DNA of 43,142 nt from Hydrogenimonas thermophila (GTDB taxonomy: Bacteria > Campylobacterota > Campylobacteria > Campylobacterales > Hydrogenimonadaceae): positions 1 to 43,142 of the forward strand of contig NZ_FOXB01000017.1 in the NCBI RefSeq assembly GCF_900115615.1, read 5' to 3'. Under the pieces are notes generated by a model. The model searched no databases, was not told the origin of the DNA, and was given only the letters and a program-made list of their open reading frames with translations. Below are positions 1-43,142 of this stretch, piece after piece; position 1 is the stretch's first letter; each line of letters starts with the position of its first letter. The position numbers and the translations under genes were made by a program.

Positions 1-268
1 CTAATTCATCTTTATCTACTATCTCAAAAAAATCATATAATCTTGATCTCCCAGGTATTCGTATAAACTCTACTCCTAGTAATTTTTTTATCTCCTTCCT
101 TTTAGCGTTTGCTTTCATCCATTTATATACCTCTATTGGATTCTTTGCTCCCATTAATATAGCTATTATCGATAAAAACATTATTACCGGCAAACTATAC
201 TGTCTCCCCTGTGGTCTTGCCTGTTCTGATATATGCTCTTTTAAAATTTTCAATAATTCTGGCTCCAT
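1..268 (-). CDS. ISAs1-family transposase, N-terminal part (cut by window edge)
   Basis: An open frame starts with ATG at 268 on the minus strand, after a good Shine-Dalgarno (GGGAGAA), and runs off the left edge. It encodes 89 residues that resemble the DDE_Tnp_1-associated N-terminal domain of ISAs1 or H-repeat transposases: a leading helix, then QARPQGRQYSLPVIMFLSI, a hydrophobic stretch, GAKNPIEVYKWMKAN, and a GRSRLYDFF segment where the family has its substrate-binding helix. The catalytic DDE domain lies outside the window, so I cannot say whether the gene is intact. The IS end must lie between 268 and the nuclease gene at 527. I could not identify its terminal repeat with certainty. 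The family call rests on remembered domain pattern, not a search. Confidence 0.75.
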   Translation of the reverse strand, partial: MEPELLKILKEHISEQARPQGRQYSLPVIMFLSIIAILMGAKNPIEVYKWMKANAKRKEIKKLLGVEFIRIPGRSRLYDFFEIVDKDEL

Positions 269-346
269 TTTTTCTCCCGATATAAATATACTTTTTTGGC
301 TTTATAGCAAAAAGTATTCCTTAGTATCGGAATGGGCTAGAAGTAT

Positions 347-482
347 GGTAATTCAAAATTAAGCATAAATTGTGCGACTGAAGTCGCATCCCCAATTGGG
401 GTCGGGACTTTAGTCCCGAAAATTAGAGATTTTGCAAACTTGTAAGTCATTAAAATTAAGTTAAAGTTAGTTTTGAATTACC
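347..482. repeat. 12-bp inverted repeats bracketing a 136-bp non-coding element
   Basis: GGTAATTCAAAA at 347-358 is matched exactly by its reverse complement TTTTGAATTACC at 471-482. The pair brackets the triple-palindrome block at 373-419, giving a 136-bp segment with symmetric ends. This is the form of a small non-autonomous mobile element (MITE) or of one end of the neighbouring insertion sequence. I see no clear target-site duplication outside the repeats. The rest of the gap 269-526 shows no gene. That it is mobile is inference. Confidence 0.55.
373..419. repeat. REP-like cluster of three tandem palindromes
   Basis: Three hairpins follow one another almost without spacing. The first is TGCGACT-GA-AGTCGCA (373-388), the second CCCC-AATT-GGGG (390-401), the third TCGGGACT-TT-AGTCCCGA (402-419). 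All stems are perfect. The block is much richer in GC than its surroundings. Palindromes of the GACT-rich type are typical of REP elements moved by IS200-like RAYT transposases. None of that family is seen in this window. It could also act as a transcription barrier between the IS and the nuclease gene. Confidence 0.7.
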
Positions 483-526
483 GTGAAATAGAAGGCATTT
501 TAGACTTTTTCTGCTACAATTTCGGA

Positions 527-2086
527 ATGAAAAACTTAATTATTTTATTTATTTTATCTTCTTTTCTTTTAGCAAAAGATTTCCGTGTAGCAAGTTATAA
601 TGTGGAAAACCTATTTGACTTGCAAAGAAGTGGCTCAGAATATACTGAGTATATTCCATTTACAAAGTATGGATGGAATAAAAGAGCTTTCAACATTAAA
701 GTAAATAACATAGCTCAAGTTATTTGTGATATGAAGCCTGATATTATAGGCTTGCAAGAGATTGAAAGCGATTACTCACTTAAAGCACTTCAAATAGCTT
801 TGAAAAGATGTGGTTTAAGAATGCCATATAGAGCTATAGCGAATAAAAAACCATCTACAGTAAAAACTGCCCTACTCTCCAAATATCCTATTATAAAAAA
901 GCGTGAAATTGATCCTGACGGTAAATTGAGAAGCAGAAATATTTTAGAAGTTCTTTTAAATGTAGCTGGCAGACGACTATTTATATTTGTCAATCATTGG
1001 AAGTCACGCAGTGGGGCTGAGAGTAGAAGAATTACAAGTGCAAAAGCTTTAATGAAACGACTTTTGAAACTTCCAAAAAATAGTGATTATATTCTATTAG
1101 GTGATTTCAACAGTAATTGGGATGAATATAAAACTATATTAAGAACTCCTAGACTTAATGACACAAATGGAATAACAGGTATCAATCATATTCTTAAAAC
1201 AATAAAAGATGACAAACTTGTAACTAAATTTAATATAAGATGGCCTTACCATTACGATCTATGGTTGGAATTACCCCCTGAAAAAAGATGGTCTCACAAT
1301 TTTTTCGGTAAAAAGAGTGCACTTGATCATATTATTTTACCATATGGTATGTTTGACAATAAGGGAATAAACTATAAAGATAAAACATTTCATGTTTTTA
1401 AACCAAATTACCTTATTAAAAGAGATGGTTCAATTTTCAGATGGCAAGTTTCTGAAAAAGGGTATGGTAAACATTTAAATAGAGGGTACTCTGATCATTT
1501 ACCAATATATGCAGAGTTTACAACCAAACCATTTATTTTAACAACAAAAAAGGTTGAAGTAGAAAGTCCATCTACTAAATTAGAAAAAAATATAGCTCAT
1601 ATTTCAGATCTTTACAATATGCCATTGGGATGGAAAAATATTACTATTCCTGAAGCAGTTGTGATTTATAAAAAGCCTCCCTTTGCCATTTTAAAAGAAC
1701 CAAACGATCGTGCAATTTTGGTATATAAAGATATAAATGCTTTAAGATACTCTCATAAATATAAAGTTCTTGTAAAAGATCTATATGAGTACAGAGGTCT
1801 TCGTGAAATAACAAAACTTAAAGTATTAAAAGATTTGGGTAAAAGATATATCAATAACCTTTTATTAAAAAACTTCAAAGATTTAAATAAAAAAGAGTAT
1901 ATAAATGAAGTAGTAAAAAAAATTACCGGAAAATATAGAGATGGATATTTATACTATAAAAACGGTAAAAAGATTAAAATATATTTTAAAAATGGTGAAT
2001 CTATTCCAGTAAATAATGAAACCGTTACATTAAAAAATATCCGTATAGGATTATATAAAAACAAACCAGAACTTGTAGTTGAATAG
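527..2086 (+). CDS. Secreted endonuclease/exonuclease/phosphatase-family protein
   Basis: A 519-residue protein with the EEP fold. I chose the ATG at 527 because it opens directly into a signal peptide (MKNLIILFILSSFLLA, residues 1-16); the frame stays open upstream but that part is not signal-like. Family motifs appear in order: ASYNVENLF near residue 22 (metal-binding Asn and Glu), GLQEIE, the NHWKSRSG segment, LLGDFNSNW (catalytic Asp/Asn pair), and DHIILP then SDHLPIY near residue 330 (catalytic His). About 180 residues follow the core without a domain I recognise. The C-terminal part is rich in Lys and Tyr. It probably acts on nucleic acid or a phosphoester in the periplasm or outside the cell; the substrate cannot be read from sequence. 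Its ribosome-binding site is weak. Confidence 0.8.
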   Translation: MKNLIILFILSSFLLAKDFRVASYNVENLFDLQRSGSEYTEYIPFTKYGWNKRAFNIKVNNIAQVICDMKPDIIGLQEIESDYSLKALQIALKRCGLRMPYRAIANKKPSTVKTALLSKYPIIKKREIDPDGKLRSRNILEVLLNVAGRRLFIFVNHWKSRSGAESRRITSAKALMKRLLKLPKNSDYILLGDFNSNWDEYKTILRTPRLNDTNGITGINHILKTIKDDKLVTKFNIRWPYHYDLWLELPPEKRWSHNFFGKKSALDHIILPYGMFDNKGINYKDKTFHVFKPNYLIKRDGSIFRWQVSEKGYGKHLNRGYSDHLPIYAEFTTKPFILTTKKVEVESPSTKLEKNIAHISDLYNMPLGWKNITIPEAVVIYKKPPFAILKEPNDRAILVYKDINALRYSHKYKVLVKDLYEYRGLREITKLKVLKDLGKRYINNLLLKNFKDLNKKEYINEVVKKITGKYRDGYLYYKNGKKIKIYFKNGESIPVNNETVTLKNIRIGLYKNKPELVVE

Positions 2087-2101
2087 ATTGGAGATATGAC
2101 T

Positions 2102-2851
2102 ATGATAAATTTAGAAATAAGCACAATTTTTACAGTCGCTCTTTTAGGTGCATTTGGACACTGCATAGGTATGTGTGGAGGATTTGTACTTGCATATACA
2201 GCTGCAAAAGTAGATCACCAGTGGTCTAAAACAAGACAAATTATTGTACATTTGCTCTACTCTTTAGGGCGTGTTACAAGCTATATGTTTATTGGTGCCC
2301 TGTTTGGCTATTTGGGACAAAAAGTCAGTTTTAATATGACAACAAAAGGCACTCTTTTTATAAGTGTAGGCATATTGATGCTTCTTATTGGTTTATCTCT
2401 TATTGGTAAAATAAAATTTCTAAACTCTATTGAATCTTCTATTGCTCAAAGTTCAATATTTGGCAAACTGTTTAAGGCTGTAATACACTCTAAAAGTCTT
2501 ATGAGCTTCTACTTTATGGGAGTTCTTAATGGTTTGATTCCTTGCGGTTTGGTATATTTCTTTGCCACTGCCGCAATTGTAGCTGGTTCAGCTGTTAAAG
2601 GTGCTATTGTAATGGGAGTTTTTGGTGTAGCGACAATACCAGCAATGATGGGTGTAGGTATCTTCTCATCAATAATTAAAGGAGCATCATACAGGCAACT
2701 GATTTTAAAGATTGCAGCAGTTGTTGTAATGCTTTTTGGACTCTTTACAGCTTATAAAGGGTATATAATGATCACTAATCCTGAAGTGATCAAGAAAAAA
2801 ATGCATAAAATGCATCAAGAATTAAAGATACTTCCATCTCAAGAAAAATAG
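2102..2851 (+). CDS. TauE/SafE or UreH-type membrane protein
   Basis: An integral membrane protein of about 249 residues with six or so hydrophobic segments. It carries two family motifs: GHCIGMCGGF in the first helix and GLIPCGLVY about 130 residues later. Paired Cys-Gly and Pro-Cys-Gly helices are typical of the DsbD/UreH-like group often annotated as sulfite exporter TauE/SafE, members of which handle metals or help cytochrome oxidase assembly. The substrate is unknown. GGAG at 2090-2093 lies 2 nt before the ATG at 2096 but 8 nt before the ATG at 2102, so the second is the likelier start. The His/Lys-rich C-terminus (KKKMHKMHQE) could bind metal; that is inference. Its 3' end overlaps convergent dgkA by 13 bp. 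Confidence 0.75.
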   Translation: MINLEISTIFTVALLGAFGHCIGMCGGFVLAYTAAKVDHQWSKTRQIIVHLLYSLGRVTSYMFIGALFGYLGQKVSFNMTTKGTLFISVGILMLLIGLSLIGKIKFLNSIESSIAQSSIFGKLFKAVIHSKSLMSFYFMGVLNGLIPCGLVYFFATAAIVAGSAVKGAIVMGVFGVATIPAMMGVGIFSSIIKGASYRQLILKIAAVVVMLFGLFTAYKGYIMITNPEVIKKKMHKMHQELKILPSQEK

Positions 2852-3204
2852 GTACTATAGATAGTTACAATCCAAATAAGTATAGTTAAAATTACAGCAA
2901 AAAGGACCATTGCACTTCCTGCATCTTTAGCATGTTTGGCTAAAGTATGATGCTCTTTTGTTACCAAATCAACAGTGCGTTCAATGGCACTATTGCCAAG
3001 CTCGGCAATAATGACAATGAACATAGAAAGAGCAAGTACAGATTTAGCTATAAAAGGCATTGGAGCGAAAAAGAGACCAATCCAAACAACAATAGTAATG
3101 GCTATTTCAATTTTAAAAGAGGTTTCATTTTTTAAAACCTCAAAAAAACCTTCAATAGCATAATTTGCATTTTTCCAAATGCTGTATTTTGGTTTATTGA
3201 TCAT
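2839..3204 (-). CDS. dgkA: Diacylglycerol kinase
   Basis: A 121-residue inner-membrane protein of the usual DgkA length. It phosphorylates diacylglycerol to phosphatidic acid and so recycles lipid left over from envelope synthesis. Family features are an N-terminal amphipathic part (WKNANYAIEGFFEVLKNE), three hydrophobic helices, and the ELGNSAIERTVDL active-site motif (Glu, Asn and second Glu) followed by HAKDAGSAMV. It overlaps the upstream HD-domain gene by 4 nt (ATGA, 3201-3204), so the two are probably translationally coupled. The 3' end overlaps the convergent membrane-protein gene by 13 bp, leaving no room for a separate terminator. Confidence 0.92.
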   Translation of the reverse strand: MINKPKYSIWKNANYAIEGFFEVLKNETSFKIEIAITIVVWIGLFFAPMPFIAKSVLALSMFIVIIAELGNSAIERTVDLVTKEHHTLAKHAKDAGSAMVLFAVILTILIWIVTIYSTYFS

Positions 3205-3746
3205 CTTCTTTTTTCCAAAGCATTTTCATAGCATTTTATTCTTTGTTGCAATCTTTTTGACAAATATTTGCTAGATTCACCAAGCATTTGGTGTATCATC
3301 TTGGCATTTTCGAGAATAGTTTTTATTTTACTATCTTCCCATTCTGGTGGTGGCGGTAGCATACTACTTATTCTATCTGCCAATTTAGCCATAGCAATCT
3401 CTTTAGGCTGCTCAAGAATACGCATCAAAGAATCTCTTAACTGCTCTTCCTTTGGAAGCTCCACATTTTTAGTCATAGCCGAAACGCCTTCGGCAACCGC
3501 TTTGCCAAAATCTCTTTTTATATCTTTAAGGGTTATATCACTCTTTTCAACCACATCATGCAGCAGTGCTGTTACCACGGCAAGATCCAAATCAGCCTTC
3601 TCTCCTGCCATAAAAGCAGCAGTCACTTCATACGCTGCAGCAGTTGGATGAGTGATGTAAGGATCACCAAACTTGGTAATCTGACCATAATGAGCCCACG
3701 ATGCTAGTCTAAGGGCTTTGTGAAATAGATCTGTATTTGGTATCAT
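3201..3746 (-). CDS. SpoT-like HD-domain phosphohydrolase
   Basis: A protein of about 181 residues with a single HD domain. Visible metal ligands are H33 (ITHP), H63-D64 (ALLHDVVE) and D124 (KLADRI), with the H19 region (AHYGQ) before them. This arrangement resembles the hydrolase half of RelA/SpoT enzymes (HD_4), but there is no synthetase, TGS or ACT domain, so it could be a small (p)ppGpp hydrolase or another phosphohydrolase. I chose the ATG at 3746; a TTG at 3788 in the same frame would overlap the region needed by the divergent gene. The stop overlaps the dgkA start by 4 nt. The function beyond metal-dependent hydrolysis is inference. Confidence 0.75.
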   Translation of the reverse strand: MIPNTDLFHKALRLASWAHYGQITKFGDPYITHPTAAAYEVTAAFMAGEKADLDLAVVTALLHDVVEKSDITLKDIKRDFGKAVAEGVSAMTKNVELPKEEQLRDSLMRILEQPKEIAMAKLADRISSMLPPPPEWEDSKIKTILENAKMIHQMLGESSKYLSKRLQQRIKCYENALEKRR

Positions 3747-3807
3747 TCGTAAACTTTTGAAAGAAATTTGGATATGGAAGTTTACCAAAAATAAGGGGAA
3801 AAAAGAG

Positions 3808-4590
3808 TTGGAAAATCTAATAAAAATCGTACTAGAGGCAGGTAAACTGTTTCAAGAAGGCTTTAATGCTACAAAAGAGGTCCGTTATAAAGGAAGTGTT
3901 GACCTTGTAACACAATATGATGTAGCAGTAGAAAACCTATTAAAAGAGAAAATCTCAAAGTTGCTTCCAGAATATACGATTATTGGTGAAGAGAGTTCAG
4001 ACGAGTTTACGCGTGCTACAAAGGCCATTTATATAGACCCTATAGATGGAACTACAAACTTTGTTCATAAAATTCCAGTTTGCGCTATATCTGTTGGAAT
4101 TTGGATAGAAGGAAAAGCTGAGATAGCAATAGTTTACAATCCAATACTAAATGAACTCTTTTATGCAAAACGAAACGATGGAGCATTTTGTAATGGAAAA
4201 AAGATTTCAGTTACATCAACTGATTCGCTGCAACGCTCCCTTTTAGCAACAGGTTTTCCTTATACAAAAGTAGAAAAAGGACGAGATTACAGATGGGTTG
4301 TTAAAACTATGGAGAATCTCTTGCCTTATACACAGGATATTCGTCGTTTAGGTGCTGCTTCAATAGACCTTTGCTATGTTGCCAATGGTATTTTTGACGC
4401 TTTTTATGAATGTAATCTAAAACCTTGGGATGTAGCAGCAGGAATTTTACTAGTAGAAGAAGCTGGTGGTAAAGTTAGCAATCATAAAGGAGAAGCTTAC
4501 AATTTAGGTGATCCTATTATTGTAGCAACCAATGGTTGCAATCATAATGCATTAATAGAAAAACTTGCAGATTATGAGGAGGAAGTTTAA
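3808..4590 (+). CDS. suhB: Inositol-monophosphatase family phosphatase
   Basis: A 260-residue enzyme of the usual length for the family, hydrolysing a sugar or inositol monophosphate (or PAP, in CysQ-like members). Metal-binding motifs are clear: GEES at about residues 60-63, DPIDGTTNF at 77-85, and WDVAAGILLVEEAGG near the C-terminus. I chose the TTG at 3808 because AAGGGGAA sits about 8 nt before it and the encoded N-terminus begins the first family helix; in-frame codons upstream give an unrelated basic leader. It is divergent from the HD gene, 61 bp away. The stop codon shares one base with the next gene (TAATG), suggesting coupling. The gene symbol is by family similarity; substrate is not determined. 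Confidence 0.82.
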   Translation: MENLIKIVLEAGKLFQEGFNATKEVRYKGSVDLVTQYDVAVENLLKEKISKLLPEYTIIGEESSDEFTRATKAIYIDPIDGTTNFVHKIPVCAISVGIWIEGKAEIAIVYNPILNELFYAKRNDGAFCNGKKISVTSTDSLQRSLLATGFPYTKVEKGRDYRWVVKTMENLLPYTQDIRRLGAASIDLCYVANGIFDAFYECNLKPWDVAAGILLVEEAGGKVSNHKGEAYNLGDPIIVATNGCNHNALIEKLADYEEEV

Positions 4591-5117
4591 TGAAAACTCT
4601 AAAAAAAGAACAATGCGATCTACTGTTGCAAATAATCTCTACTCACTACCCAAATCAACAAATTTTGCATTTAACAGATGGTTGTAACAATCTTCATCAG
4701 GCTCTTTTTGAGTTCACAAAGACAAAAGGACATGAGTATGACCTACGTATGATCAATACAGAAATTAATGATTTACCTATTCAAGAGCATAACGATATTT
4801 TTATAAAACCACTTGATATCAATGCCAAAGTCTATAATCAACATTCAAAAAAGTATGAGAATATTTTTGTTACTTTAAACCCTGAGTATATTGAAGCTGA
4901 TGCTGTAGGGATGTTTAAAAAATTCTTTCGTATAATGAAAAATGCCGGAGTAGTAGTAATTCTTATTCCAAAACGCGAACCATTACTTGATACCATAGAT
5001 AAAAAACTTGAAGAGAGCTATTTTGTGGCAATAAACCATATTGATATTTTTGATGACTATGATGTAGTGACAGCTAAAAAGTTACATGGATGGGGAGCAT
5101 ACCAAGTGGGATTTTGA
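4590..5117 (+). CDS. Hypothetical protein, possible degenerate Rossmann fold
   Basis: A 175-residue cytosolic protein I do not recognise by name. It starts with ATG overlapping the stop of the phosphatase gene by one base, after a GAGGAGG ribosome-binding site. The segment QQILHLTDGCNNLHQALFEF, followed later by an acidic region and KNAGVVVILIPK, resembles the alternating strands and helices of a class I methyltransferase-like Rossmann fold, but the glycine-rich SAM loop is not convincing. No signal peptide or membrane helix is visible. Its place in the phosphatase operon, 32 bp before a Sel1 protein, gives no firm hint. Function unknown. Confidence 0.8.
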   Translation: MKTLKKEQCDLLLQIISTHYPNQQILHLTDGCNNLHQALFEFTKTKGHEYDLRMINTEINDLPIQEHNDIFIKPLDINAKVYNQHSKKYENIFVTLNPEYIEADAVGMFKKFFRIMKNAGVVVILIPKREPLLDTIDKKLEESYFVAINHIDIFDDYDVVTAKKLHGWGAYQVGF

Positions 5118-5149
5118 AATGTAATTTTAAAACTAAAGGAGAGAAAATT

Positions 5150-5419
5150 ATGGAAGAGAAACAGTATACGCTTGATGAAGCAATAGAACTTTATGAAAAT
5201 GAAAAATATGAAGAGAGCTTAAAAGCACTGAAACAGCACAAGAAAAATGCAGAAGCACAGTACTATCTTGGAATGATTTACTATGAAGGGTTTGGAGTAG
5301 AAAAAGATATTGAGACAGCAAAATATTGGTTTAAAAGGGCATCACGACAAGGAAGTCTGGATGGTGAATATATGCTGCTTTGTTGCGAAGGAAATACTAC
5401 AAGCTGCTGCAAAGCATAA
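5150..5419 (+). CDS. Small Sel1/TPR-repeat protein with Cys-rich tail
   Basis: An 89-residue protein. The ATG at 5150 follows an excellent AAGGAGAG ribosome-binding site, 6 nt away, so the in-frame upstream extension is not used. The N-terminal part (LDEAIELYENEKYEESLKAL) looks like a TPR helix pair. Residues near 34-70 form one Sel1 repeat: AEAQYYLGMIYYEGFGV, then DIETAKYWFKRASRQG. The C-terminus ends in CCEGNTTSCCKA, two adjacent cysteine pairs. There is no secretion signal. Such small Sel1 proteins are usually protein-binding scaffolds. It is the last gene of the plus-strand group and is followed by a hairpin at 5431. The specific role is unknown. Confidence 0.82.
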   Translation: MEEKQYTLDEAIELYENEKYEESLKALKQHKKNAEAQYYLGMIYYEGFGVEKDIETAKYWFKRASRQGSLDGEYMLLCCEGNTTSCCKA

Positions 5420-5430
5420 CTTGTAGAGAG

Positions 5431-5468
5431 AGGCTTGGTACTATTTTAAATACTCAGTTGCCAAGCCT
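5431..5468. terminator. Possible bidirectional terminator hairpin
   Basis: AGGCTTGG (5431-5438) pairs with CCAAGCCT (5461-5468) around a 22-nt loop, followed on the plus strand by a short T run. It lies between two convergent genes and includes the stop codon of the HIT gene. The long loop and short T run make it only moderately convincing. Confidence 0.45.
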
Positions 5469-5932
5469 TTTAACTTCTCATAAATTCTTTGAAAATCGGT
5501 ACTGTAAACTCTAGTCTCTGCAATTGTTGTTATGAAGTTTGTATCTCTAGAAAATCTAGGTACAAGATGAAGATGTATATGCTCAGCAATCCCAGCTCCA
5601 GCTGCACTACCTAAATTCATACCCATATTAACCCCTTCAGCACCAAACCCATCTTTTAGCATAGCAACTCCTTGTTGAGCCAACTGACTCATTCGCATCC
5701 AAACTTTAGGATCAAGCTTTTCAAGACTGTCTGTATGAAAATGAGGAATAATCATAAAGTGCCCTGGAGTATAAGGGTATTTATTCATAACAACAAAGCA
5801 GTATTCATCTCTAAAGAGAACTTGACTCTTTTCATCCAATTCAGCATGTTTACTAATATAACAAAAAACACACCCTTCAATCTTCTCACCCGTAATATAT
5901 TCAGTCCGCCATGGAGCGTAGAGATGATCCAT
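5441..5932 (-). CDS. HIT-family nucleotide hydrolase/transferase
   Basis: A 163-residue histidine-triad protein. The triad HIHLHLV lies at residues 118-124, with H118, H120 and H122 as the H-x-H-x-H core. C21 and C24 in CVFC are probably zinc ligands shared with downstream His residues, as in many Fhit/HINT-like enzymes. The family hydrolyses dinucleoside polyphosphates such as Ap4A, or adenylylated compounds. The start follows GGAGAAG. It stands alone on the minus strand and probably has its own promoter in the 120-bp divergent gap. The precise substrate is not readable from sequence. Confidence 0.88.
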   Translation of the reverse strand: MDHLYAPWRTEYITGEKIEGCVFCYISKHAELDEKSQVLFRDEYCFVVMNKYPYTPGHFMIIPHFHTDSLEKLDPKVWMRMSQLAQQGVAMLKDGFGAEGVNMGMNLGSAAGAGIAEHIHLHLVPRFSRDTNFITTIAETRVYSTDFQRIYEKLKGLATEYLK

Positions 5933-5965
5933 TTAATCTTCTCCAATTATTTATAAATTAGAAAA

Positions 5966-5971
5966 ATTATA
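5966..5971 (-). promoter_or_regulatory. Putative -10 box for the HIT gene
   Basis: On the minus strand the sequence GTGTATAAT precedes the HIT start by about 35 bp. It matches the TATAAT -10 consensus; no convincing -35 is seen, which is common for sigma70 promoters in this phylum. Confidence 0.35.
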
Positions 5972-6052
5972 CACTAATTTATATTCAAAGCAGTTCTTAA
6001 ATAAGAAAGATGAATAATAAGTGTATATCCTTTTGAAAGGAGGAGTTGAAAA

Positions 6053-6262
6053 ATGGTAGGAGGCTCATATAAAAATATTGTTCTTGTATCGATAATTCTT
6101 GGAGGTTTTGTTCTTTTTATGATCATTACAACAGCTTGGGTAATTAATGATGTTAGTAAAGGTCGTTCATGCTATAGAACCTGTGATGTACCCCAAAAAG
6201 GGGCTAAAGAGTTAAAAAAATTCCAAACAAATGAAAATAAGCCTAGTCAAACAGATAAATAA
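6053..6262 (+). CDS. Small single-helix membrane protein, function unknown
   Basis: A 69-residue protein with a very strong ribosome-binding site (AAAGGAGGAG, 7 nt before ATG), which argues that it is real and well translated. Residues about 8-32 (NIVLVSIILGGFVLFMIITTAW) form one membrane helix. A short segment with two cysteines follows (GRSCYRTCDV), then a polar Lys/Gln/Asn-rich tail. I do not recognise the family. It is divergent from the HIT gene and its last 20 bp overlap the end of convergent dctM. Two Cys three residues apart on the outside or inside face might bind metal or heme partner; that is only a guess. Confidence 0.7.
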   Translation: MVGGSYKNIVLVSIILGGFVLFMIITTAWVINDVSKGRSCYRTCDVPQKGAKELKKFQTNENKPSQTDK

Positions 6263-7538
6263 TTTTTGGCCAAAGCATCAAAATTGCAAGGGCTGTTAAT
6301 TGTAATAAAATAAAGGGGATGACTCCTTTATAAATTTGGCCGGTTGTAACTTTATCGCCTACAGCTCCTTTTAGATAAAAGAGAGCAAAGCCAAATGGCG
6401 GTGTAAGAAATGATGCTTGTAAATTCATAGCTATTAAAACAGCAAACCATATTGGATCTATTCCAAAACTGGCAGCAATTGGTACTAAAATAGGCACAAC
6501 AATAAATGAGATTTCGATAAAGTCAACAAAAAAGCCTAAGATAAAGATTAGAATCATTGTTACAATGATAAATGTCCACTTGCCGCCAAGATCTTCTGTA
6601 AAGAATTGATGTACAAAGTCACCACCATCAAAAGCATTAAAAACCAAACTAAAAGCTGTTGCACCAATTAAGATCATAAAGATCATTGCACTAAGTTTTA
6701 CAGTCTCAATCGTAGCATAGCGAAGAGTTTTAAAAGAGAAGGTTCGTTTGAGCATACTTAAAACTATTGCACCCAAAACACCAACAGCGGCAGATTCGGT
6801 AGGACTGGCAATTCCGGCAAAGATTGAGCCTAATACTGCAACGATCAAAAGTAGTGGAGGAAGGATCGCTTTTAATGCTTTTACCAACAACTCTTTATAA
6901 GGTATCTGCTCACTCTTCATTGCAGGAGCAACAGAAGGCTTAAGCCAAGCAAGAATAAGGATATATAGAATATAAAGCATTGTCAACAAAATACCTGGCA
7001 CTATAGCCGCTTTAAAGAGATCACCGACACTCACATACATTACATCACCCAAAACAATCAAAACAACTGATGGTGGAATAATCTGACCCAATGTTCCACT
7101 AGCAACAATAGTTCCAGAGGCTAATTTAGGATCATAATTGTGTTTAAGCATAATTGGCAGTGTAATAAGCCCCATCATAACAACGCTTGCCCCTACAATC
7201 CCTGTACTGGCAGCCAAAACTGCACCCACTAAAACAGTTGAGATCGCCAAACCTCCTCTAACCGGTCCAAAGAGTTTTGCCATTGACTCCAAAAGCTCTT
7301 CTGCCATTTTCGATTTTTCCAGAACAAGCCCCATAAATATAAAGAGAGGAACTGCCATTAGAGTAAAATTTTGCATAATTCCGTAGATTCTAAATGGCAG
7401 TAGTTCAAATACTTGAAGCCCTACATCCCATGGAAAGAGGAGTGCAAAAAGAATTGCAACTCCACCAAAAGCAAAAGCAACGGGTATGCCTAAAAGCAAA
7501 AAGAATAAAGCCGTTAAAAACATAAGCACACCAATCAT
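6243..7538 (-). CDS. dctM: TRAP transporter large permease (DctM)
   Basis: A 431-residue membrane protein with about 12-13 hydrophobic segments, the normal size for the large permease subunit of tripartite ATP-independent periplasmic transporters. It begins with the typical helix pair and GIPVAFAFGGVAILFAL, then FTLMAVPLFIFMGLVLEKS, and has the conserved GASVVMMGLITLP and GIASPTESAAVG segments. The sequence looks closer to the mannitol/chloroaromatic-type branch than to C4-dicarboxylate DctM, from memory. It overlaps dctQ by 4 nt. No dctP binding-protein gene lies in the window, so the substrate and partner are unknown. It ends the long minus-strand gene run and overlaps a convergent small gene by 20 bp. 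Confidence 0.9.
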   Translation of the reverse strand: MIGVLMFLTALFFLLLGIPVAFAFGGVAILFALLFPWDVGLQVFELLPFRIYGIMQNFTLMAVPLFIFMGLVLEKSKMAEELLESMAKLFGPVRGGLAISTVLVGAVLAASTGIVGASVVMMGLITLPIMLKHNYDPKLASGTIVASGTLGQIIPPSVVLIVLGDVMYVSVGDLFKAAIVPGILLTMLYILYILILAWLKPSVAPAMKSEQIPYKELLVKALKAILPPLLLIVAVLGSIFAGIASPTESAAVGVLGAIVLSMLKRTFSFKTLRYATIETVKLSAMIFMILIGATAFSLVFNAFDGGDFVHQFFTEDLGGKWTFIIVTMILIFILGFFVDFIEISFIVVPILVPIAASFGIDPIWFAVLIAMNLQASFLTPPFGFALFYLKGAVGDKVTTGQIYKGVIPFILLQLTALAILMLWPKIIYLFD

Positions 7539-8035
7539 TTCAACTCTCCCATACGATAAAAAGCTTTGATTGTTTCACTTATAGCTTGCAGTATGAGCAA
7601 AATGAAGCTAATGATTACAAATGATTTAATGATATAGCGACAACAGAGTCCACCCGGATCAGGACTCATTTCACCTTGCAAAAAACTTTGAAGCACAAAA
7701 TCCCAACTAAACCATACCACTAACAAACCTAACGGAATAACAAAAAAGATCATAGTTATAATCTGCACTATCTCTTTAAATTTTGCAGACATCCTAGCAT
7801 AAAAGAGATCTACTCTTACATGTTTGTTGTGTTTTAGTGCATATGAAAGACCCAATAAAAATAGAATATCAAAAAGGTGCCACTCCAACTCTTGAAGTGC
7901 TACAGAACCTTCGTTAAAGATGTATCGCATAGAAGTATCATATACGATCAGAAGTGCTAAAACAAAAGTGGCAATAGCACCTAATGCCCCTGCCCATTTA
8001 CTCAGTTCATCAATCCAATAGGAAAGTTTAAGCAT
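7535..8035 (-). CDS. dctQ: TRAP transporter small permease (DctQ)
   Basis: A 166-residue protein with four membrane helices, the usual DctQ build. Family features are the WALxELEWHLF-like segment (VALQELEWHLFDILFLLG) and the late loop EMSPDPGG followed by RYIIKSF, typical of the mannitol/chloroaromatic-type small subunits. In that loop the usual residues after GGL are replaced by two cysteines (GGLCCRY). It overlaps dctM by 4 nt and starts 9 bp after murF ends, so it is probably cotranscribed with the cell-wall genes. The absence of a binding-protein gene next to it is unusual. Confidence 0.88.
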   Translation of the reverse strand: MLKLSYWIDELSKWAGALGAIATFVLALLIVYDTSMRYIFNEGSVALQELEWHLFDILFLLGLSYALKHNKHVRVDLFYARMSAKFKEIVQIITMIFFVIPLGLLVVWFSWDFVLQSFLQGEMSPDPGGLCCRYIIKSFVIISFILLILQAISETIKAFYRMGELK

Positions 8036-8044
8036 TATTGCCTC

Positions 8045-9484
8045 CTATATAAAATTAGGTGCATCATTGGCAAAGAGTATCAGATCTCCTGGTTTTGTCA
8101 GTTCTGCTAATAACTCTTGCATTTTAGATTTATCATTTAATATATGTAGTTTCTCATTATCAACTATCTTTTTGAAAGTTTCTTGATTTATCTTACCTGT
8201 TACTATGATCAGATCAAAAATTTCATCTGCTTTTTTTGCTACTTTTTCATTTAGTTCAGTGTCACTTTCAACAAGACCCGGAGTTACCAGTACTTTACGT
8301 CCAGAGTGTTGTGAAGCTAGTTCAAAAGAGTTAAGCATTCCATCGATATTTCCATTAAAACTATCATCAAGGATCACTTTCCCATTTGCTTCAATACGTT
8401 GCAGACGATGTTCAACTGGTTGAAGAGTTTTAGCATATGTAACAGCTTTTTCGTAAGGAATACTAAGAGCATTAGCCACGTGAAGAGCAGCTGTTACATT
8501 GATTGCATTAAACTTACCAAGAATTGGAATATGCAGATGAAGCGTACCTTGCGACAGATCAAGATCAAACTCAACTCCCTCTAATGTAGCATTGATATTC
8601 TTGATCTCATCACCAAAGATAGTAACCTTCTCATATGGTTTAACATTAGCAGATGTATGTACCCAAGCGTGCTCTAATCTTTTACTTGACAAAATCTCCA
8701 TTTTTGTATTTCTTATGCGTTCAAGCGTTTTAAAATACTCTATATGCTGAGGACCTATGACACCAACCACAGCGTAGTGTGGCTGAACAAACTCTGTAAT
8801 TTCAGCTATATCTCCAGGTCCCCTTGCTCCCATTTCAACGATATAAACTTCAGTATCTTCAGGTAGATCGTCATTTATATCTTTCATTACACCACCAAGA
8901 GTATTAACACTTCTTGGTGTAGCATATACTTTTCTTTCATTGCCAAGAATTTGTGCAATAAAGTTTTTTATGCTTGTTTTTCCATAACTTGCTGTAACAC
9001 CAATGATGATAAGATTATCCATCTTTTTTAGCTTCTCTTTTGCTTTTATTTTAAAGCCATGAAATAAAACTTTCTCTATCATCATTGAGCCAATTACAGT
9101 CATTGTCAATGGTAAAATTACTCCAAATACCTGACATGCCTCTTTTGCAAGGCATAAAATATCTTGAAAAACTGTAAGCATAAGAAGCAGTGCAAAAAAT
9201 CTTTTTATTCGTCCTGTAACTACCAACTTTTTATCAAGTTTTTTATTCCAGAGCCAAAGAGACGGCAAGTAAGCAAAATAGAAATAGATCCAAAAATAGA
9301 TATCTGTAAAATAGTAGGCAAAAAGCGGAATCAAAAAGTAGATAATATGCCAGTGATATTTTGTATGGTGTAAAATTACACGTTCTATCTTGTAACTGTA
9401 CCATTGCAAGTTAGTAGCTAAGTACCACCCTAAAGAAAGAACAAGTAAAATATGTGATATCAGTAAAAACAAGGTCAATGTCAT
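8045..9484 (-). CDS. murF: UDP-MurNAc-tripeptide D-alanyl-D-alanine ligase
   Basis: A 479-residue Mur ligase that adds D-Ala-D-Ala to the UDP-MurNAc-tripeptide. About 150 N-terminal residues form several hydrophobic helices, an extension instead of the usual soluble uridine-binding domain of enterobacterial MurF. The ATP-binding loop is GVTASYGKTS at 162-171. Other Mur motifs are VEMGARGPGDI, GPQHIEYF, NVTAALHVA, VEHRLQ and LDDSFNGN, the last typical of MurF. The order murF - hydrolase - phosphatase - ddl, with ddl making the D-Ala-D-Ala substrate, supports the call. It overlaps the upstream hydrolase gene by 4 nt. The membrane part suggests it works at the inner face of the membrane. Confidence 0.92.
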   Translation of the reverse strand: MTLTLFLLISHILLVLSLGWYLATNLQWYSYKIERVILHHTKYHWHIIYFLIPLFAYYFTDIYFWIYFYFAYLPSLWLWNKKLDKKLVVTGRIKRFFALLLMLTVFQDILCLAKEACQVFGVILPLTMTVIGSMMIEKVLFHGFKIKAKEKLKKMDNLIIIGVTASYGKTSIKNFIAQILGNERKVYATPRSVNTLGGVMKDINDDLPEDTEVYIVEMGARGPGDIAEITEFVQPHYAVVGVIGPQHIEYFKTLERIRNTKMEILSSKRLEHAWVHTSANVKPYEKVTIFGDEIKNINATLEGVEFDLDLSQGTLHLHIPILGKFNAINVTAALHVANALSIPYEKAVTYAKTLQPVEHRLQRIEANGKVILDDSFNGNIDGMLNSFELASQHSGRKVLVTPGLVESDTELNEKVAKKADEIFDLIIVTGKINQETFKKIVDNEKLHILNDKSKMQELLAELTKPGDLILFANDAPNFI

Positions 9485-10215
9485 TGTCTATTCCTTTTTA
9501 TTAAAAACTCTTCTATTGTTTTGATTACTTCATTTTTTTGTTTTAAAAAGAAGTAGTGATCTCCTTCAAAAACTTTAAAATCTGCATTAGGCATAAGATT
9601 ATATATCTTTTTACCAGCTGTAAGTGGTGTTGCACTATCTTCTTTTCCCCAGCAAATTAATGCAGAATGTACAAACTCACTAAAAACTTTTTCAAAATCC
9701 TCATCCACAACATTTTTAAAAGTTTTATACATATGTTCAGGCATCCCAGCAGCATCTTGTGAAACAAAAAACTTTCTTAAAAACTTCCCTCCAAACGGTT
9801 TAAGCAGTTTAAAAAATGCAATTTTTGCCCTTATTTTAAAAGGTTTTGGCATAACAATTCCTGCACTTGAAAGCAAAATAAGGGAGTCTGGGTTTAAAAG
9901 AGTTGCAACTTTGCCTCCAAAAGAGTGTCCTGCTGCAACATCAGGATTAATTTTTATTGCATTTAAAAACTCTTTTACAATATTTGCATAATCTAAAGTA
10001 GTTAATACTATTTCATTATCACTCTTTCCAAACCCTGGCAAATCGATATAGATATGCTTATATTCTTTAAATGCATTGCCAAAAGCCTGCTTCATAATCT
10101 CTTTATTACTTCCCCATCCGTGTAAAAAAATAATTGTATCTTTTTGTGACGGATTTACCATATCATAAGAGATTTTAAATGTTTTTCCTTTGTAAAGAAT
10201 AGGTTTGACAGCCAT
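9481..10215 (-). CDS. Alpha/beta hydrolase
   Basis: A 244-residue alpha/beta-hydrolase. The oxyanion region FLHGWGSN starts at about residue 30, the nucleophile elbow is GHSFGG with S98, and the probable acid and base are D193 (WGKEDSATP) and H220 (FEGDHYFFL). A lid region rich in Lys and Phe lies between. No signal peptide is present. It sits between a phosphatase gene and murF with a 4-nt overlap to murF, a neighbour relation I recall from Campylobacter. It could be an esterase or a peptidoglycan- or lipid-related hydrolase; the substrate is not evident. Confidence 0.88.
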   Translation of the reverse strand: MAVKPILYKGKTFKISYDMVNPSQKDTIIFLHGWGSNKEIMKQAFGNAFKEYKHIYIDLPGFGKSDNEIVLTTLDYANIVKEFLNAIKINPDVAAGHSFGGKVATLLNPDSLILLSSAGIVMPKPFKIRAKIAFFKLLKPFGGKFLRKFFVSQDAAGMPEHMYKTFKNVVDEDFEKVFSEFVHSALICWGKEDSATPLTAGKKIYNLMPNADFKVFEGDHYFFLKQKNEVIKTIEEFLIKRNRQ

Positions 10216-10217
10216 AA

Positions 10218-10904
10218 CTACTCTCTTCTAAGAATAACATTATTAAGAAAATCAGAAAGAAAACTCTCTTTTTGCTCTTTGAAACATCTTTTCATCTTAA
10301 CTCTATCCAACTTTTCAGTCCATTCAAAAATATCAGCATTAGGATTCTCTTTTTTATGCTTTGCAAACTCTTCAAAGTAGTAATCTATAATTCCGGCATT
10401 AGAGCTTTTAATATGGCCATATGGAATAAATTTAAGCTGATCTATCTTTTCTAGTGGTAATCCTTCTTTATAGTAAAGATAAAATGTAGCAGCAAGTCCA
10501 GTTCTGTCAGCTCCTGCTTTACAATGCATTAAAACAGGATACTCTGCCTCTTCAAAAGCTTTTGCTAGCTTTTCTAGACGCTCCTTGTCTGGAAGTGCTC
10601 TGGAGTAAATTTCAACATCAATCATCTTTACACCAATCTCATCACATGTCTTTTTTTCAAGCATATAGACTGGACTATGAGGCTGTGTACCACGTAGATT
10701 AATAACTGTTTTAATCCCCTTCTCTTTGACAATCTTTTTTAGCTGCCACGGAGTTGGCTGACTGGAACGATAAAGATTGTCATTAACCTTATGAAGATTG
10801 AGACGAAAGATATTGGTAAAATTATGCTCAATTATCATTGAGGTAAACCAAGCTTTGATTTTATCCCAAAGCGTTTCATACTTTACAGGTGGCTTTTTAC
10901 TCAT
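10218..10904 (-). CDS. Tyrosine/dual-specificity phosphatase-like protein
   Basis: A 228-residue protein with the cysteine-phosphatase signature HCKAGADRTG: C128 is the nucleophile and R134 the phosphate-binding arginine, following H127. Upstream segments LYRSSQPTPWQL and KTVINLRG are typical of the DSP/PTP family of bacterial tyrosine phosphatases (DUF442/Siw14-like). An N-terminal amphipathic region (KIKAWFTSMIIEHNF) may bind membrane. It overlaps msbA by 4 nt and precedes the hydrolase by 2 nt. Placement among lipid A and cell-wall genes hints at a role in envelope control or lipid-phosphate removal, but that is inference. Confidence 0.87.
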   Translation of the reverse strand: MSKKPPVKYETLWDKIKAWFTSMIIEHNFTNIFRLNLHKVNDNLYRSSQPTPWQLKKIVKEKGIKTVINLRGTQPHSPVYMLEKKTCDEIGVKMIDVEIYSRALPDKERLEKLAKAFEEAEYPVLMHCKAGADRTGLAATFYLYYKEGLPLEKIDQLKFIPYGHIKSSNAGIIDYYFEEFAKHKKENPNADIFEWTEKLDRVKMKRCFKEQKESFLSDFLNNVILRRE

Positions 10905-12613
10905 ATATTGCTCGCTATGTGGTAAAGTTTTTTAAATGTATCGCAATCTTTTGAGAGTTGCTCTTTATTGCCTTGACATACAATATGACCATTTTCAAAG
11001 ACTAAAATCTTATCTGCACGTTCAATGGTTGTAAGACGATGTGCGATCATAAAGACTATAAGATCTTTTTTTAAGGCATAAATTGTTTCTATAATAGCCG
11101 CTTCACTCTTATTGTCTAATGCACTTGTAGCTTCATCAAGAATTAAAATATCAGGTGACTTGTAAAGTGCTCTTGCAATTGCAATCCGCTGACGCTGTCC
11201 GCCGGAGAGGTTTGTACCACCTTCACTAAGTACTGTATAGATGCCATTCTCAAGAGAGTTGACAAACTCCCATAAATTTGCCTTTTTAAGTGCTTCTATT
11301 ACTTTTTCTTCATCTGGTTCAACACCGTAAGCTATATTTGCAGCAATTGTATCATTGCTTATATATATGCGCTGTGTAACGATAGCAATTCGATCACGAA
11401 GTGATTTAACATCAATCTCTCTTGCATCTATGCCATTGATTTTTACTACACCTTCTACTGGATCATAAAAGCGAAGAATCAAGTTAACCATAGAACTCTT
11501 TCCTCCGCCACTATCGCCTACCAAACCTATAACTTCACCCTTTTTAGCATTAAAAGATATATTTTCCAGCGCAACAGTGTCACCATATTTTAGTGTTACA
11601 TTTTCAAACTCTAAATTTTGGACATTTTTAAGTATTTTATCTCCACTTATTATCATAGGTTTATATTGAAGAATCTGCTCTATCCGCTCATTTGCTGCTA
11701 CTGCATCCTGTAAGTGGCTGTAAGCCGTTGAAATTCGTCGTAATGGATCGATTAAAAGAGAGAGTGCTGTTAAAAAAGAGAAAAATTCACCGGTTGTAAG
11801 CTCTTTGGTAATTAAAACTTCTCTACCACCTATAATAATAACACTAGTAATTGCAATAGCGGCAACAAGCTCAAGTATAGGTATGAGCATCTGCTGAACT
11901 TTAACAGTCTTAATGTTGGTCGTAAAAAAACTCTTGTTACGCTCTTTAAAGTTACCAAGCTCATACTCTTGAGCGTTATATGATTTAATCATCTCATAAT
12001 TGGCAAAGATTTCTGAAAGAGTAGATATAAGATCAGAGTTGAGCTCTTGAGATTTATGAGATAGCTTTTTTATCTTTTTTGAGATCACTTCAACCGGATA
12101 AACAGCTAATGGAATAATAATTAGAGAGTATAGTGCAAGTGTTGGGCTTTGATAAATGACTACACCAAGAAGAGCTAAAACTGTAACAAGCTCTCTAAGC
12201 ACAACTGCCAAATCTGAAGAGATGGCAGTTTGTACCCGTAATATATCATTACTGATACGGCTTATCAATTCACCACTATGAAACCTGAAATGAAAGTCCA
12301 TATCAAGGTGCATCATATGGTTAAGCATTCTGTTACGAAGCTTTCTAATAATATCTTGCCCAATAAAGCTTAAAGCATACGATTGCATAAATGTTCCAAG
12401 CCCTTTTCCAACAAAAGCAAGTATTATGAAAATAGGCAGAATATAGAGCATTTGAATATCTTGCTCAACAAAGATACGATCCATTAAAGGTTTAACCAAA
12501 TAGGCAATTGCAGCAGTTGCCCCAGAAGCAAGCAACATACCGATAATTGCCATAACTATCTTGACCTTATAATCACGGTAGTATGGTAAGTATGTTTTAA
12601 AAAATTTTTTCAT
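10901..12613 (-). CDS. msbA: Lipid A export ABC transporter, permease and ATPase
   Basis: A 570-residue half-transporter, close to MsbA length. Six membrane helices occupy roughly residues 15-300. The ATPase domain has Walker A GLVGDSGGGKSS with K372, a Q-loop (IVTQRI), the signature LSGGQRQR, Walker B ILILDEATSALD and the switch His in IAHRLTT. It flips lipid A-core across the inner membrane. A heterodimer with another half-transporter is not excluded. The gene overlaps the phosphatase by 4 nt and lies 109 bp after the antitoxin gene. A weak ribosome-binding site precedes the ATG. Other lipid/peptide ABC exporters share this build, so msbA is the likeliest but not the only call. Confidence 0.85.
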   Translation of the reverse strand: MKKFFKTYLPYYRDYKVKIVMAIIGMLLASGATAAIAYLVKPLMDRIFVEQDIQMLYILPIFIILAFVGKGLGTFMQSYALSFIGQDIIRKLRNRMLNHMMHLDMDFHFRFHSGELISRISNDILRVQTAISSDLAVVLRELVTVLALLGVVIYQSPTLALYSLIIIPLAVYPVEVISKKIKKLSHKSQELNSDLISTLSEIFANYEMIKSYNAQEYELGNFKERNKSFFTTNIKTVKVQQMLIPILELVAAIAITSVIIIGGREVLITKELTTGEFFSFLTALSLLIDPLRRISTAYSHLQDAVAANERIEQILQYKPMIISGDKILKNVQNLEFENVTLKYGDTVALENISFNAKKGEVIGLVGDSGGGKSSMVNLILRFYDPVEGVVKINGIDAREIDVKSLRDRIAIVTQRIYISNDTIAANIAYGVEPDEEKVIEALKKANLWEFVNSLENGIYTVLSEGGTNLSGGQRQRIAIARALYKSPDILILDEATSALDNKSEAAIIETIYALKKDLIVFMIAHRLTTIERADKILVFENGHIVCQGNKEQLSKDCDTFKKLYHIASNI

Positions 12614-12638
12614 TTAATTATTCTCATTTAAAAACTTT

Positions 12639-12722
12639 TCACAAAATTGTTTTGATGATATGATACTCTATATCAGAATCAAAGATATTTAAGATTACAT
12701 TAATATCCACAAATACTCTCAC
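12639..12722 (-). pseudogene. Remnant of a PIN-domain toxin gene
   Basis: Directly after the antitoxin stop codon a GTG (12722-12720) opens 27 codons that read VRVFVDINVILNIFDSD and onward to a TGA at 12639-12641. VFVDINVILNIF matches the start of PIN-domain RNases (first metal Asp, then the N-V-I-L helix). The rest of the roughly 130-residue domain is missing, so this is a truncated toxin. The 25 bp that follow, before msbA, hold no continuation that I can read. Position and spacing (start codon touching the antitoxin stop) are those of a VapBC-type operon. Confidence 0.6.
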
Positions 12723-12992
12723 CTAAATCTCCATCTCTGCTTTTATACTTTGTATAGATTTACCCACAAACATCCCCCTGCAACTTCCTGCTATCCTATC
12801 TAATATCTCTAACTTCTCTTGGACCTCTTTTTCTTTTTTCTCTTCTAAAAATCTTTTAAACTCACCTGCCAATTTATGAGAGATAAAGATTCCTTGCAAT
12901 TTTTTCTCTTTTTTATCTTCTACCTCAATAAAATCTACCCCTTCAAGTTTATCTACACTTTGAGGTAACTCTCTTATGTCAACTTTCATCAT
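12723..12992 (-). CDS. Probable antitoxin of a PIN toxin-antitoxin pair
   Basis: An 89-residue, highly charged protein after a strong AAGGAG ribosome-binding site. The N-terminal half (VDIRELPQSVDKLEGVDFIEVEDK) is strand-like and acidic; the C-terminal half holds a long helix (HKLAGEFKRFLEEKKEKEVQEKL) and RIAGSCRGMF. This form, an N-terminal dimerisation part and a charged C-terminal toxin-binding part, is usual for antitoxins. The call rests mainly on the decayed PIN toxin directly downstream. The antitoxin itself is uninterrupted. It is inserted between ddl and msbA, and might be kept as a regulator or simply not yet lost. Confidence 0.6.
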   Translation of the reverse strand: MMKVDIRELPQSVDKLEGVDFIEVEDKKEKKLQGIFISHKLAGEFKRFLEEKKEKEVQEKLEILDRIAGSCRGMFVGKSIQSIKAEMEI

Positions 12993-13009
12993 TTTAAACT
13001 CCTTATGTT

Positions 13010-14056
13010 TTAAACCTTAGGACCTTTTGCTGACTGTACTTGATTTATGTAAGCATAATCAGGCTTAATTACTCTATTTTTTGGCAAATGTGAAGATAGT
13101 TTAGTTAAAACTGAAGTGAAATCATCAAAAAGATAGTTTGCCATAGATCCAGGAATAGGATTGATCTCATTAAGAACTATTTTTCCATCTTTTACAAAGA
13201 AGTCACAGCGGATCAACGCCCCTTCAAACATTGAACCATATACAGTTTTAAAACTATTTTTTAGACTATTTTCCAATTCAGAGCCAATTTTGGCACTATT
13301 TACACTTTCTGTTCTTGAAAAATCGAGATACTTTTGTTCAAAATCGAGAAACTCTTTTTTCTGTGGTGCTTCTATACGACTAAGTATCCACTCATCACCT
13401 ACTTTACAACCTGCTACATTATATTCACTGATACCTTCTACAAAAGGCTCAACAAGAACTTCATCATCGAACTCAAATGCAACATCAAGTGCAAAGTCTA
13501 ACTCTTTGGCTGACTTAACGATGCTAACACCTATTGAACTGCCAAGTCTAAGCGGCTTGATGATTACCGGATAGTCAAAATTTATCTCTCTTTTATCATT
13601 AATTGAAACAATCTGATAATCCAAACACTCAACACCAATCTCTTTGGCATACATTTTTGTAAGCCATTTGTTAAAACTAAGAACTGAAGCCTCTTTTCTG
13701 GGACCTATATAAGGGATAGAGTAGAAATCAAGCAGTGCTGAAACTGTACCATCTTCTCCCTGCCCTCCGTGGACAAGATTTAAAACTGTATCAAAATCTT
13801 TAACAGGCTTTGATTTAAAAAGTCCTCTTTTTTCAAAACCACCTTTTGTCAAATATATTTTCTCATCTTTTTTATAGCTTTTTGAGCTAAAATGGTTCGA
13901 TTTCATACTATTAGCCGGAATAAGATAAAAACTTCCATCTGCATCCAGAAATATAAATGTAAGTGGCATATTCAAAACTTTTTTCAAAGCTATTGCACTT
14001 ACAATGCTTATTTCGTGTTCAAAACTCATACCACCAAATAATATAGCTAGTCTCAT
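13010..14056 (-). CDS. ddl: D-alanine--D-alanine ligase
   Basis: A 348-residue ATP-grasp enzyme joining two D-Ala for peptidoglycan. It starts with MRLAILFGGMSFEHEISIVSA, the typical GG-S-x-EHE motif, followed by LNLVHGGQGEDGT, then YPVIIKPLRLGSSIGVSIV (ATP-binding lysine and glycine loop), and LNEINPIPGSM at the C-terminal catalytic site. Length and motifs are normal. It precedes murF in the same strand run, which supplies the next step in the pathway. Campylobacter has ddl next to ruvA and murF too, as I recall. Confidence 0.95.
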   Translation of the reverse strand: MRLAILFGGMSFEHEISIVSAIALKKVLNMPLTFIFLDADGSFYLIPANSMKSNHFSSKSYKKDEKIYLTKGGFEKRGLFKSKPVKDFDTVLNLVHGGQGEDGTVSALLDFYSIPYIGPRKEASVLSFNKWLTKMYAKEIGVECLDYQIVSINDKREINFDYPVIIKPLRLGSSIGVSIVKSAKELDFALDVAFEFDDEVLVEPFVEGISEYNVAGCKVGDEWILSRIEAPQKKEFLDFEQKYLDFSRTESVNSAKIGSELENSLKNSFKTVYGSMFEGALIRCDFFVKDGKIVLNEINPIPGSMANYLFDDFTSVLTKLSSHLPKNRVIKPDYAYINQVQSAKGPKV

Positions 14057-14083
14057 TCTAAAAAAATCTCCTCTTATTAAACA

Positions 14084-14647
14084 CTATTTACTCAATTTTT
14101 TTAACGCTTCTTTAATAAGGCTCTCTGTATCGCTTCCTATACACTGTGAAAGTACCTTTGTAATATGCTCTTTTTTAAAGCCTAAACTTTCAAGTGCCAT
14201 TGCTGCTTCATTGTGTGCTTTGCTTGCAGGGTTTGACTCACCGGCAATTTCTAACGAGAATCCTCCAAGCTCAACTAGAATTCTACCTGCACTTTTTGGT
14301 CCTATGCCAGGAACACGCTTAAGCATTCCTACATCTTTGCTTTCAACAATCTGTGCAAATGTTTGAGGAGTAAAGGTAGAGCATATTGCCATTGCTACCT
14401 TTGGACCTACTCCATTAATTTTAATTAATGTATCAAACATGCGTTTTTCGTTTATATCTAAAAAGCCATAAAGCAGTTGAGCATCCTCTCTAATGATGTG
14501 TGTTGTATAAAGCTTAACTTCACTCTCTTTAATCGCTGCACTACAATGTAACGATACAAAAACTTCATAAATCAATCCACTGCTTGTCAATATATGCAGA
14601 TGAGTTGGATCTTTTTTTTCTATTTTTCCTTTAATGCCTACAATCAT
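14084..14647 (-). CDS. ruvA: Holliday junction branch migration protein RuvA
   Basis: A 187-residue protein of usual size. The N-terminal OB fold starts [14 protein letters not shown]; two helix-hairpin-helix motifs follow ([15 protein letters not shown] and [15 protein letters not shown]), which bind the junction backbone. The C-terminal three-helix domain ([16 protein letters not shown]) contacts RuvB. RuvA tetramers load RuvB helicase on Holliday junctions. The gene lies between fapA and ddl with no gap after fapA (the stop of fapA is adjacent to the start). Confidence 0.96.
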
Positions 14648-16579
14648 TTAGTTAGAAGCCTTTTTTGCCAAAATTTGGTACATTCCATCATCTTGTTCCT
14701 TCAAATACAACTCTTGATTCTTTTCTCCAGCTTTTGGGTAATATGTAATTCGCTGAGGTGGATTTAAAAGTTGATATTCTACTTCAGTAAAATCTTTCCA
14801 AACACCTCTATTTATAATTTTAGCATTTAAAACCATCTCTTGATATGTTAAAAGTTTAGTATTTATAATTTTCATTTCATCTTTTAAATGTGTATATTCA
14901 AGATTTTTCTCTTCAACTTTTTCTATGAGTTGTTGAAATTGTTTAATTTTAATTATAAATGAAGTTTGTGGTTTTATACCTTTAGCTTTATCTTGTACAA
15001 TTTTTTGTTTTAAAGTTTTAACTGCTGGTTCAGATTTTTCTTTTATTTTATTAAGCTTTGAAAGCTCTTCCTCTATTTTTCTGATCTTTTTTTTGAGTTT
15101 TTCTTTCTTCTCTTTTAATTCTGTTAACTCTTTATTATAAACAGGTATTTCATTAGCATCAATTACAATTTTATTATTTTCACCGAGCATATCTTCTATT
15201 TCAATTGATGATATTGCATAAAGTTTTACATTGGAACCTATTTTATTAATAACAATATCCATTGCTTTAATTTCTCCTCCAATAGCCTGCTGAACCTTAA
15301 CATGTCTAGCTTCTACTTTTCCACCTTCCAACCGTGTAACTTCAGCTGTTTCTGTTCTTAAAAAACCTTTATGAACATTTATTTTTGCATATTTAGCAAA
15401 AATTTCAGAAGTTTTATGAGTTTGACCTCCTATATAAACTTTTTCTCCAGTAACTTTACTTGAAGCTCCTACATTACCTTCAACTTTTACCTCTTCAGCT
15501 TCAACTTCTAAACCTGTTCCAATAGCATCTTTAATTGCATCTTTTTCGTGTATATGAAGTTTTACTTCAGTTTCAACTCCTGCATCTATAGAACCAGTTT
15601 TTTTAAAACTTACTTCATCAATTTGCATCTCATCTTGAATATCATATGTATTGTTGTTAAATACAACATATCCACCTCTTTGTGCCTTATAAATTATCTT
15701 AGATTCATCTTCTATAACTGCAATATTATCTGAAACATTAAAGTTAGGTCTCTCTTTATCTTTAGGAGGTGCAACAGGTATAAATTCACCTTTACAATTT
15801 CTTCCAGGAATGCCTGATTTTGCTTTTATATATTCAATTATCATCTCACCTTTTTCAACTGCTTGAACATAACCTCTCTTGCTATAGTCTATTCTATCAT
15901 TTTGATCTACGGAATCTTGTTTATTTTTATAATGCATAATTAATTGACTATCTATAGACTGTATTGATGGATAACATTGTGCTACATCAAACTTTATATC
16001 TTCTGGAACTAAATACTGCTTATTAACACGAACTTGAGCACATATTTCATTAAGAGCATTATCATAATCAACTTCCCATAGCTCTATTAGCATACCAGCC
16101 CTCATCATCTGCTTATGAATATTATTTTTTAATTTATTAAATAGATCTTCAGTTTCAATAAGTTTTGAACCAGCTTTTAAAATAGCTGAAATTCTGTTTT
16201 TTTCCTTATTTGTCATTATATGAAGCTGTAAGTCCCTACACCAAGGCTCTTCTTTATGTTTAATTATCTCGATCTCGTATGTCTGTTTTATTAAAACATT
16301 TGGATTTAAAATAATTTTAGGTTGATTAAAATTATTCCAGTCTCTATGCTCTATTTCTGTCCAATCTGGATCATTAGGATCCATTTTTACCAATGTATGA
16401 TAACTTAATAAAATAAAATCAAGTCTAGCAGTACTAAGTGAATATTTCTTTGCTGCATTATGTAATGCCTGAGAAATATTATCAGTTTTAATTACAAATG
16501 GAGTAAAGTCATCATTTTTTGTTTTAGCTTTTGAACTTTTTGAATCTTTTGAACTTTTAAATACATCAAATAATCCCAT
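14648..16579 (-). CDS. FapA/DUF342 family protein
   Basis: A 643-residue protein of the FapA (DUF342) family. The central region, about residues 220-460, is rich in short repeated strands with polar and glycine turns (VEAEEVKVEGNVGAS, then KVYIGGQTH and ARHVKVQQAIGGEI), the right-handed beta-helix pattern of DUF342. It is followed by a long coiled coil (LTELKEKKEKLKKKIRKIEE and onward to about residue 585). The N-terminus is Lys/Ser-rich and precedes a conserved domain. Members in Vibrio (FapA) affect polar flagellar assembly and chemoreceptor placement; a counterpart lies at this locus in Campylobacter. It is the first gene of the minus-strand run and probably near its promoter. Confidence 0.8.
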   Translation of the reverse strand: MGLFDVFKSSKDSKSSKAKTKNDDFTPFVIKTDNISQALHNAAKKYSLSTARLDFILLSYHTLVKMDPNDPDWTEIEHRDWNNFNQPKIILNPNVLIKQTYEIEIIKHKEEPWCRDLQLHIMTNKEKNRISAILKAGSKLIETEDLFNKLKNNIHKQMMRAGMLIELWEVDYDNALNEICAQVRVNKQYLVPEDIKFDVAQCYPSIQSIDSQLIMHYKNKQDSVDQNDRIDYSKRGYVQAVEKGEMIIEYIKAKSGIPGRNCKGEFIPVAPPKDKERPNFNVSDNIAVIEDESKIIYKAQRGGYVVFNNNTYDIQDEMQIDEVSFKKTGSIDAGVETEVKLHIHEKDAIKDAIGTGLEVEAEEVKVEGNVGASSKVTGEKVYIGGQTHKTSEIFAKYAKINVHKGFLRTETAEVTRLEGGKVEARHVKVQQAIGGEIKAMDIVINKIGSNVKLYAISSIEIEDMLGENNKIVIDANEIPVYNKELTELKEKKEKLKKKIRKIEEELSKLNKIKEKSEPAVKTLKQKIVQDKAKGIKPQTSFIIKIKQFQQLIEKVEEKNLEYTHLKDEMKIINTKLLTYQEMVLNAKIINRGVWKDFTEVEYQLLNPPQRITYYPKAGEKNQELYLKEQDDGMYQILAKKASN

Positions 16580-16663
16580 AATATTTCTCCAAACATACTA
16601 AGTAGAAGTATTTTAATCTATTTATAGTTAAAATTGCATCAATTATACCTAAGGTTCAATACT

Positions 16664-18073
16664 ATGAGGTTACAATCTATATTCACTAACAGTGCAGGAA
16701 TATTACTTTCTCGAATATTTGGATTTATTCGTGATCTTCTTATGGCTTCAATTTTAGGGGCTAATATTTTTACAGATATATTTTTCGTAGCTTTTAAACT
16801 ACCTAATCTGTTTAGAAGAATTTTTGCAGAGGGTGCATTTGTTCAAAGTTTCCTTCCTACATTTATATCTTCACGACACCCTTCAGTTTTTGCTGTATCT
16901 ATTCTAATAAGATTTTTCTTTTTTCTTATGTTTGTATCACTGCTTGTCACACTCTTTTCATCAGAAGTAACTAGACTTATAGCTATAGGTTTTAATGACG
17001 ATACAATAAAAGCCGCATCTCCTCTAGTAGCAATAAATTTTTACTATTTAGACTTTATTTTTCTTGTCACATTTTTGGCATCCTTACTGCAATATAAAGA
17101 GCATTTTGCGACTACAGCATTTTCAACAGTTCTTTTAAATATATCAATGATTTCAGCATTAGTACTTTTTAGACATGATGATCCTGAAACTATTGTGTAT
17201 GCACTCAGTTACTCAGTTTTGATAGGTGGAGCATTACAGTTACTAGTGCATATATGGATGATTCGCAAGATTGGTTTATGTCCTATGCTGGTTGGTGGCT
17301 ATAAGTATATGAAAAAAAAGAGAGAGGCTTTAAAAAATGATATTTCACGTTTCAGTAAAGCATTTTTTCCTTCAGTTTTAGGAAACTCTACGGCACAAAT
17401 CTCCTCTTTTATAGATACTTGGCTTGCCTCTTTTTTGGTAAGCGGTTCTATTAGCTATCTTTTTTATGCAAATCGCCTTTTTCAACTCCCTTTAGCACTA
17501 TTTGCTACAGCAGCTTCTACTGCACTTTTCCCAGGTATTAGCAAACTCTTAAAACGCAAAGAGTTTGATGAAGCAAAACTTCAATCAAAAAGAGTATTTT
17601 GGATCCTTTTTGGTCTGCTTGGTGGTGCAACTGCGATAGCTGTCATACTCTCTGAAGAGATTATATGGCTACTCTTTGAAAGAGGTGCATTTGATCATAC
17701 AGATACACAAAACAGTGCAGAGGTAATGGTAATGTATATGGTTGGGCTTATGCCATTTGGTTTGGCAAAACTCTTCTCTTTATGGCTTTATGCAATGCAA
17801 AGACAAGCAGAAGCTGCCAAAATTGCAGCAAAGTCTCTTGGTGTAAATATTCTATTTTCAATTCTTCTCATAGGACCATTTGCAGCACCTGGTTTAGCAC
17901 TTGCAAGCAGTATTGGAGGTTGGGTTCTGTTTATTCTAACAATTAAAGCAGTAGGTAATGAGATCTTTTTCGATATAATTCGATCAAAATTTGCTCCTTT
18001 ATCACTACTGTTTATAATTGTATCTGCAGTGGCTGCGTGGGGGCTTAAGGTGATTATTCATGGTTATCTATGA
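16664..18073 (+). CDS. murJ: Lipid II flippase MurJ
   Basis: A 469-residue polytopic membrane protein (about 13-14 helices) of the MOP superfamily. It flips lipid II to the periplasmic side for cell-wall synthesis. The N-terminal signature [18 protein letters not shown] and [21 protein letters not shown] is classic for MurJ, with conserved Arg residues lining the cavity. I chose the ATG at 16664, after AAGG 9 nt upstream, rather than the in-frame upstream codon at 16634. The 3' end overlaps cysS by 14 bp. Divergent from fapA across an 84-bp gap that must hold both promoters. Confidence 0.95.
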
Positions 18074-19463
18074 TTCGGTAAAGAAAGAGAAAGTTCCATT
18101 TGAACCATTAAAAAAGGATCAAGTACGTCTTTATGTATGTGGACCAACAGTTTATGATGATGCTCATTTAGGGCATGCTAGAAGTGCAATTGCATTTGAT
18201 CTACTTTATAGAACGCTTACAGAACTAGGTTTTAATGTAACATTTGCAAGAAACTTTACAGATATTGATGATAAGATCATTAAAAAATCTATTGAAACTG
18301 GTGAAAAGATTGAATCTATTACAAAGAGATATACTGAGCATTATATCAATGATATGAAAGCTCTTAATGTAAAAGATGCTGATATCTCACCTCGTGCAAC
18401 AACCTCAATTCAAGCTATTATAGGTATGATCTCAAAACTTCTTGAGAATGGATTTGCTTATCAAAGTGATGAGGGTACTGTATGGTTTGATACAACAAAA
18501 GATAGTGCTTACTGCTCTTTATCACATAGATGCAGTGATGATGAAGATGCACAAGCTCGCATTGAACATGAAGAGGGAAAACGTCATCTAAGAGATTTTG
18601 CTCTCTGGAAAGCTTGCAAGCAAAATGATGTATGTTATGACTCACCTTTTGGAAGAGGAAGACCTGGATGGCACATTGAGTGTTCAGCAATGATCGATGA
18701 GTATTTAGCCTATAAAGATGAAGAGTATGCCATAGACATCCACGGTGGCGGTGCAGATCTATTCTTTCCACACCATGAAAATGAAGCAGCTCAAACAAGG
18801 TGTGCTACACATCAAAAATTGGCAAAATATTGGATGCATAACGGCTTTGTTACCATTGATGGTGAAAAGATGAGTAAAAGCTTGGGCAATAGTTTTTTTG
18901 TAAAAGATGCACTTAAAGCTTACGATGGAGAGATAATTAGATTCTATCTTTTAAGCACACATTACAGGGCAAACTTTAACTTCAATGAAGAGGATCTTTT
19001 AGCATCAAAGAAACGTCTAGATAAGATATATCGTCTAAAAAAGCGTCTTTATGGAGTGAAAAAAGGTAGAGTCGATTCTAACTTTCAAAAAGAGATGCTA
19101 GATGCACTAAGTGATGATCTTAATATTTCAAAAGCATTAGCCATTGTTGATGAGATGGTAACTTCTGCAAATGAACACCTTGACCTAAACCCTAAAGATA
19201 AAGGCTTTAAACAGAGTGTTATAGCAAATATCGACTGGCTTAATGAAGTTCTTGGAGTTGGAGGTAAAGATGCATTTGCATACTTCCAGCTAGGAGTAAG
19301 TAAAGAGGAGATTTCAAAAATTGAATCTTTAATCTTAGAGAGAAATGAGGCTAAAAAAGCTAAAGATTTTGAAAAAGCAGATGCAATTAGAGATGAACTA
19401 TTGGCTATGGGAATTCAGTTAATGGATACACCTAACGGTACTGTTTGGGAGAAAGCAGAGTAA
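18060..19463 (+). CDS. cysS: Cysteinyl-tRNA synthetase
   Basis: A 467-residue class I synthetase charging tRNA-Cys. The zinc ligand C27 lies in YVCGPTVYD; the HIGH motif is present as HLGH at 36-39; other zinc ligands appear in GWHIECSAM and [12 protein letters not shown]; the second signature is KMSKS. The substitution HLGH is a common variant. The start overlaps the end of murJ by 14 bp, so translation is probably coupled. A strong hairpin follows 10 bp after the stop. Confidence 0.97.
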
Positions 19464-19473
19464 TAAGAGGTAA

Positions 19474-19509
19474 TAATTGCACTATCTACTATTACCGATA
19501 GTGCAATTA
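19474..19509. terminator. Strong bidirectional terminator hairpin
   Basis: TAATTGCACTATC (19474-19486) pairs perfectly with GATAGTGCAATTA (19497-19509) around a 10-nt loop. It lies between cysS and a convergent oxidoreductase gene and can serve both strands, with A-rich and T-rich flanks. Confidence 0.8.
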
Positions 19510-19515
19510 AATAAG

Positions 19516-20631
19516 CTAATTTGATCTTTTCAAATATCTAACAAGGTATCTATCTGTAGAAACAGTTAGATCAATAGATTTGTTTTTCAATATTTTATCT
19601 GCCAACATTTTTCCAATTAGAGGTCCAAATACAAATCCCCTACCTCCAAAACCTCCTATGATGTAGCATCCAGACAAATAAGGGATCTCTTCAGACTCTA
19701 ATTTTATATTTTTATATGGTGGTTTAAATCTATTTTTTGCTTCATTTGCATCTGCCAAATTGCCAGCAATTGGAAAGTGATCATTAACAGCAGAGCGATG
19801 CCCTGAATAGATCTTAACTAACTCACACCCTTTCAATTCTGGAACTAATTCAATTGCATCTTGAATCAGTTGATTTATCCGCTCAATCTCACTACGAGAA
19901 TCATCTCTTACGTGAGTAGCACCTATTCTTACTATTCCATCAATATTAGGAGATACTGAAAGTTTTTTGTGTACAGTTACAGGAACTTTTGCTGATGTTT
20001 TAACATCAACCCGTTCTCCCCAAACTCCACCTATTGTAATATAAGGAGTTTCAACAGGTAAATTATCTGCCCCTGTAGCCAAAACTATGTTTTTAGTTGT
20101 AAATTCACCTATATGCCAAAATCCATTTTCATAAATAGGTTTTGCTTCATAACCAAATCGAACATCAATAGAAGTTATAAGCTTTTTGGCTACTGTCATT
20201 GGATCTACAAAAGCACTATGTTCAAAGTAGAATGCACCATTTTTCAAAGATTCAGAGGAGATAAAAGGAAAATCTTTAGGCTCACACCACTTATAAGAAA
20301 GCTCAAAATGTCTCTTAAAAACCTCAAATTCATCAGCATCTTTATCATCTTTTGGAATGCGTACCAAACCCTTCTGATAAAAGCCTTTAGGAACAGTTTT
20401 TTTGTAAAAATCTAGTGCAAAAAGATATGCTTTATTAGTTACAAGCTGAAGGTCTCCACCTTTTCCCAGCCTTGGAGATAAAAAAGCACCTGCCGCGCCA
20501 CTAGCTCCTGAGAGTAGACTATCTTTTTCTAATATAAGAACTTTTTGACCTGCTTCCTTCAACCAATAAGCAACACTGAGCCCAGCTATACCAGCACCAA
20601 TGACTATTGCATCAAATCTCTCTTGTTTCAA
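19516..20631 (-). CDS. FAD-dependent oxidoreductase, DAO family
   Basis: A 371-residue flavoprotein of the D-amino-acid-oxidase (DAO) superfamily. The dinucleotide-binding motif is [17 protein letters not shown] at residues 9-25, then an acidic Glu (LEKD), and [19 protein letters not shown], which resembles the FAD domain of MnmC. A second FAD contact is [14 protein letters not shown] near the C-terminus. It could be a stand-alone MnmC oxidase domain acting on wobble uridine, or an amine or amino-acid oxidase. The start overlaps the stop of the chemoreceptor gene by 4 nt, so the two form an operon. The last gene before the convergent terminator. Confidence 0.8.
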
Positions 20632-21737
20632 TTAAATGTCTCATCTTTTTCTTGTAAGATTTTATCTAATACTTCAAAAACTTTTTTGCTACTCTCTTCC
20701 ATTGCCATTAAATGTTTTTCAATCTCTTTTATATCTTCAGGTGATCTTTTTATTACATCAAATATAAGTTTTGTAGCATTATGAACACCAGAATGAGGAG
20801 TTTCAAGGTCTTTATAGCTTAATACTTTCGAGAAGCCTCTTTTGCCATCACCTTCATAATACCACTTTCCAAGCCTACAATTATGGTAGTCAACAAAGTT
20901 GAATACCCCTTTTCCTTCTATTACTGAAAGATATGTGTTAACTTTCCAAATAATATGATCTAACTTGGCAAGGCTCATAAAAACTCTATCTGCTGCACTA
21001 TATAAAGATTTAAAAGATTTTTCAATAACCATTACCTCTTCCGACAGCTTACTCTCTAATTCATATATATACTCATTACTTTCAACTATACCCTTGCCTA
21101 ATATACTGTTATAATCATTCATTTGTAATACATCTTGTCCCATTGACTGTATTACTATTTGTATTTCTCCAACTGCCTTATTTGTTCGTTCAGCCAATTG
21201 CCTAACCTCATCAGCAACAACTGCAAAACCTCGCCCATGTTCACCAGCACGCGCTGCCTCTATTGCTGCATTTAATGCCAGTAAATTTGTTTGATCTGCT
21301 ATATCTTTAATTAACGATAATATAGTTGTTATCTCATTTGCTCTTTCAGATAGTGCAGATGATGCTACTGCACTATCTTGAGAAATCTGATTTAATTGGT
21401 CTAATTTTTCTACAACATTTTTTGCACTATCTAAAAGACCTTTCATATCTGTAATAACTTCATCTGAATTATCTATTATGTTTTTAGTCTGTTCTATACT
21501 GCTAGATAAATTATTTTGAACATCAAAAAGTCCTATTTTTAAATTTTCATTTTCATACTTCATTAATTTTTTAAAGTTATCATCTTTTCTATTATTTATA
21601 TCTTTTCTATTATTTATATTTATTAAGCTATCATTTAACCTTTCATTCTCTTCTCTTAATCTTTCAATCTCTTCTCTTAACTTTCTATTCTCTTCTTCTA
21701 ATTTATTGATAGCTTTATTATTAAAAAACATAAACAC
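20628..21737 (-). CDS. Cytosolic chemoreceptor with CZB domain, TlpD-like
   Basis: A 369-residue soluble methyl-accepting chemotaxis protein without membrane helices. Residues 8-50 form a coiled coil rich in Glu/Arg ([20 protein letters not shown]), followed by a polar linker with a duplicated DINNRK. The receptor hairpin tip is clear: [20 protein letters not shown] and [18 protein letters not shown]. The C-terminus is a chemoreceptor zinc-binding (CZB) domain: a His in [20 protein letters not shown], and TPHSGVHN. Helicobacter TlpD has the same build and mediates responses to oxidants and energy state, with the zinc-Cys reacting with hypochlorite. The conserved Cys is present here. It is coupled by 4 nt to a flavin oxidoreductase. 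Confidence 0.88.
21582..21617. repeat. Exact 18-bp tandem duplication in the chemoreceptor gene
   Basis: Positions 21582-21599 and 21600-21617 are identical (ATCTTTTCTATTATTTAT). They encode two copies of DINNRK (read on the minus strand) in the linker between the coiled coil and the signalling domain. The copy number can change without breaking the frame. Confidence 0.85.
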
Positions 21738-21761
21738 TTACCTCTCTTTTTAAAATTATAA

Positions 21762-21794
21762 GATTAGTTTTCCTAATTAATAGAAAAACTAATC
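21762..21794 (-). terminator. Intrinsic terminator of glyS
   Basis: On the minus strand GATTAGTTTT and AAAACTAATC form a 10-bp perfect stem with a 13-nt loop, followed by TTATAATTTT. It begins within the last codons of glyS. The T-rich tail and stem fit a Rho-independent terminator; the same TATAAT could also act as a -10 box for the chemoreceptor gene. Confidence 0.65.
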
Positions 21795-23840
21795 AAAAGC
21801 TATATCTTTTATATCGGCAATATCTTTGAATGCTTTATATATTAAACCAACAATAGCTCGTCTGTTAACTCTCAATTTTTCATCTTCTGCATTTACCATA
21901 ACATTGTCAAAAAAACGATCCAGTTCTGGTTTAAGAGAAAAAAGTGCATCTAGTTTCATTTCATAATTATCATAAGATTTTTGGGTTATAGATTGGAATG
22001 CTTCAAATAAATCTCTCTCTTCCTCTTTTTCAAAAAGAGTCTTATCTACTTTCAAATCACATTCAAGATCAATATCTTTACTTATATTTGCAACACGTTT
22101 AAAAGTAGTGAATATCTCTTTAAATTCATCACTTTCAACAATGTTTTTAAGAGCATTTACCTTCTTGACAATCTCATTTACATCACGCTCACCGCTAGCT
22201 AAAACTGCTGTAATGATTGAAGGGTTGGCATCTAATGCTTTATAAAAACGCTCATTAAAAAATTTCTCAAGTTCATTAAGGTCAAAATCTGCATACTCAT
22301 TTTTAAAAGTCTCAACCATCTTAGTAATATTAAACGCTATGTCAAAGTGTGTAACAATACGTATAATACCAGCCGCAGCACGTCTAAGAGCAAACGGGTC
22401 ACGTGATCCTGTAGGAATTTTACCTACAGAAAATAGTGCCATTAAATTATCAAATTTATATGCAATAGCTAAAAGTGCAGCAAAAAGATTTGCAGGTAAG
22501 TCACTATCTTCACCGCTTGGAAGGTACTGATCACGCAAAGCGAGAGAGACCAAATCATCTTCTCCAAGTGCTTTTGCATAGTAATATCCCATAATTCCCT
22601 GCAATTCAGTAAACTCATAAACCATCTCACTAAGCAAGTCTGCTTTTGCCAGCATTGCTGCACGAGATGCCAACTCTTTAAGCTCTTTTGCATCTTTGGA
22701 TGTCTCTTTTTCAAGCTTGTCGGCATAAACTTCAGCAAGCTTTGTTGTAATAACACTTTCACGAACACTCTTATCATACATTGAACCAAGACCATCCATA
22801 AAGATGATATTTTTCAATCCTTCAGGATTAAGACCATTTTTAAGGTCATTTTCATAAAAAAACATTGCATCGCTTAGTCTTGGCTTTAAAACACGCTCAT
22901 TGCCTGCAATTACTTGACTAAAATCATCTGTCTTGGCATTAGATACAACAACAAAACTGTTATGCAAAGTCCCATCTTTAAAGACAGGAAAGTAGCGTTG
23001 ATGCTCTTTCATACTTGTCATAATGACTTCTGGCGGAAGTTTTAAGAAACTTTCATCAAATCGACCAATAAGTGGTGTTGGATACTCAGTAATAGCAACA
23101 ACTTCATCCAAAAGGCTCTCATCACGCCCTACAGAGACTCCTTCATCTTTCTCTATGGACTCAAATCCTTGTAAAATCTTTTCACGACGCTTATCGGCAA
23201 ATAGTTCAACACCACCATCTTTTAGTGCATCAAAGTAATCTTTAGGTGAATCAACTCTAATTGGGTCAAAAGATACCTGGCGATGTAAACGTGTTGTGTT
23301 AGAGCTTTTTACACCAAAAAGTTCAATACTTGGCACACTCTCTCCAAAAAGAGCAAGAACCCATCTAACTGGGCGAATGAACTCCTCTTTTAAACTGCCC
23401 CAGCGCATCATTTTCCCAAATCGCATAGAAGCGATCCAGGCATTTACCATTTCATTAAGCAGCTCTTCACTATCTTTGCCTTCAATCTTCTTTTTATAGT
23501 AAAGTACCTCTTTACCACCCTTTTGGCCTCTACCTAACTCATCTATTGATACTCCACACTTTTTTGCAAAGCTTTCAGCTGCACGAGTTGGTTCACCATC
23601 TTTAAATGCTATATGCACAGGAGGTCCAAAAAGCTCTTCTTCGCTATCTGGCTGTTTTTTCAAAAACTCTGAATGCCATAAAACAAGTCGACGAGGAGTA
23701 TATGAAAACTCAAATTCACATAACAGTCGATTCTCTTCAAGGATCTTCACCCAAGACTTTTCTATATCATCAACTATTTTCAACAGAGGAACAGCTGGTA
23801 GTTCTTCTACACCGATTTCAATAAGAAGGGGTTGGGTCAT
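21789..23840 (-). CDS. glyS: Glycyl-tRNA synthetase beta subunit
   Basis: A 683-residue beta subunit of the heterotetrameric bacterial glycyl-tRNA synthetase, which binds the tRNA. It starts with PLLIEIGVEELPAVPL, the family opening, and has YTPRRLVLW, the EFIRPVRWVLALFG and VMTSMKEHQRYFPVF segments, an HD-like region, and the KIPTGSRDPFALRRAAAGIIRI motif before an anticodon-binding end. Length is normal. The alpha subunit glyQ is not in the window. An intrinsic terminator overlaps its end; a promoter-like TTGTCA with a TAAAAT box lies upstream (about 23850-23895). The Shine-Dalgarno is GTGGAG. Confidence 0.96.
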   Translation of the reverse strand: MTQPLLIEIGVEELPAVPLLKIVDDIEKSWVKILEENRLLCEFEFSYTPRRLVLWHSEFLKKQPDSEEELFGPPVHIAFKDGEPTRAAESFAKKCGVSIDELGRGQKGGKEVLYYKKKIEGKDSEELLNEMVNAWIASMRFGKMMRWGSLKEEFIRPVRWVLALFGESVPSIELFGVKSSNTTRLHRQVSFDPIRVDSPKDYFDALKDGGVELFADKRREKILQGFESIEKDEGVSVGRDESLLDEVVAITEYPTPLIGRFDESFLKLPPEVIMTSMKEHQRYFPVFKDGTLHNSFVVVSNAKTDDFSQVIAGNERVLKPRLSDAMFFYENDLKNGLNPEGLKNIIFMDGLGSMYDKSVRESVITTKLAEVYADKLEKETSKDAKELKELASRAAMLAKADLLSEMVYEFTELQGIMGYYYAKALGEDDLVSLALRDQYLPSGEDSDLPANLFAALLAIAYKFDNLMALFSVGKIPTGSRDPFALRRAAAGIIRIVTHFDIAFNITKMVETFKNEYADFDLNELEKFFNERFYKALDANPSIITAVLASGERDVNEIVKKVNALKNIVESDEFKEIFTTFKRVANISKDIDLECDLKVDKTLFEKEEERDLFEAFQSITQKSYDNYEMKLDALFSLKPELDRFFDNVMVNAEDEKLRVNRRAIVGLIYKAFKDIADIKDIAFD

Positions 23841-23899
23841 AGCGTCTCCACTTTCTAAAAAATTGACCCGATTTTATCAAAAATGCGCTTTTGACAAAA

Positions 23900-24418
23900 T
23901 TATGCATAAAAATCAAAGCCATCCATATTCTCAAAGAGTTTGTCAAAAAGCCTCTTTGTACTCTCCAGTAATTTTTGGCTCTTTTCAAAAATATCTAAAA
24001 CTTCATCCATTGCATCTACTGTTTTATCTTTTAGGAACTCTTGTGAATCTGGTGATTCCAATTTAGGCATATTGTTTCGCATTACTTGAGAGAAGTTTGT
24101 AATCTCTTTAAATCCAGGGATTTCATCACTCTTTTTTACATTTTCCAAAAACTTCTGATATAAAGGCTTAATCTTTTTCATAGCCTCTTCTATCTCTTTT
24201 TGGTCCTGTTCGCTGATGCCATCACCTTTGTAAGAGAAGCTATACCCAAGTTCGTGTCTGAGTCTCATAGAAAAAGAGCGCTCACTGCTACTCTCCTTTG
24301 CATCAAATTCGACACTTTTATTGTCATAAAAAGATAGTGAAACCTCATCACCTGAGCTTGTCTTTAATTCGAATGAAAAAGCATTTGATGTAGAGTTGAG
24401 AGAGTTTATATGCATCAT
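23900..24418 (-). CDS. Hypothetical protein with helical C-terminus
   Basis: A 172-residue protein I do not recognise. The ATG at 24418 has GGAG 8 nt upstream. The N-terminal 60 residues are Ser-rich and strand-like (ISLNSTSNAFSFELKTSSG type, then EVSLSFYDN). The rest is predicted helical and charged, with KEIEEAMKKIKPLYQKFLEN and DVLDIFEKSQKLLE-like segments. There is no signal peptide or membrane helix. Length and helix content would fit a flagellar or secretion chaperone-like protein, but there is no motif to support it. It stands between a cupin gene and glyS on the same strand. Confidence 0.75.
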   Translation of the reverse strand: MMHINSLNSTSNAFSFELKTSSGDEVSLSFYDNKSVEFDAKESSSERSFSMRLRHELGYSFSYKGDGISEQDQKEIEEAMKKIKPLYQKFLENVKKSDEIPGFKEITNFSQVMRNNMPKLESPDSQEFLKDKTVDAMDEVLDIFEKSQKLLESTKRLFDKLFENMDGFDFYA

Positions 24419-24471
24419 TTCTATTTCTCCATAAACTTTATGGAAAATATATCGGTTAAAATTTTTTTATT

Positions 24472-24762
24472 TTAACGACTTGCACAGATATAGCAAACAT
24501 CTTTTGGTACATAAGCACTATGCGGAGTATTTGCAACACTTTCCATTCTATCACCAGGGAATAGATCGATTGTTTTACCATTTTCAATAATTTGTAGATG
24601 TCCAGATAGAATCCAACGCACTTCATAATGTGGATGAGTATGTTCAGGATATTTGGTCCCTTCACTGTCACACCATTTAAAAATATTGAAATATCCCTCT
24701 TTTTCTAAAATCTCTTTTATCTTTTTTTCATCTGTTATGGAAGTTTTGACAACCTTAGCCAT
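24472..24762 (-). CDS. Small cupin-domain protein
   Basis: A 96-residue single-cupin protein. The metal-binding motif 1 is visible as EHTHPHYEVRWILSGH (three His and a Glu in the cupin order), and motif 2 as FPGDRMESVANTPHSA, where the last His completes the site. N-terminal residues 1-35 form a helix region (TDEKKIKEILEKEG). The gene follows dtd by 4 bp on the same strand, so it is probably cotranscribed with it. Small cupins of this size often are sugar isomerases, dioxygenases or binding proteins. Substrate unknown. Confidence 0.85.
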   Translation of the reverse strand: MAKVVKTSITDEKKIKEILEKEGYFNIFKWCDSEGTKYPEHTHPHYEVRWILSGHLQIIENGKTIDLFPGDRMESVANTPHSAYVPKDVCYICASR

Positions 24763-24766
24763 TTGC

Positions 24767-25210
24767 TCAAAGCTCCTTGGAGTCTATGATGAATGTTACA
24801 GGTCCATCATTAATGATCTCAACCTCCATCATTGCGCCAAACTTGCCTGTTTGAACCTCTATATGTTTGCCAAGTTGCAAACAAAACTCTTCATAAAGCC
24901 TTTTTGCTTCATCTGGCGGCATAGCATTATCAAAACTTGGTCTTCTGCCCTTCTTAACATTGCCGGCAAGTGTAAACTGGCTAACTACAAGTGCCTCACC
25001 TTTAACATCTAAAATATTTTTATTCATCTTGCCATTTTCATCAGCAAATACTCTTAAATTTACGATTTTTTGCACCAGTTTTTCTATATCTGCCTCATCA
25101 TCTTCTTTAAGTACACCAAGCAAAATATTGTAACCCAAACCAATCTCTCCAACAGTTTCACCATCTACAGTTACTTTAGAGCGGCTAACACGTTGCAAAA
25201 GGGCTATCAA
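24767..25210 (-). CDS. dtd: D-aminoacyl-tRNA deacylase
   Basis: A 147-residue enzyme of the usual Dtd length. It removes D-amino acids (and Gly) from mischarged tRNAs. The motifs SQFTLAGNVKKGRRPSF and NDGPVTF, with the conserved GPVT cross-subunit loop, are typical. Translation begins at TTG 25210, with GGAGG 7 nt upstream; this Shine-Dalgarno lies inside the end of the microprotein gene and the two genes share 4 nt (TTGA). It follows trmL and the microprotein and precedes a cupin gene in one strand run. Confidence 0.95.
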   Translation of the reverse strand: MIALLQRVSRSKVTVDGETVGEIGLGYNILLGVLKEDDEADIEKLVQKIVNLRVFADENGKMNKNILDVKGEALVVSQFTLAGNVKKGRRPSFDNAMPPDEAKRLYEEFCLQLGKHIEVQTGKFGAMMEVEIINDGPVTFIIDSKEL

Positions 25211-25356
25211 TTTTTATCCTCCATCTGCTTTTGGTTAGACTCACTACCATTATCACCATAACGCTCTTCATACTTATTTGCGTGGTATCCTCTTATTATC
25301 CAAACCATAAAGAGGACAAAACCAATTATCATAATTACATCCATAAATCCATTCAC
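25207..25356 (-). CDS. 49-residue membrane microprotein
   Basis: A small gene between trmL and dtd. The GTG at 25356-25354 overlaps the trmL stop codon (ATGTGA), with AAAGGA as ribosome-binding site in the trmL end. It encodes MNGFMDVIMIIGFVLFMVWI, a single membrane helix, followed by a basic and polar tail (RGYHANKYEERYGD, then a Ser/Asn/Gln/Lys-rich end). The stop TGA overlaps the TTG start of dtd by 4 nt, and its last codons supply the dtd ribosome-binding site. An ATG five codons in is another possible start. Close coupling on both sides supports that it is real. I know no family for it. Confidence 0.65.
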   Translation of the reverse strand: MNGFMDVIMIIGFVLFMVWIIRGYHANKYEERYGDNGSESNQKQMEDKN

Positions 25357-25820
25357 ATCAATCCTTTAAAAGTTTCAAAATTTTGTCTTACAGCTTCATA
25401 TGCAATGATACCTACACTTATGGATATATTTAAACTTCTTCCCTCAGGAGTCTGCGGAATCGTAATGCACTTTTCTTTATTTGCATCCAGCAACTCTTTT
25501 GGAAGTCCAGTTGTTTCACTGCCAAAAAGCAAAAAATCACCAGGCTTAAACTCAACTTCAAAATATGGTCTGTCTGTTTTTGTAGTTGCAAGCCACATTC
25601 TTTTATTGCCATGCTCTTTCATAAAAGCATCTAATGATGGCCAGATAGTAGGATTGAGTTTATGCCAGTAATCAAGCCCTGCTCTTTTTAATCGTTTATC
25701 TTCTATTACAAATCCTAACGGCTCTATTAGATGCAAAGATGCGCCCATATTTACACAAAGCCGTCCTATAGTCCCAGTATTGGGGGCAATTTTTGGTTCA
25801 ACGAGTACTATATTTACCAT
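25353..25820 (-). CDS. trmL: tRNA (cytidine/uridine-34 2'-O)-methyltransferase
   Basis: A 155-residue SPOUT-family enzyme that methylates the wobble nucleotide of some leucine tRNAs. The N-terminus MVNIVLVEPKIAPNTGTIGRLC is the family hallmark; the trefoil-knot SAM site is formed by LLFGSETTGLPKELL and ITIPQTPEGRSLNISISVGI. Length is normal. Its stop is coupled to a microprotein gene and then dtd. A tRNA-Leu(CAA) gene, the known substrate type, happens to be in the same window. Confidence 0.95.
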   Translation of the reverse strand: MVNIVLVEPKIAPNTGTIGRLCVNMGASLHLIEPLGFVIEDKRLKRAGLDYWHKLNPTIWPSLDAFMKEHGNKRMWLATTKTDRPYFEVEFKPGDFLLFGSETTGLPKELLDANKEKCITIPQTPEGRSLNISISVGIIAYEAVRQNFETFKGLM

Positions 25821-25904
25821 TTTTCTATTGCTCCAAAATAAATTGCTAAAATTGTAGCTAAAAAAATTGATCCCCCAATAAAAGTACTTTAACTTAGATA
25901 ATTA

Positions 25905-26693
25905 CTATTTTTCACAAACTACACTTCTTACTCTTTTTTCCCACGCTTCTGGTATGCAAATGCGAAATTTTGGATCTTTACTCTCTACAATCTCTACAAG
26001 TTTATCAATAACCTCAGAAGGATCAGACTGATCACTCTCAACCCAAGCTTCTACATCCTTGATAGCCTTATCATCTGAAGCAAAAATAGAGTTTTTTCCA
26101 TACCATTTATACTTAGATTGATTCATACGTTCATTAAACCCTGTTGAATATGTACCTGGTTCAATCACACTTACCTTGATATTATGAGGCTTCAACTCTG
26201 CGTGTAGAACATCAGCAGCTGCTTCAAGAGCATGTTTAGTCATACAGTATGAACCCAAATAGGGAGCAGTCATACGTCCAGCAACAGAAGAGACAATGAT
26301 TATCTGACCAAATCCCTTCTTCATCATTCCTTTAACAATACTTTGAGTCAGTGCTATAGTACCAAACACATTGACTTCAAAATTTTCACGAAGATATTTC
26401 ATTGGTATTTCAGCAAGTGGTCCTGATTCAGCAATGCCCGCATTATTTATAAGTATATCTACATCCCACTCTTCTGCTTGCAATCTATCATTAGCATCAG
26501 TAATATCTAGTTTTTTAACAGTAAGAGCAATATTATCTTTTTTTGCATCCTCTTCTAATAGAGATTTTTGTTCATCTGTTTGGGTAGATGCAATCACATC
26601 ATAACCTCTTTTTGCAAGTTCAAAAGCAGTTCCTCTACCAAATCCAGAACCTGCACCTGTTATCAATACTCTTTTTTTCATTAACTTTTCCAT
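25905..26693 (-). CDS. Short-chain dehydrogenase/reductase
   Basis: A 262-residue SDR enzyme. The NAD(P) motif TGAGSGFGRG lies near residue 12-21, NNAG near 85, the catalytic Ser in IIVSSVAG and the Tyr-Lys pair in SYCMTKHALEA. The PGTYSTGF segment follows. Length and motifs are classical SDR. The substrate is not evident; it is probably a carbonyl or alcohol. The start could be the ATG at 26693 or the one at codon 5, which has GGAAAA upstream. It is preceded by a small membrane-protein gene on the same strand. Confidence 0.9.
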   Translation of the reverse strand: MEKLMKKRVLITGAGSGFGRGTAFELAKRGYDVIASTQTDEQKSLLEEDAKKDNIALTVKKLDITDANDRLQAEEWDVDILINNAGIAESGPLAEIPMKYLRENFEVNVFGTIALTQSIVKGMMKKGFGQIIIVSSVAGRMTAPYLGSYCMTKHALEAAADVLHAELKPHNIKVSVIEPGTYSTGFNERMNQSKYKWYGKNSIFASDDKAIKDVEAWVESDQSDPSEVIDKLVEIVESKDPKFRICIPEAWEKRVRSVVCEK

Positions 26694-26723
26694 TACAAAC
26701 TCTTTCTTTTTTATATAAATAGA

Positions 26724-26966
26724 CTAATCCATAATTACTAAAGCAAAATATGGAACAATATTAAAAATAATTATCAAAATTTTGTAGTATGATAAATATT
26801 GAAAATATCCTCTTGATACGTCATTTTCACCCAACTGAAATATTCTCATATGAATAGGTGCTATTTTACTTCTCCATAAAATTATGAACATTGAATAGAA
26901 TAACAATACCCCTATATTGATTAAAGAGGACCAACCCAAAAACTCTCTTATTGTCTCTATACTCAT
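26724..26966 (-). CDS. DUF6868-like small membrane protein
   Basis: An 80-residue protein with two hydrophobic segments: LINIGVLLFYSMFIILW at about 15-31 and LIIIFNIVPYFALVIM at the C-terminus. Between them is a conserved-looking loop HMRIFQLGENDVSRGYFQYLSYYK. The pattern, an N-terminal IREFLGW and a NIVPYFAL end, agrees with what I remember of DUF6868. Function unknown. It lies 30 bp before the SDR gene and may be cotranscribed. Confidence 0.7.
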   Translation of the reverse strand: MSIETIREFLGWSSLINIGVLLFYSMFIILWRSKIAPIHMRIFQLGENDVSRGYFQYLSYYKILIIIFNIVPYFALVIMD

Positions 26967-27060
26967 AGCTTGCCTTTAAATAATAAATCTGTTTAAGTTT
27001 ACCTACATACTTGTAAATTGACAACTCATTATTATATTAATTATAAATTTTTATATAACA

Positions 27061-27072
27061 AAGGTGAACCTT
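27061..27072. promoter_or_regulatory. Small palindrome upstream of wrbA, possible operator
   Basis: AAGGT-GA-ACCTT is a perfect palindrome with a 2-nt centre, about 90 bp before wrbA and in an AT-rich promoter region (26967-27161). It is the size of a half or minimal operator for a dimeric regulator. No regulator gene is next to it. Confidence 0.3.
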
Positions 27073-27161
27073 AATTAAATATAAAGTTATAAAATAGTGG
27101 ATGCTTAATTTATGTTGATATGTTAAGATGACTGATAAATAAATTTTATATGGAGCATATT

Positions 27162-27773
27162 ATGAAGATATTAGTAGTTTACTACTCAATGTATGGGCAT
27201 ATTCACCAAATGGCACAAGCTGTAGCTGAGGGGGCAAAAATGGTTGAAGGAGCAGAAGTGGAGTTGCGTCGTGTACCAGAGACACTCCCTACAGAGGTGT
27301 TAGAAAAGATGGGAGCCATAGAACCGCAAAAAGTATTTGCCCATATACCAATTTGCAGTTTGGAAGAGTTAGCATCTGCAGATGCAATAATTTTTGGTAC
27401 ACCTACAAGATTTGGAAATATGTGCGGACAGATGCGTCAATTTTTTGATTCAACAGGAGAGCTTTGGAAAGATGGAACGTTAGTAAGAAAAGTTGGAGGT
27501 GTTTTTACCAGTGCATCTACACAACACGGTGGTTTGGAGTCTACCATCCTTAGCTGTCACATTACTTTGCTACATCAAGGAATGATCATAGTAGGATTGC
27601 CCTACTCATTTCAAGGACAGATGGGGGTAGATAAAATTCGTGGCGGATCACCTTATGGAGCAAGTACTATTGCAGGAGCAGATAACTCTCGCATACCAGA
27701 TGAAAATGAACTTGATGGTGCAAGATTTCAAGGCAGGCACATTGCTACAATAACATCAAAACTTGTACAATAG
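27162..27773 (+). CDS. wrbA: NAD(P)H:quinone oxidoreductase, WrbA type
   Basis: A 203-residue flavodoxin-fold enzyme that reduces quinones by two electrons with FMN as cofactor. FMN-phosphate loop: [20 protein letters not shown] at residues 5-24. The central motif [21 protein letters not shown] and the later [13 protein letters not shown] are typical of WrbA. The ATG at 27162 has GGAG 6 nt upstream and is preferred over the in-frame ATG at 27150. The gene is divergent from the DUF6868/SDR pair, an arrangement that may reflect shared redox-stress control. Confidence 0.95.
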
Positions 27774-27781
27774 TTTTAGTA

Positions 27782-28150
27782 TCACTTTTTCAAAAGTTTA
27801 CGACATTTTTCTAGCGGATCGGATTCAATACGGATATTTTGGATATATACAAAATCTACTTCTATTCCGTACTGTTTATCGGCCAAGTTTACTATCATCT
27901 TTTTAAAATTTTCTTTTCCTTTTGCTGTTATAAGTACTTCAGCCAAAAAATTTCCAATAACTGTTTGAACAACATCCATAAGCTCTATTTGATGCTCTTC
28001 AAGATCACGCCCCTGCAGCACAATTGAAAGCTTTACATTTACATAAGAACTATCCTTTTTTGAAAGAATGGAAGTATCAATTTGATCAAATTTAAGAAGT
28101 GTTGCATAAAGAGATAGATTCATAAAGAGTAAGAAGAGGAGTTTTTTCAT
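27782..28150 (-). CDS. Secreted FliL-like protein
   Basis: A 122-residue protein with a signal peptide (MKKLLFLLFMNLSLYA). The body, residues about 35-112 (YVNVKLSIVLQGRDLEEH, VVQTVIGNFLAEVL, VYIQNIRIESDP), resembles the periplasmic domain of FliL: a strand, a helix with charged residues, then a final strand. FliL normally keeps an N-terminal membrane anchor; here it looks like a cleavable or short anchor. It follows acnB on the same strand and a perfect hairpin lies between. It may support the flagellar stator, but the similarity is by eye only. Confidence 0.6.
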   Translation of the reverse strand: MKKLLFLLFMNLSLYATLLKFDQIDTSILSKKDSSYVNVKLSIVLQGRDLEEHQIELMDVVQTVIGNFLAEVLITAKGKENFKKMIVNLADKQYGIEVDFVYIQNIRIESDPLEKCRKLLKK

Positions 28151-28172
28151 ATTGAAGTCTTTAATAAAGTAT

Positions 28173-28192
28173 GACCGGGCATATGCCCGGTC
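28173..28192. terminator. Perfect 20-bp palindrome after acnB
   Basis: GACCGGGC-ATAT-GCCCGGTC, 8 bp after the acnB stop. The stem has eight GC-rich pairs, so it is a strong hairpin in RNA from either strand. On the acnB strand no long T run follows, so it could be a weak terminator or a 3'-end stabiliser rather than a full intrinsic terminator. Confidence 0.55.
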
Positions 28193-28200
28193 TATTAGTC

Positions 28201-30774
28201 TTAGCTAACCATATACTCAAGTGTCTCTTTGTCAACAAGGTGGAAGTTAAGATATTTATAAACATCTTCCTCCTTGCCAGAGATTGCTTGAGGTACGATA
28301 TCAAGGTACTCTTCTTTAGTTGGAATGCGTCCAAGAATCGCACATACAGCTGCAAGCTCTGCACTACCAAGATAAACTTGTGCACCTTTACCAAGGCGGT
28401 TGTCAAAGTTACGTGTTGAAGTTGAGAATACAACTGCATTATCAGCAACACGTGCTTGGTTACCCATACATAGTGAACATCCAGGAATCTCAGTACGCGC
28501 ACCTGCTGCACCATAAATTGCATAGTAACCCTCTTCGATAAGCTGTTTCTCATCCATTTTTGTAGGTGGAGTGATCCAAAGTCTTGTAGGAACTTGTCCT
28601 TTACCTTTTAGAACTTCACCAAGAGCACGGAATAAACCTATGTTTGTCATACAAGAGCCAACAAATACTTCATCGATCTTCTTAGCACGTTTTGGATCAG
28701 CAAGAACTTCACTAATTGTTGCAACATCATCTGGATCATTTGGACATGCAACAATTGGCTCAGTAATGTCGTTAAGATCAATTTCGATAACTGCAGCATA
28801 CTCTGCATTCTCATCAGCTTCAAGAAGAACAGGGTTTTCTAGCCATTTTTTCATATTGTCGATTCGGCGCTGAATAGTTCGTTTATCTTCATAACCGTTA
28901 TCAATCATAGCTTCAAGAAGCTTGATGTTTGAGTTGATGTACTCAATAACTGGCTCTTTATCAAGTTTTACAGTACAAGCTGCAGCACTTCTCTCTGCTG
29001 ATGCATCAGAAAGCTCAAATGCCTGCTCACACTTAAGGAATGGAAGACCTTCAATCTCAAGAACGCGACCTGCGAAGATGTTTTTCTTACCTTTCTTCTC
29101 AACAGTCAACAATCCTTGCTTAATCGCATAGTAAGGAATTGCATTAACAAGGTCACGTAGTGTAATACCAGGCTGCAATTCACCTTTGAAGCGAACAAGA
29201 ACAGACTCAGGCATATTTAGAGGCATTGTACCTGTAACTGCTGCGAATGCAACAAGACCAGAACCTGCAGGGAAACTAATACCGATTGGGAAACGTGTAT
29301 GGCTGTCACCACCAGTACCAACTGTATCTGGAAGAACCATTCTGTTTAGCCAGCTGTGGATAACACCATCACCAGGTCGAAGGCTAACACCACCACGGCT
29401 TGTAATAAACTCAGGCAATGTGTGCTGTAGTTTAATATCTGCCGGTTTTGGATAAGCAGCTGTATGACAGAAAGACTGCATAACAAGATCAGCACCAAAG
29501 CTAAGCGCAGCAAGCTCTTTAATCTCATCACGAGTCATAGCACCTGTAGTATCTTGACTTCCAACTGTCTTAACTTCAGGCTCAACATACATACCTGGGC
29601 GAACACCCTCCATACCGCATGCTTGTCCAACCATTTTTTGTGCAAGTGTATAACCTACACCCTCTTTACCTTCTGGCTGTTCAGGGCGTGCAAAGATATT
29701 CTCTTCACCCATTCCAAGTGCTTCGCGAGCTTTTCTTGTTAAGTTACGTCCAATGATAAGTGGAATACGTCCACCTGCACGAACTTCATCTGGAAGTGTA
29801 TTTGGCTTAAGTTTAAATTCACTTACAACTTCGCCATTTTTAAGGATTTTGCCTTCATAAGGCTTAACAGTGATAACATCACCAGTTTCAAGATTTTCTA
29901 CTGGAGCTTCGATTGGAAGTGCACCAGAGTCTTCTGCTGTGTTAAAGAAGATAGGAGCAATAATACCACCAATAATAACACCGCCAGTACGCTTATTAGG
30001 AACACCAGGAATATCCTCACCAATATGCCACTGAACAGAGTTAATACCAGATTTACGAGAAGAACCAGTTCCTACAACGTCACCTACAAATGCAACTGGG
30101 TGACCTTTCTCTTTAAGTTTTTTGATAGTACCAAGTGGATCATCCATTTTAGCAACAAGCATACTGTTTGCATGCAAAGGAATATCACTTCTTGTAAATG
30201 CTTCACTTGCAGGAGAGAGATCGTCAGTATTTGTTTCACCAGGAACTTTAAATACTGTAACAGTAATCTCTTCAGGAAGTTCAGGTCGGCTTAGGAACCA
30301 CTCAGCATTTGCCCAGCTCTCAAGAACCTCTTTTGCATATTTGTTGCCTTTGTCAGCAAGCTCTTTAACATCGTTAAATGCATCATAAACAAGCATAGTG
30401 TGTTTTAACTGATTAGCAGCCTCTTGTGCAACTTCAGCATCTTCATGTGCAAGAGCGTCAACAAGTGGCTTAACGTTAAATCCACCAAGCATCATACCAA
30501 GCATTTTAACTGCATTAACTGGAGAAATAGCAGCAGTTTTAGCTTTTCCTTGAACAATATCGTTTAAGAATGCAGCCTTAACATATGCAGCATCATCAAC
30601 TCCCGGTGGAACACGATTTTGTAAAAGATCTAGAAGCTTTTCCTCTTCAACAATAGGAATCTCTTTTAGAAGCTCAATTACCTGTGCTGTCTGCTCTGCA
30701 GTAAGAGGAAGCGGAGGTACACCAAGTGCTTCACGCTCTTTTACATGCTTTTCATAATCGGCCATAAAACCCAT
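28201..30774 (-). CDS. acnB: Aconitate hydratase B
   Basis: An 857-residue enzyme, the usual AcnB size, isomerising citrate to isocitrate in the TCA cycle (oxidative or reductive). The N-terminal helical HEAT-like domain ([20 protein letters not shown]) is the AcnB-specific feature. Active-site and [4Fe-4S] residues are seen in [18 protein letters not shown], the VGSCMTNIG segment and [13 protein letters not shown], which together supply the cluster cysteines. The start follows a GGAG site. The promoter region at 30838-30886 has three TTGTAAC repeats and a TATAAT box on the minus strand. A perfect hairpin follows the stop. Confidence 0.97.
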
Positions 30775-30837
30775 TATTTCTCCTTCATTATTTTGGTTTA
30801 GATAATTTTATCAGAATGGAGATGGGTCAGTGCAGTT

Positions 30838-30886
30838 TTGTAACATATTGTAACACTAAAATTATACCTATGTGTAAAATTGTAAC
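30838..30886 (-). promoter_or_regulatory. acnB promoter region with three TTGTAAC repeats
   Basis: On the plus strand TTGTAAC occurs at 30838-30844, 30848-30854 and 30880-30886. The first two are exactly 10 bp apart. A TATAAT sequence for the minus strand is at 30861-30866, between the second and third copies. The repeats therefore flank a probable -10 box, a layout suited to a DNA-binding regulator. Which one is unknown. Confidence 0.45.
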
Positions 30887-30909
30887 TTTATTTTAAAAGT
30901 TAAATCAAA

Positions 30910-33132
30910 TCAACCAATAATTTCACGATGCCCTTTTGCATTAGGAGCAGAAATGATTCCCATACTCTCTAGTTGCTCTATTATTCTTGCGGCACGGTTA
31001 TAACCAATCTGCAAACGACGCTGAAGATAGCTGATACTTGTCTTTTTATCATTTAAGACAATCTGTTTTGCTTCCTCAAAAAGTGGATCAATATCATCAA
31101 CAGTACCAACACTACCTGTTGATTCCGTTTCACTATCACCTTCAATTAAAAAATGCTCATCATATTCAACAGGTCGTTGAGCTTTTAGATACTCAACAAT
31201 GTTTTCAATCTCCTCTTCACTACTCCAAGGGGCATGCAAACGAATCAACCCTCCTCCACCAGGAGGTGTAAAGAGCATATCACCTCTTCCAAGAAGTGAC
31301 TCAGCGCCAATTGAATCTAAAATAACTTTAGAGTCAATTTTTTGCCCTACTCTATAACTTATACGTGAAGGAAGATTTGCTTTAATAAGTCCAGTAACAA
31401 CATCAACACTTGGTCTTTGCGTTGCTACAATAAGATGAATTCCGCTTGCACGAGCCATTTGAGCTAGCCTTGCAATAGAAAACTCTACATCTTTACCACC
31501 TGTCATCATCAAATCAGCTAACTCATCGATAACAACTACAATATATGGTAATTGGTCTCGATTCTCTTTTTTAGCCTTTTCATTATATGTTTCAATATTT
31601 TTTGTTCTAGTTTGACTCATAAGCTGGTAGCGACGCTCCATCTCTCCAACCATATTTGACAGAGCAGTTATCGCCTTTTTAGGCTGTGTAATTACAGGGG
31701 TCAAAAGGTGAGGAATATCATTATAGATAGAAAACTCCAGCATCTTTGGGTCTATCATCATAAGACGCAACTGATCTGGAGAGTTTCTATAAAGAAGACT
31801 CAAAATCATTGCATTTATTCCAACACTTTTTCCGCTACCCGTAGTTCCTGCTATCAATAAATGTGGTAATTTTTTCAAATCTGTTACAAAAGGCTTACCA
31901 ACAATATCTTTACCCAATGCAATTGTTAGAGGTGACTTTGACTTTTTAAAAATATTATCCTCTAAAATCTCTCTTAAATAGATTGTTTCAACCTCTTTGT
32001 TAGGTATCTCTATTCCAACTACATCTTTACCGGGAACTGGTGCTTGAATTCTGATAGTTTGAGCTTTTAGTGCCATTGCAAGGTCATCTTGCAAATTTAA
32101 AATTTTTGAAACCTTAATATGAGCAGCAGGTTTAAACTCAAATGTAGTTACGACCGGTCCTGCATATGTACGTACAACATCACCCTCTATCTTAAACTTG
32201 ATAAGTTTTTCCAACAAATCACTTATCTTTGCATCTATTTCTGCTTCATTTACTTCATTGGTTCGTTTTGGAGGTTTTTGTAAAAAGTCTAATTTTGGTA
32301 GTTTGAAATTTTTAGGCTTCTCCTGTTCACCAATATCAATCTGTTCAAGCAGTTTTTTATTCTCTTCAATTTCTTGAACAATCTCTATAGATGCGTGTTC
32401 TTTCTTATCATTTTTCTTATTATCTTTTTTGTCAATTGTATTATCTATTGCATTATCTATTTCAGGTACAATCGTCTCTTCTTCTTCCAAATCTACTGTT
32501 TCTTCTACAATCTTATCTTCTTCTATAACTTTTTTATCAATATCTGCAACTACTTTTATTTCAGGTTCTTCAATCTCTATATCTTCTTCAATTTCTACTG
32601 TCTCTTCTTTAATTTTTCTATTTTTTATCTCCTCTTTTGCAGGCTTTGGTACTTTTATAATTGAAGGCGTACTACTGCTTATTTTTATTCTCTTTAGATT
32701 GGAAAGTTTATCTAAAATATTATCTCCCCATAAAATGATAGCCGATAATGTTATAGTCATCAACCAAAAGAGCCATACTCCTGCAATACCAACAAAAGGA
32801 TGTAAAAAACTTACAATACTTTCACCTATCCACCCATTTTGAGGTTTATCAACTACAAGAGCTTGCAATATAAGGAGAGAAAAAATAAAGAGTACCCAAG
32901 CAGAAAATCTCTCAAAGTCAAACTCTTTAAAACTTTTTAACTTATGCAGTTTGTAAAGAGCTATAGTAAGAAAAATAAAATCAACATAACCCAAGTACCC
33001 AAAAAGTCTTAGATTATGTGTACCAATATAGGTACCAAATGTGCCAACTATTCCACTTTGAGGAAAAACAGTCGAAATTGCCCCATAAATTAAACATATT
33101 GCTACTGTAATTAAAAAAGCTGTCCTAAAAAT
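30910..33132 (-). CDS. ftsK: DNA translocase FtsK
   Basis: A FtsK/SpoIIIE translocase that moves chromosome ends through the closing septum. The motor has Walker A AGTTGSGKSVGIN, Walker B VVVIDELADLMM and the ATQRPSVDVVTGLIKANLPSR segment; the C-terminal winged-helix gamma domain (SYLQRRLQIGYNRAARIIEQLE) reads polar sequences. A charged Glu/Ile-rich linker lies between membrane part and motor. The conserved first helix (FRTAFLITVAICLIYGAI) is encoded upstream of the TTG at 32994, but no ATG, GTG or TTG is in frame there. The only well-placed start is ATT at 33132-33130, 7 nt after AAGGA (33140-33144). With it the protein has 740 residues. flgL lies 42 bp upstream. Confidence 0.85.
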   Translation of the reverse strand: MFRTAFLITVAICLIYGAISTVFPQSGIVGTFGTYIGTHNLRLFGYLGYVDFIFLTIALYKLHKLKSFKEFDFERFSAWVLFIFSLLILQALVVDKPQNGWIGESIVSFLHPFVGIAGVWLFWLMTITLSAIILWGDNILDKLSNLKRIKISSSTPSIIKVPKPAKEEIKNRKIKEETVEIEEDIEIEEPEIKVVADIDKKVIEEDKIVEETVDLEEEETIVPEIDNAIDNTIDKKDNKKNDKKEHASIEIVQEIEENKKLLEQIDIGEQEKPKNFKLPKLDFLQKPPKRTNEVNEAEIDAKISDLLEKLIKFKIEGDVVRTYAGPVVTTFEFKPAAHIKVSKILNLQDDLAMALKAQTIRIQAPVPGKDVVGIEIPNKEVETIYLREILEDNIFKKSKSPLTIALGKDIVGKPFVTDLKKLPHLLIAGTTGSGKSVGINAMILSLLYRNSPDQLRLMMIDPKMLEFSIYNDIPHLLTPVITQPKKAITALSNMVGEMERRYQLMSQTRTKNIETYNEKAKKENRDQLPYIVVVIDELADLMMTGGKDVEFSIARLAQMARASGIHLIVATQRPSVDVVTGLIKANLPSRISYRVGQKIDSKVILDSIGAESLLGRGDMLFTPPGGGGLIRLHAPWSSEEEIENIVEYLKAQRPVEYDEHFLIEGDSETESTGSVGTVDDIDPLFEEAKQIVLNDKKTSISYLQRRLQIGYNRAARIIEQLESMGIISAPNAKGHREIIG

Positions 33133-33174
33133 TGTTAATTCCTTCTTACAAAAATTTAGAGTGTAATTATACGA

Positions 33175-35646
33175 TTATTTCATATAATTGACCAGCGATA
33201 AGCTATTTATTTTTGTAATTGTAGAATAGAGTGCCTGAAAATTAAGTGTTAATTGATTTAATCTCATTGAAGCCTCTCCTATATCTGTATCTAAAATATC
33301 AGATCTAAGAGTTTGAACATTAATTTTCAATGTTTCATTTCTCTCTACAGCATATCCCAATCTGTTAGACATTGCTCCTATCTTTGTATGCTCTTTAGTA
33401 AAATGATTTAAAACATGATCAATTTTTTCTAATGATCCCTCTATACCAATATTTCTAGAACTTACAATATCAGTTCCATCTGGTCTGAATCTTCCTAAAC
33501 GTACTGCTTCTATGGCTTCATCTAATGAAGCAAAAAAATCGTGTTTAGGATCATCTATAGTTAATGAATTATTTGATTGAAAAGTAAAAAGACTGCTTGT
33601 ATATTTGCCATCAGCATCAGGAGTATAATCATAACTATTACTGTCAAATAGTGAAATTCTCATATTCGTATCAGCTTTGGTTTTATCTTCTATTACAATT
33701 CTACCTTTATCATCCAAACGTGTATCTACACTTTTTCTAGCACTATCCACAGCATCTGTATATGTATATGGTGGAGTAGTAGTATAATCTATATCATTAT
33801 ATTTACCAGCCATAACTACAGATACAACATCTGTTAACTGTTTCATAGTGAATTGATGAATATCATTTACACTATCTTCAACTGTATCAGTACCATCTGC
33901 ATTTTTAACTGTAAAAGTTTTATCCCAAGTTCCATCTTTATCTGTATCAACTCTTACTTTTATCTTTCCGCCATCTGCACTATCTCTAAAGATATTAGCT
34001 GCTACATTATTGCCATCTTTATCTGTTAAATCCATATCTAAAGATAAATTATCAATATCACTTCCAGCAGATACATCTACAAGTTTGGTTGAGTCAACAG
34101 CATAGCTGTTATCTGCTTTTACTATTTGTGAAACACTTGACAAAAGCATATTTGCACTCTTGGTAAAGTCATTACTCTCAACTGTTACTTCACTTCTAAG
34201 CCCATCAATAGCACTGCCTCCGCCATTAACATCATTCATTGTTGAAAAACTGTCAATAAAAAAGTTATCTCCATTATTTCCACTGCTGTCAACCAACTCT
34301 ATACGACCTTGTTCATTTAAAACAGCATCTACCCCAAATGTAGTGTTGAGTTTATTTAATAGATCCTGCATTGTTGCAGTATCATCTATATTAATAAAAC
34401 CATTTACATTGTTTCCATTTACATCTTTTCCACTAAATGATATACTTTTTACATCATCATTGTTTGAGCCATCATTGTCTGAAGGAAATATATCTTTAAG
34501 TTTTGTATTTAAGTCTGCCTGCTTTTGAGAATTTTTATCTAAAAAGAGAGTATTTAGTATGAAACTGTTAGTAACATCTGTATTTCTACTGCTTGCAATT
34601 GTAGAGAGTGCAAAATCTGGTGCTCTTTCACCTGAATTAAAAAACATTACATGTGCATCTGGATCTTGTAAAGTCTCTCTAATATCAGTTACTTTTTTAT
34701 CAGAAGCAACCATTGAAAAATCAAGCATACTACTGCCACTTTGTTTATCTTGTATCTCTATTCTTCCATTATTCAACGTAACATTTACTACTTTGTTTGT
34801 AGGTGTATTGCCATAAATATTTCCTATTTTTTCTAATAACTCATCTACTTTTATATCTTTGTCAAACTCCATAATATCTTTAAAACTTTTACCGTTTGAA
34901 TCTTTTCCAGTTACATAAAAGTAGATTTTATTATCGTTACTGACATCCCCTTCCCATCCAGTCATCTCTTCAAGAGTATTTTCTGTAGTAATGTACTCTG
35001 GAGTATCTGGACGAACATCTGTCAACCCTAACTCTTTTTTATCATAATCAATTTTTTTATAAAGTGGTACATTTGTTGTAACAGTTCTGTGGTAGTTGTT
35101 GTCTTCACCAAAAAATAGTTCTGTTCCTGGAATGTTGTATGGAACTTCAACATTTGCACCAACTACAGCTTTTAATGTTTTATCATTACCATAATAGTTT
35201 CCATTTGCATCAATCGGTTTAACATCAGTAGCACTGCCTGAAAATAGATAGCGTCCATTTATAGAGGTGTTTCCAAGATTTATCATATTATCTTTTAAAG
35301 ATTCCAACTCATTACTAATGGCATAAAAGTTATTATCATCATTTGTGCCATTAGCTGCTTGAACCAAGAGGGTTTTAAAGCGTGTAAGCGCATCTGTAAA
35401 CTGAAACATAACACTATCTGTGTTATTTGCAAAATTTTGTGCATCAGTAGCTACATTTACAACTTGATTGAGTGAATGCTCTTCATAGTCAAGTCTTAAT
35501 GTATCTGCAAAAACTGAAGTGTCTTCATAGCCATATTTTATTTTCAGTCCCGATGATATTTGTCTGTTTACTGTATTAAGTTCAGTTTTAAAATTTTGCT
35601 GATCATAAATAAAACTATTATAAAAATTATTTTGAGTTACACGCAT
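33175..35646 (-). CDS. flgL: Flagellar hook-associated protein 3, enlarged
   Basis: An 823-residue FlgL-type protein, far longer than the roughly 300-residue enterobacterial form but like the large Campylobacter FlgL. The N-terminus (MRVTQNNFYNSFIYDQQNFK, INRQISSGLKI-like segment with YGYEDTSVFADTL) and C-terminus (RLNQLTLNFQALYSTITKINSLSLVNYMK, in parts) are the flagellin-type D0/D1 helices that stack in the hook-filament junction. The middle has repeated beta-rich domains (see findings) each with GKDxxG and GRIE-type motifs. A sigma54 promoter lies upstream. ftsK follows on the same strand. Start ATG 35646 has AGAGG upstream. Confidence 0.9.
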   Translation of the reverse strand: MRVTQNNFYNSFIYDQQNFKTELNTVNRQISSGLKIKYGYEDTSVFADTLRLDYEEHSLNQVVNVATDAQNFANNTDSVMFQFTDALTRFKTLLVQAANGTNDDNNFYAISNELESLKDNMINLGNTSINGRYLFSGSATDVKPIDANGNYYGNDKTLKAVVGANVEVPYNIPGTELFFGEDNNYHRTVTTNVPLYKKIDYDKKELGLTDVRPDTPEYITTENTLEEMTGWEGDVSNDNKIYFYVTGKDSNGKSFKDIMEFDKDIKVDELLEKIGNIYGNTPTNKVVNVTLNNGRIEIQDKQSGSSMLDFSMVASDKKVTDIRETLQDPDAHVMFFNSGERAPDFALSTIASSRNTDVTNSFILNTLFLDKNSQKQADLNTKLKDIFPSDNDGSNNDDVKSISFSGKDVNGNNVNGFINIDDTATMQDLLNKLNTTFGVDAVLNEQGRIELVDSSGNNGDNFFIDSFSTMNDVNGGGSAIDGLRSEVTVESNDFTKSANMLLSSVSQIVKADNSYAVDSTKLVDVSAGSDIDNLSLDMDLTDKDGNNVAANIFRDSADGGKIKVRVDTDKDGTWDKTFTVKNADGTDTVEDSVNDIHQFTMKQLTDVVSVVMAGKYNDIDYTTTPPYTYTDAVDSARKSVDTRLDDKGRIVIEDKTKADTNMRISLFDSNSYDYTPDADGKYTSSLFTFQSNNSLTIDDPKHDFFASLDEAIEAVRLGRFRPDGTDIVSSRNIGIEGSLEKIDHVLNHFTKEHTKIGAMSNRLGYAVERNETLKINVQTLRSDILDTDIGEASMRLNQLTLNFQALYSTITKINSLSLVNYMK

Positions 35647-35692
35647 CTTACACCTCTTTCTCTCTATTTACAAAGATACTCAAAAACCTACA

Positions 35693-35708
35693 AGCAAATT
35701 TAGTTCCA
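35693..35708 (-). promoter_or_regulatory. Sigma54 (RpoN) promoter of flgL
   Basis: On the minus strand TGGAAC-TAAAT-TTGCT matches the -24/-12 consensus TGGCAC-N5-TTGCW with only one mismatch and exact spacing. It lies about 47 bp before the flgL start, as expected for a Campylobacterota flagellar gene controlled by RpoN and FlgR. Confidence 0.8.
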
Positions 35709-35763
35709 TTTAGTAGTAATATCGGTATTAACGAGATTTAGTTTAATTTTTATATAAATTTTC

Positions 35764-35792
35764 TTGCAATTTGAAATAAAACATTGTACAAT
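35764..35792 (+). promoter_or_regulatory. Sigma70 promoter of the HU gene
   Basis: TTGCAA (35764-35769) and TACAAT (35787-35792) are separated by exactly 17 bp. The -10 box ends 31 bp before the HU start codon and an AAGGAT ribosome-binding site follows. Confidence 0.75.
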
Positions 35793-35823
35793 GAGCGCAT
35801 AAATCTCTTATAAGGATAGCCAT

Positions 35824-36099
35824 ATGAAAAAAGCTGAATTCGTTCAAGCAGTTGCGGAAAAAGCGGGCTTGTCAAAAAAAGATACTGAAGCAGTCATTGA
35901 TGCAGCTTTAGAAACAATAACAGAAGCTCTTGCAGATGGAAAAAGTGTAAGTTTCATTGGTTTTGGTACATTCAGTACGGCTGAACGTGCTGCTAGAAAA
36001 GCGAAAGTACCGGGCACTGATCGTGTAGTTGATGTTCCTGCAACACGTGCTGTTAAGTTCAAAGTTGGAAAAAATCTTAAAGACGCAGTTGCTAAATAA
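35824..36099 (+). CDS. hup: DNA-binding protein HU
   Basis: A 91-residue HU-family nucleoid protein. It begins MKKAEFVQAVAEKAGLSKKD, has the IGFGTFSTAERAARK hinge (GFG-x-F motif) and the DNA-gripping arm with VPGTDRVVDVPATRAVKFKVGK. HU bends DNA non-specifically and keeps the nucleoid compact. Length is normal for HU rather than IHF. It has its own promoter and a rho-independent-like hairpin directly downstream. Confidence 0.96.
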   Translation: MKKAEFVQAVAEKAGLSKKDTEAVIDAALETITEALADGKSVSFIGFGTFSTAERAARKAKVPGTDRVVDVPATRAVKFKVGKNLKDAVAK

Positions 36100-36113
36100 T
36101 CTGAATTTTTTAA

Positions 36114-36140
36114 TAAATGCCGATGTTTAATCGGCATTTA
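36114..36140 (+). terminator. Terminator hairpin after HU
   Basis: TAAATGCCGAT (36114-36124) and ATCGGCATTTA (36130-36140) form an 11-bp perfect stem with a 5-nt loop, 15 bp after the HU stop. A T6 run precedes the stem, which also suits transcription from the other strand; no long T run follows on the plus strand. Confidence 0.65.
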
Positions 36141-36188
36141 AGTATAAAATCTATAAAATTTCGCTCGTGATTATTAAGGGTGCCAGTA

Positions 36189-36275
36189 GCCGGGGTGGTG
36201 AAACTGGTAGACACGCCAGACTCAAAATCTGGTGGGCATTAGCCCGTGCCGGTTCGAGTCCGGCCCTCGGTACCA
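36189..36275 (+). tRNA. tRNA-Leu(CAA)
   Basis: An 87-nt tRNA with long variable arm, typical of leucine tRNAs. The acceptor GCCGGGG pairs with CCTCGGT (two G-U pairs), the anticodon stem CAGA/TCTG holds loop CTCAAAA with anticodon CAA, and the T arm is GCCGG-TTCGAGT-CCGGC. The CCA end is encoded. It reads the codon UUG. Confidence 0.96.
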
Positions 36276-36299
36276 TTCATAATAATGAGATTCTACAAT

Positions 36300-36374
36300 G
36301 CGGGAGTAGCTCAGTGGTAGAGCACAACCTTGCCAAGGTTGGGGTCGCGGGTTCGACCCCCGTCTCCCGCTCCA
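36300..36374 (+). tRNA. tRNA-Gly(GCC)
   Basis: A 75-nt tRNA: acceptor GCGGGAG pairs with CTCCCGC, the anticodon loop TTGCCAA gives GCC, and the T arm is GCGGG-TTCGACC-CCCGT. CCA is encoded. It lies 24 bp after tRNA-Leu. Its 3' end is almost joined to the flgA frame, so flgA transcripts probably arise by read-through and processing. Confidence 0.97.
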
Positions 36375-36379
36375 TCTTC

Positions 36380-37252
36380 ATATTTTTTTTACTTCTTCTT
36401 TTTTTTACAAACTCTTTTGCTAAACAGTTTGAATTAAAATCATATTATACTTTTGAATCTTCTTGTATAACACTAAGTACTTTAGGAGTGTATGATTCAA
36501 ACAATTCTTGCATTATAAAACTATCTAACAGTAGAAACAGATGGGAAATTCCAAGCTTTAAACTGATTAATGCTTTAAATAAAATTGGAATTTCTGTTAA
36601 ACGTCCATCATCTAGCACAATTATATTTGAAAAAAAAATACACCTTGATCTTTCATCTCTAAAAAAAGAGTTGAAAAAGTTATATTTACAAAAGTACCAT
36701 ACTATGCAAATAAAAAATATATCTATATTTCCAACAAGCCATAACACTGAAAACTTTATTTTTGATCCTTCAAAGTGTTCTATTAACTTATCAAGAGCAA
36801 TGCTGAAAAGAAATAGAGGAACATTTGTTGTTAAATGCAACAAAAAAAGCTACTTTTTTAAATTTTATATAGATGCCACTATTGATGTTTATAAAGCGAA
36901 TCATCAAATAAAAAAAGATAAAATAATAGATTCAAAAGCTATAAGAAAAGAGAGAATTATTTTTAAAACCATCTACTCTCTTCCAATATACAACTTGGAA
37001 GAAAAAGAGATCATGGCAAAGCAAAATATTGCACAAGACAAGATTATAACTTCATCTATGGTAGTACCAGTCCCAGCTGTAAAAAAACATGAAACAGTAA
37101 ACTGTTTTATTCAAGATGGTGCCGTGCATATTGAGTTTAATGCTGAAGCTATGCAAAATGGATATATAGGCGATGAAATAGTTTTAAAAAGAGAAGATGG
37201 ACGAACCATAAAAGGTGTAGTTTTGAGAAAAAATTTGGTTGAAATCAAATGA
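36380..37252 (+). CDS. flgA: Flagellar basal-body P-ring formation protein FlgA (start uncertain)
   Basis: About 290 residues. The N-terminal part is a signal peptide ([13 protein letters not shown]) and the C-terminal third is the SAF domain typical of Flg[18 protein letters not shown], then [19 protein letters not shown] and [19 protein letters not shown]. FlgA is a periplasmic chaperone for the P ring. There is no ATG, GTG or TTG between the tRNA-Gly end (36374) and the signal peptide. Candidates are ATA at 36380, ATC at 36374, or a GTG inside tRNA-Gly at 36314, which would give a longer basic leader. I set the start at 36380 as a place-holder. The stop overlaps ubiX by 4 nt. Longer than the roughly 220 residues usual for FlgA. 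Confidence 0.75.
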
Positions 37253-37788
37253 GATTAGTTGTTGCTATAACAGGTGCAAGCGGTGCACATCTTGGAATGA
37301 AAATATTAGATCTTTTACCTAAAAGTATTACTCCCTATCTAATAGTCTCAGAACACGCAAAAGAAGTTTTAAAACATGAGCCTGTGCATATGTATGACAA
37401 TAAAGATATATCTGCTCCAATAGCATCAGGCTCTTTTCCGAGTGATGCTATGATTATTGCACCTTGCAGTATGAATACACTTGCCAAAATCTCTTGCGGT
37501 ATTGCTGATAACCTGGTTACACGCACTGCATCTGTAATGATTAAAGAGCAAAGACCATTGCTACTAGCACCAAGAGAGATGCCTCTTAGTGCAATAGCAT
37601 TAGAAAATATGCTTAAACTTTCACGTATTGGCATCACCATAGCGCCTCCAATTTTAGGGTATTACAGTGAACAAAATAGCCTAGATGAAATGGAAAACTT
37701 CATTATAGGAAAATGGTTTGACCTACTTGGTATAGAACACAATCTTTATAAACGTTGGAAAATAGAGGAAGCAGATCTTGAAAATTAA
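37249..37788 (+). CDS. ubiX: Flavin prenyltransferase UbiX
   Basis: A 179-residue enzyme that prenylates FMN to make the cofactor of UbiD decarboxylases. It starts [20 protein letters not shown] (FMN loop), has IIAPCSMNTLAKISCGIADNL-like motifs and PLLLAPREMPLSAIALENM, all hallmarks of UbiX. Used in ubiquinone or menaquinone (futalosine) synthesis. Its ATG overlaps the flgA stop by 4 nt and its end overlaps coaD by 11 bp. No ubiD is in the window. Confidence 0.95.
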   Translation: MRLVVAITGASGAHLGMKILDLLPKSITPYLIVSEHAKEVLKHEPVHMYDNKDISAPIASGSFPSDAMIIAPCSMNTLAKISCGIADNLVTRTASVMIKEQRPLLLAPREMPLSAIALENMLKLSRIGITIAPPILGYYSEQNSLDEMENFIIGKWFDLLGIEHNLYKRWKIEEADLEN

Positions 37789-38260
37789 AAGAGCAATCTA
37801 TCCAGGAACATTTGATCCTATTACAAATGGTCATATGGATATTATTAAAAGAGCAGCTAATCTGTTTGATGAAATTATTGTCGCCGTTGCAAAGTCAAAT
37901 GAAAAAGGACCAATGTTTTCACACAAACAGCGCATTGAAATGGCAAAAGTTGCTTGTGAATCTATTGATAATGTCAAGGTTAAAGGTTTTTCAAACCTTT
38001 TAGTTGAGTTTTGCCATCAAATGGATGCAAAGATCATTATTCGCGGTTTACGTTCATTTAGTGATTTTGAGTATGAACTGCAAATGGGCTATGCCAATAC
38101 ATCACTGTCTTCAGAAATAGAGACAATTTACCTTATGACAAGCCTTGAGCACTCTTTTATAAGCTCTTCCATAGTACGTTCCATACTCAAGCATAACTCA
38201 TCTTGTGCACATTTAGTACCACCACAAGTAAATAAAATCATCATAGAAGAGTCAAAATAA
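37778..38260 (+). CDS. coaD: Phosphopantetheine adenylyltransferase
   Basis: A 160-residue nucleotidyltransferase in CoA synthesis (fourth step). The ATP motif GTFDPITNGH lies at residues 10-19 and ISSSIVRSI near residue 126 is the second signature. Translation starts at TTG 37778, after AGAGGAA about 8 nt upstream; the start lies within the end of ubiX. The stop shares one base with the tmk start (TAATG). Confidence 0.96.
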   Translation: MKIKRAIYPGTFDPITNGHMDIIKRAANLFDEIIVAVAKSNEKGPMFSHKQRIEMAKVACESIDNVKVKGFSNLLVEFCHQMDAKIIIRGLRSFSDFEYELQMGYANTSLSSEIETIYLMTSLEHSFISSSIVRSILKHNSSCAHLVPPQVNKIIIEESK

Positions 38261-38838
38261 TGTATATAGTTTTTGAAGGAATTGATACCGTAGGAAAAAG
38301 TACGCAAATTGAACGTATTGCAAAAAACTTTCCAGATGCTATAGTTACAAAAGAGCCAGGAGGCACTCCTCTTGGTAAGAAGATTAGAAAGATTGTGCTT
38401 GATGAGGGAGGTATTCAGCCAAGAAGCGAAATATTGCTATTTCTTGCAGACAGAGCTGAACATACAGAAAGTCTGATCCGCCCAAATCTTGACAAAATGA
38501 TTTTAAGTGACCGTTCATTTATTTCAGGCATAGCTTATGCTCATGTACATGAAAAAATAGAGATTGAAAAACTGTTAGAGTTAAATAGATTTGCGACTGA
38601 CTCAATTTTTCCAGATCGCATAGTTCTGTTTACCATAGATGAAACAACACTAAAATCACGACTAGGCTCTAAAACAAGTGATGCAATAGAGGTTAGAGGA
38701 ATTGATTATATGATGCAGGTACAACAAACAATGATCGATATTGTAGATTCTCTTGGCATTGATCATATTAAAATTGATGCGAAGTTGCCAATAGATGAAA
38801 TAACCCAAAAAATTATAAACTATATCAAGCAAGGATAA
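38260..38838 (+). CDS. tmk: Thymidylate kinase
   Basis: A 192-residue kinase making dTDP from dTMP. The P-loop FEGIDTVGKSTQ is at residues 5-16, the DR motif in LSDRSFISGIAYA and the catalytic lid region follow. The lid has R and L residues (LKSRLG) like the short bacterial type. Length is a little short of the usual 200-210. It is tightly coupled to coaD (one shared base) and precedes hisS by 7 bp. Confidence 0.95.
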   Translation: MYIVFEGIDTVGKSTQIERIAKNFPDAIVTKEPGGTPLGKKIRKIVLDEGGIQPRSEILLFLADRAEHTESLIRPNLDKMILSDRSFISGIAYAHVHEKIEIEKLLELNRFATDSIFPDRIVLFTIDETTLKSRLGSKTSDAIEVRGIDYMMQVQQTMIDIVDSLGIDHIKIDAKLPIDEITQKIINYIKQG

Positions 38839-38845
38839 AGAAATC

Positions 38846-40060
38846 ATGATTCAAGCATTAAGAGGAATGAAAGATATTTTATCACCTGATAATGAGCGGT
38901 TTGAATTTATCATAGAGACTGCAAGTCGTATTGCAAAACGGTATGGGTATCAATATATTGAAACACCTCTTTTAGAAGAGACTGCCCTATTTAAAAGAAG
39001 TGTTGGTGAAAGTAGTGATATTGTCGGAAAAGAGATGTATCAATTTATTGACAAAGGTGGTCATGATGTCTGTTTGCGTCCAGAAGGAACTGCCGGTGTA
39101 GTAAGAGCTTTTATTCAAAATAAACTCGATAAAAAAGGCGGTATCAACAGATTTTTCTACTATGGACCAATGTTTCGATATGAGCGTCCTCAAAAAGGTA
39201 GACTGCGTGAATTTCACCAGTTTGGATGCGAAAGTTTTGGTGAAACAAGTGTTTATGAAGACTTTACAATCATTTTAATGATCAAAGATATTTTTGATGC
39301 ACTAGGCATTGGATACAGAATAAAAATAAACTCTCTTGGGTGTCCTGAGTGTATGCCAGGGTATCGTAAAAACCTTATTAAACATTTGCAAGATATACAA
39401 GATGGTTTATGCGAAGATTGCCAAAGACGAATTGAGACAAATCCTATTCGCGTGCTTGATTGTAAAGTTGAAGCTTGCCAAAATCTCTTAAAAGAGTCAC
39501 CTGTTATTGTAGAGAATCTGTGTGAGGAGTGTGACAGCGACTTTAACAAACTTATAGAAATGCTAAAATCGCATAACTTGCCTTTTGAACTAGACTCAAA
39601 ACTTGTTCGTGGGCTTGACTACTATACACGCACAGCATTTGAGTTTGTAAGCGATGAGATAGGAGCGCAAAGCGCTATTGCTGGTGGTGGACGTTACAAC
39701 CGACTGGTTGAGTTTTTAGATGGAAAACCTACACCAGCAGTCGGTTTTGCATTGGGAATAGAGAGAATTATAGAGCTTGTTAAAATGCCTGAAGCTAAAA
39801 GAGATGGACTCTATCTGGGTATTATGGAGCCTGAAGCTATAAATACTATACTTGAACTCGCTCATATTCAGCGCCAAAACCAAAAGGTATATACTGAGTA
39901 CAATAAAAAGTCACTCAAAGCTCACCTAAAAGCTGCTGACAGACTGGGTGTTAAGAAGTGTGCTATTATTGGAGAAGATGAGCTTAAAGCAGGTGAAATA
40001 TGGGTAAAAGATCTTGAGACAAAAGAGGAGAAACGTATTGCCATCAACCAGTTTAACTGA
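38846..40060 (+). CDS. hisS: Histidyl-tRNA synthetase
   Basis: A 404-residue class II synthetase. Motif 1 (QYIETPLLEETALF), motif 2 (FRYERPQKGRLREFHQFGCE) and motif 3 (PAVGFALGIERI) are clear, as are the His-specific LVRGLDYYTRTAFEF and AGGGRYNRLVEF segments. A four-Cys region CPECMPG then CEDCQRRIE may bind zinc. The ATG lies 7 bp after tmk. Its last 23 bp overlap the speA start region. Confidence 0.97.
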   Translation: MIQALRGMKDILSPDNERFEFIIETASRIAKRYGYQYIETPLLEETALFKRSVGESSDIVGKEMYQFIDKGGHDVCLRPEGTAGVVRAFIQNKLDKKGGINRFFYYGPMFRYERPQKGRLREFHQFGCESFGETSVYEDFTIILMIKDIFDALGIGYRIKINSLGCPECMPGYRKNLIKHLQDIQDGLCEDCQRRIETNPIRVLDCKVEACQNLLKESPVIVENLCEECDSDFNKLIEMLKSHNLPFELDSKLVRGLDYYTRTAFEFVSDEIGAQSAIAGGGRYNRLVEFLDGKPTPAVGFALGIERIIELVKMPEAKRDGLYLGIMEPEAINTILELAHIQRQNQKVYTEYNKKSLKAHLKAADRLGVKKCAIIGEDELKAGEIWVKDLETKEEKRIAINQFN

Positions 40061-41912
40061 TCCAAAAAAGAGCTATGGAATCCACGTTTGGGGAGAAGGA
40101 AACTTTATTGTTGAAGATGGCGTAGTTAAAGTAAACTATGGAAACAAACCATCTTTAATTGATCTAACTAAAGGTATGCGTGAAAAGGGATATAAAGGAC
40201 CTCTTCTATTCCGTTTTCCGCACCTTGCAGCACAAAATGTTCGTACTCTCTTTAAACATTTTGAAAGAGCAAAAAAAGAGTTTAACTACAAAGGCAAATT
40301 TAAAGCCGTATTTCCACTAAAGGTAAATCAATTCCCCGGATTTGTCATACCTTTAATGGAAGCTACAAAAGATTTAGAGTATGGTCTTGAAGCCGGTAGT
40401 AAAGCTGAGTTAATCTTAGCTATGAGCTATACAAATTTAGGCAAACCAATTACAGTAAACGGCTTTAAAGATAGAGAGATGATAAGTATGGGCTTTTTAG
40501 CCGCTAAAATGGGTCATAACATTACTCTGACAATTGAGGGGATCAATGAACTAGAACTTATCATAAAAGAGGCAAAACGTTTAGGCTCCCCTACTCCAAA
40601 GATAGGACTTCGCATACGTCTTCATACTGGAGGAATTGGCATATGGGCTAAAAGTGGTGGCTACAGTTCAAAGTTTGGACTAACATCTACTGAACTGCTT
40701 GAAGCAATGGATCTGCTAAAAGAGCATAAACTTACAGATAGACTCTCTATGATCCACTTTCATATAGGTTCACAAATGAACCATATCTCTCCGCTGAAAA
40801 AGGCTATTAGAGAGGCTGGTAACATCTACGCAGAGCTAAGAAAAATGGGGGCTGACAACCTTCATGCCATCAATATTGGTGGTGGATTGGCAGTTGAATA
40901 TAGTCAACAAGAGGGACAATCTAGCAGAAACTATACTCTTGAAGAGTTTACAAATGATGTTGTCTTTTTGCTTAAAGAGATTGCAAATGCAAAAGATGTA
41001 CAAGAACCTACAATTTTTACAGAATCTGGACGATATGTAGCCGCCAACCACGCTGTTTTAGTTGCACCGGTTCTAGAACTTTTTAGCCAAGAGTATAGTG
41101 AAGAGATTTTACGTTTAAAAGAGAAAAATCCACCTTTGGTACAAGAGCTTTATGACCTGTATAGATCGATCTCAACCAAAAATGCCAGAGAGTATCTTCA
41201 CGATGCACTGGATCATATGGAGTCTCTTTTAACTCTATTTGACTTAGGCTATATTGACCTAACAGATAGAGCCAATACAGAAACTTTGGTACATCTCATC
41301 ATTAAAAAAGCACTTGATCTTTTACGTAACAAACCATCAAAAGAGATCAAAGCAATCTTAGATCGTGTTCAAGAGAGATACCTTGTAAACTTCTCACTTT
41401 TTCAGTCACTTCCAGACTACTGGGGACTTGGACAAAACTTTCCAGTTATGCCACTAGATAGACTAGATCAAGCACCTACAAGGTCAGCAAGCCTTTGGGA
41501 CATTACCTGTGACAGTGATGGAGAGATTGCCTTTAACCTAGACAACCCACTCTACCTACACGATGTAGATGTTGAAAATGAAGAGTATTTTCTTGGATTT
41601 TTTAAAGTCGGAGCATATCAAGAGATTCTTGGAATGAGACATAACCTTTTTACACATCCAACAGAAGCAACTGTAGCTTTTGATGAAGATGGCAACTATA
41701 CTATAAGTGAAATTACAGAAGCACAAAATATTCTTGATGTACTAGATGACATAGACTATGATACTAAAGAGATAGAGCGTCGAATTAGAAAGTTGTTAGA
41801 AGAGTCAAACACTATTGCTGAAGATGAGAAAAAAGAGATACTTGGAGAACTTTACCTCTACTTAAGTGAAAATGGTTATCTTAGAACCATTAATTTTTCA
41901 GAAGGAGGCTAA
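40038..41912 (+). CDS. speA: Biosynthetic arginine decarboxylase
   Basis: A 624-residue PLP enzyme making agmatine from arginine for polyamine synthesis. The PLP lysine is K95 in VFPLKVNQ; the glycine loop is INIGGGLAVEY; HFHIGSQ carries the His that stacks on PLP; and the acidic and Cys active-site motif is TCDSDGEI. Length is as in other SpeA proteins. I chose TTG 40038 because GAGGAG lies 7 nt upstream (40025-40030). This places the start 23 bp inside hisS. It precedes cysE by 2 bp, so amino acid and polyamine genes are in one operon. Confidence 0.96.
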   Translation: MPSTSLTDPKKSYGIHVWGEGNFIVEDGVVKVNYGNKPSLIDLTKGMREKGYKGPLLFRFPHLAAQNVRTLFKHFERAKKEFNYKGKFKAVFPLKVNQFPGFVIPLMEATKDLEYGLEAGSKAELILAMSYTNLGKPITVNGFKDREMISMGFLAAKMGHNITLTIEGINELELIIKEAKRLGSPTPKIGLRIRLHTGGIGIWAKSGGYSSKFGLTSTELLEAMDLLKEHKLTDRLSMIHFHIGSQMNHISPLKKAIREAGNIYAELRKMGADNLHAINIGGGLAVEYSQQEGQSSRNYTLEEFTNDVVFLLKEIANAKDVQEPTIFTESGRYVAANHAVLVAPVLELFSQEYSEEILRLKEKNPPLVQELYDLYRSISTKNAREYLHDALDHMESLLTLFDLGYIDLTDRANTETLVHLIIKKALDLLRNKPSKEIKAILDRVQERYLVNFSLFQSLPDYWGLGQNFPVMPLDRLDQAPTRSASLWDITCDSDGEIAFNLDNPLYLHDVDVENEEYFLGFFKVGAYQEILGMRHNLFTHPTEATVAFDEDGNYTISEITEAQNILDVLDDIDYDTKEIERRIRKLLEESNTIAEDEKKEILGELYLYLSENGYLRTINFSEGG

Positions 41913-41914
41913 AG

Positions 41915-42616
41915 TTGCCATCTCTCTTTCGGCTAATAATGGAAGATATAAACAGTGTCTATAAAAATGACCCTGCAATACACTCTCGCATAGAGATTTT
42001 CTTTAACTATCCGGGTGTATGGGCTATTGCAAACTATCGTATAGCAAATTGGCTATATAAAAAAGGTTTTCGTCTAATTGCAAGAATGTGGATGGGAATA
42101 TCTCAAATCTTTACCAACATAGACATTCACCCTGCCGCAACTATTGGTAGAAGAGTTTTCATAGATCACGGCATCGGTGTTGTAATTGGTGAAACTGCTA
42201 TTATAGGTGATGATGTTACTATATATCAAGGGGTTACTCTTGGTGGTGTTTCACTAAGCTCTGGAAAACGTCACCCTACAATTGAAAGCGGTGTAGTTAT
42301 AGGTGCAGGAGCAAAAGTACTTGGAAACATTACTATTGGATACAACAGTAAAATAGGTGCAAACTCTGTTGTCATAAAATCTGTACCACCAGAATCAACA
42401 GCAGTTGGAATACCTGCCCGTGTAGTAACAAAAGGACGAGACAAAAGTCCTCTAAGCCACAACAAGCTTCCAGATATAAACAAAGAGCTGTTTGAGTATC
42501 TTCTAAAACGTGTAGCCGTCATTGAGCATATTTTAGCCCCAGAGCATAAAGAGTTACTAGAAGAAGATCAAAAACTTGATGAGATATACCAAGCATTCCT
42601 CAAATCTATGAAGTAG
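41915..42616 (+). CDS. cysE: Serine O-acetyltransferase
   Basis: A 233-residue left-handed beta-helix acetyltransferase that activates serine for cysteine synthesis. The N-terminal helical domain has DPAIHSRIEIFFNYPGVWAI; hexapeptide repeats follow with IHPAATIGRRVFIDHGIGVVIG-type turns and the GVTLGG loop, and SGVVIGAGAKVLGNITIG. The catalytic His lies in FIDHG. Translation starts at TTG 41915 with GGAGG about 6-7 nt upstream. The C-terminal tail is longer than in the short bacterial forms. Confidence 0.95.
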   Translation: MPSLFRLIMEDINSVYKNDPAIHSRIEIFFNYPGVWAIANYRIANWLYKKGFRLIARMWMGISQIFTNIDIHPAATIGRRVFIDHGIGVVIGETAIIGDDVTIYQGVTLGGVSLSSGKRHPTIESGVVIGAGAKVLGNITIGYNSKIGANSVVIKSVPPESTAVGIPARVVTKGRDKSPLSHNKLPDINKELFEYLLKRVAVIEHILAPEHKELLEEDQKLDEIYQAFLKSMK

Positions 42617-42651
42617 TACGACACAATGTTGTCATCCATATAAACTAAAAT

Positions 42652-42675
42652 TCCTCTATCACACTAGATAGAGGA
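42652..42675 (+). promoter_or_regulatory. Hairpin over the Shine-Dalgarno of the last gene
   Basis: TCCTCTATC (42652-42660) and GATAGAGGA (42667-42675) form a 9-bp perfect stem with a 6-nt loop. The right arm contains the GAGG of the ribosome-binding site GAGGAG used by the gene at 42682. The hairpin can hide that site, or serve as the end of the speA-cysE transcript; no T run follows. Confidence 0.55.
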
Positions 42676-42681
42676 GAAAAG

Positions 42682-42999
42682 ATGGCTTCAGTTAAAAATA
42701 TTAGACGTAGAAAATCCAACAACAGAATTGGAAACCTATCTTCATTAATTGAAGTAGAAGAGTTAGCAAGTGTAAGATATCTTGTCTCTCATATTATTAA
42801 AACATTCAACCTTGAAACGAAAGTAGTAACTGAACACGGCTTTAACAGAGACTCCATTGCAGAAATTCTTGAATTGAGCCATCTAGAAGATAAATGCTAT
42901 GAAAACAGAACTGAAGTCATTATCTCTCTTAAAAAGAGATGCAATGAAATTTTAAGTGAGTATGAGCATATTTTCTACCCTCGTATAATACATTTATAG
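42682..42999 (+). CDS. Small basic hypothetical protein
   Basis: A 105-residue protein with a basic start (MASVKNIRRRKSNNRIG), then a helical part with charged residues (LIEVEELASVRYLVSHIIKT, later DSIAEILELSHLEDK, and ISLKKRCNEILSEYEH). There is no signal peptide or membrane segment. I do not recognise the family. The strong GAGGAG ribosome-binding site 6 nt before ATG lies in a hairpin (42652-42675). The gene is followed by a 12-bp inverted repeat. A nucleic-acid-binding role is possible from the basic N-terminus only. Confidence 0.7.
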   Translation: MASVKNIRRRKSNNRIGNLSSLIEVEELASVRYLVSHIIKTFNLETKVVTEHGFNRDSIAEILELSHLEDKCYENRTEVIISLKKRCNEILSEYEHIFYPRIIHL

Positions 43000-43000
43000 A

Positions 43001-43054
43001 AATAATTTAGAGATTTTCATCCAAAAAGGATTGAAAAATTAACTCTAAATTATT
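43001..43054 (+). repeat. 12-bp inverted repeat after the last gene
   Basis: AATAATTTAGAG (43001-43012) pairs with CTCTAAATTATT (43043-43054); between them CATCC-AAAAA-GGAT forms an inner small hairpin. It begins right after the stop at 42999, so it is probably the terminator or 3' structure of that gene. The last 88 bp of the window show no gene that I can support. Confidence 0.5.
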
Positions 43055-43142
43055 ACTATCAAGAATGAAGAAATTAGACTTCAGATCTTTAACTTAATCA
43101 CAGTCTAACCAAAGAGCTAAAAAGTCTTTTTATACCCCCTGT

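Follow-up and report, generated by a model that had tools for sequence, protein, structure and literature searches.

The palindromic block at positions 347-482 of this stretch raises the question of what kind of element it is, and whether it belongs with the insertion sequence (IS) immediately beside it. The window, by which we mean the whole stretch of DNA analysed, comprises 43,142 nucleotides of a Hydrogenimonas thermophila contig. A sequence-only reading had described three perfect hairpins enclosed by exact 12-bp inverted repeats, and had offered three identities for the unit: a MITE, a REP element moved by a RAYT transposase, or a structured IS end.

The hairpin block and its boundaries

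All three perfect hairpins claimed at 373-419 were confirmed, with a span of 373-418 on the + strand. Hairpin 1 (TGCGACT-GA-AGTCGCA, 373-388) is supported by the sequence, by the fold and by a match to the covariance model R1 described below (374-419). The central hairpin (CCCC-AATT-GGGG, 390-401) carries a CCCC and a GGGG that are invariant among the aligned units, and hairpin 2 (CGGGACT-TT-AGTCCCG, 403-418) is evident from the sequence, the unit alignment and the fold. Folded as single-stranded DNA, positions 373-420 reach -15.2 kcal/mol (z -5.2), a value equalled by none of 200 shuffles, and the complete block (347-482) has a z of -6.4 against shuffles. The inverted repeat GGTAATTCAAAA is likewise confirmed as exact at 347-358 (left arm, + strand) and 471-482 (right arm, - strand). 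It forms the sole pair in the window at up to one mismatch and extends to 25 nt at 80%. Two or more matches of the 12-bp arm occur somewhere in 20 of 100 window shuffles, so the arms alone are weak evidence. A scan of 280-640 found no promoters or terminators, and Rfam applied to window positions 1-2200 returned only a sub-threshold Flavo-1 match (269-342; 25.2 bits against a gathering threshold of 42). The next gene, at 530-2086 on the + strand, belongs to the endonuclease/exonuclease/phosphatase family (Pfam PF19580).

The left edge of the window is occupied by the 5' part of an IS (1-339, - strand), which we take to be of the ISAs1 family and which includes the start of a transposase gene (2-268, - strand; DDE_Tnp_1_assoc, Pfam PF13808, above cut-off). 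A search of the genome with window positions 1-350 gave 13 rows, corresponding to the window itself, one weak match and 11 other places. Among these 11 the IS ends at query position 339 in eight, at 340 in two and at 346 in one, and the seven IS copies compared diverge from the window directly after 339 or 340. Since 10 of the 11 other matching places put the end of the IS at 339 (two of them one base later), leaving 7 bases between it and the left arm, the block is not an IS end, and the suggestion of a structured IS end is refuted. The IS is independent of the hairpin block and is a neighbour only.

The two arms have different histories among the copies. The left arm, with the bases up to about 372, also occurs on contig C1, in two sister copies (98% and 91% in BLASTN across query positions 8-72), both of which begin with the left boundary CACGGTAATTC (C1:33352 and C1:37489). 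The right arm is present in the window copy only, being absent from both C1 copies and from the other units compared. The sequence-only reading had proposed a genome-wide BLASTN search for the 136-bp unit; it yields one full-length copy, and the other copies do not keep the inverted repeats. A MITE, in which a DDE transposase cuts at TCACGGTAATTC-type terminal repeats and the hairpins are passive filling, would account for the exact 12-bp inverted repeats and for the recurrence of CACGGTAATTC, which at C1:37489 follows the apparent cut end of a coding repeat. Another species of the genus, G002, alone among 149 genomes, also has 26 nt of the left arm (E 7e-4), possibly by chance. We nevertheless regard a MITE as very improbable and the idea as unsupported, because the 136-bp unit is single-copy in the genome and its right arm is not shared with any other copy compared. 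The IS at the left edge (to 339) replaces the left flank, so any target duplication of the 347-482 unit is unreadable. The outer 12-bp inverted repeats are the arms of the window copy alone.

A dispersed REP/BIME-like repeat

Within the arms, two GACT..AGTC hairpins stand head to head around CCCC..GGGG, and it is this layout that recurs. BLASTN of the organism's own genome with positions 340-490 returned one full-length match and ten shorter ones, and the pattern GGGACTTTAGTCCC at up to one mismatch gave 19 matches there against 0 for a reversed control pattern. Model R1 was built from 12 aligned units over 50 columns. Searched against both strands of the same genome, it matches at least 26 places, counted in the best 48 of 49 rows and with the window copy included, nine of which lie on a single prophage contig, C28. 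At E 0.01 or better it matches in 19 of the 120 genomes searched, the organism's own genome counted. Across the 12 units, pairing holds in 97.1% of cells, and in 14 cells both partners have changed; 0 of 500 shuffles reach either value. As the structure was drawn from those 12 sequences the 97.1% leans towards it, and slid controls pair at 24-52%. The stem changes occur in pairs (GAG/CTC, GGG/CCC, TGG/CCA, GCG/CGC and TAG/CTA).

REPs are palindromes of 20-40 bp that can form a stem-loop. The repeat agrees with this, although each hairpin alone has 16 bases; two such REPs are inverted as one unit, and the unit is dispersed through the genome. The block is a member of a dispersed family of REP/BIME-like palindromes. 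It is of an ordinary kind, a REP-like repeat without a standard tag or a known transposase: a GTAG or CGTC foot tag is absent from the 12 units, all of which have CCCC/GGGG instead. The accounts in PMC2817692 and PMC3733652 describe REP, BIME and REPIN sequences of the GTAG and CGTC super-families that are similarly short, covarying palindromes, head-to-head, dispersed and sometimes located within genes. The present repeat differs in its foot, which is GGGG plus two bases, in its number of places, which is not in the hundreds (REP copies usually exceed 100 per genome, according to PMC2817692), and in that its cognate RAYT was not found. The REP identity in the sequence-only reading thus stands as far as a multi-copy, covarying repeat of head-to-head hairpins is concerned, while movement by a RAYT is without support.

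The genome contains three Y1 genes. Two of them (C9 and C40) match the IS200 family NF033573. The sole RAYT-like gene (C1:40959-41864), which has a C-terminal HTH, scores 68.6 bits against a cut-off of 80, and no copy of the hairpin repeat lies within 3.3 kb of it. The same 22-base stretch beginning GCGGGTCAGAGG occurs on both sides of the RAYT-like gene, which at L036:12915-13890 has direct copies of GCGGGTCAGAGGTTTACTTTTT as its flanks. Stretches related to this flank repeat occur near BIMEs on C53 and C1. A search for a TnpA-REP gene elsewhere had also been proposed; the one candidate is not flanked by the hairpin repeat, and 0 of 30 RAYT loci of the order, drawn from matches in 165 genomes, carry it. 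Most of the 30 have hairpins of their own around the gene. PMC6006769 describes RAYTs of one subclass that have HTH ends and lack neighbouring REPs, and the C1 gene appears to fit that subclass when compared by description. A cognate transposase for the hairpin repeat was found neither in the organism's own genome nor among the 30 RAYT loci. The repeat most likely spread in the past as single-stranded hairpin DNA, by way of a putative Y1-type transposase acting in trans.

The window copy is intergenic. Contig C28 is a 29.4-kb prophage contig with BIME arrays at L037:10605-10714, 11937-12046 and 15732-15841, and two of the three lie in frame within the head maturation protease and portal genes, as SETKVS.PN.GAGTSVPQ linkers with a 36-base period. 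The repeat positions on C28 are those of IMGVR_UViG_2654587899_000001. Rickettsia palindromic elements (RPE), as presented in PMC3733652, are palindromic repeats inside genes like the BIMEs in these prophage genes; they are unlike the 23-nt insert described below, the length of which is not a multiple of three and which breaks frames. A BIME unit at C28:14677-14761 lies between 17-bp direct repeats ATTAAAGCTATATAAGG that resemble a long target duplication. We count these direct repeats against the explanation that we favour, because a Y1 reaction does not predict them.

A 23-nt insert and its target sites

Hairpin 2 has in its loop a junction, TTT^A (411-412, + strand), that is uninterrupted in the window, whose copy represents the empty form. 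Six sister copies are filled (C1:33271, C1:37552, C2:304, C5:17433, C15:19690 and C53:6521), the two on C1 at this junction. The filling is a 23-nt sequence, CTCACAGAGAGTGCAAGCACAAG, which sits in the hairpin loop and has no gene of its own. A 24-nt pattern has eight matches in the organism's own genome, two of them outside the repeat family (one on C22, the other on C40 in an IS605-type tnpA), and a loop-tolerant pattern adds one further match, on C6. Energetically the 23-mer is ordinary: it has two stems of 3-4 bp with loops of variable length and sequence, a fold of -1.5 kcal/mol (z about 0), and no compensatory stem change was seen. In 1.04 Mb searched for a longer carrier, in which the two halves of the 23-mer would lie apart, nothing convincing appeared.

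Filled and empty sites differ by a pure 23-nt insertion after TTT, in which target bases are neither gained nor lost and no target duplication arises. An IS3 element on a plasmid of Arcobacter sp. AZ-2023 (L198) is identical to its counterpart in A. cryaerophilus ATCC 43158 (L202) at 548 of 555 positions, with two 23-nt inserts as the only gaps, and A. cibarius pACIB (L200) shows one clean 23-nt gap against each of the plasmids L203 and L204. When flanks were blasted with the 23 nt left out, empty counterparts appeared in REP, IS and intergenic pairs among the alignments listed, which are part of 181. The insertion in the C40 tnpA is less clean, in that target bases seem to be missing when it is compared by eye with the usual TnpA sequence. 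Read from the opposite strand, the insert is CTCACAGAGAGTGCAAGCACAAG and comes after TTT.

Several insertions recur at one position within genes. In three loci (L175:2305-2961, L142 near 7772 and L177 near 1064) the insert stands at one and the same position, after the apparent sixth codon of a RAYT-type gene or remnant, and in two genomes (L074 and L198) an IS3 orfA gene carries it immediately ahead of the A6G run. Duplicates of IS256 type carry it at identical transposase-gene sites, both in G277 (L314 9358-10734 and L315 8867-10243) and in G070 (L316 and L318). The G277 copies have three inserts each, and the frames are open between inserts. The seven synonymous and five non-synonymous codon changes between them, partly in one cluster, decide nothing about retained function after insertion. 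Ribosome bypass was dropped, as the take-off and landing codons mismatch at the few sites compared by eye.

The 23-mer is scattered through one phylum. With the 24-mer pattern at up to three mismatches it was found in 21 of 149 relatives (16 of 61 genera). The loop-tolerant pattern, applied to 398 genomes of the order, matched in 41 of them, which represent 19 of 87 genera; a reversed control pattern gave 0 matches among the genomes listed. A search of 84,980 species returned 92 matching stretches. The best 80 of the 92 titles comprise 76 Campylobacterota, two labelled only 'bacterium' and two archaeal MAGs (L106 and L162), in which the flanking sequence matches loci of Campylobacterota. Among 72,556 plasmids, seven carry a match, all from Arcobacter, Aliarcobacter or Sulfurovum. 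Four of 50,697 phage records match weakly, and the one convincing case is a Campylobacter jejuni prophage record; viral contigs gave 0 matches to the 24-nt pattern TTGTGCTTGCACTCTCTKTGAGAA. No published account of the 23-mer or of the hairpin repeat was found in the open-access PMC text, a scope that leaves bioRxiv and subscription journals outside.

The search patterns themselves fix two of the target T bases in the 84,980-species set, all three in the 398-genome set and one in the 149-relative set, so the first two sets cannot test the target. In the 149-relative set, where the pattern fixes one A, 25 of 26 contexts then have AA. Among 109 distinct contexts, 17 have flanks that form a perfect stem of at least 5 bp, whereas re-pairing of flanks predicts about 2.4. 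With the joined flanks folded, the junction falls in the loop of a hairpin whose stem is 6 or longer at 30 of 141 sites, compared with 125 of 2000 random TTT sites (p 2e-8). By GC skew, uncontrolled for replication origins and gene direction, the TTT strand is the G-rich one at 69 of 105 loci (p 0.0017) and at 35 of 50 sites (p 0.007); the filled copies in genome G106 may descend from one insertion, and the loop and strand statistics are to that extent not fully independent. Hairpin loops are enriched as targets but not required, and most sites lie outside strong hairpins. In G106 an unrelated REP-like family (CCAGATTT^ATCTGG) has the insert in its loop and empty copies next to the filled ones, and 14 of 41 matches to a fuzzy anchor counted as filled, some of the 41 being chance matches. 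A third short repeat, CTCACT^AAAGC..., is a frequent target (L090, L105, L137, L145, L154, L167, L174, L179 and G000:C6:35207).

Proposed single-strand transposition and its alternatives

We consider it probable, at roughly 70%, that the block is a REP/BIME-like repeat whose loops serve as landing sites for a 23-mer transposed as a single strand, with an uninterrupted copy in the window and an independent IS beside it. In such a sequence of events, REP-like loops exposed as single strands during replication would offer landing sites for the 23-nt sequence, which would insert 3' of TTT, most likely by a single-strand transposition reaction, and the adjacent IS would have landed beside the hairpin block independently. 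The single-strand model for the 23-mer is held with moderate confidence; transposition of this type predicts exact ends, no target duplication, a fixed TTT and a bias to the G-rich strand, as observed. The 23-nt insert is the unusual part of the finding, and the block itself is ordinary. More tentatively, and with doubt slightly outweighing belief, we propose that CTCACAGAGAGTGCAAGCACAAG is a transposable sequence of 23 nt without a gene, perhaps the smallest that any cell contains, and is confined to Campylobacterota. An as yet unrecognised enzyme would move it in trans as ssDNA into TTT sites, with a preference for hairpin loops.

Some known systems share part of this behaviour. Mitochondrial double-hairpin elements are tiny dispersed sequences able to form two adjacent hairpins, and by that description they resemble the 23-mer, which differs in being bacterial, in recurring as a near-identical sequence at TTT and in the weakness of its hairpins. 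Elements of the IS200/IS605 family make no target duplication, and the 23-mer too is inserted 3' of a fixed short target without one. Like IS200/IS605 and TnpA(REP) as set out in PMC6006769, the 23-mer inserts 3' of a short fixed sequence; it may also resemble them in its two small potential hairpins and, judged by GC skew, in a bias to the expected lagging-strand template. The insert is unlike IS200/IS605 in that its 23 nt leave no room for hairpins of the known size, given there as 20-25 nt each, and in that its transposase is only hypothetical. IS1397, ISKpn1 and ISPpu9, according to PMC1525189 and PMC8450116, also use REP elements as target sites; they are complete IS elements, in contrast to a gene-less insert of 23 nt.

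RAYT and IS200 transposases were considered as mobilisers and rejected across the 398 genomes, as neither is associated with the insert. RAYT matches occur in 19 of the 41 genomes that carry the insert and in 146 of the 357 that lack it (p 0.51), IS200 transposase matches in 5 of 41 and 51 of 357 (p 1.0), and at the thresholds used 20 of the 41 show neither. This lack of association with Y1 transposase genes, along with the weak mini-hairpins and the 1.04 Mb free of a longer carrier element, favours insertion of the 23-mer by other machinery, such as a site-specific recombinase, a CRISPR-like integrase, or the copying of an abundant RNA or oligonucleotide at hairpin breaks. We regard this as unlikely, if worth serious attention, because IS200/IS605 chemistry predicts the features seen: a TTT fixed on one side, exact ends, no target duplication and a bias to the G-rich strand (for the lagging strand, as described in PMC6006769).

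The 23-mer could also be ordinary REP cargo that arose once in a loop and was spread by REP amplification and recombination. Many copies do lie in REP loops, and the filled anchor matches of G106 look like amplified descendants. Against this, the same insertion occurs without REP flanks in transposase genes of IS3, IS256, IS30, IS1595 and IS605 type and in a RAYT-type gene (the IS1595, IS30 and RAYT labels of single loci being assigned by eye), and clean filled and empty pairs exist outside REPs, which together make passive carriage improbable. An assembly or library artefact is scarcely credible: adaptors can give a short identical sequence in hairpins, but the insert is present in single-contig genomes and in named complete plasmids, is almost restricted to Campylobacterota apart from the two archaeal MAGs with Campylobacterota-matching flanks, and has graded variants in loops and bases.

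The 23-nt insert is a practical marker, since it breaks reading frames and annotation pipelines may call the results broken genes or hypothetical proteins. The mobility of REP hairpins, and what acts on them, is still debated. A second sequence that lands in REP loops as well as in ordinary genes, leaving clean filled and empty sites, would mean that these loops are live targets, and the 23-mer would set a size limit for mobile DNA.
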